A stretch of DNA of 64,000 nucleotides, taken from contig JAGTJL010000019.1 in NCBI GenBank assembly GCA_020746875.1, positions 496,001 to 560,000 on the forward strand, in the 5' to 3' direction. The position numbers were made by a program, and so were the translations under genes. The notes under the pieces are model-generated. The model was not told the DNA's origin and did no database searches. It saw nothing but the letters and a program-made list of their open reading frames with translations. Of this stretch, positions 1 through 64,000 are shown piece after piece (positions within the stretch are counted from its first letter, which is position 1; each line of letters starts with the position of its first letter). This DNA comes from Rhexocercosporidium sp. MPI-PUGE-AT-0058 (Eukaryota; Ascomycota; Leotiomycetes; Helotiales).

Positions 1-1012
1 GGACAAGATGCCACTGATGAATTCATGGCAATCCGTACGTCCTCATCCTCGTCCCTATCCCCTTACACAAACGCCCAAACGTCCAACTGACCAAACCACA
101 GACTCCGAAACCGCCAAAGAAATGATGCAACATTATCACATCGGCTCCCTCGACGAAGCCTCCCGCGCCATCCTCCTCGACGGCCCCGAAGAGATCCCCT
201 CGGAAGCCACCACCCCCAGAGAGATCTTCCTCCAATCCAAAGTCTGGACCAAAGCGCTCCTTGCCGCCAAAAAGTCCATCTCATCCGACACTCGCATTTT
301 CACATTCTCTCTCGAGCACGAGAACCAAACGATCGGCCTCCCAATTGGCCAACATCTCATGATGCGGCTCCGCGACCCGGTGACACGAGAGGCTATCATC
401 CGCTCCTACACACCCATCTCAGAAGGCACCAACAAAGGGAAACTCGACGTCCTCGTTAAAGTATACTTCGACACCATCGAGCGCGCCGGCGGCAAGATGA
501 CAAAAGCACTCGACGCGATCCCCATAGGCCACTTCGTAGATTTTAAAGGCCCGGTCGGGAAGTTCGAGTACCTGAAGAAGGGACACTGTACTATTGGCGG
601 GAAGCCGCGGTTCGTGAAGAAGTTCATTATGATTTGCGCTGGGAGCGGGATTACGCCTATTTTCCAGGTATTGAGAGCGGTGTTGAAGGATCCTGAGGAT
701 GAGACGAGGTGTCTTGTACTGGATGGGAATAGGCTTGAGGCTGATATTCTCTGCAAGGAGGAGATGGATGGGTTGGTTAGGGGGCAGCAGGAGAGGTGTA
801 GGTTGCTTTATGCTTTGACGAAGCCGGACGAGAGTTGGAAGGGGTTGGTTGGGCGGATGGGGAAGGAGTTGTTGGAGAAGGAGGTCGGGCAGTGTCGGTC
901 GACGGATGGGGATGAATTGGTCTTGATTTGTGGACCGGGTGCGTTGGAGAAGAGTGTGCATGGGTTCTTGAATGATATGGGGTGGAAGGATGAGGATTTG
1001 TTGTTCTTTTAG
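1..1012 (+). CDS. niaD: Nitrate reductase [NADPH], C-terminal part (5' end outside window)
   Basis: This is the 3' part of an assimilatory nitrate reductase, the cytosolic enzyme that reduces nitrate to nitrite with NADPH. Exons are 1-34 and 102-1012; the intron at 35-101 starts GTACGT and ends ACAG. Reading through the splice gives the end of a cytochrome b5 haem domain (GQDATDEFMAIHSETAKEMM), then a linker, then the ferredoxin-reductase-type FAD and NAD(P)H domains. The FAD-site signature RSYTPIS is followed by GPVGKFEY, then the nucleotide-binding CAGSGITPIF and, near the end, CGPGALEKSV. The protein ends in FF, as nitrate reductases usually do. The molybdopterin half lies to the left of the window. 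A stand-alone cytochrome b5 reductase is unlikely because the b5 domain is fused directly in front. The seen ORF opens with an internal ATG at position 8 that is not the true start. Confidence 0.93.
   Translation, partial: DKMPLMNSWQSVRPHPRPYPLTQTPKRPTDQTTDSETAKEMMQHYHIGSLDEASRAILLDGPEEIPSEATTPREIFLQSKVWTKALLAAKKSISSDTRIFTFSLEHENQTIGLPIGQHLMMRLRDPVTREAIIRSYTPISEGTNKGKLDVLVKVYFDTIERAGGKMTKALDAIPIGHFVDFKGPVGKFEYLKKGHCTIGGKPRFVKKFIMICAGSGITPIFQVLRAVLKDPEDETRCLVLDGNRLEADILCKEEMDGLVRGQQERCRLLYALTKPDESWKGLVGRMGKELLEKEVGQCRSTDGDELVLICGPGALEKSVHGFLNDMGWKDEDLLFF
35..101 (+). other. Intron in nitrate reductase gene
   Basis: A 67-bp intron with donor GTACGT at 35 and acceptor ACAG ending at 101, plus a CTGAC branch-like site near 86. 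Removing it restores the conserved cytochrome b5 reading frame (AIHSETAK). Read unspliced, the left-hand frame soon meets a stop. Confidence 0.9.
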
Positions 1013-1255
1013 TCTGCTGCTGGGTTGAACATGCATGTGAAGCGACTTGTACATATTGATTTGGACCGACGGTAGTTATGAAACCACGAGTCTGTTGGCG
1101 TTGGTGTTACATACAGATCATTAGCTGAAATCCATAGATTTTGCAAACCACTCTATGTTGCAATACTTTCAACATCTGTCACATTGTTTGCACTGAACAG
1201 GGGTATCAATCGTGGACAACAAGTAGCAGATTGAATAAGCAGCATGATTTGGAGA

Positions 1256-3221
1256 TTATCTACCAAAACCAAACCATCCTTTCTTCTGTTGCGCAGTCTG
1301 CTCTGTAGTCTGACCCTTAGCAGCCGGCTCCGGCGTACCGCTAGTCTCAATCTTCTCCTGGATTTCACGTCCTGGATACTCGATGTAATTCCACGCGGCA
1401 TCGAAGAAGAGCGGCTTGACAGGAATAGGCTCAAGTTTTGGTGGGTAGGTCACGAGGTTCTCTAGGTTCACACCCTTGGCTGGATACTCGTTGAGTTTCT
1501 CAGCTAGCGGTTGTCGGTTGGCTTGCTCTTCGGACTTTGGATTGTTGTCGGCGAGGTTGGAGAGCTCGACGAGGGCGCGGTAGTGTTGCAGTTCCCCGTC
1601 TAGGAGGTCTTTTAGATATCGTACTTCGGTTGGTGAAATAGAGATGTTAGGTGGTGAGGAGTCGGATGTATCCATTGAGGATTCGAGTTGAGAGTGTGCT
1701 GTGTTGCACTTTTCTGAGGCACGGGCGAGCAGAGCAAGTGCGTTTTTAGGGTTTGACAAAAGGGCGTGTGAGCGAGCGATTGTCAGGCATCTGATCACTT
1801 TTGTTAGTTATATCCTTCATTTTAGGCCATAGAACTCACTTCAGAGCCGAGAAGTAGCCATGCTTAGCGTCAAGCTCTGCCAGGAAATCGGTATCAGCAG
1901 CCACACCAGGGAGCTCCTTGATCGAATCCAGACTCTGTAGAATGGAATCGTAGAGGACAGCCTTCTCGCGTAGACGTGCCAGCTTACGTCCTGTTCCTTC
2001 TTCCTGCACGGTCTTCTGGTCCTTTCTCTTGCCTTGTTGAATTGTTGGACCGTTGACCATCGCTCCGTCTTGCTGTCCAACTAAGACTCTGTTTCGTCCA
2101 ATTCGCCAGCTGACCATCTCATAGCTGACTGCCGTCCGGGTAATTTGTAGACTCTGCATTCGCCTATCACTTTGACCAACTCCTTCGCCCGCCAGCTCGT
2201 CGATCGCATGCTTCGTTGCATCTACAGCATCTTGACTTGCAATGAGAATATCATCATATGCAGAGGCTCTTTCTTTGGCCTGGGCTGCCGTCACGGATGC
2301 CAGTGTCTCTTCCAACTTCTGAGCTGCACTATTAACTGAAGCTAAGGCCGTGGCAATGGCAGCATCCTCCAAATCGACTGTTCGAGACCTCCAGGTTATT
2401 GTCTTGGGAATCGTACCACCATCCGCAGTCGTTGCTTTGGCTTTCGTGGGTCGTTCATTCAAGACATCAGGATCCAACTTCTCGACTTGGGAAACAAGCT
2501 TTGAATCAGAACTTGGGAAGAACTTTCGCGCTATAGCTTCGATAGCGACAGTACGAGGCATTCGCATCTGGTATGCTCCATATCGTATGCTCGGATCGAC
2601 TGGATCCAACAATAGATCCTTGAACATGTCGCTCTTTGTAGATGTAGCTAGCGCACTGTATATGATCCTAGCCTCTGAATAACTCTTCACGCAAGGCTCC
2701 CAGCTCTGCTTTTCGAATGCCGTAGCTCCAGAGAGAGAAGCTGCATATGCACGTGCTTCCAGAACATCCTCGTCCACTGCCCCAGTGGTTCCTTGATCTG
2801 CAAGAAGCTGGAACAGATCTTTGGCATATGTTGTAGCTTTATGTAGACGAGAAATAATATGGGTCCGGGTTGAGCCAGTAATGCCTTTCTTCTCCGTGGA
2901 ATGGATCTCCCTCATAGACATCGCATGTGCCCAGGCACGCTCCGACGTGAGTAACAAGAGGCGGACGAATCTAGTAAAGAATTAGCACATGTATGACCAA
3001 GACGTCATTTAAAGAAATGTAACATACTCATGGTCGCGAGCAATATCCTCAGCAGTTACCTGGGTCTTGTCTGAGTCGTACTTCGCGCGGGGTTTTGTCG
3101 CAATTCCCAGCTTCTTCCTTAAGTTGTGGATTCGGTTCGACAGACCCTTTCGATATGTCGCATAGTCCCCCTCCAGCTTCGCCTTCTCGCGCCCGGATGC
3201 GACAAACTTGGTGACCTCCAT
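1256..3221 (-). CDS. srp68: Signal recognition particle subunit SRP68
   Basis: SRP68 is the large SRP protein that binds 7S RNA and SRP72 in co-translational targeting to the ER. Exons on the minus strand are 3221-3028, 2970-1840 and 1790-1256, giving 619 aa. Introns are 2971-3027 (57 bp, GTATGT...TAG) and 1791-1839 (49 bp, GTGAGT...CAG). The N-terminal region MEVTKFVASGREKAKLEGDY followed by LSNRIHNLRKKLG and LLLLTSERAWAHAMSM is the RNA-binding domain typical of fungal SRP68. The C-terminal helical region is the expected SRP72-binding end and finishes WFGFGR. I chose ATG 3221 because the conserved domain begins there; an in-frame ATG at 3335 would add 38 residues. The gene is head-to-head with the PPR gene at 3682 and tail-to-tail with nitrate reductase. 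Confidence 0.95.
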
Positions 3222-3681
3222 CTGTGGTTGTGTAGTGTTGTCAAGTCCCAGCAGCTTTCTGTACAATGACTGTTGGTGGGGTCGCGAGTTCGCGGATTTG
3301 TGGTTTGGTTTGCCGAAGGAACCCAGCCCCGACATGCATCAGCCCATTGCAGGGAGTAAAATGCGCTAAAAATGTTGTCTTCATCGAAGACCTCGACCTC
3401 AGTCTGAGCTTTTGCCTCCTATCCATCACCACTCTTCTGAAAAATCCCACGCACCAGCAACAGCTGCTTTGGAACTGCAGCTACCAGGGTGCAACTGCTT
3501 CGTGATTTCAGCTTCAAAGCATGTTCATCGGTACGGTTCTTTAAGCTGTACTCAGCCTTCAAGATCTGTAGCTAACTTGTTGCTTGGAACCTTTGTAGAA
3601 CCATTGTACATGCTCGATTCCTCAAGGTGACAATCTGCAACGAAACACTTCACCTGGGGCCTTCATTGGCGCGGATAGGGC
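3222..3681. promoter_or_regulatory. Shared promoter region between SRP68 and the PPR gene
   Basis: This 460-bp gap separates two divergent housekeeping genes, so both promoters must lie here. I see no clear TATA box. The interval shrinks to about 350 bp if SRP68 starts at 3335. Confidence 0.6.
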
Positions 3682-6600
3682 ATGCTGGAGCGTACGGCAG
3701 GATGTCTAGAATCAGGCAGTCTCCGGCGCCTGCTGCCAGCATCCAAGAAGGCAATGAAGAGCCGCCGAACACTTCACTCGTCGTTCTGGAGTCATGGTGC
3801 TAGCGATCTGGAGATGTCTCCATTGTGGACTGCTTTGGCTCAGGTAGCAGCTCCTGCCGAGCAGCAAGGAGAACGAGATGTGCAGCAACAACGGCCAGCC
3901 GCAATGGGACATACCGGCATGCTCTTGGACTTTTTATACCCAGCTGGAACGCTGAATTTCTTGCGGCAATATTCGGGTTGGGGGGTTGACAGGGCTGGCA
4001 GTAGACTCGCGAGGAGTGGGTTGGAAAAGCTAGGCCATCGCCAGTATACTTCGTCCGCACAGGATGTCACCCTAAACATGACAGGCAATTCTGTGGAAGC
4101 AGCAATAGCGGAAGACAACTTAGACGCGGAAAGTTGGAGCATGGCTCAGTTCTACGAAAAACTTGGTCTGACCCAAGATTACGATTTTGAAGAAGCTTGG
4201 CGACGATACTCTCTGCTAGAAGTTGATGAGCAGCAAGATCCCCTCCGCAGACAGCTCATGCGCTACCTATCAACCTCAGAACGACTCGTTGATGCCGAAA
4301 GAACTATACAACTATTTGAAGCTTTGGACCAGGAGCAAAGAACACCTCTTACATACAGACATACTATACGAGCCTACCTCAAGATGCGCAATCTTGCAGA
4401 TGCAATGACCTTGCATTCCGTGGCTCGCGAAAAACTTAAGTTTCCGGCGGGTGCGGAGGAACTGCTGGCTTACCTAGTCAAGAACTCTTCATGGTCACGA
4501 GCATTCTCTGTGTGGAAAGACTTCAATGTCCTTAGGGCTCAGTCATCGCAGTTGAGTTACAATGTATTCGAAATCCTCGATAAAGATCCCACAATTGGAA
4601 GCCAGGCCATCGAATTAGCGGGATATGTGAACAGAAGGATTGAGAACATGTCTCCTGATACTGTGTCTGATGAATCTGCAGATCTCATAAGATTTGCTTC
4701 GGGGATTATTCGAAGAGCTTTACGGAGCACTAAAACATTCAATCCTGCAAGATTTACTGGCCTTTTGACGATTCTGCATGATTGGAAGTTGGCTACTCCT
4801 TCACTCTACGACCAAGTTATTTCTATGCTCATGGAATTGAACGAGACGAAACTTGCAATCAAGTGCTATCGCAGAGCACGCTGTTCGAAGGAAATCCTAT
4901 TCAGTCGCAAAACACTTCACATGCTTCTGAAAATTTGCTGTGACTATCACAGCGTCCTTGGCATGCAGCAAATTTTAGATGACTTCTTTCGATTCTACTC
5001 AAGGCCAACTCGTACAGCTTACAGGATGTGCATGAACGAGTTCGCTGCTCAAGGTGACACTCAAACCGTTCATGCCCTCTTTGATCAATTACGCGAGCGA
5101 GACCAAGGAAGACAATTACAAAATCTCAGCGAGTTGACGCCGGTGCTTCATGTGCATGCAAAACGAGGCGAGGTGCAGGAGGTTGTCAGCTTGTTCGAGC
5201 AGATTCGAAATGAGTATGGTCTACAGCCAGATCTCCGGTGCTGGAACATTCTCATCAATGCATATGGCAAAGTTCACGATGTGGACCGCGCGTATCATTG
5301 TTTCGAGCAGCTCCTTAGCGATGAAATACTTCAACCAGACGATTACACCTTTGGAACCTTGATGGGCATCTGTACTGCTCGTGGTGACGTCGATCGGGTT
5401 ATCGGACTTTACATGTTCGCTCAAGAGCAGAACATTAAGCCTAGCGCTGCCATGCTTGACTGTCTAGTCTTATCCCATATGCAGGCAGGAGACCTACAGA
5501 AAGCTGAGACAATCTGTGAGGACGCTCTCAAAATGGAGCTCAAGGATTCTCGAACACGAATGTGGAACCACCTCCTAACAGGGCATGCGTTGAATCGCGA
5601 TCTTGTTAGCGTCAATCGACTGCTTCAGCGCATGTCAGAAGCAGGTGTTGACTATGACAAGTACACTTACGCTGCGTTGATGCAGTCATTGGCTATGGTC
5701 AAACAACCGGATAGAGCATATGCTGTCATGACAGATGTAATGCCACAGGCTGGAATCCAAGCAACAAGCTTTCATTACGCTGTTGCCATGGGTGGCTACC
5801 TCGCCAACGGGGAGGTATCGAAGGTCTTCAAGTTGCAGAAGCGAATGGAAAAGCGCAATATCAGATTATCTGCAAGTACGAAATTGTTGGCCTTGAAGGC
5901 CACGGTGATGGAGGACGAAAAGTTATTAGAGGATGGCACAAATGAAGAGAAGCTGAACCGCGCTCTTGAACTGTTCCAAGAGGTCATCGCTTCTGCAGAC
6001 CCTCAGGATGTCTCTGATCCTGCCAGGAAAGGTGTCAGTCGGGTACCTCTGGACATCGCGTATTCAACGGCGGTCAACCGGTACATCATATACGTCCTGG
6101 GCCAGTATGCGGAGTTTTCGACTGTGGATAATCTCTATGATGCCTACAGAAAATCTCTGCCTGCATCTCAACAAGACCAGGCTCCTCTCGACATTATGTG
6201 GACTCTCATGGGAGCAAAACTGCAGGAAAGGGACCACGAAACAGTTCAGAAATGCTGGGAAATCTCACTCACACAAGCCAAGGAATTGGGGAAGCCAGTC
6301 CAGTCAGCCTCCGGGCACTTGCCAGAAGATCACCTCATTCAGAAGAAGCCTCAAAAGATCCTTCCCGCTCGACAGTTAGACCTGGCAAGACATCTCGGAC
6401 TCTACATGCGATCCCTGCATGCCCAACAAAAGACCGATGAGATGATTGCAACGGTGGACGGCCTATTGAGCGACGGTTTCGCCCTTGACAACCACAATTG
6501 GAACACCTATATCGCGTTCTTGGCCATAAGGCACAAATACCAGCTCGGCTTCCGCCTTTGCGAAACCTACCTGATGGACCAGTGGACCAGCTGGGCACGA

Positions 6601-6867
6601 ATCCGATGGACGCTACCTGAGCGCAATCGTCTTTCTACAGAACTTCGAGCGAAAAGGAAACATCCTATGCATTTCCGACCCAAGTACCTTACCATTCTGC
6701 ACCTGGCCAGAGGCTACCTAGAGCTTCAATCTATGGCAGCCGAGTCACCCTACAGCGAAAGCATGCTTACCGATCTGGAGCGGGAATGCCCGAGGGTCGT
6801 GAGAGCAATTACGACGATGCAACGTGTTGATGATCATCTTGAGCGGACTATCCTACGAGGATACTGA
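3682..6867 (+). CDS. cya-5: Pentatricopeptide repeat protein, cya-5-like (mitochondrial COX1 expression)
   Basis: A single-exon protein of 1061 aa. The N-terminus (MLERTAGCLESGSLRRLLPA, then a basic stretch with KSRRTLHSSFW) is Arg/Ser-rich without acidic residues and fits a mitochondrial presequence. Residues about 180-960 are repeated helix pairs of PPR type; for example LRCWNILINAYGKVHDVDRA near residue 517 is followed at about 35-residue spacing by DDYTFGTLMGICTARGDVDR. Proteins with this start and length in filamentous ascomycetes are annotated as cya-5, which is needed for COX1 mRNA maturation or translation in Neurospora. That function is taken from family knowledge; the PPR architecture is seen directly. 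The start ATG at 3682 keeps the presequence. The gene is divergent from SRP68. Confidence 0.85.
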   Translation: MLERTAGCLESGSLRRLLPASKKAMKSRRTLHSSFWSHGASDLEMSPLWTALAQVAAPAEQQGERDVQQQRPAAMGHTGMLLDFLYPAGTLNFLRQYSGWGVDRAGSRLARSGLEKLGHRQYTSSAQDVTLNMTGNSVEAAIAEDNLDAESWSMAQFYEKLGLTQDYDFEEAWRRYSLLEVDEQQDPLRRQLMRYLSTSERLVDAERTIQLFEALDQEQRTPLTYRHTIRAYLKMRNLADAMTLHSVAREKLKFPAGAEELLAYLVKNSSWSRAFSVWKDFNVLRAQSSQLSYNVFEILDKDPTIGSQAIELAGYVNRRIENMSPDTVSDESADLIRFASGIIRRALRSTKTFNPARFTGLLTILHDWKLATPSLYDQVISMLMELNETKLAIKCYRRARCSKEILFSRKTLHMLLKICCDYHSVLGMQQILDDFFRFYSRPTRTAYRMCMNEFAAQGDTQTVHALFDQLRERDQGRQLQNLSELTPVLHVHAKRGEVQEVVSLFEQIRNEYGLQPDLRCWNILINAYGKVHDVDRAYHCFEQLLSDEILQPDDYTFGTLMGICTARGDVDRVIGLYMFAQEQNIKPSAAMLDCLVLSHMQAGDLQKAETICEDALKMELKDSRTRMWNHLLTGHALNRDLVSVNRLLQRMSEAGVDYDKYTYAALMQSLAMVKQPDRAYAVMTDVMPQAGIQATSFHYAVAMGGYLANGEVSKVFKLQKRMEKRNIRLSASTKLLALKATVMEDEKLLEDGTNEEKLNRALELFQEVIASADPQDVSDPARKGVSRVPLDIAYSTAVNRYIIYVLGQYAEFSTVDNLYDAYRKSLPASQQDQAPLDIMWTLMGAKLQERDHETVQKCWEISLTQAKELGKPVQSASGHLPEDHLIQKKPQKILPARQLDLARHLGLYMRSLHAQQKTDEMIATVDGLLSDGFALDNHNWNTYIAFLAIRHKYQLGFRLCETYLMDQWTSWARIRWTLPERNRLSTELRAKRKHPMHFRPKYLTILHLARGYLELQSMAAESPYSESMLTDLERECPRVVRAITTMQRVDDHLERTILRGY

Positions 6868-7092
6868 GTGTACTGTGTATATTTTCCTGTAAAAATTGTA
6901 CTATATTGTATCCTAGATCCTATAGATGTTCTTCCAGAAAGCTGAATCGAACTATGTTTTCACTCTTCATCCGCATCTCCAGGCAATATTTTTCCTCGTA
7001 CGCTCGACATCGTTGTGTGATGTTTCTTTTCCATCCCAAACTTGATGCTCCCTTGTCTTAACAACTCCTCGCTTAACAACCTTTCTTCATAA

Positions 7093-8155
7093 TCAACATT
7101 CACCCCCAAACCCAATTACCTCACCACCAATCCCGCCCATACCCAAACTATCAATCCCCAATGCCACCGCCCTCCGCATAACCCACCCCGCCGCCTCCCT
7201 CGCCTCCCTTGCATACGTCAAATGTGCCCCGTGACCCTCCTACCACCCCTACATATATCATCACCCTCATGACAGAACGTCAGCACCCTCCTCTTATCCA
7301 CGCCCTGAATCATCGTCCCGTTCTGAGGATCCCCGAATAGTACTATACATGATATTCTTGAGGTTATGTATAGCGGGAGGGAGGAGAGCGAGAGGTGAAT
7401 TAATTGTGCTCCTTGGGAGTAGCCGGAGAGGAGGAGGGGGGTTGAGGAGCACGTTGTTAAGGTGTAGGTTATGAAGGACGCTTTGTGAGGATGTTGTTAA
7501 TGCGTATCCCGTAGGATCTCGAGATGGAAGAGAGGGGAGAGGGGGGTTAGTCGTGTAGGGGAAGAGAGGCGTACATCATAGCAGCTCCCGTCGTAGATCC
7601 ACCAGCGAAGAACCCGGCTGGTTGGGCTTCGTAATCCACGCCTTGTATGGCGAGTTCGTCTGTTCCATTTATGTGTTCTGCTAGAGCGGCAAAGAAGGGT
7701 GGACCGGTTAGGATTCCGACGTTGCCTGTTTTGTTCCGTAGAGAGTCATTAGCGATTCTCCTGTACTATTCTATAGGTCTTATTGTACATTATTCGCTAA
7801 CTTGCAAACTTGCACATACTCCTGATTTGCAAGAAGAGTACAATGATTAAGAACAGGTGAGTGTGACCTAAGGCGAGATAGAGATGTAGAAGAAGCAGCT
7901 AAAGCAGACATACCAGGTTCACCCGTCCCCCGCAAAAACAACACTCATCCTCGGACACCCCTTCCCCCCATCCCATTCCTCAACCCATTCTGGAAAATCA
8001 CCGTTCCATGATCGCCCAAGAACGCAGTTAATCCCGCAGTGAGACTCGAGTCTGTGGCGCCCAGTCTACCTTCTACCGCTTCTAAGATGTCAGAACCTAA
8101 GGGGTGGCTTGGGTAGATATGAAGAGAGTGAGGACGCAGAGGATGATAAGTGGTC
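7093..8155 (-). pseudogene. Cutinase pseudogene (several frameshifts)
   Basis: Read on the minus strand, conserved cutinase pieces occur in the right order but in different frames. A hydrophobic signal-like stretch (LIILCVLTLFISTQ, near 8100-8150) is followed by LTAGLTAFLGDHG and, in another frame, EWVEEWDGGKGCPRMSVVFA. Then come RGTGEPG, a plausible intron (7726-7913, GTATGT...CAG), GNVGILTGPPFFAAL and GVDYEAQPAGFFAGG. The nucleophile motif GYSQGAQ is at 7412-7426, followed by VLFGDPQNG and the Asp region FCHEGDDIC. The final His region (AHLTYAREA) is reached only after a 1-nt shift in a run of four G at 7227-7230. Another shift disrupts FARGTG near 7926-7933. No start codon remains before the signal stretch. 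Cutinases are secreted serine esterases of plant cutin. With at least three shifts the copy is dead unless the assembly is wrong in several places. Confidence 0.85.
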
Positions 8156-8780
8156 TAGATAGGAACACTTGTGAAGTTTATTGTTACTTTGTCCGTGACT
8201 CCGCTGGACAGAGGTGGACTTGAGAACGAAATTCAACTGAGCAAAAGAAGATCATGGGATCCATGGCGTGGTCTATAGATGAGTTGTCGATGCTCAATCT
8301 CATGAAACGGGAAATCCAAACATTCCAAGCTTTAAAACACACTTCATGATGTGGCGGTGCGGGACGAAACTCGGGACTTTCGGCTGATCTCAAGGGCCAG
8401 CTAGATTAAAATCATGTGAAGAGTTTGGAAATGGATGATGATATGATGTTAGAATTGGGACCCAGTAAGTTTCGAAATACAGGCTCCCGCTGAGTGAACT
8501 GCTATAAGAAGCTAAGCAATTCCGACCAAACAGCGAAGAGACGAAAAGAGTCAAAAGACAAACGTAGGAAAATAATAGGAGTTTGTGATTTAATTAGTTT
8601 TTGCATTTGATGTGGGTAATAATATGTGCAGTAAACAAACAATAGAAAATTCCAAATAAGGTCAATGCTACGGACTTGACCAGTGAATACTCCAATCCTC
8701 GCCAGATATCCTAGGCTCCATGCTCCATTCCAAATTCCGGGTATCCCTATAAACAATTTACTCCGGCGATAGCCAACAAC
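8156..8780. other. Intergenic, 3' flank of the Atos-domain gene
   Basis: About 600 bp between the start region of the cutinase pseudogene and the stop codon of the next minus-strand gene. It probably contains the 3' UTR of the latter. Short open frames here show no recognisable protein. Confidence 0.5.
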
Positions 8781-11279
8781 TCATATATCATCCAACTCCT
8801 CTTCGGGGTTCTTTAGCGCCACACCAAGGTCCCTCAGCTTCCTTGCTAGGAGACCTTCAGATACCAATTTGCCGTCAGGAGATCCAGTCAGGAAATTTCC
8901 GCCGTACCCGGCGTCCCCTTTGTTGAGCTTGCCATAACCGCCAATTCCAGGGTTGGTGCTGGTGCTGTCGCTGCTCCAAGACATGGCTGTCCCGGAAAAT
9001 CGTGACATCGGTGGTTGACTGCTCTTGCTTGAAGATGGGGATTGCACATCGCTCTGTCTCTCTGGGACCATATCAATATCCCCTCGAGCGGCTTTGCTGA
9101 GTAGGCTAAACGGAATAGGTTGAACAGGTGTAGTGCTTGCACCACGACCAAATTCGAACGTTGATCCACCACCAAACTCCTTCTCCAAAGCCAACGTAAT
9201 TCCATCCATAGAATCGAATGCTCGATTCGTTTGACCAAGTGGAAAACCAGAAGACCGTCTTCTATATGCTTTGTCGGCTGCAAGACTTGCGCCTGCGCCA
9301 CCAATGCCACCATTAAGAGCAAGGCCAAGACTGGACTCCCGACCAGGCTTGTATGTACTGAACCTTGGTTCCGGTAATGAAATCTCGTTGCGTAATTTTT
9401 CCTTTCCGTCTGGGACGCGATTCGCGAAAACAACTCTAATACTTTTGTAAAGATAAAACCGACCCCGGGATGGTGAACATATGTGCAGATGTATTAAGTA
9501 GCGGAGTGTTGGGCGGTCTAATGGATTCGATTGTACGGTTGAGATTGGCATATCAATGATTGGGCCAGCGGAGTAGCTTCGTTGGCGAATGAAAGTTTTC
9601 GTCCCTGGCTCCATACCAGTGAGATCATAGGGCACGAGAAACAATTTGACAGCCGTTTTGTTAGGGTTCTTGATGATAATTTGAAGTTGACCCGTTTCAG
9701 GAATTCTGTAACTGCCTCCAGGTGGTGCTCTGGGCGATGTCGATCTCCTCTTCTGCTTCTCAGCCCTTCGGATTTCACGTTCCGTGGGCTGTGCTGTACG
9801 TGGACCATCAACCATATCAATATCCTCAGCACGATTGCGGGGTAAGTTGCTGATTCGCTTCCGCTTCATATCTCGTGCCTCGTCTGGATTTGGCAAACTA
9901 TTCTCAAGATCTATTTGGCCCACATATGGACTTGGCCCATCTTCAGTTTTCGGCGTGCGGCCATGACTCGTAGTTTCATAGCTGTAGAATACCGCAGGGA
10001 AAGGTATCGTCACATGAGCTGGGCAGCGAAGGTTCGACTTGCACTTACCAAGACCCAAAACACCAATCTGAGCCACGAAGTCTAGAGGTTTCGATGGAGT
10101 GGTCGACATTCGACCACGGAGAATGCTCTCCTCATAGGATCCAACCATCGATGCATGATGAAGTGGCGAGCTGTCCGATGTGTACGACGGTCTCCTAGAC
10201 CGTAGAAATTGTGGAGTCTGAGGAGACGCTGTTGGCTGTGGCATTTGGTTGGACGTCAGAGATTTTCTCGGTTGGTGTGCCTGGTAAGGATATGTGTTGT
10301 CTCTCCTGAGATGTGGCAGGGGTCGACTAAAAGATGCAGATGTTGGGACGGAAGGCGTTGAATAGGTCGAGTGTGATGATTGCAAGGTATGTCGTCGATG
10401 GTTCCTCTGTGAAGATGGCGTGATATCGATGGGATTCATACCCGAAGATAAGTCCAAGTCATCATTACTCTCTGATTGTACCAAAGGACTTGTCGGAGGC
10501 TTCAATATAAAACTGGACGAATATGACGACGACAATGAAGGTGCTCGAGATAGTGGCCCTTCAAGAAGATCTGGAGGAGGAAATCGTGGATCGAGTTGGA
10601 ATGGAGAGAAGTGTCGAGGTGGAGAGGTAGCAATCCATGGTGCCTGTTCCGACCTGCTCAAAGCCGAATGTGGTTGTAACAGACCAGTGTCACTCGATTG
10701 CCGTATGCCTTCTGTAAAATCACCGCTGTGCAATGCTGATCGAGGTCTCTCAATCTGCAATCCAGCCTGATTTCTTTCTCTCTCAGTCGTGGAAGGGCGC
10801 GGGCGCTGGGTGTCTGAAATGTCGGGCGAGGGCAATAGTGGCGAGGAATTCGAAGCATTGGGAGACGGCTTTCGCGGAGTTTGGTCATAGTCTTGAATAA
10901 GGGATTCCAACTGAGAGTATGTTAGTAAATGGAATTCTAAAGGATCCCTGAATATGCAAGTTCTTCGTACATTGCGATTTGGTAGCCAAGTTGGGCTTTC
11001 CCCACGCTTCAACCTCTCAATAAGCTCGACTCTGTCGGATGTTCCAGTCTTTGGGAATTTGAAGTCCGGTGACAGGCCAGCTGCTGCAAATGACCGTCCC
11101 TCTTCAGGGCTATCTGGAACTGGTCCCTCGCATAGATCCGTTCGTATGCTCTCTTCCGAGACCTTCCTCTCCATCGCATTTCCACCCTCAGGCGACTTCG
11201 ACCGTCGAGGTATCGCAGTCTTCTTGGCTGGTGGTGTACCCCGGCGGCTGCTGCCGAAGTCATCTTGGAAGATGGGCAT
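8781..11279 (-). CDS. Atos-like domain protein (DUF4210 / chromosome-segregation family)
   Basis: An 812-aa protein read from exons 11279-10971 and 10910-8781. The 60-bp intron (10911-10970; GTACGA donor, TACTAAC branch, CAG acceptor) is a multiple of three with no stop, so it looks like coding sequence. Splicing gives WLPNRNLESLIQDYDQ, which reads smoothly. The long N-terminal part is low-complexity (Ser/Pro/Arg). Around residue 361 lies the Atos-type motif YEESILRGRMS followed by QIGVLGLGKCKSNLRCPAH and VTIPFPAVFYSYE. Around 585-625 is a second conserved block (GRFYLYKSIRVVFANRVPDG). This pairing is typical of fungal proteins annotated for meiotic chromosome segregation and of animal FAM214/Atos proteins, whose biochemical role is poorly defined. 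The gene is divergent from the Fyv7-like gene. Confidence 0.85.
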   Translation of the reverse strand: MPIFQDDFGSSRRGTPPAKKTAIPRRSKSPEGGNAMERKVSEESIRTDLCEGPVPDSPEEGRSFAAAGLSPDFKFPKTGTSDRVELIERLKRGESPTWLPNRNVRRTCIFRDPLEFHLLTYSQLESLIQDYDQTPRKPSPNASNSSPLLPSPDISDTQRPRPSTTERERNQAGLQIERPRSALHSGDFTEGIRQSSDTGLLQPHSALSRSEQAPWIATSPPRHFSPFQLDPRFPPPDLLEGPLSRAPSLSSSYSSSFILKPPTSPLVQSESNDDLDLSSGMNPIDITPSSQRNHRRHTLQSSHSTYSTPSVPTSASFSRPLPHLRRDNTYPYQAHQPRKSLTSNQMPQPTASPQTPQFLRSRRPSYTSDSSPLHHASMVGSYEESILRGRMSTTPSKPLDFVAQIGVLGLGKCKSNLRCPAHVTIPFPAVFYSYETTSHGRTPKTEDGPSPYVGQIDLENSLPNPDEARDMKRKRISNLPRNRAEDIDMVDGPRTAQPTEREIRRAEKQKRRSTSPRAPPGGSYRIPETGQLQIIIKNPNKTAVKLFLVPYDLTGMEPGTKTFIRQRSYSAGPIIDMPISTVQSNPLDRPTLRYLIHLHICSPSRGRFYLYKSIRVVFANRVPDGKEKLRNEISLPEPRFSTYKPGRESSLGLALNGGIGGAGASLAADKAYRRRSSGFPLGQTNRAFDSMDGITLALEKEFGGGSTFEFGRGASTTPVQPIPFSLLSKAARGDIDMVPERQSDVQSPSSSKSSQPPMSRFSGTAMSWSSDSTSTNPGIGGYGKLNKGDAGYGGNFLTGSPDGKLVSEGLLARKLRDLGVALKNPEEELDDI
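10911..10970 (-). other. Cryptic in-frame intron (60 bp) in the Atos-domain gene
   Basis: On the minus strand the donor is GTACGA, the branch site is a perfect TACTAAC ten bases before the end, and the acceptor is CAG. Length 60 with no in-frame stop means gene finders could read through it and add 20 residues. Confidence 0.85.
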
Positions 11280-11882
11280 TCTGAAGTTGTGTTCAAAATG
11301 CTCCTTTTACTGTCATACATACATCGTGTTGGGATTGAACGTTGTGTGAGCAAGAAGAGCAGGAGTGAGAGGTCGGTGAAGCTGCTGCAATGCAAGTACA
11401 GCGAGCGATGTTGGGTCTTTATAAAGCGGGGAGACGAGACGGACGGCTGGGGTGGTTCGTTCCCTTTGTGGTTGCATGTGCAGCTGCAAGACCTTTCGCA
11501 AAATGACTCAAGACTAGGTATGGGATGTTTTAGTGTCCCGAGATGATAGTGAGCGATAATGTGAATCCACAAGACTTGTATGAAGTATAGAGTTGATCCA
11601 AAAGAATGACAATGAGTGAGTATCAGGAAGGATGTCTTGAACACCTCATGACAGTGCAAGTGCAGGTGGATGATGCATTATCTTTATCGGAGAAAGTCGT
11701 CACTTCACTCGCTTGCAGGGACCCAATCGATTTCTTCCCGGCATCGGTGACTAGCGGCCGCCTCTAAAGATGCACCCCAGCAAAATAGTTTTACTTTCCA
11801 GTGCAGCCTCGAAGTCAATTGATCGTCAACTCTTCAACGACAGCTGCTCTCACTCACTCAAGCCATACGAGAATCATAATAC
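11280..11882. promoter_or_regulatory. Bidirectional promoter region, Atos gene / Fyv7-like gene
   Basis: About 600 bp between two divergent starts. It contains a NotI-type GCGGCCGC site near 11754-11761. Open frames that cross it from the neighbouring gene show no family resemblance and are treated as chance. Confidence 0.5.
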
Positions 11883-12567
11883 ATGATGGCGCCAAAACGA
11901 CCAGCAGAAGATGGCGCATCAGAGCCCCAACCCAAGAAACACCGTCCAGGCTTCAAAGTCGGCCCCGACAACCTCCCAGACGGAGTCCACCGAAGGAAAG
12001 GTATGCGCCCTCAGCCCAATCCTCGGAGATATATACAGCCCGCAAGCGTACCATACCATACGATGCTAACCCCCCTTTCCTTCCTTCGCAGTAATCAAAA
12101 TCAAAAAAGACCTCATCCAAAAAGCCAAGATCAAGAAATCCTATGCAAAGATAAAAGCGCAGACCTCCCTCCCCTCGGAACCAAAACCATACGAACCCCT
12201 CGAGCCCGCCTCCCAAGAACTCCACCCCGATCGACAAGCCATGCTTGATGCGCCCGAGAAACCCTCTTTACTACCCAGCCAGGAACAATCATACGCCCAA
12301 CGACCCCAACAGCAGAGGAGGACGGGGAAGAAACCAGCCTACTTCTCGAAAGAGCAAGCGTTTGCGGAGGCGAAGAAAGCGGAGGCTGAAGCGAGGAGAG
12401 AGGAGTTCGAGAGGAGGGAGGCGGAGAAGAAGAGGAGGATTGAGGAGAGGGAGAGGGTTCGGAGGGTGATGGGGAAAGCGAGGACGGGAGGGAGGAATGG
12501 GCAGAGGAAGTTGGGGAGGGAGAGTCAGGTGCTGCTGGAGAGGGTTAGGAGGATGGTTGGGAGTTGA
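11883..12567 (+). CDS. FYV7: Fyv7-like rRNA-processing protein
   Basis: Exons 11883-12000 and 12092-12567 give a 197-aa, very basic protein. The intron 12001-12091 runs GTATGC...GCAG with a GCTAAC branch site. The N-terminus has a nuclear-type patch (PKRPAEDG... [12 protein letters not shown]). Residues about 38-60 ([20 protein letters not shown]) and the following SYAKIK match the start of the Fyv7 / rRNA-processing family. The C-terminal half is a highly charged Ala/Glu/Lys/Arg helix or coiled coil ending in a basic tail. Yeast Fyv7 is a small nucleolar factor in 18S rRNA maturation; the role here is inferred from this resemblance. The ATG is doubled (ATGATG), so the start is 11883 or 11886. 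Confidence 0.8.
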
Positions 12568-13274
12568 AGGGTGGGATTTGAGGTATGGATGATGATTGGG
12601 GTCGATTTTACTTATGATATGGCCGGGAGATGGATATACCTAGTGGTTGAAGACACTGTGAGGAGGGCTGAGTTTGGAAGGACCTGCCTAGCATCGAGAC
12701 AATGCTCGTTGCATAGGACTGAATATTTTGGTCAGCAACTACTTGCACACAAGAAAGCAGGCCCTGTGAAATCGATAAGCAGACCGGCAGGGACCTTGAA
12801 ATCATAGTAGTACTTCAGTGATATACAGTAGTATATCCAAATTCGAACCAAGAAGTTAAAAAAAGGAAAGATGGAGTCCATCATAGTGCCATTTGACCAG
12901 CTAGGTGTACAAAGCATTTATTACTATTATTACAATCAAGGGAAGCTAGCCCATTGCAAAGGCTCGAAATCAGAGCAAAAGCACCGCGACTATGTACTTC
13001 CCTTCATCCATCCATCCTTCCATCATACAACAAGTAACATGCTCGCTTTTTTTGTCTCTCTCTATCTCTCGACAAATCAGCTATGCTGAGATCACTCCAG
13101 ATAAGCAAAATAGCGTATATGCGCTCTCGCAAGTGCACTATTTTGCATTACCATGCACGCATGTCTGGATCCCTAAAATCATAACTCCATCAAAAACCAT
13201 AGAGTCTGACTCTCCACCCAATGAGAGCAAGCTGAAACCGTTTCGTAGCACCACAGTATTTCGAGTTTCTTGTT
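12568..13274. other. Convergent 3' intergenic region
   Basis: About 700 bp between the stop codons of the Fyv7-like gene (plus) and the SANT/homeodomain gene (minus). It should contain both 3' UTRs; nothing else is recognised. Base composition is A/T-richer than the flanking genes. Confidence 0.6.
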
Positions 13275-15371
13275 TTAGACATCATCCTCCATAGCAGCTT
13301 TCAGATCACTCAGCGCCTTTGCAATCTGAGCCTTCTTGTTCCCAAGGACCTGGATCCGAGTTGAGTACCCAGCACGATTTACGTTCTTCTCCTGCCTAGC
13401 GGCAAGTACTACATCCTTCCTAGCTTGGATCTCTTGGGTCCGGCGATCGAGTTCGATGATTTCTTGTTCATCGGCTTGGATTGCAGAGGTTTCATCCTCG
13501 ATTTTCCTCGACAGGGTCAACACCTCTTCATCGATTCGGCTGACTTTTGACGCGAGGATAGTCTCCATCATTTGATCATCGGCAGGGTTTGGAGGGTTTG
13601 GAGGGATGTTCGTAGTTCCTGCTGATGTGGAAGATGCGGTAGCTGTGTTTGGGGTGAAATCTCCTGGTAAGCTAGCATTCGAGGCATCGCGACTTGTTAC
13701 GGTGGCGGGGTCCAAAGAGAGGCGAGAGCTGGATGAGCGAGGGGGGTCTCTCGGAAGCGACGAACGTGACAAGTGAGGTGGATTGAGCGGAGAACCGTAT
13801 GGATTTGGAGAAGCCTTTAACATTGAATCCTCGTAGCTTGGTGGCGGTAAGAGTGGTAATGAGGGATCTCGCATGGGGGCTTTTCGCTTCAGCATGCCTG
13901 GACGGCTCTGTTGTATGTTAGCAGTGTCCAGTTCTGACACGGTATACTGTAAACTTACTCCGTATACCTTCTCTTCACTTGCAACTTCTTCAGATGCCTG
14001 CTTGACCGATGGTGTCAACAGCGGCTCGTCATCAGAATCGATCGATGCACCCGAACGCTTGCGCTTTCTATATCTTCTGGTCTTGACGCCGCTGTCTGGG
14101 GCAGCAGTGATAGACAAGGAAGATACCTCCTCATTTTCAGATACCTCTTCACCGCCCTCCTTAGGCCCAGTCGACTTCATCTTCCTAGCCTTGAAGCGAG
14201 CATTACCAAAGTAACCCTGAGAAGGAATGTCAGCACCTGTACCATTCTCTGATACAACCGGTCAACTTACAGAGACCTGTTGTCCGGTCAGGTTAAGCTC
14301 TTGAACAAGGCGTGCTCTGACTTCAGCGCTTGGATTCAAGCCGTTCTCCGCCTCTCTTGCTAGACCGTCTTTTTGAGCCTGCGTGAACTTGCGACCAAGC
14401 TTCGGTGATTGAGACCTAGGGTCAGAGGTAGCCTTCGGAGTAGCCTTAGGAGCAGCCTTAGGAGTGACCTTTGGTGATTGGGGTTGAAGACTGTTCTGCA
14501 ATCGTTTCGATTTCGTCGGCGTCTCTCGCAGCGTCATACTCGGAGTATCCTCGAAGGTCTTTGCGCTCCTGATACCGTTGGTGGAGGTGGAATTCGGGAC
14601 GATCTTCGTAGCATCATTGCCAGTACCGAATCCACGCGTGCCAGCGATATTTCTTCTCCAGAATATCATACAAGAGCTCCTGGTCCGCTCGATCGAGTAT
14701 CGGGCCTTCAACTCGCCGGATGCCCACGCGAACAGCTGACCAGCATTGAACTCATCTAGAGTATCATCTTTGAGTTCCAGTTCACGTCGGGCTTTGACCA
14801 CGTCAATGAGCGCATCGCGTTCCTTATCGTCCCAGCGAACAGTAGATCTATGACCGCCACCTTCATTGGCATCAGCCATATTCTCATCACCATCGCCATT
14901 CGTGGCATTGAGTAAATCTTCATCTTGCACAAAGCTCGAATCTTGAGCCTCTTCGGCTTCAGGTTCCTCGACTTCAAGCTTGTCCTCTCCGAAAGTTCCA
15001 TGCTTGGATCTCCCTCTCGTGAAGTTAAACAGCATCTCATTCTCAGCTCGATTGACCATTCGATACCACTTATCTTTACATTGCGTTGACGATTTCGTGA
15101 TACCGAATTCGCCGAGCTTTTTGGACGCTAAGTCGAAAAGTTGAGCGTAGCTCGATGGAGCACCAGGAGTGCCGACCGTGCTACCGATCGAGGAGATTAT
15201 CTCCTGGAACTTTTCCTTGTCGTCGTCGGTCCAGGATGGGCCCCTATTCCTGGGGCTGTCCTGGAGTTGGGGCGATAGTGATTCGCTGTCCATAGTGGCA
15301 GCGACCGACGACCGGGGGCGCTGTAGTTGCGACGCCGACGATGGTGTACTGGCATTAATTGCGACGAACAT
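13275..15371 (-). CDS. Nuclear protein with two SANT/Myb-like segments and a homeodomain-like segment
   Basis: Exons 15371-14271, 14216-13959 and 13907-13275 give 663 aa. Introns are 14217-14270 (54 bp, GTAAGT...CAG) and 13908-13958 (51 bp, GTAAGT, GCTAAC branch, CAG; in-frame). The N-terminus has a Myb/SANT-like region (GPSWTDDDKEKFQEIISSIG ... STQCKDKWYRM). An acidic linker and a second related segment (STVRWDDKERDALIDVVKAR ... CMIFWRRN) follow. A Lys/Pro linker leads to a homeodomain-like helix set (GRKFTQAQKDGLAREA ... LNLTGQQVSGYFGNARFKAR) created across intron 1. The C-terminal part is disordered, with a basic patch RRYRKRKR and a terminal coiled coil. I read it as a DNA- or chromatin-binding protein of unknown target. 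The first ATG is at 15371; an ATG at 15293 (MDSESLSPQ) is an alternative. I do not recognise a named orthologue. Confidence 0.8.
13908..13958 (-). other. Cryptic in-frame intron (51 bp) in the SANT/homeodomain gene
   Basis: On the minus strand it runs GTAAGT ... GCTAAC ... AACAG and has no in-frame stop, so an unspliced model would add 17 residues. An overlapping donor nine bases upstream (GTATAC) would make it 60 bp, also in frame. Confidence 0.75.
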
Positions 15372-15802
15372 GAAGGCAGGCTCCCAGGATTGCGAGCGTG
15401 GCAATCGAGCCTGTACCTAGTACCGACAGTAGAGTGAGGGGTGCGCGCGTGTCTTGGGGGAAGATGAGATCTGAAGATGCGCGAGGATGACGGACCCTTT
15501 ATATCGTGGATGTCAATATCGCGGCGTTGTCCCGATTTAGCAGACCAAAACGGAGAAATGCATAACGTGACATAGCACGCAATCATAGTAGGATCAGCAG
15601 CACTCATAGCTCATTTAAATATGTCACTTTTGATTGCTTCCACACTATGACCAATCAAATCAGTGTTCACATTTTAAGATTCCACGATATTGCTTTTTCT
15701 TCAACAGCTACAACACACGTGACTACTATGCCTCCAGATATCTTAGCTGACATGTCATACCCCAGCTTCCACCCAAACCTTCAGCAATTAACAATTCACA
15801 AT
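15372..15802. other. Short intergenic region
   Basis: About 430 bp holding the 5' flank of the SANT/homeodomain gene and the 3' flank of the next minus-strand gene. No other feature is seen. Confidence 0.5.
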
Positions 15803-16875
15803 TTACAATCTCACTCCCTCACCCCCAAAATAAGCCTTCAACAATTTCTTCTTCCTCTCAACCTTAGCCAGCACCTCTCCCAGCCTAGCCAACCCCCTCC
15901 GATTCACAAGCTTCGTCTCAGCCGTCAACGTATCCCGATCAATTGTTCTGCCTGCTCCACCCTCAACATCCGGGAAATAATCATGCAGCGTCGTTCCCCA
16001 ATGACCCGTAACTTTCACAGCGCGACGTTTATACGTCTTACCCATGCGTAATCTTTCCTCGCCGTCGACATCGTTTTCCGTGGTCTCTCGGCTGCGCTTG
16101 AGGGGAATTCTCTGGCAGTGATGATTCGTCAGTCTCAGCACGGTGCGTTCTTAAGAACAGAAGTTATTCAAATATATATATATATATTTGTACTCACCTC
16201 AAGACCAGCAAATGCATTAGATGCTTTCTCAGCTGTAGCTCTCAATGTCTTTTCTTCTCCTGGTCCGAGAGCTGGTAAGGTTCTGGAGATCTCGTCGAGC
16301 TTTACTGTATGAAGGAGTGTCAGAACCCAAAAAATCCCCCCAAATCGACAACAACAACTAGTACTACAACACTTACACTTAAGCTCTTCCACCTTTCTCC
16401 TTTTCTCCTCAGCTTCAAGCGCCGCGATCCTTCGAATAAGATCTCTCTTTTGGCTCCGAACATCTCCCCTCCCCTCCAGACACCTCTCCCCTTCCTTTGT
16501 GACGAGATCCTCGAGATCCTTCCGCATCGACCTCAAGACTGGACTTTCGATAGCCTTGTGAACAGAAGCTTTGGATTGAATGCTCTCTGAAAGGAATCGC
16601 CGCAACTCCTCTTTCCGTTTCTCCCCCGCACTCTTTCCCTTGCACACGGGCTCACCAAATAGACTCTCCGCATCCACCTCGGACTCACCATCACCATTCC
16701 CTCTTTCTCTGGCGGCGTTCGTGTCTTCGTGAAATAAACAATCGAGCCCATGTCGTTCCTCAGATACCAACTTCTTGGATGTGGGTTTTGTACCGCCTCT
16801 GAGAGGAGCAGCCGTGATTCTGTTCCGTAGGATGTCTTTGCGGAGGAAGACTCTTAGGCTTGGTTTTGGAGACAT
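15803..16875 (-). CDS. Hypothetical basic coiled-coil protein
   Basis: Exons 16875-16377, 16304-16198 and 16111-15803 give 304 aa. Introns are 16305-16376 (72 bp, GTAAGT...ACAG) and 16112-16197 (86 bp, GTGAGT...CCAG). The start is MSPKPSLRVFLRKDILRNRI. The middle is a long charged helix (RSMRKDLEDLVTKEGERC, then QKRDLIRRIAALEAEEKRRK and LKLKLDEISRTLPALG across intron 1) likely to form a coiled coil. The C-terminal part is conserved-looking (KVTGHWGTTLHDYFPDVEGG). Small size and coiled coil recall kinetochore or meiotic recombination subunits, but I see no diagnostic motif and assign no function. The second intron carries an (AT)n run at 16172-16187. Confidence 0.72.
16172..16187. repeat. (AT)8 microsatellite inside an intron
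   Basis: A pure alternating AT run located in the second intron of the coiled-coil gene, a few bases inside the donor. Confidence 0.9.
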
Positions 16876-18117
16876 CGCTGTGTGTTAGCGAGGGGTGGTT
16901 GGTGGTAGTAGTGGTAGTAGTTTGGGGGGTAGAGAGTTATGGTGAGGTATGTCTGGATAGAGATGTGAATTAGTGAGAGAACTAAGTAAAATATCATGCT
17001 CGTCTCCCACTCACTTTCGATCAAAAAGAAGTTGGGAAGGAAATGTTCTTCCTTGAAAAGATCTACAAAAGACCACACAGGATGGTCCTAGCCTGCGCGA
17101 ATTCAGCTATGTAAAAACGCGAAGGGATGTTGGGAGTTATCATTCAAGAACCAAGGTGGATGAAGCTCGCGTGTACAGTCCTGAGAAACCCACATCGGCA
17201 CAAACACCGAAGTCAGTCAATCCAGTCCTCCCCATATGGATATCAACAATCATACGGCCTGAAGCCCAATTCTCATGGCAACACAACCAACTGTCATAAC
17301 ATTAGTCAGGCAAAACCTGATCACACAGCCCCGCTAACAAGGAATATGCCAAGGAGGGGTGTCTATATAGGAACCAAATAAGATTCCATTCATATCATTT
17401 CATCATCAAGCCGCTAAACAATGCCGCCAAACCCACACCAAAAGATATATATCTACTACAATGATACTATAGGGTTTGAAAGGAGACCTTCAGGTCTCTC
17501 TGCCCGCCCGCCTGCTCATTCATGCCACCCCGTCACAAAAAGCGCATCATCCGCCACGACCTGTCATCATGAACGTAAATAGAATCGAAGTAAAGCGAAT
17601 CTGCCCTCATGGGCCTGGGGCATCATGATAAATACATTTTCCTTCCTCTCTCGCCTAAGTTAACAAACCGGCCCCCCATTCTTTATCATCCTCTGTCAAT
17701 TTCAACCCCTTGATCCCCCAAAGTCTCCAGACCACCACCTGCCTCTCCACACAACACCAAAGTCTCTCTCCACACGCCACCAAAGTCTCCTCTACCGTGA
17801 ACTTGGATATCAATTTTACGAAACTTCTCGCAGGCCCAACCACGACCAATCGTAGTCTCGAAGAAGAAAGCATCCCACAGAAAAAAGTTAGCGAAAAGCG
17901 GTCATAAACGCCGAAGTATGTAGGGTTTGTGGACGGTCAAAAAACAAGAGCCGCCATTTGGAAAAAAAGGAAGCCGCTGATGATCATCCAAACGTAACGC
18001 CTGCCTGTGCTCCCGCGATCGATAGATTTGCGTTACACTAGCGAGAAGAGGCAAAATGTACAAGTCGGATGCAGAAAGGTCTGCTCCGCGTCAAAGGGGT
18101 TAGTTGAGTGAGGCCGT
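16876..18117. other. Intergenic region without recognised genes
   Basis: About 1.2 kb between the 5' end of the coiled-coil gene and the stop codon of the RhoGAP gene, both on the minus strand. It should contain the RhoGAP 3' UTR and the promoter of the coiled-coil gene. No coding region or RNA gene is recognised. Confidence 0.5.
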
Positions 18118-21100
18118 TCATTGCGAGAATATCTCTTGACTGTGCTCGATGATGAACTGCATAGCAGTGTTCTTGGAGTGCATGTCTGTCATCTCGCGCT
18201 CGAGACTGTGGTCTCGCATGATTGTAGGCGCGAATACTACGGCCAAATTTTTGGTAGTCATCTGGATGCTGTTAGACCTGTACAGGGTTTTCTATCAAAA
18301 GAGTACTCACCAAGTTCTCGCTCTCTCGAGTCGCAACTCGAGAAAGATGGAACATGAGAAATTCGAGACAGTCGCGATGCTTGTCAGGCAGCATGGAGAA
18401 CGTCCGCTTCAGATGAGCACATCGCTCAGAGTCATTTTCAATAGCTAGAATTAGAGTCAGCTCTGCCGCCAGAAATTGAAATGAGACGTAATGCTTACTG
18501 ATAGACTCTAAAATTCGATCGTAGACGTCAAAGGTCAAAAGTGGTGTTGGAAGTTTCCTGAAGTATTGCTTGAGGACACTGGTGACAGCTGTAATATCCA
18601 ATTCCGGGTCGGAAATATCGAAATCCTCAATCTTCTCAAATCCTTCCTGAACGATCTTTTGCTGGCCACTTCCTCCAGTCTTCCTGTAAATGCCCTCGGT
18701 ATCCATTCCGCGCAATTCGACTTCTTCTATGCAGCGGGTCACCACACTTGGAATCTGGCGGCGCTCGTAGTCGGCTCTCTCTACCAAATCGGAACCAAAG
18801 AGCGTCGAAGGAGGTTCTGCGGCTGCGATGCTGCCATTCGACATAGATTTTGGCATGGTATTAGATTTTTTGAACAGCCCAAACCCTCCCTGCTTAGGGT
18901 CATTCGGACCGTTTCGAGGAAGGCTTCCAGATTGGGGAGCCCCAGCTGGTGCTTCCACTGCTTGAACCGTCATGTTATACGGTAGGCCAATGCTGTCGCC
19001 AGTCTGTCCCTGCCATTGCTGACCCCGCTCCTGTTGTACCGAAGCAAATGCGCCCTTGAACCCCTTGGAGACACCCTTGGCTACCGTCTGACCTCCTTTC
19101 TTCCAGTTGAACTTCTTTGCCTGCCCCTTACGGATGTTGACCACGTGAGGCGCAGAGAGAACTGTCGCTGGTTCCATGCTTGGGTCCTGGTCCATGGCAT
19201 GTGGATAGCTTCCAACAGAGCCGAACAAAGTTGTGCTCGTCGATGGCCGAATCGACGCATCGTCCAAGTGAATTGACACATTTGACTTGTCCTTGCTGTG
19301 GTGAGTATAGATTCCCAGGCCATTCATGGGAGGTCTTGGACTGTCCAATCCAGGGCCACTTTGTGCTTTGAAACGCTCTTGAATTTGATGTGTCAGGTCG
19401 TTGTTCATGTCGGCAAGCTGGGCATTTTTCGAAGAAAGCTGCTCAAACTCCACCAATGCTCTATCGCGATCTGCGATGATTTGATTCTTCTCCTCCATGA
19501 GCTCATTGCGCTCCTCATATAGGGTCTCCACGGCACCAGACATGGTCTGCTTTAGGCGCTCAAGCTTTTGCACGAACTCTTTGATAGCCGAATCTTCCAG
19601 TTCCGCGATGTTGATGGGTTCTTTCGAACCCTTAGCTCTCTCAACGTAACCAGCCAGAACCTCCAATTGCTGGATCATAATTTCTGTCTGTGAGTCCAGG
19701 ACCGAAACAGTTTTGCGTTTTTCGATTAATTTCTTGTTCAAGTTCTTGAGATCTTTTTCGCTAATGAACTGGCGTTCAAGTTCCGCAACCCGCTGTTCTG
19801 AATTGCGAAGTTGTCTTCGAAGTAATGCTGGGTCATCGCCGGAGTGAGGGGATGCAATTGAGATGGGACTGCTGATATCTTTAGGGGCTCCGTCTTCGAG
19901 AATAGGCGTTTTTGGCCATCGTGGTGACGCTGTTGTCCGTGTAGTCTCACTCACACTGCGCCCATGCCCCAGTTGCCGTCCGTTACTCTGTTCACTCGCG
20001 GTTCGACCATGGCGCACAGCATTTGAGACACGGCGAAGAATCGACTGCGAGCTTTCGTCCGTTCCGCCCAGGATCCGCGCCATATCTTCATCCATCGTGA
20101 AATCTCCACCAGCACTCCATCTGGGTAACTTGGGTGAAGCTGGTTGGCCAGGCAAGGAACTGCTCGACTCTTTAGGAGTATGAGCTGCGGCCGTTGGAGG
20201 CGCCGGTGGAGCTCGAGGGGTCATGTATGAGTCGCTTAGCTTTTGCTGAGGAGCCGGAGGTCGGTTTGGTGCACGAGACGGAGGAGCTAGCTCGTCCTTC
20301 ATAGGTGACTGCAATGATAAGGGTCCAGAGATCGACTTGCCGTTTATTGTTGGTGTGACTCCAGGGGTGTCTGAAGAAGACGCGGAAGATGGGGACGTAT
20401 CTGCTTCTGACGAGGAACTGATTGAGCTCATGGTATTTTTCACAGCTCCTGTGGCTATTTCCTTGCGGGGAATGGATCTTCCAGTACCACCAGAATCCAT
20501 TCGACTGATCTGCGGTGGAGAAGTGGCAGCCTCTAGAGACCTTCTTGCCTCTAATTCGTCTCTTATCCTTGAATCTTGGGAAGATCGAGGATTTGAGAGC
20601 TTGTCTGTGTTGAGCATTTGCTTGGGCGAATCCGTCCGAGGTATACTAGACGAACCTTCTTTGCGCGGAGGTGCAGAAAGCCCCCCCGAACCAGAATGAG
20701 AGTTGTTATTGTCGCTTATTTCAGATTGTGAGTTCGTTCTTGAAGTGCCAGACTTCTTTCCCTTCGGAACTTCACCTAAGCGAAATTTCTCGCTCCCACT
20801 CTGACCTTTGCCATTCGCATTCGACGGCTTGGGGGAATGGTCAGCATGTTGGACTCGAATGTCGTCACTCCCGATAGCAGGAGAGGCTTTGGCAGATGAA
20901 GATTTGCCTCCAGCTGCAGCTTTGCGCAATGAGTCTCTAATCTGCGCAGTTTCGTCCGCAGAAGGTTGCCGACCCTTCTCCTGAAAGGCGATATGTGGAG
21001 TTGTAGATTCCCTATGTTTTTGGTTCTCGGTTTGCTGTCTCCCAACGCTCTTGGCCCCAAAGTAATCCTTCTCTGGGGGCTTGTTCTCTTTTGTCTTCTT

Positions 21101-22148
21101 CCCAGGCTCTACCCATGATTCCGAGGTCGAGCGCGGGGTCATGTTCGGCGCAGGACTTGGATCCAGCGCAAGGGGGATGAAGAAGCTTTCGCCATCCCCA
21201 CCATTGACATCTGAGGCCTGTGAGATGGCAGAATGTCTATTGTTTCGGTATGTTGTGGTTGGAAGTGTCAACCCATCTCTGGTTTGTGTGTCACTGGAGT
21301 TTCGCTCTTGCGACTGCTCACGAGGACGCCTCGAACTACTCCGTGACGAGTCGTCATTTTGCGTGTATCCTTGCCGTGGTCTCGGTGACAGCTCAGTTGG
21401 AGTATCCGTGTCTATCGAGTCAGGGGTTTCTCGATCGGGAGAGAATGCACTCTGTAAAATGGCGTTGGGCGGGAGTGCTGGTAAGGATTTGTCCACCAGC
21501 ATCGGAGACTGATCTTCCTTTTTCAATTTCGCAGCAGCCCTTGATTTTTTCCGCCGCCGTGCCATTAATGATTCATGACAACTCATGCAAAATATCCCTT
21601 GTGATGTACGTGCGTATCTGAGGTTTTCGATCTTGCGCTTGCAGTTCCGGCATCGAAAGCAGGTTGCGCAGAACGCTTGGTCACCCGTAAGAATAGCAAG
21701 GTCTTCGATTTTGTTACCACAGGCACTGCAGCTATATGTACAGTTATTGCAAATGAGGGAGCCATCGCCGAGTAGGAGGAGATTCGCATCTGAATCGAGG
21801 AGGGTGCCGCAGGTGTTGCATCGGAAGCAATTCAAATGCCATCGATTGCCAGCTGCAGAATCGTTAGCCTTGTTGAACTTGGAAGATGGAGGCTTCATGA
21901 CGAAGGCATAGTAGGAACGGGGAGCAGCGAAGGATCGAGGGACTCCGACTATAAAAGGGCAGCTATCAGAAGTCACTCACCAAGTTCGAATGCTTTGCCT
22001 TCCTCGAGAATCTGTGAATCACAATCAGTATCACCATGAACCGCAATGACCTCCACGCCAGTGAACGTACGTCTCCGCATCCTTTGCACGGGTATGCCAC
22101 ATCATCACCATCCATCGGAGAATCGAGATAATCGGCCGGCGACTCCAT
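18118..22148 (-). CDS. LIM-LIM-RhoGAP protein (Rga1/Rga2-type Rho GTPase-activating protein)
   Basis: A 1246-aa GTPase-activating protein. Exons are 22148-22071, 22011-21981, 21852-18499, 18444-18311 and 18261-18118; introns have GTACGT, GTGAGT, GTAAGC and GTGAGT donors. The first LIM zinc finger is assembled over three exons (YPCKGCGD, ILEEGKAFEL, then GNRWHLNCFRCNTCG; ligands C21, C24, H42, C45, C48, C51). A second LIM follows (CSACGNKIEDL ... GIFCMSCHE). A Ser/Pro-rich region of about 550 residues leads to a coiled coil near 715-870. The RhoGAP domain fills the C-terminus from about 1055, with the arginine-finger loop EGIYRKTGG and NLAVVFAPTIMRD. By architecture it resembles yeast Rga1/Rga2, which act on Cdc42 in polarity and septation; the target GTPase is inferred. 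The start is ATG 22148, just before the first LIM. Confidence 0.95.
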
Positions 22149-22510
22149 GTTTGTCAGGCGGTCGAGGACCACGGTATGTTCTCCTCCTTCGCCTCTCCTA
22201 TATCTTCTTCAAAGAATCCAACAGCTCTGCCTCCTCGAGATCTTGGCGTAGCAGACGATCAGAACATGGAATCGGGAGATGCGATCTCTCGAAGTCTCCG
22301 TGGGTTCGAAGAGCACGCACGCACGGTCGCAGGAGAATTGAGTACGCAAGTCGCAGGGGAGGGAGCTAGTCCAGGCGATCTCCAATCGAGTGGAGCAGAG
22401 ATGCGCGGGCCGTGAAATGAGCGAGGGTGATAAAGAAAGAAGGAAACAGTCAGAGGGGGATAAGAATGTTACAGAGGTCGGTCCAGGACATGAGGCTGTC
22501 GGCCGTGTTG

Positions 22511-22549
22511 GGGGAGGAGGAGGAGGAGGTGGTGGTGGTAGTGGTAATA
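22511..22549. repeat. GGA/GGT trinucleotide microsatellite
   Basis: A run of GGA units passing into GGT units in the 5' flank of the RhoGAP gene. Confidence 0.85.
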
Positions 22550-22609
22550 GTAGTGAAGGAGGGATGGTGAAAGCGAGCGGAGTGGGGAGTTGTACGAAGG
22601 ATGGAGGTT

Positions 22610-22640
22610 GACGAGACGAGACAAGACAAGACAAGACGAG
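22610..22640. repeat. GACGA/GACAA pentanucleotide repeat
   Basis: Six tandem units of the form GACRA, upstream of the RhoGAP gene. Confidence 0.85.
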
Positions 22641-22980
22641 TGAACGAATGCAGTAGTAGTCCGGTAGGTAGTGAGGAGCGAGTGCGTGTGAGAGAGATTA
22701 TTTGCAGAGGCTGATGGGATGGATCATGGATGGATCATAGGCCACCAACATTCCAGATGGGGGGGGGGAGGGCCAAGCCTTCAAGGGGGGAGAGAGAGAG
22801 AGAGCAGTGCAGTAGGAGAATAGTGAGTGAGAGTGGTACTCGCAACCTCGCAAGCTAGTGGACAAAATGTCTTTGAATAATGACCCGCAAGAAAAGTCGT
22901 GGATACGGTACTCTGTTGGATCGGTGGGTGGGTGTGGGAGTCGGAGTGGGACAGGGAGAGGAGGTAGAGTGGGGACCAAG

Positions 22981-23165
22981 GGACTGGAGACTGGAGACTG
23001 GACTGGACTGGACTGGGCTTGGGACTTGGACGAGGGACTTGGGGACTGGACAGCGGTGACTACCAGACGGCCTATTGGACTGAGTGGACTATGGACTATG
23101 GACTATGGACTACTGGACTACTGGACTGGCTGTACTGTACTGGCTGTACTGCCCTGGACTGACCT
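22981..23165. repeat. Degenerate GGACT/GGAGACT tandem array
   Basis: About 185 bp built largely of variants of GGACT (GACTGGA, CTGGACTAC, ATGGACT) and of TGTACTGGC near the right end. The units are imperfect and mixed in length. It lies about 0.9 kb upstream of the RhoGAP start. Confidence 0.75.
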
Positions 23166-23761
23166 GACCTGTGAATGGTTTGTTTCCGTAGCGGTGTCAC
23201 GACGCTGGGACAGGCAGGACCAGGGCCCTTTCGCACCTTGGTAACTATGGAACGGAACGCGGAACGAGACGAGTCTAACACTTCTAACGCTACTACCTCC
23301 TTCCCTCCTGTATACATACCAAGACTTGAAGATACTTCCTGTACTTGCTCGTACCTACGCAGAGGAAAGCAAGCTACGAAGAGAATAAAACATCTACTCC
23401 GTACTTCATAAAAGAGCCATCAAGACAGTGCAAGCAAGCCTCCTACCTGACAGTACTTGACCCCTGAAGCAGGCCCAGGTCCAGGTCCAGGTCCAGCAGC
23501 TCCTTCTTGCGCAAGGAGGCGGCACTCAGTCCAGTCAGGCCGGGGATGTTGCATGTTGCTGGCCCGACAGGGTTATGTACTTAGAGGTTGGTGGCGTACA
23601 CACATCGTTTCAGATTGAGAGCCCCAGAACCCACACCCACAAGTTGTTGCAGCACCTTGCCTCACCTGTACTTTGTACCGAGAAGCATGCGACAAAGGAC
23701 AACGACAACTACAACTACAACGACAACAATAACAACATTTCTACGTGGCTACCCGGAAATC

Positions 23762-23853
23762 TCCTTTGGAGGCCACTTCACCCTAAATTAGTACCTCAAC
23801 CCTCCGACCCTTCCTTTGGAGGCCACTTCACCCTAAATTAGTACCTCAACCCT
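23762..23853. repeat. Tandem duplication, 50-bp period
   Basis: A 42-bp block starting TCCTTTGGAGGCC at 23762 is repeated identically at 23812 after an 8-bp spacer. Both copies contain CCCTAAATTAGTACC. Confidence 0.92.
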
Positions 23854-26800
23854 TTCCAGTCTACCCATCGAACTATCGTATCCTTCGGGTCACTAGTGAC
23901 TACGGTGCCTTTATCCCGAGTCTCCATCACTAACGCGGGATCTCGAGCCTTGCCGTTCTCAAATCTGGTCAAGCTTCTCGCCCTCATTCGTCCTGTCAAT
24001 ATTGTAGAAAGACAACGACCCTGGCTATCCACGAGTTCGACAGGTAACAGACTCGTGTTCTCCGTATCACAAGATTACACTACCTCTTGAGTACTCCATA
24101 CTGTTTTGCAAAGATGTCAGAACTTGCAAGGACCGGAGGATACAAAGCCTCTGTGTAGGTAGGTACAGTGCTACCCTGGGGTCGTGCATCTCGGAGACTT
24201 CCCGTGAGGAGGCAGGCACGCAGTTAAGCGGAGGATGCCAGCAGCAGCAAAGAGGAAGTCCTGGTCGCATCTCATCTGTACTGTACCTTTCCACCAAACA
24301 GGAGTTCGTGGAAGCCACACTCACGAATTATATGGCTCAACACATGGCAAGCTGCTGTGCCCAACGCTTCCAGAGAAGTGCGAATCCGATCAGAGTGGGT
24401 TTCTCCAAATTAGCAAATCACCAGATTGGCCTCATCAGTCCATTCTAGCTTTCTTGGAAACATCTCCCGTTACTTTTTACCTCTTGTTTCTTCGGCTTTT
24501 CTGGGATTCCAGAGGTCAGTATCCTAAAGACTTCAGACTGTTGAAGATCAGCTAACTAGTCACTCAATTATTTACATGAGAAAAAACGAACTGGCAACCA
24601 GGAGATCCGATCAATAACTTGAGTAACACATGGTTTCTGCTGATTGCAAGACATGCAATTTGAGCTTTGCAGTCATGCATCGGCTTGTCACTCTCTTTCA
24701 GTTCAAGATATTCGCTCCACCGTTTCAGCATCTTGAGAGATGATGGCTCCTGTTATGACCTGACACAAACAGCCTATCATGAATTTCCTAGTCCGCTCCT
24801 GAAACGCCAGAAGTTCCTTTCAAAGTCTCGTAGGATCGCAATTTTGATTCAAAGTAAGACACGTTTATTTATCCACTATCGCGTCACAAACATATCATCA
24901 CACCATCTGATTCACCCCCAAAATATTACAAATGCAACAACTCTATCGTCTCTAAACATCTCACCTCCTCCCAAGCCACATCAAATATTGAATTTGAAAC
25001 ACCATGACTTGAGACCTGGAACGGTAGATACCCTTCAAACCCCGTCCCTCCGTTCTCCCTCCATCATCCATCCAAACAAAACACACCCGCCCCCACACAT
25101 TCAAAAGATAATGCAAAATCATAGCTAATAATAAGCGCCCCTCGCGCTCTTTAACTTCAAAAAGATCCCAGATCTCCAACTCCACATCTAACCTCCCATC
25201 ACCAACCAACCACACCTCCGTAAACCCCCCTCCCCTTCACACACATACAATCTCCAAACAAGCTTAGCTCCTCCCTCAAAAGAACGCCAATCTGTCGATC
25301 CCTTCCCTCCCTCCCATTCCGCAACCCCCCTGGTCGTCCAAATCTTTACAGAAAACCTTACATCTAGAACAGGAATAGCCGTCACGTGGAGTCCCAACTT
25401 TCTTTTTCTCCCAATTGAATAATTTAAGATTCCATCGAGCATCCCCCCTCCCAACGAAGGTAAAGGCAAAGAAAGCACAGATGATTCCATCCGTGCAGAC
25501 ACACCTTAGCACAGGAAAACCCAGCCAACATCTCAGATTAACGATGCCGTCTGCATAAAATCCTGATCGATCTTAAGTCAGAGCGTTCATCCATCCGCCT
25601 CATCCAGCCTCTCTCCGGCAAAGCCCCCCCAAGTTCAGATCTGATCTTCTCTCCGATTCAAAGTCAAGATCCATCCAAGCCCAAGAAGGTAATACTGCCG
25701 GCAGGCCGCCTCGGAGGCCGCAGTCGCAATCATTCGCAGCACAGGTCATATCGGACTACAGAGGGCGAGAGCGAGATGGAGATTGCGGGGTGTGCTGTGC
25801 TGTGCTGTGCTATGCCAAGGGCTCGTCGCAACTTTGTTCATATTAACTTATATATCTGCTCCTGGGGTAAGTTTCCCATATCCAAGATGAGAGGCAGAAC
25901 ACAATGTGATGTAAAGTCAAAGGCATGAACCATCATTGCGTCGTGATTCATGCCATGGCTATTCACCCAAAAGAAGAATCCTCACCGCTTTTATCACCGG
26001 CATCTACTATACTATACCTACGTATCTATCACGTCACATCACGTCCAGTCGCGGTGATGGTTCCTGATCTGTTATTTATCGGAGTGGCTGGCTGCAGGTT
26101 ATCTCCAGGGGGGGCGTGCATTCCACTACCGAGACAATGAAATCAACAGCATCAAATATTCACACACAAAAAACCCCCTCCCCCTGCCATACCATACCAT
26201 CACAACATAAATAATCGAAACTAAATCCTTGAAATGAAGTGCGAAAGAGGCAAAAGAATCCTTCAATAACAATGTCCAAAGGCCAAGTCGATCTACTTCT
26301 ACCTGCTTTATCAAACCATCCATCCCCACGTCATCCCAAATCTTCATCTAACCCCTCCCGCTCCCGTATGGTGCCTGAAGAACAAACTCAGGGGCTCGGC
26401 TCAGCTCGGGTTCCGTAACGTTACCAAACCAGGTCAGATTACATACATACACCCGCGGTCACCAAACCCAACCCAACCCAACTCAACTCAACTCATGCTC
26501 AGCTAGCCTATACTCTCCACCATCCAACCATCCATCTCAGCACGAGCGCGAAGCAATCCCAAGCCCATCATAATCATTCCTTGCCTATAAATAACAATAC
26601 CTTCACAGCCAGCACACACAAGCACACACACACACACACTTGATGCTCGGCATCCGAGAAAGGTTGTTCAGCTCGCCAGAGTTCAGCTACCAGCTCGCAA
26701 GCGGAGGAAATACCTAAACGAGGAGATCTTCACCTCACCTTACCTCACTTCACCCCCACCCTTCATTCATTCAATCATTCACTCCTGCCCAATACTTTCG

Positions 26801-27252
26801 CTTCTAGCTCATACCACCCACATCGCTTCAATCACTTGTGATGTTGTTCGCTTACTTACCGAGGAGGATTGTTTGGCCAGGGAGATGTCATGATAGGTAG
26901 GTAGGCAAGAAATTTTTTTTTCATTACAAGTTACTATTCAGCTCAGCTCGCTTCTTCTCGTCTAAATGGTCTCGAATCGAAGGAAGAGCACCACCAAAAG
27001 CGGGTACCTGAAGTCAACGCCGACAGCCGGAAAAGAAAGAAGGGCGCCTCTTACACAAGCTCCAGCTCCCAAACGCCCCTTTGCCACCGCAGATCTGACA
27101 CCATAGACAAACAAGCAGCAGTAGCCAAAAAGCCGTACTCGTACAACCAAAGGGGAGAAATAGAAGTAGAAAAGAAGTACTTTTCGTAAAAACCAGCTCC
27201 TCGTCTCGCCACACAGCCAAGAGCTACGCTCACTCATCATCGGAGACAGTCA

Positions 27253-30200
27253 TCACGAAGAAGCAGCAGCCAACTCTCGCTGCCTCTTGACGATATAATA
27301 AGTAATCAAGCTCTTCGGATCATCCTTCACGCCACCCAGCGCGCCCCAGAACCGAGACTCGCCAACGCGCGCATGCACACTGACGCAGAGCTGCACAGCA
27401 TCCATACGCACGCCACTCTCTGAGCTCTCCAGGCACCGTGCAGCCAGCTTACACATCTCGCCGACTTCTACGTCGTTGGGGGCGAACTCCTTCTTGACAT
27501 CTAGAAGCTCCTTGAGGACGTGAAGACCCATGCTAAGAGTTCGGCACCCTTCGAGTGTCATCTCCTTGTTTTGGAGTTGTGAGGTGATGGTGTCGCTTGT
27601 TTGTTGTGGGTTGGAGAGAGTAACTAGTTCGTCGGCGAGTAGCTCAAGTCCACTTACGATGTGTGTGCGGGCATCATAGCAGCTTCGTGTTGCTAGAATA
27701 GCTTCTAGTCCTTTGGTGACGTGAGGTCGGAATGATTCACGGTCCTTCTTGTACATGAGCTTGATAGTTGCTAAGATCTGAGCCTTGACGTCTTGGTCTT
27801 TTTCAGGGCTAAGGTTAGTCAAGCGAGCTTCGAGATACTCAAAAAGACCACCGAGCAGTGCATCGAATTTGTCGTCAGACCATGCAGCTTTATTATCCCT
27901 GATCAAGCCCTGTAATTTCCGAAAGCCGTGAACATCTAGCGATTTGGCCTTGATCTTAGCAATGCCGCTGTCCAGTAATCTTGAGCTTTGCTTAGATCGC
28001 TCTGGTGACATTGACGGAGTCTTGGGAGAGTCTGTCATGTCGATACCACTGCGAGCTAGATTGGCAGCATCCTCGTTCACAGGGACTTCCTCGAGGACAG
28101 GTGCTGTCATGACTGGCCGGGGAGTCGTCTTGTCATTGGTGCTCGAGAAAGGATCCTCATAAACCTTCATGGACTTCAACGGTGTCACGATCTCGTCTTC
28201 GTCTGAGGATTCCGCTGTGACAGGCACACTTTGAGGATGAGGCTTCGACAACCCCGAGAGGGTCGGTACAACCATGGTAAGGTCTTCATCGGCCCTTGAT
28301 GGACTCGATGAGTTGAAGTGTTTTGTCATGGGCTTGGGTCTAGCGGGGCTTGAACGTGGTGAGGGTGCAACTCTACTGATAGTGCTCTTCGTAGGACTTG
28401 TATGGCTAGAGCTTGCATGACTAGAATGACTAGTATTTGGCCTGGCTATCGGCTTCTTTGGGGGGCTGGTACTGCTTCCACTCGGTGTTCTCGTCTTTGC
28501 TGGTCGAGTAGATGGGCTTGTGTGAGAATCACTGTTGCTAGGACCGTGTCCAGGCCGCCGGACAGAATAGGGACCTGCAGTCGCGGGTCTCGCAATTAGT
28601 TCTGGTCGAGGAGCGGGTCGGAATTTCGTGGGGCGCATAGGAGCAACAGACAATCCACCATGAGCCACAGTAGTTGACTCTGGTCGCTCTTTGTTTGATC
28701 CTGCGCTGGACTTGGCGGATGAGGTGGAAGTGGATGATACTGTGCGCATGGGTGAGAATGAAGACATTGCTGATCCTGGTCGGGCCGGAAGATTCCTATT
28801 TGCCATAGCGGCTTTCTTTGAAGCCAACATGGTCTCCCGTAGGGAAGGTTTTGGAGGACCGGTAGTGCTTTTACTGAATCCTAGGCCTGGTCGAGCAGCG
28901 ACGGGATCTGCTTTCTTCGGGGAATTTGGATTGTCGGGGGCATTTTCTAGAAGTCTTTGCTGCGTAGCATCCAAAGTGCCCAGAATTCTGAAGCCAATTA
29001 GTAGTGTCTGCGATATATATCGTAGAGATGAAACTTACGATTCTGCTTTGGCCGGCCAGATCTGAGCGAAAGCCCAGTAAGTGGATCTCATGTTTTCTCG
29101 AACGCTTGGATTGGCATCCGCCAGGCCCTTTTTCAGACACTTTTCAATAAGGTCCAGTCCACCTGTATGTTCAATGTGACTCTTATGGTGTGCCTCTTTC
29201 TTCAGCAAAGTCTTGAGCCAACCAGTCGCATAGGTTCTAGGCTGCACATTCTTATCCTGACATGCCAACCAGATGTGCTGCATGATCCGTATGTTGTATG
29301 TAACCTTGCCAATGATGATATCGACAGTCAGATTCCCATTTTGCGAGCTAATCTTCTTAGTTCCACCGCACAGCTTGATCAAATTTTGAAGGAGAATTTC
29401 AACCATAGGATCCAGGCCTGGACCAGCGGTTCTCGCGACTTCCTGAATAACGCTGCAGCCCTCCTTGGAAAGACTCGTTCTTAAAGAGTTGACTGCTTTC
29501 AGAATCCCGTCGAGAAGACCCTTGATTCCGGCGAGAAAGGTGTCGTGAAAGTCGCTTGGGGCATTTCCAGCATTGAGTCTCCGTAATTTAGTACAGCTTT
29601 GTTCCCTCTTCAGCCAATTTGCCTCGGATTCTTTGCCATCAAAATGTGGGTGCATGTCCCTAAAGGTATCCTCCAATTCTCTGTTCGTGTTGACATATGA
29701 AGGCTCGACGTGCTCGATTTTCGCATCCGGTACAGGCGTTGATGGCCTAACGCTTGACATTGAGGAGACACTATTGGACAAAGTCGGTCGCGTGGGTATG
29801 TCTGCTACTTCTGACTCGATAGGTTCTGGAGGTCCTCCTGGTCCAAGGTGGGGTACAATCGCTGCGACAATAGCTGGACGGACATTGAAATTCTTCAATT
29901 GCTTCTTAAGATCGGATTTCGCAGCATTTGGGGCGTTTCTGTCAAACCATTAGCTCTAGCTCTTGATTTAAAATTCCTAGCAAGAACACACTGGAAGAGC
30001 GCAATAACCGAATTCCTAGCAGTATCTCTAACCATCCCGTCTGCATCCTCAAGAAGCTCCATCAACGTGGAAACAAAGCTTTTGAACGGCATGCCATTCT
30101 CTTGGTGCATCTATAAACTGTCAGTATAAGAGAAGTCCCAGCGGAATGTGTGATCCCACCTGTACAATCCAAGTCATTGATGCTTCCTTCATCCTAGAAT

Positions 30201-30624
30201 TCTTGCCTACAAGGCCAGCGTTCTTGACTATTCTCTCCACATCCAGTGGTGCGATCTTCCAGAAGGTGGTTAGACATTGCGCCGCAAGCTGTCTATACTT
30301 CTCCTTCAGGTCGCCCATCTTATCAATAACCAGGGGCAACGTCCGTCCAGCCTCTTTGACAACATATTTCGGCTCCTGTCTGGACAGTCGTGTGAGGAGA
30401 TGGTTCAGAGTAGAGAATCCAGCATTGACAATCGCGGCATGCGACGAGGTCATCGATGTGCGGGTAGCTTCGAAGAGGGGGATGATACACGGCTCGGGGA
30501 CGTTGTTCTGCTTGATCCCTGATTTGACATTATTTATATGGTTGACTTTCGCATCGATTGAGGCGTCAGTTCGCAGGATCGCAAGCAGGTTTGCGACCTG
30601 CTCCTCGTTGATCTTTTCGCCCAT
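27253..30624 (-). CDS. STU1: Stu1/CLASP microtubule-associated protein
   Basis: Exons 30624-30160, 30110-29992, 29938-29039 and 28987-27253 give 1072 aa. Introns are 30111-30159 (49 bp), 29939-29991 (53 bp) and 28988-29038 (51 bp), each restoring a continuous HEAT-repeat frame. The N-terminus is a TOG-like region (GEKINEEQVANLLAILRTDA ... CIIPLFEATRTSMTSSHAAI). A second CLASP_N-type TOG follows (DFHDTFLAGIKGLLDGILKA ... PSVRENMRSTYWAFAQIWP), then a long Ser/Pro/Arg-rich microtubule-binding linker and a C-terminal helical domain. CLASPs promote microtubule rescue and spindle assembly. The order and length match fungal Stu1. The start ATG 30624 is followed directly by the conserved repeat. The gene is divergent from the BSP-family gene, 454 bp away. 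Confidence 0.97.
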
Positions 30625-31078
30625 TTTGTTGGGGAGAGGGAAGGCTGCCGCGCTGTTGAAATTGTCAGTCGCGGATCTCGGGGGGACAAGAGGGTATCCG
30701 GGGGGTTAGCAGCTCTTTCACAAATCACGAAAAACGTGTTTCAGTAAAGATGTACTCACCACAAGACCAAAGTGAGGGGCAATAAAGAAGTGTCAATGTT
30801 TGATGTAAACAGTGGTTGCTGCTTGTGCTACGGGTTGTTGTCTGCACGAACGCGACTAGGACGGCTAGCCAGGGGGCACCGAACCCGCATCCCTGCTAAA
30901 AACGGTCCCAGCGCTGCAGGGCATCCAGATGTGGCCAGAAGACCAGACGACCAGACGACCAGACGACATCCATTCGCAGTTGCACAGTACAGTCGGACAT
31001 TCCCACCTTGCCTCAGAATCTGGAGTCCACGGCAATACATTTCCTCAAAAGTGCTATTCACACTACCCGGCGTCTACA
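30625..31078. promoter_or_regulatory. Bidirectional promoter region, STU1 / BSP-family gene
   Basis: About 450 bp between divergent starts. It contains a short direct repeat of CCAGACGA near 30940-30968. An in-frame ATG at 30929 could extend the BSP protein by 50 residues, but the extension is Gln/His/Thr-rich with no conserved look. Confidence 0.55.
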
Positions 31079-31993
31079 ATGGTGGACTCATCTCCAGTGC
31101 CTCCTCTGGTCTTCATGCCTCCACAGTCATCCCGGACCTCAGCGCCCACCCCCACTTCAACCTCAATTCCCCCGCCTTCCCAAAAGCCCATTTCTTCGAA
31201 ACCAGATCATCCAGAAGACGAATCTTCCTCTAAAGCCTCCAAATTCCCACTACCCAAGCTCCGTCTCGAGATCCGCGACCTCAACCATGAAGGATCCCTG
31301 ACATTCCTAAAGGCTGTCATTGCCAGTAAGGCTCTCGAGAAGTCTGTCCAAAGTGTCCTATCTCTCCTATACCATTCGCCAGACTCGCAGACAACAACTA
31401 TACCAACAACACGCTCCGTAACTCTGATCCTCAGGTCTATGCCAGGTGTTGCCTACACGACTGGCAGCGATCTGGACGACGACCACAAAGAAATCCATTT
31501 CTCCCTAGACTACATACATGGAATATCGGAGTCTCGAAAGAAAGACGAGATCATGGGAGTTCTCACCCACGAAATGGTTCACTGCTTTCAATACAACGCT
31601 TTTGGCACATGTCCAGGTGGTCTCGTTGAAGGAATCGCAGACTGGGTGAGGTTGAATGCGGATCTGAGTCCACCCCATTGGAAGAAGGAAGCAAGCGGAA
31701 AATGGGATGCAGGATATCAACATACCGGATATTTCCTAGAGTATCTCGAGCACAGGTTTGGCAAGGGAACTATCAGGAGATTGAACGAGAAGCTGAGGAT
31801 CGAGAAATATCATGAGAAGCGCTTTTGGACTGAGCTGATTGGACGCCCCGTCGAGCAGTTATGGGGGGACTATTCTGATGTTCTAGAGAAGGAGATGAGG
31901 AAGGCGGAGGAGGATGAGTGTGTCCTAGTTGAGAAGGAGGATGCGAGTGCCCCGAGGACATCTAATGATGCTTTAACCCTGGCCTCGACCTAG
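31079..31993 (+). CDS. Basic secretory protein (BSP) family, putative zinc metallopeptidase
   Basis: A single-exon protein of 304 aa. After a Ser/Pro/Thr-rich N-terminus comes the BSP domain (about 60-285): PKLRLEIRDLNHEG, then VTLILRSMPGVAYTTGSDLD and HKEIHFSLDYI. The zinc site THEMVHCFQ follows (H164, E165, H168), and then GGLVEGIADWVRL, GYFLEYLEHRFG and QLWGDYSDVL. This is the usual BSP (plant peptidase-like) order, with the HExxH and EGIADWVR signatures intact. No signal peptide is visible from ATG 31079, so despite the family name it may be intracellular. The family is known from plant defence proteins and occurs widely in fungi with unknown substrates. Activity is inferred from the motif only. 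Confidence 0.92.
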   Translation: MVDSSPVPPLVFMPPQSSRTSAPTPTSTSIPPPSQKPISSKPDHPEDESSSKASKFPLPKLRLEIRDLNHEGSLTFLKAVIASKALEKSVQSVLSLLYHSPDSQTTTIPTTRSVTLILRSMPGVAYTTGSDLDDDHKEIHFSLDYIHGISESRKKDEIMGVLTHEMVHCFQYNAFGTCPGGLVEGIADWVRLNADLSPPHWKKEASGKWDAGYQHTGYFLEYLEHRFGKGTIRRLNEKLRIEKYHEKRFWTELIGRPVEQLWGDYSDVLEKEMRKAEEDECVLVEKEDASAPRTSNDALTLAST

Positions 31994-33695
31994 GAGGACG
32001 GTACCAGGAAGCTTCCATACGAACTCATCACACATTAGAGCTGGCGTTTTGGATCATTTTATGAAGCAGCATAGTTGTGTTTTAAGAGGCACGATACCCG
32101 GCGTTATGGTGCCATGTACAGTCCCATCACATCTAAATCGAATATCGATTTCTCAATTTCGATACTTCCTCTCGATTTTATTGGTATTGTCATTGTTGAG
32201 AGTTCCCGCCCTTTTCTGTCACCTCACGATTTTTCAGTAATTTTCCAGGTTATTTCATTATCCTTGGAAATCACTCACAACTTAGCCACCGCTCATTCTC
32301 CACAAGGAACTAGTGCTTGCGGTTTCTGAGATTGTCCTCTAATATAGCAGTTAAGCTATTCCGGGAGGATGAAGTTAAAGGTGTACTATTTCCGAGTTTC
32401 GGTGGCTTATATCTTGAATCAACTGCTCGTCAGTCACTAAACGAGTTCAGTGCCTTGAGAACACATCATCAACTCAGGAGCTCATTTACCAGACTTCCAT
32501 ATATTGTCTTTCTTTACATGAAGGCAAAACGTTGTACTTTGCACCATGTGTGGTGATACAAAACGGAACTCCTTGCCCGCTCGCATTGTTCGTACATCTG
32601 GTCGTCAAGCCCTTGGGAAGGCTTGTTGAGGAGATGAGATCTCTAAAGAAATGCACTGAAAGGACTAGGTATAGAAGTCTTCAACAGAAACAGGGGAGCA
32701 AGGTTTCTTTCCGAACAAGCAAAGCTGGCAGACTCTCTCTTTTCGCAAACACTCTTCCTCCTGCTTGAGCACAAGCTGAAAACCCTCTCCATCATCTGGA
32801 TTCTAGTTCTGTTCTCCACATCGTGAGATTCCGGCAGAAGCCCATTTGCCTTTTCTATATCTAGATGAGAAGTAGGTATGGTTTTTACGTTGAGGAGGCC
32901 CACTTACACATGCAAAATGTTGTACATAGAACAGCAAATCTCGCAATAAGTCCTAGCACTCCTATTACTGGACGTTAGTTGTATCCATACCTCTTAACAC
33001 TGTAGTTATTACTTCGACACCTGCCCGATCTTCTAGTACCGCGATTTCTTTTCGGTTCTCGCGCATTCGGAAGGATGTAAAACTTCAAACTTCGGGGCCA
33101 AAATTCTTGGGTAATACAGACAATCTAAACACCTTGATTCCTGGAGGACCCCGGACAATCAAATTAATCCAATATCCTCCAATAGACTAGTGAGAGGTCA
33201 TACTTTTATTGAAGATTCAAACAAGGTTTTCGACGTTCTCAGGAGTCGGACAACAGCAAAGTCCGAGGATAGTAAAGGTCTAACTAATACTTGCGTAGAT
33301 TTTAGATAGCGATCGTTTCCAAACCTCTTCTTGATACGAGTAAATCACAAGCATCAAGATAGAGACGGCTGAAGATGTCCCCTCCAAGAACGTTGATTGG
33401 ACTCACGTCGTAGAAACTAGCCAATCAGCTAGCTTTAGACATCAATATCCTTGTCATCTAATGTCAGCACTACCCTCGTGGCACAGCAATAAGTTTCATC
33501 AACATCAACCACGCATTCATCCTTTATTTGGTCACTAACACTTCATTTTCTGGTGGTTTGTCTATTTTCTCCCTTTCATGACAATTGGGTCTCTGCCGTA
33601 TTTCTAAGCAACGCATCCAATTTCCCACAAACCTTAACTCAACGCGAGCGCCGCTTCAATTCCGAGATCCTTGATGACCCTACACACAAGCAATC
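31994..33695. other. Intergenic region, A/T-richer
   Basis: About 1.7 kb between the BSP gene and the P450 gene. Many stops occur in all frames; no coding region is supported. The last few hundred bases should contain the P450 promoter. Confidence 0.5.
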
Positions 33696-35597
33696 ATGTC
33701 ACTTTCTGCCGCTTTCGACGTCTTATTCCAGGGCTACACGCCTTCAGTTATTCTAGGGGTTGCAGCTGTTCTCCTCGTCTGTTGGCAACGACTGTCCGTG
33801 AAGTGTGACCCTCGGGAACCGCCTCTCCTGAAACCAAGCATCCCTTATATTGGCCACATCATTGGGCTCTTTAGATACAATGGCGAATACTTTGAGAAAT
33901 TGAAGTATGTACTCTTTGTCCCGACCTGATCAGATCCCTAAAAATATACAGCGCCAAAAAGCCCTTGCCTATTGCTACCCTTCCAATGATCAATGGCAAA
34001 CTGTACATCATTACATCGCCGGGTCTTGTCCAAAGTGCTTTCCGAAACAAGAATTTGTCCTTTGATCCATTCATGATTGATTTTGCGCAGCGTATGCTTG
34101 CCCTTTCAGAGGTTCGTGATTTTCCATCTTATCTTTCTTGTTGACTTTATTTCCGAAATAGCTAGCCTAGAGGAGATATTGCTACAAATATAAAAGCTTC
34201 AAATTCTCCTAACTTAATGCTGACGTTATTTAGCAAGTGATGGTAGCGATTAGAGACAAGCCAGACTTTATCCCAGGGATGGTCAGAGAGATTCATAGCT
34301 CCATGCTCGGAGAACACTTGCACAAGATGAATGCAGATGCGCTCAACAATGTTGCCCTCACCATCAACGGACTATCAGACACTTTCAAACCAGACAGTCT
34401 GTACCTCTGGATTCGGGAAACCTTGACTATGGCTACCTGCAATACGCTTCTCGGGTCTCACAACCCGTTGAAGAATGACTCGAGCTTGGTAGATGCTCTG
34501 TGGTGAGTCCTCTCCGGTCATTCTCTCTTTGTTTAGATTCTAATAAGAGATTTTAGGGACTTTGAAGCTGGAATCCTTCCACTCGTTCTGGGGATAATGC
34601 CGTCAATTGTTGCACCTAAGGCGTACAAAGCAAGGGCAACCGTCCAAGCCGCACTTCAAAAATATTACACCAAGAAATATGAGCTTGACCCAGATGTTGC
34701 AAAGCTGACGAAGGTAAGATGGTCTATTCCAAGATCACGCCCCCTTCATTGAGGGACAGACCCCAGTGTTCATCTACATCATCTGAAGATCTGACCTAAA
34801 AAAAACTAATATAACGAGTACAGGCCCGCGCTGCGTTCTACCGACAGTACAAGATATGTTCAGATGATATTGGGAAGCTAGAGCTGGCCCTCTTGCACGT
34901 TTCCACCGCAAACGCCATCCCGACACTGTTCTGGCTCCTCGCGTTCATTGTTTCCGATCCAGCACTCGTTGCCAGTCTCAGAGAAGAGTTACCTGCCGTC
35001 ATCACCGTCTCGGAGTCTAAGGATGGAAAACGCGAAGCACACGTCGACATCACAAAATTCGACCCTAATAGCCCACTTCTAGTATCCTGCTACCGCGAAG
35101 TCGTCCGTCTCGTGAACTCGCAACTAGGCACTCGTCGTGTAATGGCAGATACCACGATCTCAGACGGCAAATCAACCTACCTCCTTCGCAAAGGCTGGGA
35201 TGTGAACATGCCATCCGGTGTCTCTCACATGTCAACTCAATCATGGGGACCCAACGCTACATCCTTCGACGCGAGACGATTTATGAAGCTCGATGCAAAA
35301 GGTGCTATGAGCGAGAAAGCGAAAGAAGAAAAACGAGCATACATCCCTTTCGGTGGAGGAAAGCATCTCTGTCCAGGCCGCAACTTTGCTTTCGCGGAAA
35401 TTTTAGGATTTGTCGCTGCGATGGTTATGGGGTTTGATGTCAAGGCGAAGGATGGTGGGTTGATAGAGGTGCCGGAGATTAGGAGGGCGAGACTCGGAGA
35501 GGCGGTTTCGAAGCCTTTTGGAAAGGGGCTTGAGATGGGGGCGAAGATTACGAGAAGAGAGGGGTGGGAGGATGTCGTTTGGCAGTTCACCACTTGA
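33696..35597 (+). CDS. Cytochrome P450, CYP7/CYP8-like
   Basis: Exons 33696-33904, 33952-34111, 34234-34502, 34557-34713 and 34824-35597 give 522 aa, the usual P450 length. Introns are 47, 122, 54, 110 bp, all GT-AG. An N-terminal membrane anchor (SVILGVAAVLLVCW) precedes a basic/proline hinge. The I-helix reads STANAIPTLFWLL (about 292-304). The acid-Thr pair of typical P450s is replaced by the ANxIP form known from cholesterol 7-alpha-hydroxylase and prostacyclin-synthase-like P450s. The ExxR is REVVR (E357, R360), the PERF-like motif is DARRF, and the haem loop is FGGGKHLCPGR with Cys448. The enzyme is probably ER-bound; its substrate is unknown. It lies 1.1 kb upstream of, and on the same strand as, the VPWAR-repeat gene, so a joint pathway is possible but unproven. 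Confidence 0.93.
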
Positions 35598-36411
35598 TCG
35601 AGATTCAGTGGATGTCCTCCTCAGTTTCTTTACATGAGTCTCACCAGACACAGCGAGGTCTGTTGTAGATGCTCGAGGTGCCCGGTTTTATCAGGGCGAG
35701 TGAATACAAATTGAAGCAGCTATCAGTACGAGTATGAATTTGCTCCTCATAAAGTCGAAAAACGACGCTGCAGCTGCCACTTTGCAATGGTGAAGGTCGA
35801 AGACCAAAAGACTAACATCACTTAAATTCTTCAAACAAATAGGCTTATCATAGATAACTGGACAGAGATGTACCCATCAGTCTTCACCTTGTAGAATTAG
35901 TTCGGTGGTTCTCGGTAGATCCAGGGGTCAAACGTGAAGCGCATAGGCAAGTAAACAAAGGAACGAAGCCTCGACAACGTCATATGGGTTTATCGGCCTA
36001 GCACTCACCATTGGGATTATTCCCACTTCAGCTGTAATTGGTATGGATCAGTGTGAATGAACGAGGCTGTAATACTAACCCGGATTCTCCATCTGCTAAG
36101 CACAGCTCATGGCCACGACTGTTCACATTCAGATCTCGAATCACAGATGCTTGAACGTCTCTAGTCAACTGAATTCGTAGACCAGGGCCTTGTCGTGGTA
36201 GTCACAGTCATCCATGCGGCAGGCTGTACCATCTGCTTCTTCCTGTATATTAGATCAATCTTCAAATCGGCCTGTCTGGGTGAAAGCCCTCTGGTCTATG
36301 TATCATTCAAGGTAAATGGCTAGTGTTGGCTAGCGCTACTGGCGTTCCTGTGTTGACTTGGTGAATCAAGAGCCATTAACAGTACGATTGCGATATCTCG
36401 CTTCGAGTTGA
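35598..36411. other. Intergenic region upstream of the repeat-peptide gene
   Basis: About 800 bp holding the P450 3' flank and the distal promoter of the next gene. No coding sequence is supported. Confidence 0.5.
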
Positions 36412-36693
36412 ATGCCTCTTTCCTACAAATACCCCTCCTACCTCCTACGTCCTCCATCCTCCATCCTCCATCCTTCTTCACTTCAACCCACAATCAACAA
36501 CAGACAATCAACAACAACAACACCACTACCTTCAGGCTTTCATACCTTGCCAAGAGCAGCCTCATACTCTGCAACACACAACCCCAAAACCTCTGAGGTC
36601 AACGCGCCTCACCCTCAAACTTTAACAACCACTCCACTTCAACTTCAACTACCTCCCCACCTACCTCGACACCAACAAACACATACACTCACA
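36412..36693 (+). promoter_or_regulatory. CA/CT-rich leader of the VPWAR-repeat gene
   Basis: Between an ATG at 36412 and the assigned start at 36694 there is no other ATG. The stretch contains TCCTCCATCC repeats (36448-36473) and CAACAA-rich sequence (36490-36520), as in leaders of highly expressed fungal genes. The start is in the strong context CACAATGG. The upstream ATG is in frame, but it would place a Pro/Ser/Gln/Thr-rich extension before the signal peptide, so I treat this as leader or core promoter. Confidence 0.65.
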
Positions 36694-37317
36694 ATGGCTT
36701 ACCACAAGGCCAACCTCACCACCCTCCTCCTCGTCTTCCTCACCTTCATCATCTCAGTCACCAGCATCCCCATTAGCTCTGAGTTCACCTCTATCAGCAA
36801 GGTCAATGCTCGCGCCGAGGACTTCGAGTTGAGCTCTGGCAGCACTCCCGTCCCATGGGCTCGCTCTATTGACGACAAGGTCGCTCGTGGTGAAGACCTT
36901 GAGCTCAGCACTGGTAGCACCCCCGTCCCTTGGGCTCGATCTGTCAAGGATGCTCTCAAGAATATTCCCGTTCCATGGGCTCGATCTGAGGCTCCAAACG
37001 ATGTTCCAGTTCCATGGGCTCGCTCCGAGGAGAATATTCCTGTCCCATGGGCTAGATCCGTGGATAGTGCTGAAGTCTCAAAGGATATTTCCGTTCCTTG
37101 GGCCCGATCTGCCGACAACGCTGCTGCGGAGTCCACCAAGGATATTCCCGTTCCATGGGCTCGTTCGGAGGAGAACACTCTAGTTCCATGGGCCCGCTCC
37201 GTCGAGAATATCCCGGTTCCTTGGGCTCGTTCAGTCAATAGCCCAACTGAAGCTCCAAAGGACATTCCAGTCCCATGGGCTCGTTCCGAGGAGACCATTC
37301 CAGTTCCATGGGCTTGA
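36694..37317 (+). CDS. Secreted multi-copy peptide precursor with eleven VPWAR repeats (RiPP-like)
   Basis: A single-exon protein of 207 aa. Residues 1-24 are a signal peptide (NLTTLLLVFLTFIISVTS). The rest has no Cys and is made of spaced copies of a short core, consensus [DN]-[IV]-P-V-P-W-A-R-S. Cores are at 52-57, 77-82, 92-97, 105-110, 116-121, 133-138 (SVPWAR), 152-157, 163-168 (LVPWAR), 174-179, 192-197 and 203-207. The last copy ends PVPWA directly at the stop. Spacers are acidic and variable (SEEN, SEAPND, SVDSAEVSKD). The first two copies lie in a 20-residue duplication (ARAEDFELSSGS / ARGEDLELSTGS). Such layouts are known from fungal pheromone precursors and dikaritin RiPPs, which usually use Lys-Arg sites; here only a single Arg follows each core. 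Function is unknown; I infer a processed peptide near (I)PVPWA. The P450 upstream is the only nearby candidate tailoring enzyme. Confidence 0.9.
   Translation: MAYHKANLTTLLLVFLTFIISVTSIPISSEFTSISKVNARAEDFELSSGSTPVPWARSIDDKVARGEDLELSTGSTPVPWARSVKDALKNIPVPWARSEAPNDVPVPWARSEENIPVPWARSVDSAEVSKDISVPWARSADNAAAESTKDIPVPWARSEENTLVPWARSVENIPVPWARSVNSPTEAPKDIPVPWARSEETIPVPWA
36844..37314 (+). repeat. Coding repeats encoding the VPWAR cores
   Basis: Eleven copies of an 18-nt coding unit at irregular 33-75 nt spacing. Codons differ between copies at silent sites (GTC/GTT, CCA/CCT, GCT/GCC, CGC/CGA/CGT/AGA) while the peptide stays the same. Trp is always TGG, and most copies therefore contain an NcoI-type CCATGG. 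Confidence 0.93.
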
Positions 37318-40300
37318 TCACCACAATCACATACAAACAAACAGATAATAGTCTAGCGGAGGCTGGGAGCTAGACATTTCTTGAACTTCACGCGAGGTGC
37401 CTTGCGAAAATGGGGTGTGTTTCTGCGGCGGGATGGATAGCGATCTTCATGAACTCTTTAAAGAGATTCAGATAGTGAAGCAAAACGTGCAATGGATTTT
37501 TTGCGCAATCTTCTGGTTTTTCTTCTGACTTGCTTTTTGGTGCTGTGACCAGAACTGGCTGCGACTGCTATCTTGATTTTGTAATTATGATATGAAAATT
37601 TCCCTGAGTTCTAATACGAGCGAAGTACGCTTAATTCAGGATCTCAGACAGTTTCATCTTTCTCATTATACTACTACGGAGGTTGGGATGCTCGTCACTA
37701 TTGCCACAAGCATGGCAGTGCTTTATCCACACTATGACACTGTATGAGTACTCTTGAAAGCACAAGCACAACTAGCAATGAATGCTCTACTGCCAACCTT
37801 GTAAATTCCCAAGTTAACTCGGTTTGAGCATACTAAATGTTGAAATCATTGAGAGTCTCAAGCTAATCCTAGTTCGGACTGCTGTGAGGTGATCATTTGG
37901 TAGCATGTAAGGTAATATGTACTCATATTTCAATGTAGTACCGAATGAAGGCTTTGGCTTTTTGAATGAGCACGATGATCAACGAGACAGTCTGAGTAAA
38001 ACTGCATGATTTGGACGGAGTGTGTAATCTTGCAAGCATACCAGCAAAGTAATTTCTCGCAAACAGCACGCAACCATTTAGCAAAATATTAGCAAGTATG
38101 GAGTACTATAGAGGAAGACTTTCTCCAGGCAACGGCATCTCTAAATTGCCTTGTCTGGGTCATGCCAGAGAAGCAATGCAACTGCGTGAGGTGCCCTTCA
38201 ACATGTATGGTCGGGTAAGCAGGAACCAGAGGGCGCTTCCCAAGTATATTGCAATTGTAAATCTACTGCGCTTGAAATCTGATGGCGATGTAAGAAGTGC
38301 AAACGTAGGTTATGATGTAACTCGATCGAGAACTCTGAGGGGAGTCCCTTGAGGGAATATTCTCCTCTTGCTACGATCTGCCACAATATGCGAATTTCTT
38401 CGTCTTCATGCTTCGTCAGACGAGAATGATCTAGATGTACAAACTATGCAGGTGAAATCTCAAAAATTAAAAGTAATTAAGCAGAGTACAATCGAAATCT
38501 CGCTAGCATTTGCTAGAAAGCCAGAGATTGGGAAAATCAACGCCTCTTGCAAACAAAACTAAGACAGCTGCAAAGCACATGTCCATTTCTGACGTTATCA
38601 CCCTCTTTGAGACCCGTGGTAGCACCAAGCGAGGTACTACACTGCTTCATTTCTCACTTTCTGCTTGCAACTCAAACTTGCATCATCGATAGCCTGGGAC
38701 CTGCTGCCTCTCTCCAGAGTCTCTACATCCTCCAGCTGCCAACGGATCGAACGAAGACTTCTCCTGACTCTTTGGCATATATTCTCAACGACAATTTCAC
38801 GGAACCTCCCTAACTGGCCAAACACCTCGGAGCTTTCCCGGTTACCTGGATTTCTTACCTCTCCTCTCCACCTTCCCCTCATCTCATCCCATCCCCAACA
38901 TCCACCACAGCCCTGGATCGCATACTCGTACCTTGGCTATCCATCTCACCTCACCTCACTCATACAATCGGCTCCCTTCCCGAAAGATAACAAACAGCCT
39001 CGGCACACGTGACCCTCCCTACTCTCCATTCCCATCTCATCCGAATTGGCTGTATCTACCTCGGATTCATCGTCCTCACGAAGCGCAACCGGCGGCGGCG
39101 ACCCACCTCGGCAACAGCCCGGCATGAACACCATTGCCTCAGCCGCAAGCAACAACCACGCGAGATCTCCAACCTCCGTCATCCATCAAGTCAGTCCCAG
39201 TCAGTCCCATGAAAAAGCACCCACCAGAAGCCGTCGTCCGGCCCCGTAAAAGATTCAAGAGACCACCCGAAGCAGAGAAGACGAAAAGGGTCTGGCAGCC
39301 AAAAACGGGACCTGAAAGGAAAGATGGAGTCTCCTAAAATTTCCCCGTAAGTACCACCGTCGCCCCTCATCCCGTCCACCCCAACCCCTCCATCCTATCT
39401 TGAAATTTGCCTTGTGTCTTGCTTTGCCTCATGTTCATGCTGCTCGCCTCTATTGCCATGTGAAGCAACTCAAGCGAGGAGACGCCGCCGCCGCCGCCCT
39501 GGCATTAGTGGCATAATCACATCCCATACAGATCATGATCCCTCCCCTCTTCCCCCTCTCTCCAAGATCGTACCATCTTGGCAGTCACAGGAAGAGATAA
39601 GGCCACATTCAAAATCCAGCCACGGCGTCACCGGCGTCACCGGCGTCCCATTCTCCGTTCTATTCTGCAGCCTCTGGCCTTCTCCTCCTTCCTTTCTCAT
39701 GTCTTCTCCTGATGCAGGCTTGCATATGTGAGAGAGGTGCAAGCAAATGTGGGGAATACTCCGTAAGACTTGTTTCTCAGACTGCACTCACTTGCAGCGC
39801 AGTAAGGAAGAAAAGCGGAGACGAACCCGGAATTATCGGTCCTTCAGTCCCGAAAAATACCACCGCGTGCATGGAATTTTCCCTTTCGGCATTTCGGTAT
39901 CCCCTGTCACGATGCTCCAAGGGAGTTCCAAGGGAGAAAGGAGATAAGAGGTAGGGAAAATTGGCATAATGCTGCGCTAAGAAAACGCTTATCGGCTATT
40001 CTTTTTCATGTGATATTTAGCGCTGATAACGACATCGCCTCAAGCGTGCAGAGATGAGATGAGCTGAGGTCGCAAAATAATGTAGTCCGGATAGTTCGCG
40101 GGCCAAGAGAAACTAGAATTTTCAGAGAAGAGCTAGAGAGATGGTATGGAAGGAAGTGGGCCAATGGGGTGATTGGAGCATCTAGTCTGATCTGGGGAAA
40201 TGGCCGATGGCGTCGGGCTATGTCGGTTCGCTCGGTTGGTAGAATGGTTGTGTTGTCTCTTCTCAATTTCTTAGTCGCTAAATTTTGCCATCGATTTGCG

Positions 40301-43300
40301 AGTTTGAGCTGGTCTTGCTTGTGCGATTCTGCTTATTCTGCATATGACAGTGGTATGATGTTCATGATTCGCGTTTTTGATCTAGTCAAGCTGGTGGAGC
40401 TGGCCACCTATCTCTTTTCCTGTGCAGGGAAGAGAGAGGGGTCATGATGTCAGGAATGAACTCTGTAAACCTAATTTCAACGCAGCTCGATGAATGAGGA
40501 GCAGTGGCCAAGAAACGTAGCATTACGAATCCTCTTTGGATATCTCAAGAGAGTTGAGAAGGATTGCTGTCATCCTCATGCCATGAACATTTTGCTCGGA
40601 GGGGCACCTAGGCAGCGCCGGCACTTGGAGTAGAAAACGTGCAGAGGCTACTCGTTCTGGGGCGAAGAATAATCTTCAGATGGGAATTGTCCGAGCAGCC
40701 GACGTATCCATTTCACGTCGCTCCTTGGAGCCGATTCAGCAACGATAACAGAACAAATCTCGGCCTATTTCCAAGAGCGCCTCTAGCAGTATCAGATGTA
40801 AATAGTGATTTGCTTCTCGTGAAATGCAATTTCCAGATCGTATCGGGGAAGCCGAAGATGCCCAAGTACAAGTGGGGAGGATAGATAAGCTTTGTAGTTG
40901 GAAGATGGGGTTGCAAGGAAATTGAGGCTGATTTATCTTTCACATGTCAAACAGCGTCCCACGACGCAGGCAGCCCCTCGTTTCTCGCTTCGGGTCTCCT
41001 TCTGGAAGTGTTGAGTTCGTGAAGTACGGGACGGCCGGCCGAGAGATACCAACGGAAAGGTACGGTGTACCTGTTCCTGCGGCGTGTTCATAGGCGCGCA
41101 TGCAGGTTATCGATACTTGAAACCTTGGTCCTGCTCATGTCGTCCGGAGCGTTGTACCAGCTGGGTCGAGCTGACAAGGAGAAAGGAAGGTCGTTGGACT
41201 GAATGCTCCCTCGGTGGAATTCCAAAAGGGTGCAGTTCCTGGTTTCGGTCAAATAGAAGGCGAAATGTGGAGGAGGAGACTTGGAAATGCTTGCTCAGAC
41301 ACGTGAGAAAGTATCTCCGTACCCCTTTTCTAAATCTTCACGCTAAACTCAATCAATCCCACGTGTACCCCCTATTGCTAAGCGACCCCCATCTGACAGA
41401 GCTGTCCTGAAAATGCATTACTTGAGGATTTCGAGGCCAAATGCATTGATGACGATAACATGTTGCAGGTGAACGGTTGGCAGGACGCCACTGTTGCTTT
41501 TCTCATCTCAAATCTCACTCGAGGATTGGTACCCTGTGGTTTGGACCGCCCTTCCGGCGTATACAATTCGTAGTATGATGATAGTCACTTTGCCCCCCAC
41601 GCTGCTCGCCAAACCGAAGCACACGTAACACGCATAGAGACATTCGAATTCCTATCGTATCACACTTGTCCCATTCTGTGCCCTTCCAATCGTCACTGTG
41701 CTGGCTTACCAAGTGCATTTTGCATGTACGGAAGCAAGGCTCCGGGTACTAAATAGGTCTTTGTCCTGGCTTCAAGGCAATCTTAAGCCAGTAGTTCTAT
41801 ATCTAGAAACTGGGGGGAAACCATGCTGATGTGAGCAGGAAAAGCGACTTTGATGTTTGACAACCAATTAATCGAATGAGCGCCTCCTATCTCTCGCATT
41901 ACCGCTTTGAAATTCTTCCGGCCGCGGGGCGCTGGTTTTACATGGCTCGCCGTCTTACCAAATGGAACATGCAGTTTGAATTCCCGTGGACCCATGTCAA
42001 GCGATCATGTCTTCTCCACATTCAAGGGTCTGATCGCCCGTCGTCTCCGCATTCGAGTGATCAATTCGTAGAGTCGTGAAATCTAACCTAGGCGCGGCGC
42101 CAACCAGATCCAGATACTCGTACGGAGTACGGTACGAACTGGCCTTTAGGCAGATTTGGAAGGATTCTAAATGTGAGCACTGCGTCGGATTTCCTGACCA
42201 TTTAGGCATGTGTCAAGTTCGGCGTATTTTTCTTCTCCTCTTTTCTCCGCTTGGCATGATAGCGAGGAACCTGGTCGTCGGACCCGGACGGGCCTCGCCT
42301 GTGAACATGTTTGGAATGCAATACTACTCTGCTACTCTGCATTGATCTCCCGTGCATTGCGACGCGCCTGTTTCCTTTTACACTTAGGCTAGTCGTTCCG
42401 GAAGTAACATTAATTGATTGGGGTTCCTTTGGCATGAAGTACATGCAAGATGCTGAGGGGAGAATGCCCTTGCATTATGTGATAAACATGCCTTGCGGCT
42501 GATGATCCGTTGGTTGGTGGCTTTGACGGCTTCATTTCTATCCTGACGATCAAGCCATCTGGATGCTTTGCCTTTGCCTTTGCTGTGCTCTGTTGACCAT
42601 TCGGTGCATGAGACGATCCTGAAAAAAGCAAGAAAACAATGGCTTGCGCTGGACGAGACGGGCCGTCATCAACCGACCCCACAGAAATGCCACATTTCCC
42701 CAGCCCAATACTGCAACCCCCACGCCCTATGCCTCTTTGGGCCTGTCGTAGCGGAGAGTCATGAGACAGGGCGTTGTTCATCAAAGAAAGCAACGAAAAC
42801 AATGAAAACCCTGGTCTTGCTCCAAGACTGGCGGATCGTCAGGAGCGCTGAAAGGAAATGGTTGAATGATACGTTCACGACGGGGCGCATAATAAAACAC
42901 AGGAGACAGAACACTTTACCGGAACTGGATGTGATGAGGCGTCCTGCTCAGCCCCAGCCCCAGAATCCCATCAGAAACTTAAAATCCAACTGACACAAGC
43001 GGCCACGACAGGAATGAAAAGATCTAGGACAGGAATGGCCAGGTCGGACAACCCCCCGAGACAAAGGGCGATACGACGGGGCAGTCCGCATCGTGACGAG
43101 GCACCTTCAGGATCTCCCTCCAAGATCTCCCAGGAAGCTGTCAAACGAGGGGAACCCCTATTTCTCCGCCCTCCACCCTCCACTTTCCGCCCTTTGGGAA
43201 TCAGATAAGACGCGAGCCAGCGATGCGTTGGAGGGCGGCGGAGTGTCGGGATCTGGACGATCGAGGCGGGAAGTTGGCAGTTGGTTTAGAGTTCCGGATG

Positions 43301-46234
43301 TTCAACTCCATTCATCCCGTGTCGCTTCCATTCTATCGAAAACTAGCTGATATCGTGATCCAGAAAGAGAATTTGAATTGATTGATCAAAACTGTTGAAG
43401 TTGAGTAGCGGTGCTGGGGGCCTGAAGGGAAGCTGAGAAAGAAGTCTCAGCAAAGGCCAGCATCAACTTCGGCGAAACGGCGAAACTTAAAGCCGCAAGC
43501 CCGACGCTTCCTCAAATCAATCCAGGGGCTTAGCGATACCAAGACCATGGGGCTCTACCCCCTAAATGCTTCTGGAAGTTCCATCGAAGGATATCAGGGC
43601 AGGGCGACCCCGCTGCCAGTGGCGAATTCAAGGTCACGATGTTCATTTTTGATAGCGATGTTGAGTTCTGGAACTAACAGATAACGCAAATTTCCTGGAA
43701 CAGAGCAGTCGAAGTCGAGACTGTACCCGGGACATCTCACCAGAGCGACTTTGAGAAAAACATCCGGTAGTGCCAAAGCAAAACAGCAGCGCAAGATCTT
43801 CCATTTGCATCGCCCTCAAGAATACTCTCTTCGAGGCCCGCCCCCACTACGGACCCATGCTGAAGCGTACCAAAGCGCGCTTCTGAGCGCAGATTGGTGC
43901 TCGACTCTCGAGATATCCAAGGCCTCATTTTAACAATTGCCCTATCTCTGCTCTGCTTTGCCCGTGGTAAAAGAACTCTTACTCAGAGCTCCACCGTATC
44001 CGGAACGTGCCATCGGAAAGACAAAAGGAAGCTTGGCCCCCTGTTTTCATTTCTCCAGAAAACTTGCACGTGGGTGGAGTCATCACGCATCATCTCATGG
44101 TGATACTCGTTCGGTGTTTGTACGTCCGTATGCAAAGCCGCTCGTACGCACGAAACGAAACAACACACTCATCGTCCTTCCATCTTCTGATCCTCATCTT
44201 CTTCAAAAGCCGGCCTGCTTCCAAAAATAGCACGCGTTCGCCTGCTCCCGCCAACTCACTGGTGTCGGTACTTCTAATTGCAAGCTCATGAGACGGCGCG
44301 ACTGTCACGAATATGTTACGGAACGCGAGCCTCAGACACCATACCCCAACTAAGATTGTTCCCGGTTCTTTTTCTCGTTCTTGGCTCTTGGGGGCGGCCT
44401 TCTCCAGAGTGGATTGGAGTGGAGTGAGCCCCATCGCATTGGCAAGATGAGTTTTGATGGGACCCATCCGAGCCATCCCCAGCAAAGAAAAAAAGAACCG
44501 AGAAAAGCAGAGCAGGGCCTTCTTCGGGCCGGATGGTCCTCTCTCAACACCAGAAAATTGGAGAGAAGAGGGACTGCGAAATTTGTGATAAGGGAAATTT
44601 TCTTCCCTATCCAGTTCTTTCATTTAGTCTGTCACAGAGTCATGGCGGTCAGTGATGTCAGTCGGTTTGGACAGTGGGAGAGCAAAAACTGCGAGCAAGC
44701 GCTTCAAGCGGGCCACAAGAAGCCGAATTTTCTCCATGCGACCGGCTACCATCATCACGACTCGAAGCTTATCTTGTCATCATGGAGTCTCCAGGTAGAT
44801 GACGTTTCCTCTACCTCTGTAAATCGTACCGCAGTTGGTTTCGAACCATGGGGTTTTGCTTCGGCTTGATTTAGGCGCACGAGTCAGCTCCCCATGAAGG
44901 GCTTGAAGCTGTATCCACTCTACCCATCAAGGTTCAAGGTTCCATTCTGTTCCACTGTTCGCAAATCCGAGATCCATAAACTACATGCCAGAAACACTGT
45001 ACTGTTCTGTCCGAGCTGTCGCTCCAGATCTGACGGCGGTAGGCTGGAAACTCATTTGTGGGCCCCCTTTCAAGGTCCAGGGGAACTTCGTTTGAGATGT
45101 GGCGGTGCTGGATTGGACATCACTCAACACATCGCATCACATCATGTCTTGCTTCCTTTTGAGGTGGAAATGAGACTGACGTGTCGGATGAAGGCCGGTG
45201 AGGATGAAAATGTGAGCTGATTGATACAGCAACCGGTACTCTATTTCAAGAATAGAAAAGGGGTTGAAAGGAATTTAAGACATGGTTACACGATATATCT
45301 CGGCAGATCGCTCAGCCTCACAGAGGCGGCTTTCCTCTTCTGGTGCTGCAGGCCAGGCTGCCCCCAGAAGTCCCCCGCTTTCTTCAAATCCTGACACGAA
45401 ACCCGGCAGGCAACCCCAAACATCACCATGAGATCACCGTTCGTGTATCACGGCATTCTCTCCGCGAAATTGGAAACCTCAAACGACGATGCCGCTGACG
45501 TTCTGCGGAGATAAAAAAAAGTCAACCCAGCACCAGCTATGCACTCCCCAGATTTCTCTAACTCATGCACACATCTCCCGATAAAGCTCCGGCATTTGAA
45601 GAACTTATGCGTGCATGATCTGATCTTCAGGTTGGAGGCGAGGCGGTCAACACAAGACGAGTGCCGAACAGAAATCCCCGCCTAGATCATTCCTTTCTTT
45701 TTCTGTCAAGATGACAGAAGGATGATGTGTTATCCTCCTCTTCAAATCTTCGTAAGAGGAAGACAATCCATGTCTATATCTGCATGCGCGCGTATCATCT
45801 TGCATGCCTGTTTACGAGATGAGGAACAACGGTCTACTTCTAAAACAAAGCAAGTAAAACCACTTGACAGCTTGGATCGAATCTCACTCTTAATCAACTC
45901 ACAGTTAGTTATATTATGACTTCGTATCGACTAAAAGTAACAGCGAAAAAGGAAAGAAAGAGAAAAAAAAAACCCATGCCATTGGCATGGCGTTGACCAT
46001 ACAAGTACATGTTAGCGCTCCAATCACAACCTCTCCACCCCCCACCCCACATTCCAACACTGCAGTTGGTACAGTCAAGATGTCTACACCCCGGTATGAT
46101 TTCCCTTGCTTCCGACTTACCGCTCTCTTCTGTACATATCAGTACATGCGACAGAGTCATATCCCATCACATATACATGTAATTTGTCAAAAATGCGAGA
46201 AACGAGCTGAGGTTGAGCGTGGGATGATCCTAAG

Positions 46235-46271
46235 AGTGAGTGCGTGAGTGCGTGAGTGCGTGAGTGAGTGT
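46235..46271. repeat. GTGAGTGC tandem microsatellite
   Basis: Tandem units of GAGTGCGT followed by GAGT units, in the desert left of creA. Confidence 0.85.
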
Positions 46272-46702
46272 GGATTCGCGGTTAAGACCTCAAGCGATCG
46301 CGGGGTACATTTCCCCAGCGGGACCGACTAGAAGTGTACTGCCCGTACTCGTACTTCTCACGAAGCTACTTGTATTTCTCCACCCCGAACCAACAAATCT
46401 TAACCTACCTTACCTTATCTAGCCTTTCCCCAAGATGTTTTTTCTTCTTTCTTTCCCAAGGCTGAGATGGGACGAGGGGTTTCCGCCTTCTGAGATAGGT
46501 AGATGGGGGTGATTGTGGGGTAGGTAGGTAGGTAATCTTACTTGGACTTGGACATGCAAGGGCCCTTGGTTTTTCGACGCTATCACCACCGTCCCGAGTG
46601 AACGACTTGCCTCTTTTGGCTTGTCTATGCCATGTACCCCACGGCTGGGCGGACGCCCTAGAGTCCTTAGATAAGGTAACGAAAATCGAATGGATGTGGT
46701 AG

Positions 46703-46724
46703 TACAGTACAGTACTGTACTGTA
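46703..46724. repeat. 22-bp perfect palindrome
   Basis: The 22 bases centred on 46713/46714 equal their own reverse complement. They are built from alternating TACAG and TACTG units around an AGTACT core. Symmetry ends where G faces G on both sides. Confidence 0.93.
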
Positions 46725-49543
46725 GTAGAAGTTGAAGTGGAAGGAGGAAGAAGGAAGGGCCTGGCCAGAATCTGTTGTACTGACTGGGTTGACTTCGGGG
46801 AGGATGGGGGACGTTAGTCTCATTGTGAGAGAAGGAAGAAGGAGGTGTGTGTCACATCGTGGAATAAGATGGGGTGCGATTTGACGTGATACGGATATCT
46901 GAGGTGCAGTTTTTGATTCCATGAAGCGCTGCTTCCTACCCTCCTCGTTTATTGATGGATGTACTGGAGGTGTGGTTGGTCGGAGGGATATCGGAGATCG
47001 TGGAGGGTTGGTGATGGAGATGGAGATGGAAGATGGATGGACTTGTCATACGCGCCCGAATCCGGGGCGTGTCGTAGGTATTGTGAATGTTGGGGTAGGG
47101 TAGCATTACATTATGTCAGGAAGTGATGTCAATATCCCTCATGTCATGTCATGAGGGTTTCCGAATTCCAAGCACTTTTATGAGGGTGTCCAGAGGTTTG
47201 TGTTTGCATTTTAGATCTTACATTTTTCAGTACCGAATCTTCTTGAAGAATATTCATAAGTGTACAGTAGATAAAGACGTAGAAGGAGATAGGCAAAGCC
47301 GAGATATCCACCCATCTAGATATCGTTTGAGAGATATCCCGAAGTAGACAGACAGGGATTGCGTTGTAAGAGTGAGAATGGTTTGATGAGGCATAGACAG
47401 AACTTCTTCCAGGTTCTACGCTGCTCTGCTCTGCTCTGAAAAGAGATAAAGAATAATAAGATTGTATGACTGGTCCGCTAGAATTGCGGATCTTGGAATC
47501 GAGCACACCTTCTCAACTAACTGGCCCGGAAATTTGACGTTAATTTGATTTGTACCCCACGTTTTCTCCCTCTCCAGCGCAACAGAGAGAGAGAGAGAGA
47601 GGCAGACGCGGTGTGTTATCGACCGAATTGCCCCGAGCCCCGATCAAGTCAGCTTGTGCTGTCTCCACGACACGACCCCAGACGCCCGATTCCAAGCTTG
47701 TCATACTTTGCTGGGCTGGGTCTGGTGCAGCTGGAGTCTGGAGTTGAATCTGGAGGTGGGAGATCCGGTACGTCGGTGCCTACCTAAGCGACGGGATTCG
47801 TATTTGTGCTGTACAGTCAGATTTACGAGGTTGTGATAGGAGAGGTGTGTAGGGAAGAGAGGTGAATGGATGAGTGAGTGCGCATATTTTGACGAATTAT
47901 ACTTTTGGGAAGAAGGGCTGAGGATAAAGGATATACTGTATGATGTATGCATTATTCAGCTGGGGATGTCGAGTCAGCATTGAGGGACGACGTAGGTTGG
48001 AGGATGATGATGACGATGATGATCGCAGTCTGGGGAGAGAAAAAGTCGGGGTCGCGGATCAATGACTGTGACACCCGGCTTGGGGACGTGAACTGTTTTG
48101 GAATGGATAGACAAGTGAAGAAATTGGACATGCAGTCTTAAATCGAGTTGAATCGAAGCGAAATGAAGTGAAATTATGTTGTTCGGCTTTTGATGCATAT
48201 TTTGGTGATTGTTTCAAGACTCGAGAGAGGGAGAGCCATTTACCGCTCTTTGCAAGATATGGATGGACAGGCGGCGGCAAGAAGGAACGCGGAAAGATGG
48301 ACAAGGTAAGGGGGAATACCAGATAATTATCTTTCCATTACCTGTCCTTTCGCATCCTCCCGCATTCAGCTCGTCGTGCTTTGGTCTAACATTAAACACT
48401 ACTCAGCCCATCTCACGAAATCCAAGTCCAATCTCGACCTGCATCTGCATCTGCATCAGCATCTCGGCATGCACCTGCCAGCTTGGGTACAGTACTGCCT
48501 TTTTAGGCCTAGCGTCTAGATGATCTGACGGTGAGTTTCCTGTAGTGCCGGCTCCCCACTATCTTCGTTCTCCCGTCTCCCCACCCAAAAAAGAAAAGAA
48601 AAAACTTTAGAGAAAAGGAAATGGCCTGAAGAGGGAAGGGAAGGATCCACTTGATGATGCGATGGTGGATGGAGATGGGGCAGATGGATTATGTGCTGCA
48701 TCGTATTACGCCGTAGATGCAAATGCAAATGCAAAGCATTCATGGAAGTGTGAAGTGTGAACTGGCAAGTTGCCTCGAGAGCCGTAGGACCCTGCTCTCC
48801 ACCGACATCATGTTTGTACAGCACAGCACAGCAGCTCAGAGTCAAAGAGGAGGCAAAAGGAACTTCCGTTGAATGGGGCCCAGTCGAGTCGAGTCCATTC
48901 CAGCCTGACTCGAACTCGAGACGAGGAACGAGTGCATAAGCAAAGGTCGAAATCCGTTGTCCTTTCTCCAACCGCGATCCGTGATGTCCAGTCGCAGCAT
49001 CGCATAGCATAGCATAGCATAGCCATACCAGACCGTAGAGCCTTGTTGCGAGAGTACAAGCATCAGCATCCATCTCTCCAACCACATATCCTCTCCACAC
49101 GCCAATTTTCCCCACAGACGACCCCATTTGCTGTCCGCAATCCATAGCCCAGGATGAAGTTCCAGATCGCGAGCCAGCAGCGACCAAAGGGCATTTCCCA
49201 TTCGATACGGCATCTTTGGTTAGCAGCAGCAGCAGGCGGTAACACTTCCAAGAGGATTGGGCATGTCGCTCACACACTCCCAAGAGCGTCAAGAAGGAAA
49301 GTCATACGCCGACCAGACAGCGACGAGCCACGACAAGCTCAGAAAGGCATCGTGCACCAAACACCCAAGAAATGGTAGAGTAGCAGCAGCAGGCTCGAAA
49401 TATATACGGAATCCACCTAGAGCAAACACAAGGCGCAAGATAATATCCCGGGCTGGATGACGCCCCACAGATGGACCACAGATGGGAGGAGATTCATTGG
49501 TAGTAGTTATGCGGAATAGGCCAGGCAGTGGACAGAAACCGAT

Positions 49544-49579
49544 GGAAACGGAAACGGAAACAGAAACAGAAACAGAAAC
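49544..49579. repeat. (RGAAAC)6 hexanucleotide repeat
   Basis: Three GGAAAC units followed by three AGAAAC units in tandem, about 1.2 kb before the creA start. Confidence 0.9.
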
Positions 49580-50047
49580 GATTTTGTTTCTATTCTGTAG
49601 TTCCGGCCTTTTCTTGGATATTTCTTGGGTGGTCTTGACTGTCTTGTGCATTCCATTACGGGCTGTACTGTAGCATCCGAAGCAGCAGCATCTCAGATCT
49701 CGAACGAACCACCAATGTTAGCTTTCCCCACTTCGACTAAGGGGGCCAGCCAGCCAGCCAGCGAGTCTGCCTGAGCCTGACTCTCCTCTCGCACACTCCC
49801 CAGTTCGCTAGCTCTGGAATCAAATAATAAAAATTCAAATATTTTAATCCCTTCACACCCCGTCCCTCCTCCCCATTCTCCGACTCCCCCGATGCCCCGA
49901 AGAGGCAGAAGCCAGAAGCCAGCCCAACCAGATCCAGCATCCCGCCATTCTCGTCGACGCTGCGCTAAGCCCAAACAACCGACCGGCTCAGCACCCAGTC
50001 AGTACTCGCTCAGCACTCAGCTTCAGCACCCGCCCGGCCCCAGGATG

Positions 50048-50805
50048 CACGCAAACTTATCACATTGCCCTCGCTCGCTCGCTGCACAGCGGGTTGCGCC
50101 TAAGCCTCGTTTGTTCCTGCTCTTCCGCCCTCCCTCCCTCTGTCTCTCGCTCGCCGCCCTCCCCCCTGTCGCCCTCCTGTTCCTCCCTAATCCATCCATC
50201 CCACGCCCACACCCACACTCACACCCACACCTCCACCCACAACCCACGCTCAAGCAAGCACGCCTGCCTCGCCCACAAGCCCACACTTTTTTATCCCCCC
50301 TCTACTCCACTTTCTTCCCCCCTGGTCGCTTCTGCCCTCTCTTCTCTCCCCCTTGTCCTGTCTTGCCTTGCCTTTGCCCTCCCTGACTCCGACCGACTTC
50401 TACTTCCCCCCCTAAAACTAAAACTACGACTGGGCCGACCTACGTCTAAGCACGCACGCCTACAGCCCTTCCTTCCTCCTTCGTATAAGACTGCCACCCC
50501 CTCGGTACTCCTCTCCTCCGCTACCGTCAGAAGATTTCGAAACTGAATCCCACCCACGCTGCATCCCATCCCATCCCACCACCACAATACCACTACAACA
50601 CCACAACAACACTTCCACTCGACTCTTCCACCAAACAACACCCTTTTGATTTATCTTCCAAACCATATATACGACATCTCACCCCTTGTTACCAACCGCT
50701 CTCGACAGAGAAATTATTCTCTTCCCCCCCGCCTTGCCACTCTCCGCATTCCACAGAAAGATTAAATAAAGTGCGGGTATCCCCAAACGCTGCGGCGGCA
50801 ATCAC
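50048..50805 (+). promoter_or_regulatory. Long C/T-rich, ATG-free leader/promoter of creA
   Basis: The 758 bases before the creA start contain no ATG on the coding strand, and most of the stretch is pyrimidine-rich with CCCAC and CTCC tracts. The last upstream ATGs are at 50045 and 49891. This fits a long 5' UTR. Matches to the CreA site SYGGRG on the reverse strand occur at 49798-49803, 50038-50043, 50516-50521 and 50742-50747. That is about the chance frequency, so autoregulation is only suggested. Confidence 0.65.
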
Positions 50806-52059
50806 ATGCAACGCGCGCAGACATCAGTAGATCTTCTACTGAATCCACAAACACCTCTGGAGAAGGAACAGGAAGCTGCCAGGAGGAAATTGGCCGAGAT
50901 CCAGGCGCAACAGCAGAGACAACACGAAGAAGAAATGGCCGCCGTTATGATGCAGCCGAATATGATGGGGCCCCAGCATGGAGAGGACCGACAAGACCTC
51001 CCGCGTCCATACAAGTGCCCTCTGTGCGATAAGGCCTTCCACCGTCTCGAGCATCAGACCAGACATATCAGAACACATACCGGCGAGAAGCCGCACGCCT
51101 GCCAGTTCCCAGGCTGCACGAAACGATTCTCGAGATCGGACGAGTTGACTCGACACTCGAGGATACACAACAACCCCAACTCCCGCAGGAGTAACAAGAT
51201 GCACCAGGGTGGAATGGAGCACACAGGAGCCATGGCTACCATGATGCCACCTCCGACCAAGAACATGTCGAGGTCAGCCCCAACTTCAGCTGTTGGCTCT
51301 CCAAACGTGTCCCCTCCACACTCCTACGCTTCATACTCGACACCACACTCAGTTCTGAACCCAACATTCCGCAGTCTGGGGGGAAGCCCAAACAACGGTT
51401 CGAGTCTCGACATCAACCTGCTAGCCACAGCTGCAACCCAAGTTGAGCGAGAGAGCACTTTTGCCACACATCACCCTCACCATAGCAGCTCAAGACATCA
51501 CCCGTACTACAGCCACAGCAGTCACAACAGCAGAAACCACCTGCCTTCGTTATCCGCTTACGCCATGTCGAGATCACATTCCCACGATGAGGACGACCAT
51601 TACGCGCATCGACATGCGAAGCGATCCCGTCCAAACTCACCAAACAGCACGGCTCCATCATCTCCCACCTTCTCCCACGACTCATTGTCACCTACACCCG
51701 ACCACACTCCTCTCGCCACTCCAGCCCACTCGCCTCGTCTTCGACCCTACGGTGGTGGCTACGATTTGCCAACAATTCGCAACTTGACGCTTCAACATAC
51801 TCCCGCTCTCGCACCAATGGAGCCCCAAAATGTCGAGGGCCAATACCACCCAAACATTACCGCCACTTCCGCACCCAGAACCGGACTTTCAATCAGTGAC
51901 ATCATGTCAAAAACCGACGGAACGCAAAGGAAACTTCCAGTCCCGCAGGTCCCAAAAGTCGCAGTCCAAGACCTGCTCAGCTCCGGCGAGAATGGCTTCA
52001 GCACAAGCGGCCACAGCAGCACAACCGGTAGCGTCGCAGGGGATATGATGGACAGGTAG
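50806..52059 (+). CDS. creA: Carbon catabolite repressor CreA/CRE1 (C2H2 zinc finger)
   Basis: A single-exon transcription factor of 417 aa that represses genes for alternative carbon use in the presence of glucose. It starts [15 protein letters not shown], the usual CreA start. Two Mig1-type C2H2 fingers follow [21 protein letters not shown]71, C74, H87, H91 and, after the TGEKPHA linker, C99, C104, H117, H121. The finger region is essentially the canonical CreA sequence through [12 protein letters not shown]. Downstream, the conserved regulatory region [16 protein letters not shown] ... [20 protein letters not shown] ... [18 protein letters not shown] is present, then [15 protein letters not shown] and a C-terminal repression region ([19 protein letters not shown]). 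It is complete and stands alone between two gene deserts. Confidence 0.98.
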
Positions 52060-55000
52060 ACGAGAATTCTCTTTCAGGGAGAACGGACAGGAGCATAAGA
52101 CACGTCTGGATGACTTTCTGGCGCGATATAGAGGATTGCCTGACGGCAGATGAAGGAGTACTGGTACTTTTCAAGAACTCACCCACCCACCCTACTTCGA
52201 TAATTTCACTCGACGACTCGCAGCACTACCGCCACGACTCGGACTCGAGATCTCCACTTTACGGCTGTTGTGGGCAGTAGCCCATTTGATTTTCTCTCTT
52301 TTTCACGGTGTATGTATAGATCAGCGTCCGCGCAGTATAGACTTGTTTTTCTGTTTTCCTCTCGCAACACTTCTCAGGGGACGAACAACTCGTGCTTGGG
52401 GAGGTTCGGAGAAAGGGGACTTCATGAACCGGGTGTACTTGAAAGTCACCACGGGCTTTGTGTGTGTTTGTGTGTTACTTTTGGCTTCAATAGACGGGCG
52501 GGTTTGCTGTGCGCAGCGAGGCTGGGGATATGATGACTTGATGCGGATGGGCCCCTTCATCATCATGGGGAACGGAGTACAGCGGTTCTTTCCACATATC
52601 TCTCCTTATTTTGTTTACCCACTACTTGCTTGCATTGGTTCGACTTAGTTAGCTGGCTTTTCAGACTTCGAGTCCGACTCGCCGATCGATACAGCAATGC
52701 AATGAGAAAGAAAGCTTCAAACATACACCAACGTATACCTGTCACATGCAATGTACATAGTGATATGATTTTTCGATCTTTATGAAATAGTGAGACATGT
52801 GAACAACCACAACTACAACCACATGCTCATCGCATGTGACAACCATCACAAATCCATACATCTACATCCAGTACCTCAGGTAGAACCTAGGCATCTATCT
52901 ACCTACCTAGGTACCGATCGATCCGTCAATCGTGATATTTTTCGATTTTAACTTTCCTCTTCTCCCGTCTTCTCCTCCTCACCGAAGATAAGCACAACCT
53001 GGCCTCTTTTACACACACCCACCTACAGTAAACACACACTTGAGAAATGCACGCACGCACGATCCCGTCCCCCACATTCCCTCCACACCCTCAGAGTAAT
53101 ACACCCTACACCCTGTGAGGAAGCGCCGATCCTCCAAAGGCCCCTAAGGACACAGAGAGGCGAGGTAAGAGTTGAGGTAACAGGCGAGGTACAGGCAAAG
53201 ACAAAGAAAGACAAAGACGAGGCGGCTACACGGTGCGGTGCAGTGGTGCGATGGAACCTTAATCCCAGTCTCATGTGCAAGTGAAGGAGAGGAGACGCAG
53301 GAGAGGAGAGGAGAGGAGAGAACCGGAGGAGGACATCAAGCTGAGCTAGAGCACTTCCGTACCTACCTACCTACTACCATACTTCCGTACTAATGCACAT
53401 CAAATAACAATGTTACTCTCTCTCCAATTTCTCCGCCTCCTGCAATGCTAGTCTCCCCAAAAAATCTCTTCCCATTTCCGTCTTTCGAAAATCTTGAAAT
53501 CTTGATATCTTGAAACAATACCTCATCGTCACCTCACCTCACCCCACCGCACATTGCATCCGTCCGTAGTGTAGCATTGCAGTACGTAGGTCGGTAGCAA
53601 TACGCTAGGAAGGTAGTAGTGCATATGGAACTCGGCAAGCCCCCCCTCCCCCTCCCCGCTCCCCTCCCCTGCCCGGCCTCCCTTTCCATCTCCCTTCTTT
53701 TTCATTTTTCCCTTTCTTTCGTTTGTTCTTTCTTTCTTTCTGCATATGTACAGTACGCACGTACATACATACATGTACGTCGGCTCCGGAACTCCTTCCC
53801 TTCTGGCGAAGGGGTCTTTTCTTTTCTTTTTTTCGCGAGGAAGTACGAGGTCTGCTTCCGGACATGGGGGGTGGGGCTGTTTTGCCGCTGCAGGAGGCTC
53901 TGGATTCGGGTTTCCGATCGTGAAACATGAAGGGAAAAAAATTTCCAAGAGAGAGAGAGGGTAAGGAGTGAGGGGGAATGGGATGTAGACTTTTCCTTCA
54001 TATTCGGTCGGGATTTTATTACTGCCTTTTTCGGTTTTGACTTTGCTTTTGCTTTTGCTATTTCAAGGTGGATTTTGATTTTACTTTCCAATTGACCCCT
54101 TGAACGTCTCTTTCTACGTTTCCACAGAGTGCACTACCGATTTTCGGCTTTTGTTGACATTCCTTCATTTTTCGCCAACTACCGTGTTCGTACTACACAA
54201 GCCAAAGTACAAGCTATATTCAACCCTTCAACACCGCTCGTCAGAGGTGATGCAGGAACATACCAATGGGTCAAAGGAAGCGTCGTTTCACTCATCAATC
54301 TTCGGAACGAGCGTGCCTGAATACCTCCTCATCACATTTCATCTCAGATCTACAGTAGGATCGGACCCCCATTTCAGCCTCTTCGTCAATCAATCATCCC
54401 CCCCCCCCCCCTCCTCCTCCTCCCTGCCTGCGCTTCAAGCTCTTGCACGCGGCTAGACATTCCCCATTCGTCTTCATCCAGCCGAGCGGCTATACAGCAA
54501 ATAAACCTCCTCGTGCATGCAATATTCTCCGTCTGCAAATCTCAACGGGTTTTATTTTGTGAGGCTGGTGATCCTGGGCTTGAGAGGGGTGGGTAATAGC
54601 CGTCATGTGCCGTGCCGTGTACTATACGTATATTGATGTGTGGATGAGTGGATGAGTATGCGAGTGAGTGATTGGATCAGTGAGGGAAAAGTAGGCCCGG
54701 CATGTGCAAAAAGCATATGTTCGGAATCGTCGGTACCTACGTACCGACGGGTGGCATACGAGATGCTACTCTACCACGCGAGGGGGCATGGGAAGGGAAT
54801 CGAGGTGTGCTGTATACATGCTGGTTGTTGTTTCCACGGTTGATATTCCATGGCTATCACATCTAGTCGTATCGTATCGCTGGACCAGTTTCAGACTTTC
54901 TTGGCTCTCTAGCTAGTGTTTCCTTCAGATCGAGTGGGTCTAACTCTGCATTCATCACTGTAATGTAACTAACTACAACAACGACACTCTCGTTTTTTTT

Positions 55001-58000
55001 TGATCGGATTATCTAACACTAACGCTAACTGATGAAAACCTCCTCACCTCCTCTTATGTCTTCATTTACTCTACTAAGATTCATAATTACAAGCAACCTG
55101 CGTCCATCCCCAGCGCAACCGACGGAGAAATCAACCCTCCATAACACTGTACTAACTAACACAAGACAATTGCAGCCGTATAGGGAACCGAACACTACAG
55201 AACTGTAATGGAACTGTAATGACTATAGACAGGTGTCCTGACGTGCACGCCCTCTATCCTCAATCCTTGTTCTCGGCGCACACAATCTAAATACAGTGCG
55301 TTACTTGTATTCAGGCAGTGCGGTGCCGAGATAGATTAGGTACGGAAGCAATTACCTTTCGTACATTGAAGCACTGCACTATAAATTAAGCGAGGCGAGC
55401 TCATACCTACATGGCCCATGGATGGGGGATTCGAAACCCCAGCTCAACTAACCAACTCTCTTGCTTCTGCGGGAAACCCTGAGTTCTTCCGTGTTGCTAG
55501 ACACTTTCGGTTATATCTTGTTGGTTTTTTTTTGGTATTGTGTCTGGTTGTATTGCGAGGAGGGTGGTTTTGGGGGGTTAATTACCCCTCACTGTTTCTG
55601 GTGTTGTTGGTTAGGTGTTGTTCTTGGCTGGTTGTGGAAACGTAAGGGTTGGTTGGTTCTGGTGGTGGGGTGTAGACGCATGGTGTTAAATGAACTGCAG
55701 GTGGGTGTGTATGCATTCGGCTTGTGCCGAAGCCACCCTTGAAACGAGAATGATTAAGAATTGAGATTCAGGAAAAGAGAGGATAAAAATCGCTCCGCTG
55801 CTATTCATGTCGTTGTGAGGCGTCACTATTCAGGGGTTTCTTTACTTCGCTTCGATGGTGTGGACGGGATTCGAGATTGCAGATGCGGGGTAAACAATTG
55901 GCTGAAAGGTTTGAAAGAAATATTGCGTTGTGCGAGCTTGGAATGGGCGTTTATGGCGAGATAGATGGGATGATTGATGGCGAACGGGAGCGGGCGCGGG
56001 AACGAGAGATTTCTTGTACTTGTTGGTATTTGAGATTGGCTTGTCACTTGGGAGACTCTGGTGTCCCTGAGATGTTTAGGCAAGATGGACTTCAAAACCC
56101 CTGTTTATCATGAGCATATGAACAAACGATTACTTGAGAGTTCTAGGAGTAATAATCCAATCATCTGTCCCTCAAAAGCTGCACTTTCGTTTCCATCATC
56201 CCCCTTCCAAACCTCAAATCTCCAATTGAAGATAGGGTAGCCTATCACAGACCATGATACAACATCGCATCGCTAAATCAGGGGTACTTCTTTCAAAGTA
56301 CTGTACATATCAAAATGAGGTGAGGGTGTGCACCGCTTGGGTACTATAACAGATTCTCAAAGGACATTGAGGCTCCACATCCCTAAACAGGAAACGCTCT
56401 ACCGAACTCCGTCCCATGTACGCATGAATGTAAACAAGTGCATTTTCGACATCGGTGACATCGAAGGTTGAATGAGGTCTTGTCGAGTGCATGCGGAGGG
56501 TACTTATGGGTCTGCGTGGGGTGTGCAGTGCCTATGGCGAGTCCGCTATCGCGGATCTTTCATCCTGTCTGTATAGGCAGGTAATGATAGCGGCGAGTGA
56601 GCATTCTAGATACGTACAAAAGGCGTTTCTCTTCAGCAAAAGTGCATTCCTTCAAAGACGGAAGGTGCTAGGGTGGGGAAGAGACAAAAGAACAAAAGGG
56701 GATGCGCTTCGGTGCAGGTGCTGCGGGACGGCTATGCACCCCACGCTCCTCCCACTGTCACGTTGAGAATCTATGATGCATACCTACAGTATATATTCAC
56801 GTTTACATCTTATAATATGCATGCGGAATTGAAGGAGGAATTCGAGACGGAAGTAAAGACAGTAAAGTACGGTATTATTGACCCTCCTCATTTCCATATC
56901 GCTAATAACCGAGCCCCACTTCCTGACTTCAAAACAAGAAATAGACTTGACTTGCTCAGACGAGACGTAGGATTATCAGAGCGAGGAGATGATTCATCAC
57001 CTGTTATCAGGACCAAAGTTCGATAGCTCTGTACCCTACCTAATCCCGTTTTCCGAGGTCCCGTTTCTAAGAACTTGAAAGGGTTGAGAAGTGGTGCCAT
57101 TGAACTTGGTCAACGGTAGCGAGCCGTGTGTGATGGGAATGGCATGCAACGCTGTACCTTTCCTTTCCTCTTCAAGCCTACCACTGTCAACCATCATCAA
57201 GCCTATCCACAATCGAACAAATCGAACGAGTCTCCAATTCCGCCTTTTTCCATCCCCAAATCTACCCCAGACGTCTGCCGCGAGGGTTTCTCCGCACTCG
57301 TTCTCCGCATTCACATCGCTGAATCCAGACCCTCTTGACCCCTCTTGACCCCTCATTACTAATAGGTAAATTACTCGCGTTAACTTTAAATTCTCGGCAC
57401 GGCACAGTTATGGGTATCATGCAAGCCCAGACAGGGTCTTAGAGATCGAGCTTAGATTCTTCGAGTCAGGACCGGACAGATTGGATGGTGTGTGTAATGG
57501 AATGGAATGCTAAACGCATTAGACCAAATCACAGTCTACCGTAAATTCCATTTCCTGCGCGGAACAAAATTAACTGGCTCACAACTCAGTGCAAGTAGCG
57601 GTGTCATGTCATGTCGTGAAACATCAGCCCACAAATCCTCGCTGACCGGCACGCAAGAGTCAGCTTACCGGCATGTGCTTCCCGTCTGGCGTGCAGGAAT
57701 GTCAAGGGCGTCTTAACTTCAACTTCCCCGGTATAAATAGCGCGTTTGGGGGCTGAGCGCTGGCTTTTTTAACACAATGTAGTAGTAAAACATGGGGTTC
57801 ACTACGTCTGCCGGACGAAAGTTGGAGGATTTGGAGAGCCGAGTCAGAGAAAGCTAAATGAGTTGTCGTCAGCTTATGATCTCACACGAGTTGACGAGAG
57901 ACGATCCTGTTGCAATCTGCTCTACCTTTAATTTCCTCGGAGCATGAAACGAACGGCTTGTCTACTTCGGGAATGATAGAAAGGAGGGAGAAATCCTCAG

Positions 58001-61000
58001 GATGGAGATTACTTTATACGCATTTAACAATTTTCTGGGGAAAAGAGAGGGGAAAGTTTCCTTTGCGCTAGTGCGTGTGGTCTTATCGCAGGTCATACAA
58101 CATTACGAAATGGAGATGCCTAGAAATAAGATAGATAGATAGATAGATGAGGGTGGCAGCAATTGATTACCATGCATCTATCTATCCACCAGATTAGCAC
58201 GAAGGGAGCCAATGATAACGAGGACCTCGTACAGCACATTCCTAGCCGGTAGGTGCGCCTAGGGGTTTTTTCTTTAAACTTGAATGGTGGAAGGAAGAGA
58301 AGGAGGTCTAAATATACTTTGGAGTCGTCACCGGTGTCTTGGACTTTTTAGACTCTGTCCAGTCAGAAATCTCGAATCCGGAGGGCTTGGAACAAACGGC
58401 AGGGAACTCAGCGCCGGATTTCCCTTATCTTTGATCTACGGTGCTTCTGTAATGTACTAATTTTTGTTGAGTCTGAATCGATTCATGGGCTTGGGATAGA
58501 AGGAGAGTGATCGATCGATAGGGTGGAAAGAAAAATTCTATGGGGCAAGGCCAAAAGATTAAGCCGGGCGACGTCTCAACCTACAGCAATTAAAATTCCG
58601 AGAAAGTAAAAAGTCAAAAATTGAAATTAGAAACCCACCAGCGCGTTTTCGGGAACTGTTTTTGACTTTCCATGATACTGTACATTAACCCAATTATGAT
58701 GATGGTGTGCCGTCAATCCCGTTCCCCGTGGGGTGAGATGTGGGGAAAGCTCCACACTGACGAATGAGGAAATTCCATCACAAAAGTATTATTCCAACAC
58801 CCGGTTTTCAAATTTCTTTTGAAGCAGACTAATTCTACACCGCTGTTTCACCTCTACTTGTTGAGCTGGTCTTATCGTCATCTCCTCAACCGGGCGGATT
58901 TATTATGATGTCAAAAGATAAGGAGAAATACTCGCTCTCTTCACCGGAAATGAATACGTAGTCTCTAAAAACTCGTAGCATACTTAGTAAGAAGCTAAAA
59001 CAGACTGGCATTCTAGTGAACGGAAGAGATGGGACAGGACAGTTTCCTTATCTCTGGGGCAAAATGGCTGCGATGCTAAAGAAAGAAGGGCCAGACGGAC
59101 ACTCCCCAGACTCCACAAACTCCACAACGAGTCGCCAAGTCGGCATCTCTAGTGACAGCTTGACGGGATAGTACGGACGCTTCGCTTCTCTAGCCCTTTT
59201 GCTTTCCCTCACCTCATATCTTCGTGTGTGAAACAATCACAAATGAAGATCCTACATTGTACCACGTGCTTTGATACCGGAAAAAGAAACTAGAGACCAT
59301 GATGGAACGAGCGGGATGATGCGATTTTCGGAGCTGGAGATGGATAAGGAAGGTAAGCTGGTTGGTTGCTGGTATTTTCGTATATTTTCGCTTTTGCCTG
59401 TTCCTTGGATTTCTCTTGGTTGGAACTTGGAAGGGGGCTGAGTGTGGGGGTTGTCGTGTGTAACTCTGGCCGGGGAAGAGTAGAAGGTGGTACCACAGCA
59501 GTGGGAATGTGACGAGACTCGTTCTTGAGCTTCTGGGTGGTGGAATGAAAATGAGGCCACGCCGGCAGCCCCCAAAGCTCAGGGCAGTCTGGATGGCGGG
59601 GGAGGAATCTAGTGGGATGGCGGGGTTGCTGGAGTTGGAGCTGAATGTGGGGTACCGCCGGGCTTGCTGCGTGTTGCTTGCACCATTAGCACATCACATC
59701 ACTTCTATACTTCGAGGTGTGACTGTGTGGGATAACTTGCTCAAGTGCAACGTCTAAGACAAAAGGATTAGGTAACTCTGAAACCCAGAAATCATGAGAT
59801 GTGACACTACAAATTGTGATATCAGTTTTTTCTGTCCGCTTTCTTCCTCCCCGAACCTATACCCAGAGAATTTCCATGTATTTCAATCCTGCAGACATCG
59901 ACTTGCCATCAGCTTCCTTAGCTGGTCAGTCCTTGGTTGCTGGATTGAGAGGAGCAGCCGTCCGTGCAACACACTAATGACGCCTCTTAATATGGGGGAT
60001 CTCTGCTCCCTGCAGCCTGAATGTAGAATGCAGAAGTTTTGCAGGAAGAAAAGCTTCCTTCAGTCGGAAAGGGAGGTAGGGGATAGGCACGCACCAGTCG
60101 AGAGCATTTTCTGGTAAGTTATAAGTTGGCTTGGTTCAGGTGGTCATGTATGTACGCAAGTGCCATGATCCTCCATGCACAGCTGCCAAGTTTCTTTGAT
60201 TCCGGGCACACGCACTGATTGATTGCAGGCGAGGAGAGGAGAGACAGGAGGGCGACATACATAATGCAAGGTTAGCTCGAGTGTTGCATTATGGTATCAC
60301 AAGCTAAGATGATCCACACGGACCGTCGGTCGAGAGGTGGTCTGGAAAGATGGAGAAAATCTTTGATTCTCTTTCTTAAAAAGTCCAAGGTTTCTTTGAC
60401 TTGCCATGGCCTCGAATCGCCCGATTGAGACCCGAAATGTACTGCGCCGTAGCGAAATCTGCATCTGGAACACACGACTTGTTGGCGTTGAGATCGGACC
60501 GAAGAGCCGGGCTGCTTTTGACCCCAAAAGTGGAGTTGAGAACGGGAGGCGCATCTGGGGTCCCCAGCTAGAACGGGTTGGAAATCTGGAGAACGACATG
60601 GGATATTGGGGCGTTCTGTTGTCAATTTGTACCGTGCCCTGTTGGAGGTTCGATCGCCTTTGCTTATCTCGATTCGCTTGTGTGACTTTCGGAGGCACGG
60701 AGTAAGGACGAAAGGGTAGTGAAAAGAGGCAACATATCTGCTGTCAAGGTACCGCATTGGGATAGAATGCAGTAACGGCAAAGTTGCTGCCAGTAACCGG
60801 TCTGTTGAGGAAATGGGGAAGGTCCTGCGGCCACGAAACGAGCGAATCTTTGGAATATTTACGCCTTGTCATCCACAAACCAAACACTTGGGTGCGCGCA
60901 ACTTCTGGCTAAGACCCACGGGCCTATGCCTCAGCTCTATATTGCATTCGATATTGCGGGTTGGCTTTTGAGATACGGTGCGGCATCTCAAGGGAGCTCG

Positions 61001-62809
61001 TAAACTCTTCTTGGTCTCTCGAGGACGTCGCCGTGCAGTGACGAGACTCCATTGGCAAAACTTGGCCTTCCTGAATGAGCAAGGAAGAAGCACCTCCGCC
61101 TAAGAAGCATCGCGGAACAGCTGATTTTGGGACAGAATATCCATCTTGGCTTCAGGTGTGTTTGATGGCTTCTCGGCTTGCGAACACGGAGTACACACAT
61201 ATGTTGTGCGATGAGGGAATATGGTGTATTTTGGGCAACTAGCTGAGGCTTAGACTCGTTGTTTCACAGGGTAGACATACAGTTGTGGTCATGTACCTCA
61301 GGTATATTAGAGCGTCAAGGTCCATACTTATCTACATAGCAAATCGCTGCGTGCTGCATGAAATAGACATGCTGACAGTGAATATATGGGGTTCCAATAT
61401 ATACCAGAGTTTTGAGGCGTGTGCGATAGAAAGCGACGGTGGCGCGATGTGACAGCTCATGCTCCACGTGCTTAGACATTCCAGATCTTGGGATGAACGA
61501 TGTTACTCTGAGTGTGGGGCGTGGGGTTGAATTGTAGGTGTAGATAAGGTTGAGATGGATATTTTGTGATAAGAGGATCATTGGTGGAAACGAGGCTCTG
61601 AGCGGTGAGGAAGGAACTTCAGGCTGAAAGTGAAGATGGGGGACGCGACGCAGGTGGAGTTTCATGTAATCGGATTGCAGATTATTCTCGAGGCCCAACT
61701 TGAAAATGATGCTCTTCGATAGACGGTGACGTGAGAAACTGGTCCGAAGATGGATCTATCTAGAAGAGACAAGGATGGAGGGAGCGTTGCCTGGAAAGCA
61801 TTACGCCGGTAGATTGTCAATCGGCAAGTCCGTAAGCGGTTTTGAGGGCATCCAACCATGAAAAACAACCACGAAAAAGAGCCGGAAGATCCCCATCTAT
61901 AGCCTCGAAGGGCACTCAAGGCAGGATGACTCGTACTGCAGCTTTGAAATCTGCCTGGACAGGACGCAAACTGCAAGACTGCGGAGAAATAGATATCTGA
62001 CCCCTCTGGTGTTCAAACCGTGCAGCTCAAGATAAGGATTCAATAACGGCATTCCCCGTGCTCATAAGCGCCAGAGGCGTGAAGTGTTTGGAAAGTGGCT
62101 CGGACGACTGCTATCAAGCCAAGAGACAAAACGAGGGAACTTTTGGCGGCTGCCGCCGAGCAAGTTTTGTATACCAGGCTATTATATAGAGAGTTTCTTG
62201 AACGTTTTCGCTTTGATACTTCTTAGCTGTCCCTATGTCTGCCTTATTATCGAACTCTAATGCACATTACTAGTACTTCAAGAAGTAGTGGAAAATGCAC
62301 CGCACTGGTCATGATAGGAGGTCCAAATAGAGCAGGTAGAGTTGTGTCATGAAGGGAGAAACGTATCTAGAACTAGAGGAACTACTGGGAAAGCCTAGTC
62401 CCTTGTTATATAGATCTATAGAGATACCCTAGATGTACTTTGGGGGCTGTCAGGTTTCGTCTTTTAGCTTTAAAGTCAAGACCTGCTAACTCAAGCGAGC
62501 CCCTATCCATCTCAACAATGAAATATCCAGCACTAGCCAAAACTCTGGAGGGCTTGCCAACATATAGAGCCAGCTGGAATTGAAATCCATGGCAAGAATA
62601 TCTGCAATTGATCTGCTTCGATGCTTTGCATAGACTAGGCGATGAAGATAACTTTCATAGGCTTGACTTTGGGGGAGGGGGAACGAGCATTGGGTTTCAG
62701 GTTCATAGTTTTAGTTGACAAACTTGATGGACCTGGTGTTCGTAAGGAACTGGGAAAAGTTAAAGCAATTGGAAGACACAACTGCATTCACAAAATAAAA
62801 AAAACTTCC
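52060..62809. other. Gene desert right of creA
   Basis: About 10.7 kb in which I could support no intact gene. The first 0.6-0.7 kb is probably the creA 3' UTR. The rest contains simple repeats (GGAGA near 53288-53320, a C11 run and TCC repeat near 54399-54424, GATA units at 58130-58149 facing inverted ATCT units near 58175-58187) and short frames without family resemblance. No tRNA or rRNA gene was recognised. Confidence 0.5.
58130..58149. repeat. GATA tetranucleotide repeat with nearby inverted copy
   Basis: Five GATA units in tandem. About 25 bases further on (58175-58187) the complementary ATCTATCTAT occurs, so a hairpin is possible. The units also resemble GATA-factor core sites. Confidence 0.8.
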
Positions 62810-63410
62810 GTAGAAGGTAAGAATACGGGCGTTTGTAAGGCAGGTACTTCGGACAGATCTGTTAGGGGTAGAAGGGCGATTGACTTGTTGGATCCTGTGT
62901 GGAGAATTTTGCGGATTTCGGGTCCTATGTCGCGCGTTCTGGTTGGTTTATCGCAGCCTCTTCAATCCCGGTCTGGAGTGGAAGCAAATTGCACATCTAA
63001 ATGAAGCCTCCCAGTCTGGCCCACCATACAGAAAAAGTGTGGATAGTAGTTGAACATCCCAGACTAATTCCACCAAGAAATATCCGATCCAGGGGCACCA
63101 AAGAAACCTCATCGCGAACGATTCTCATCATCTCCCCAATACTCTCTTGCAGACCTTCGATCTGAGACTCTTCTCTCTCGGACGGATTCTCGACAGACCA
63201 GATGTCAAACCACTGAAATATCTCGACTTCAAAACAAATTGATCGTCGCAACTTCGACGTGGGGAAGACCCATTTGATGGCTGGGAAGATATCGCGAAGC
63301 GTGCGGTCATCCGATGCCCGGCTCTCGAAGAACTCTTCTGCGAATCCTGATGCAATGCTGTGGTATGAAGTGGATGGAGTGGATGTCATGTAGAACTTCT
63401 AGAACTCAAA
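62810..63410 (-). pseudogene. Acyl-protein thioesterase / carboxylesterase-like pseudogene
   Basis: On the minus strand an open frame from 63389 carries alpha/beta-hydrolase (Abhydrolase_2) pieces: FAEEFFESRASDDRTLRDIF, IKWVFPTSKLRR, QWFDIWSVENPSEREESQIE and the nucleophile motif FLGGISLGCSTT near 63040-63080. The frame ends with TAG at 62997-62999 right after LGGFI, where the family normally continues. Beyond the stop the same frame gives MCNLLPLQTGIEEAA. After a shift near 62935 another frame gives RDIGPEIRKILHTGSN and DLSEVPALQTPVF. The N-terminal HGxGS oxyanion segment is missing, and the C-terminal Asp and His regions are not found. These enzymes hydrolyse acyl thioesters or lysophospholipids. 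I conclude this is a decayed copy. Confidence 0.8.
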
Positions 63411-63676
63411 GCTGATGAGTTTGCTTGCCGATGGAATTGAAGAATGCCTCTATCGAGCAGGTAGATGCAGTTATTGTAGGCAGAGATAATGAGTCATATG
63501 ACCTCGTGAAGACATGTCCTCAAACTTAGTGGATTGTATGGCCATTGACCCCTTTTCCCCTTGGCTCGTGGAGGAATAGAATCAGGAGGGGTGCAAGGTA
63601 TCCATGGACAGTGGTGACAAGCCCTCAAACACTCAATTCGGTTTTTCTCGACGTTATGGTGCATATCTTCTATATT
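63411..63676. other. Short intergenic region
   Basis: About 270 bp between the thioesterase-like pseudogene and the kinase-like fragment. Nothing is recognised. Confidence 0.5.
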
Positions 63677-64000
63677 TCATATTGATTTGACTTTCGAGTC
63701 TCCACGTAGGCGAGGAATGAACTCCCGATCTGCTACGAACCCGCATGAGCAGTCCGAGAATCGAGAGTGCTCGACCAGTATAGACAGAACCTTTTCGGCT
63801 GATGGGCGTAATGATTGATCTTCAGACAGCATTTTCGAGATCAAAGAATAAGACCAGGGATCTCTGTCTGACTCGAACCAGCCTCCCAGTTTGTGAGCTG
63901 TTGCATAGTAACAAAGCGTCAATCGATCGGGCTCCTCTGGAGTGGGTTCGCTTCGAAACTCGTGGAAGTCTTCGATTGCTCTTCGACCAATGACAGTTGC
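63677..64000 (-). CDS. Protein-kinase-like protein, C-terminal end (runs off right edge)
   Basis: The last 107 residues of a minus-strand gene whose 5' part lies beyond 64000; the stop is at 63677-63679. The open frame enters at the window edge as ATVIGRRAIEDFHEFRSE. The segment WSYSLISKMLSEDQSLRPSA followed by EKVLSILVEHSRF matches subdomain XI of Ser/Thr protein kinases: a hydrophobic helix, then a D/E-x-S-x-R-P-(S/T) turn with the conserved Arg. A Cys-containing tail follows. Only this end is visible, so whether the kinase is active, or even whether the gene is intact, cannot be judged. It could also be another helical protein. Confidence 0.55.
   Translation of the reverse strand, partial: ATVIGRRAIEDFHEFRSEPTPEEPDRLTLCYYATAHKLGGWFESDRDPWSYSLISKMLSEDQSLRPSAEKVLSILVEHSRFSDCSCGFVADREFIPRLRGDSKVKSI

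Follow-up and report, generated by a model that had tools for sequence, protein, structure and literature searches.

The gene at positions 36694 to 37317 of the window, by which we mean the entire 64,000-nucleotide stretch of DNA that was analysed, encodes a small protein carrying eleven copies of the tetrapeptide VPWA. The question is whether these copies are parts of a working protein or the products of a precursor that is cut apart, and, if the latter, to which kind of precursor the protein belongs.

The open reading frame that the earlier note had placed here is indeed present on the forward strand, as a coding sequence of 207 amino acids that is read without an intron and followed by a TGA stop codon, and the gene is real. 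Its codon usage (AAG in 8 of 8, CTC in 7 of 10, and ACC in 8 of 12 cases) is biased relative to seven other reading frames in the window, with one-sided, uncorrected Fisher p values of 0.024 for AAG, 0.002 for CTC, 0.033 for GAG, and 0.005 for ACC. The bias is not significant for TTC, AAC, ATC, and GTC, the remaining four of the eight codons tested in the same comparison. A longer in-frame ORF begins at 36412, but because the third-position GC content (GC3) of its 94 additional codons is only 0.37, we read this extension as what looks like a 5′ leader. The leader, together with the start context CACAATGGCT, presumably resembles those of highly expressed fungal genes. The features at this end of the gene are as follows.

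36420 to 36693, forward strand: probable promoter and 5′ leader, a pyrimidine-rich part followed by a CAAC-rich one, the start-codon context being CACAATGGCT, and low GC3 in the in-frame extension
36694 to 37317, forward strand: coding sequence of the precursor, an open frame whose codons are biased when compared with seven other frames in the window
36694 to 36765, forward strand: putative signal peptide, residues 1 to 24, from hydropathy and a modeled helix at residues 8 to 23

The N terminus is signal-peptide-like both by hydropathy and in a single-sequence structure model. Its hydrophobic region, residues 11 to 21, has a mean Kyte-Doolittle value of 2.95 (11-residue windows, every second start), and the highest 15-residue mean past residue 30 is 0.27. 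The helix at residues 8 to 23 is the best-scoring part of the model, wherein nothing past this signal helix is confidently folded. We placed the putative signal cleavage site by eye between VTS and IPIS. The protein contains no cysteine among its 207 residues, just as had been claimed. No Pfam domain is found in it at E values up to 0.01, and a sequence search of the PDB returned a single match (E 0.37) that is not credible.

The repeat itself differs somewhat from its original description as eleven copies of (I/V)PVPWAR separated by acidic spacers. VPWA does occur 11 times, but Arg-Ser follows it in only 10 of the 11 copies, and the strict patterns [IV]PVPWAR and [IV]PVPWA are matched by six and seven copies, respectively. 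The dipeptide immediately ahead of VPWA is IP in six copies, TP in two, and VP, IS, and TL in one each. Spacers between copies range from 4 to 18 residues, and nine of the ten are net acidic, the exception being SVKDALKN. The copies, all on the forward strand, are located as follows.

36844 to 36864, forward strand: copy 1, TPVPWAR
36919 to 36939, forward strand: copy 2, TPVPWAR
36964 to 36984, forward strand: copy 3, IPVPWAR
37003 to 37023, forward strand: copy 4, VPVPWAR
37036 to 37056, forward strand: copy 5, IPVPWAR
37087 to 37107, forward strand: copy 6, ISVPWAR
37144 to 37164, forward strand: copy 7, IPVPWAR
37177 to 37197, forward strand: copy 8, TLVPWAR
37210 to 37230, forward strand: copy 9, IPVPWAR
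37264 to 37284, forward strand: copy 10, IPVPWAR
37297 to 37317, forward strand: copy 11, IPVPWA and then TGA where the Arg codon is expected

The end of copy 11 deserves attention. The triplet that follows its TGA is TCA, a Ser codon, which matches the Ser found after the other copies. This arrangement is consistent with a CGA-to-TGA change that would have shortened an older array, and the missing Arg fits a product whose last residue is Ala.

VPWARS is identical in all ten complete copies, even though the synonymous sites encoding it have diverged (pS 0.57); the accompanying pN of 0.01 derives from pathway counting in the six-codon families of Arg and Ser. For VPWA, which is identical in 11 of 11 copies, pS is 0.42, and pN rises to 0.066 over eight columns that include the two variable residues ahead of VPWA. 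These pairwise counts were taken over related copies that are not independent, and we treat them as strong qualitative evidence to which no p value is attached. The identity of VPWARS despite synonymous divergence indicates that the peptide, rather than the DNA, is conserved. Thus, the copies are old at the DNA level and are not recent duplicates, and their protein sequence is unchanged.

This motif appears to be confined to a single gene. In the 62.7-Mb genome, the DNA pattern GTNCCNTGGGCNMGNTC has ten matches, all of which reside inside the precursor gene, and the reversed control pattern has one. When the genome was searched at the protein level with E values up to 10 and all four first-look candidates were scored, the precursor gene was recovered and no second copy. 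Among 722 ORFs in the surrounding 264 kb (ATG start, at least 60 amino acids, overlapping frames included), only the precursor ORF and its own antisense frame repeat any pentapeptide with three or more letter types at least four times. Non-fungal contigs from viral and prokaryote genomes gave 1 and 30 pattern stretches, respectively, and no relative by tblastn, a result that has no bearing on orthologues in fungi.

The distribution of Arg residues bears directly on how such a protein might be processed. The sequence carries no KR, RR, KK, or RK dipeptide, in agreement with the proposal that a single Arg rather than Lys-Arg follows each core; however, this Arg is present after only ten of the eleven cores, the last ending in Ala and the stop codon. 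Ala precedes 12 of 12 Arg residues, compared with at most 7 in 20,000 shuffled sequences, although few independent events underlie this statistic: ten of the Arg residues lie within the repeat and two lie ahead of two near-identical 17-residue segments. Asn or Asp stands directly ahead of the hexapeptide formed by VPWA and the two residues before it in 8 of 11 copies, an excess over spacer composition with a binomial value of 1e-4 that assumes independent copies and is overstated for related ones. Kex2 favors dibasic sites, and yapsins have monobasic specificity. As candidate enzymes, the genome contains one match to a Kex2-type P-domain, next to which we identified pieces of a catalytic domain by eye, two trypsin-family exon matches at one place, and two places with a total of three matches to DPPIV_N. 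Separately, an idea that the products might inhibit DPP-IV, suggested by an IPI-like N terminus and by the IP, VP, and WA dipeptides, was considered and dropped as a matter of resemblance.

We consider it reasonably likely that the gene encodes a secreted multi-copy precursor that is cut at single Arg residues and trimmed by a Kex1-type enzyme to give linear extracellular peptides with a VPWA end, a reading in which we infer secretion, each cleavage step, linearity, and function, whereas the open frame, the repeats, the constraint on the motif, and the absence both of dibasic sites and of UstYa matches on the contig are observed directly. The precursor would be secreted and cut at the single Arg after Ala, whereupon a Kex1-type carboxypeptidase would remove the Arg to leave a peptide ending in VPWA. 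The N-terminal portion of each product, which is variable and mostly acidic, might be retained or trimmed, and linear hexapeptides of the IPVPWA kind would be the smallest likely products. Once released, the conserved peptide would most likely have an extracellular role, either as a diffusible signal or as an ecological effector. This interpretation is supported by the identical VPWARS in synonymously diverged copies, by the occurrence of Arg only in Ala-Arg contexts, by a last copy that stops exactly at the Arg position, and, weakly, by a single-sequence model that has no confident fold past the signal helix.

In the DNA surrounding the precursor gene, the nearest gene recognized on the upstream side encodes a cytochrome P450.

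33696 to 35594, forward strand: cytochrome P450 gene with introns, start placed by eye (Pfam PF00067, E 3.2e-23, on the exon at 34815 to 35594)

When its 3′ exon, the sole part tested, was compared with solved structures, the best PDB match was CYP7A1, and a CYP8B1-type 12-alpha-hydroxylase and prostacyclin synthase were also among the closest, all of a sterol and lipid group. This P450 is probably not part of the precursor system. An ORF at 30869 to 31993, farther upstream and some 5 kb from the precursor gene, encodes a PF04450 (BSP) peptidase (E 9.8e-74), and a C2H2 zinc-finger ORF recognized by Pfam at 50770 to 52059 presumably resembles the carbon-catabolite repressor CreA. Of the 11 stop-to-stop frames of at least 130 amino acids at 37.4 to 50.7 kb, 8 were compared with Pfam, together with two frames at 56.6 and 60.3 kb. 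None of them reached a cut-off (best E 0.043), in a scan that could miss small or intron-split genes and that is represented between 31,990 and 36,400 by the P450 exon only. Scans of the window for Rfam families and tRNAs returned nothing, and a search for the ribosomal DNA of the fungus, with an Rfam model and with a fungal 5.8S sequence, gave no 5.8S match.

The same genome offers a useful point of reference. Genome-wide, there are at least 57 UstYa-family matches, which are exons rather than genes, with groups on contigs C34, C2, C7, C6, and C58. None of these 57, a lower-bound count, is on C11, the contig that carries the VPWA precursor. On C34, a KR-type repeat precursor of 195 amino acids with six YVHGSYGYD-KR units (G000:C34:2599.5-2600.1 kb, L026/L027) lies within 8 kb of nine UstYa exon matches, and this locus is probably a dikaritin cluster with an unfamiliar core. 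Past its first 20 residues, the C34 protein has six dibasic sites and no lone Arg, whereas the VPWA protein past its first 24 residues has no dibasic site and 12 lone Arg residues. Since the C34 protein, the one example that serves as an internal control, has the classical KR arrangement, having single Arg sites instead is specific to the VPWA gene. The scan covered 41 kb, made up of three UstYa neighborhoods and the Kex2 neighborhood; those on C7 and C2 yielded no repeat precursor, nor did a similar scan of the short loci L002 to L005. The numerous UstYa groups represent many candidate RiPP loci in this genome.

Several other explanations for the gene can be weighed against processing at single Arg residues. 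The protein might remain uncut, as a secreted and disordered repeat protein of the cell wall, an adhesive, or a repeat-type effector in which PVPWARS serves as a multivalent binding motif. Conservation of VPWARS would suit a binding motif equally well, and the absence of dibasic sites and the low-confidence, seemingly disordered single-sequence model are in keeping with this idea. However, the last copy lacks the otherwise invariant Arg and Ser, Arg occurs only after Ala, and other secreted repeat precursors are apparently cut after a lone Arg, as parts of PMC9769878 describe. We therefore regard an uncut protein as unlikely, while giving it some weight. A chance ORF over a minisatellite, with no gene present, could account for the partial tandem repeat in the DNA (period 33, 2.5 copies), but it is extremely improbable given spacers that vary in length, synonymous positions that are scrambled while the protein is kept, a codon bias that is significant for four of the eight codons tested, and a start that resembles a signal peptide.

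Two known types of processed precursor were also considered. A dikaritin-like cyclic RiPP would require modifying enzymes that are unlinked, such as UstYa proteins encoded elsewhere, or that are supplied by the neighboring P450, with Trp or Ile as the modified residue. The genome's 57 UstYa-family exon matches, the same-strand P450 gene some 1.1 kb upstream, and an overall layout like that of the C34 precursor would be compatible with such a product. Yet C11 carries none of the UstYa matches, as opposed to nine within 8 kb of the C34 precursor, the VPWA copies contain no Tyr, there are no dibasic sites, and the P450 exon is nearest to CYP7/8-type enzymes, making this explanation improbable. 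We do not file the precursor as a dikaritin because two defining features are absent: UstYa/UstYb (DUF3328) genes near the precursor, of which C11 has none, and a Kex2 dibasic site following each core. A sexual pheromone precursor of the alpha type in an unusual form is a very unlikely alternative, although the signal-like start and repeated cores are suited to it and the Pleosporales motif PYG[LM]P[IV]G, as an exact pattern, has no match in the genome. For Dothideomycetes, parts of PMC6339444 give two alpha-pheromone types, one with a two-Cys core and one with a PYGxPxG core. The VPWA precursor has neither the Cys pair nor PYGxPxG and contains no dibasic site, with the caveat that these types may not be those of the fungus studied here, which may not be a Dothideomycete. 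The dipeptides after the ten WAR sequences are SV (four), SE (four), SI (one), and SA (one), such that XA occurs once in ten.

Taken together, the gene is probably not that of a dikaritin and probably encodes a precursor with many peptide copies, from which cleavage at single Arg residues would release mainly linear peptides ending in VPWA. The earlier suggestion of a processed-precursor layout is therefore retained in the form of a secreted multi-copy protein with single-Arg sites, which is the best reading, whereas its likening to dikaritins is not supported, given the lack of dibasic sites and of UstYa matches on the contig and the CYP7/8-like 3′ exon of the P450. We tentatively suggest a larger possibility, namely that there is a fungal class of multi-copy peptide hormones or effectors whose release depends on yapsin- or trypsin-like cleavage at single Ala-Arg sites and not on classical Kex2 dibasic processing, a class of which the VPWA gene would be a first example. 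If so, this class would be invisible to the surveys of Kex2-processed repeat proteins (KEPs) in PMC6339444 and PMC7329392, at least by the rules given in parts of these papers. The presence of a likely precursor with only single-Arg sites in a genome that also contains a clean KR-type one suggests an overlooked set of secreted fungal peptides, which could be found by altering one search rule from dibasic sites to a single Arg. The precursor would also be a simple natural substrate for identifying the fungal protease that acts at monobasic sites. Interest would be modest if the peptide proved ordinary or the protein uncut.

Among the papers listed by full-text literature searches with VPWAR, PVPWA, and PWARS, all look unrelated, judged by their titles and the openings of their abstracts. 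Literature on monobasic cleavage, on repeat-type precursors, and on UstYa, including parts of PMC9233826, showed no single-Arg multi-copy precursor. We call the VPWA(R) motif undescribed with reference to this literature, namely to full-text searches, to term look-ups in PMC7329392 and PMC12048977, and to parts of two surveys.

Among known systems, the dikaritins of the ustiloxin, phomopsin, and asperipin type, represented here by the C34 protein, share with the VPWA protein a signal-like N terminus, acidic spacers, and repeated cores, but the C34 protein has dibasic sites and nearby UstYa exon matches and the VPWA protein has neither. Ascomycete alpha-pheromone precursors are secreted and yield a linear peptide in multiple copies, as proposed for the VPWA precursor, but the latter lacks a dibasic site as well as the Cys pair and the PYGxPxG core, and no XA/XP signature follows its presumed cut. 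Another parallel is with KEPs, which parts of PMC6339444 (Le Marquer et al. 2019) and PMC7329392 (Umemura 2020) portray as secreted precursors in which numerous short, nearly identical cores alternate with processing signals. The eleven copies exceed the minimum of three similar repeats expected of a KEP, but no KR, RR, KK, or RK separates them, a lone Arg after Ala standing in that position. Because the detection rules of both surveys demand dibasic sites, the VPWA precursor would be missed by them, and it may nonetheless work as a KEP does while lacking the dibasic sites that define one. For Agaricomycete KEPs expressed in Pichia pastoris, parts of PMC9769878 report peptides that, by mass spectrometry, were apparently cut after a single Arg, and relatives of one such KEP have cores with a C-terminal Trp; these KEPs, unlike the VPWA precursor, are defined by dibasic sites, have different cores, and belong to Basidiomycota. 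According to PMC7329392, DUF3328 genes accompany the genes for 22% of KEPs, so the absence of UstYa is usual for KEP-like genes. Thus, it is the absence of dibasic sites, and not that of UstYa, that distinguishes the VPWA precursor from KEPs.
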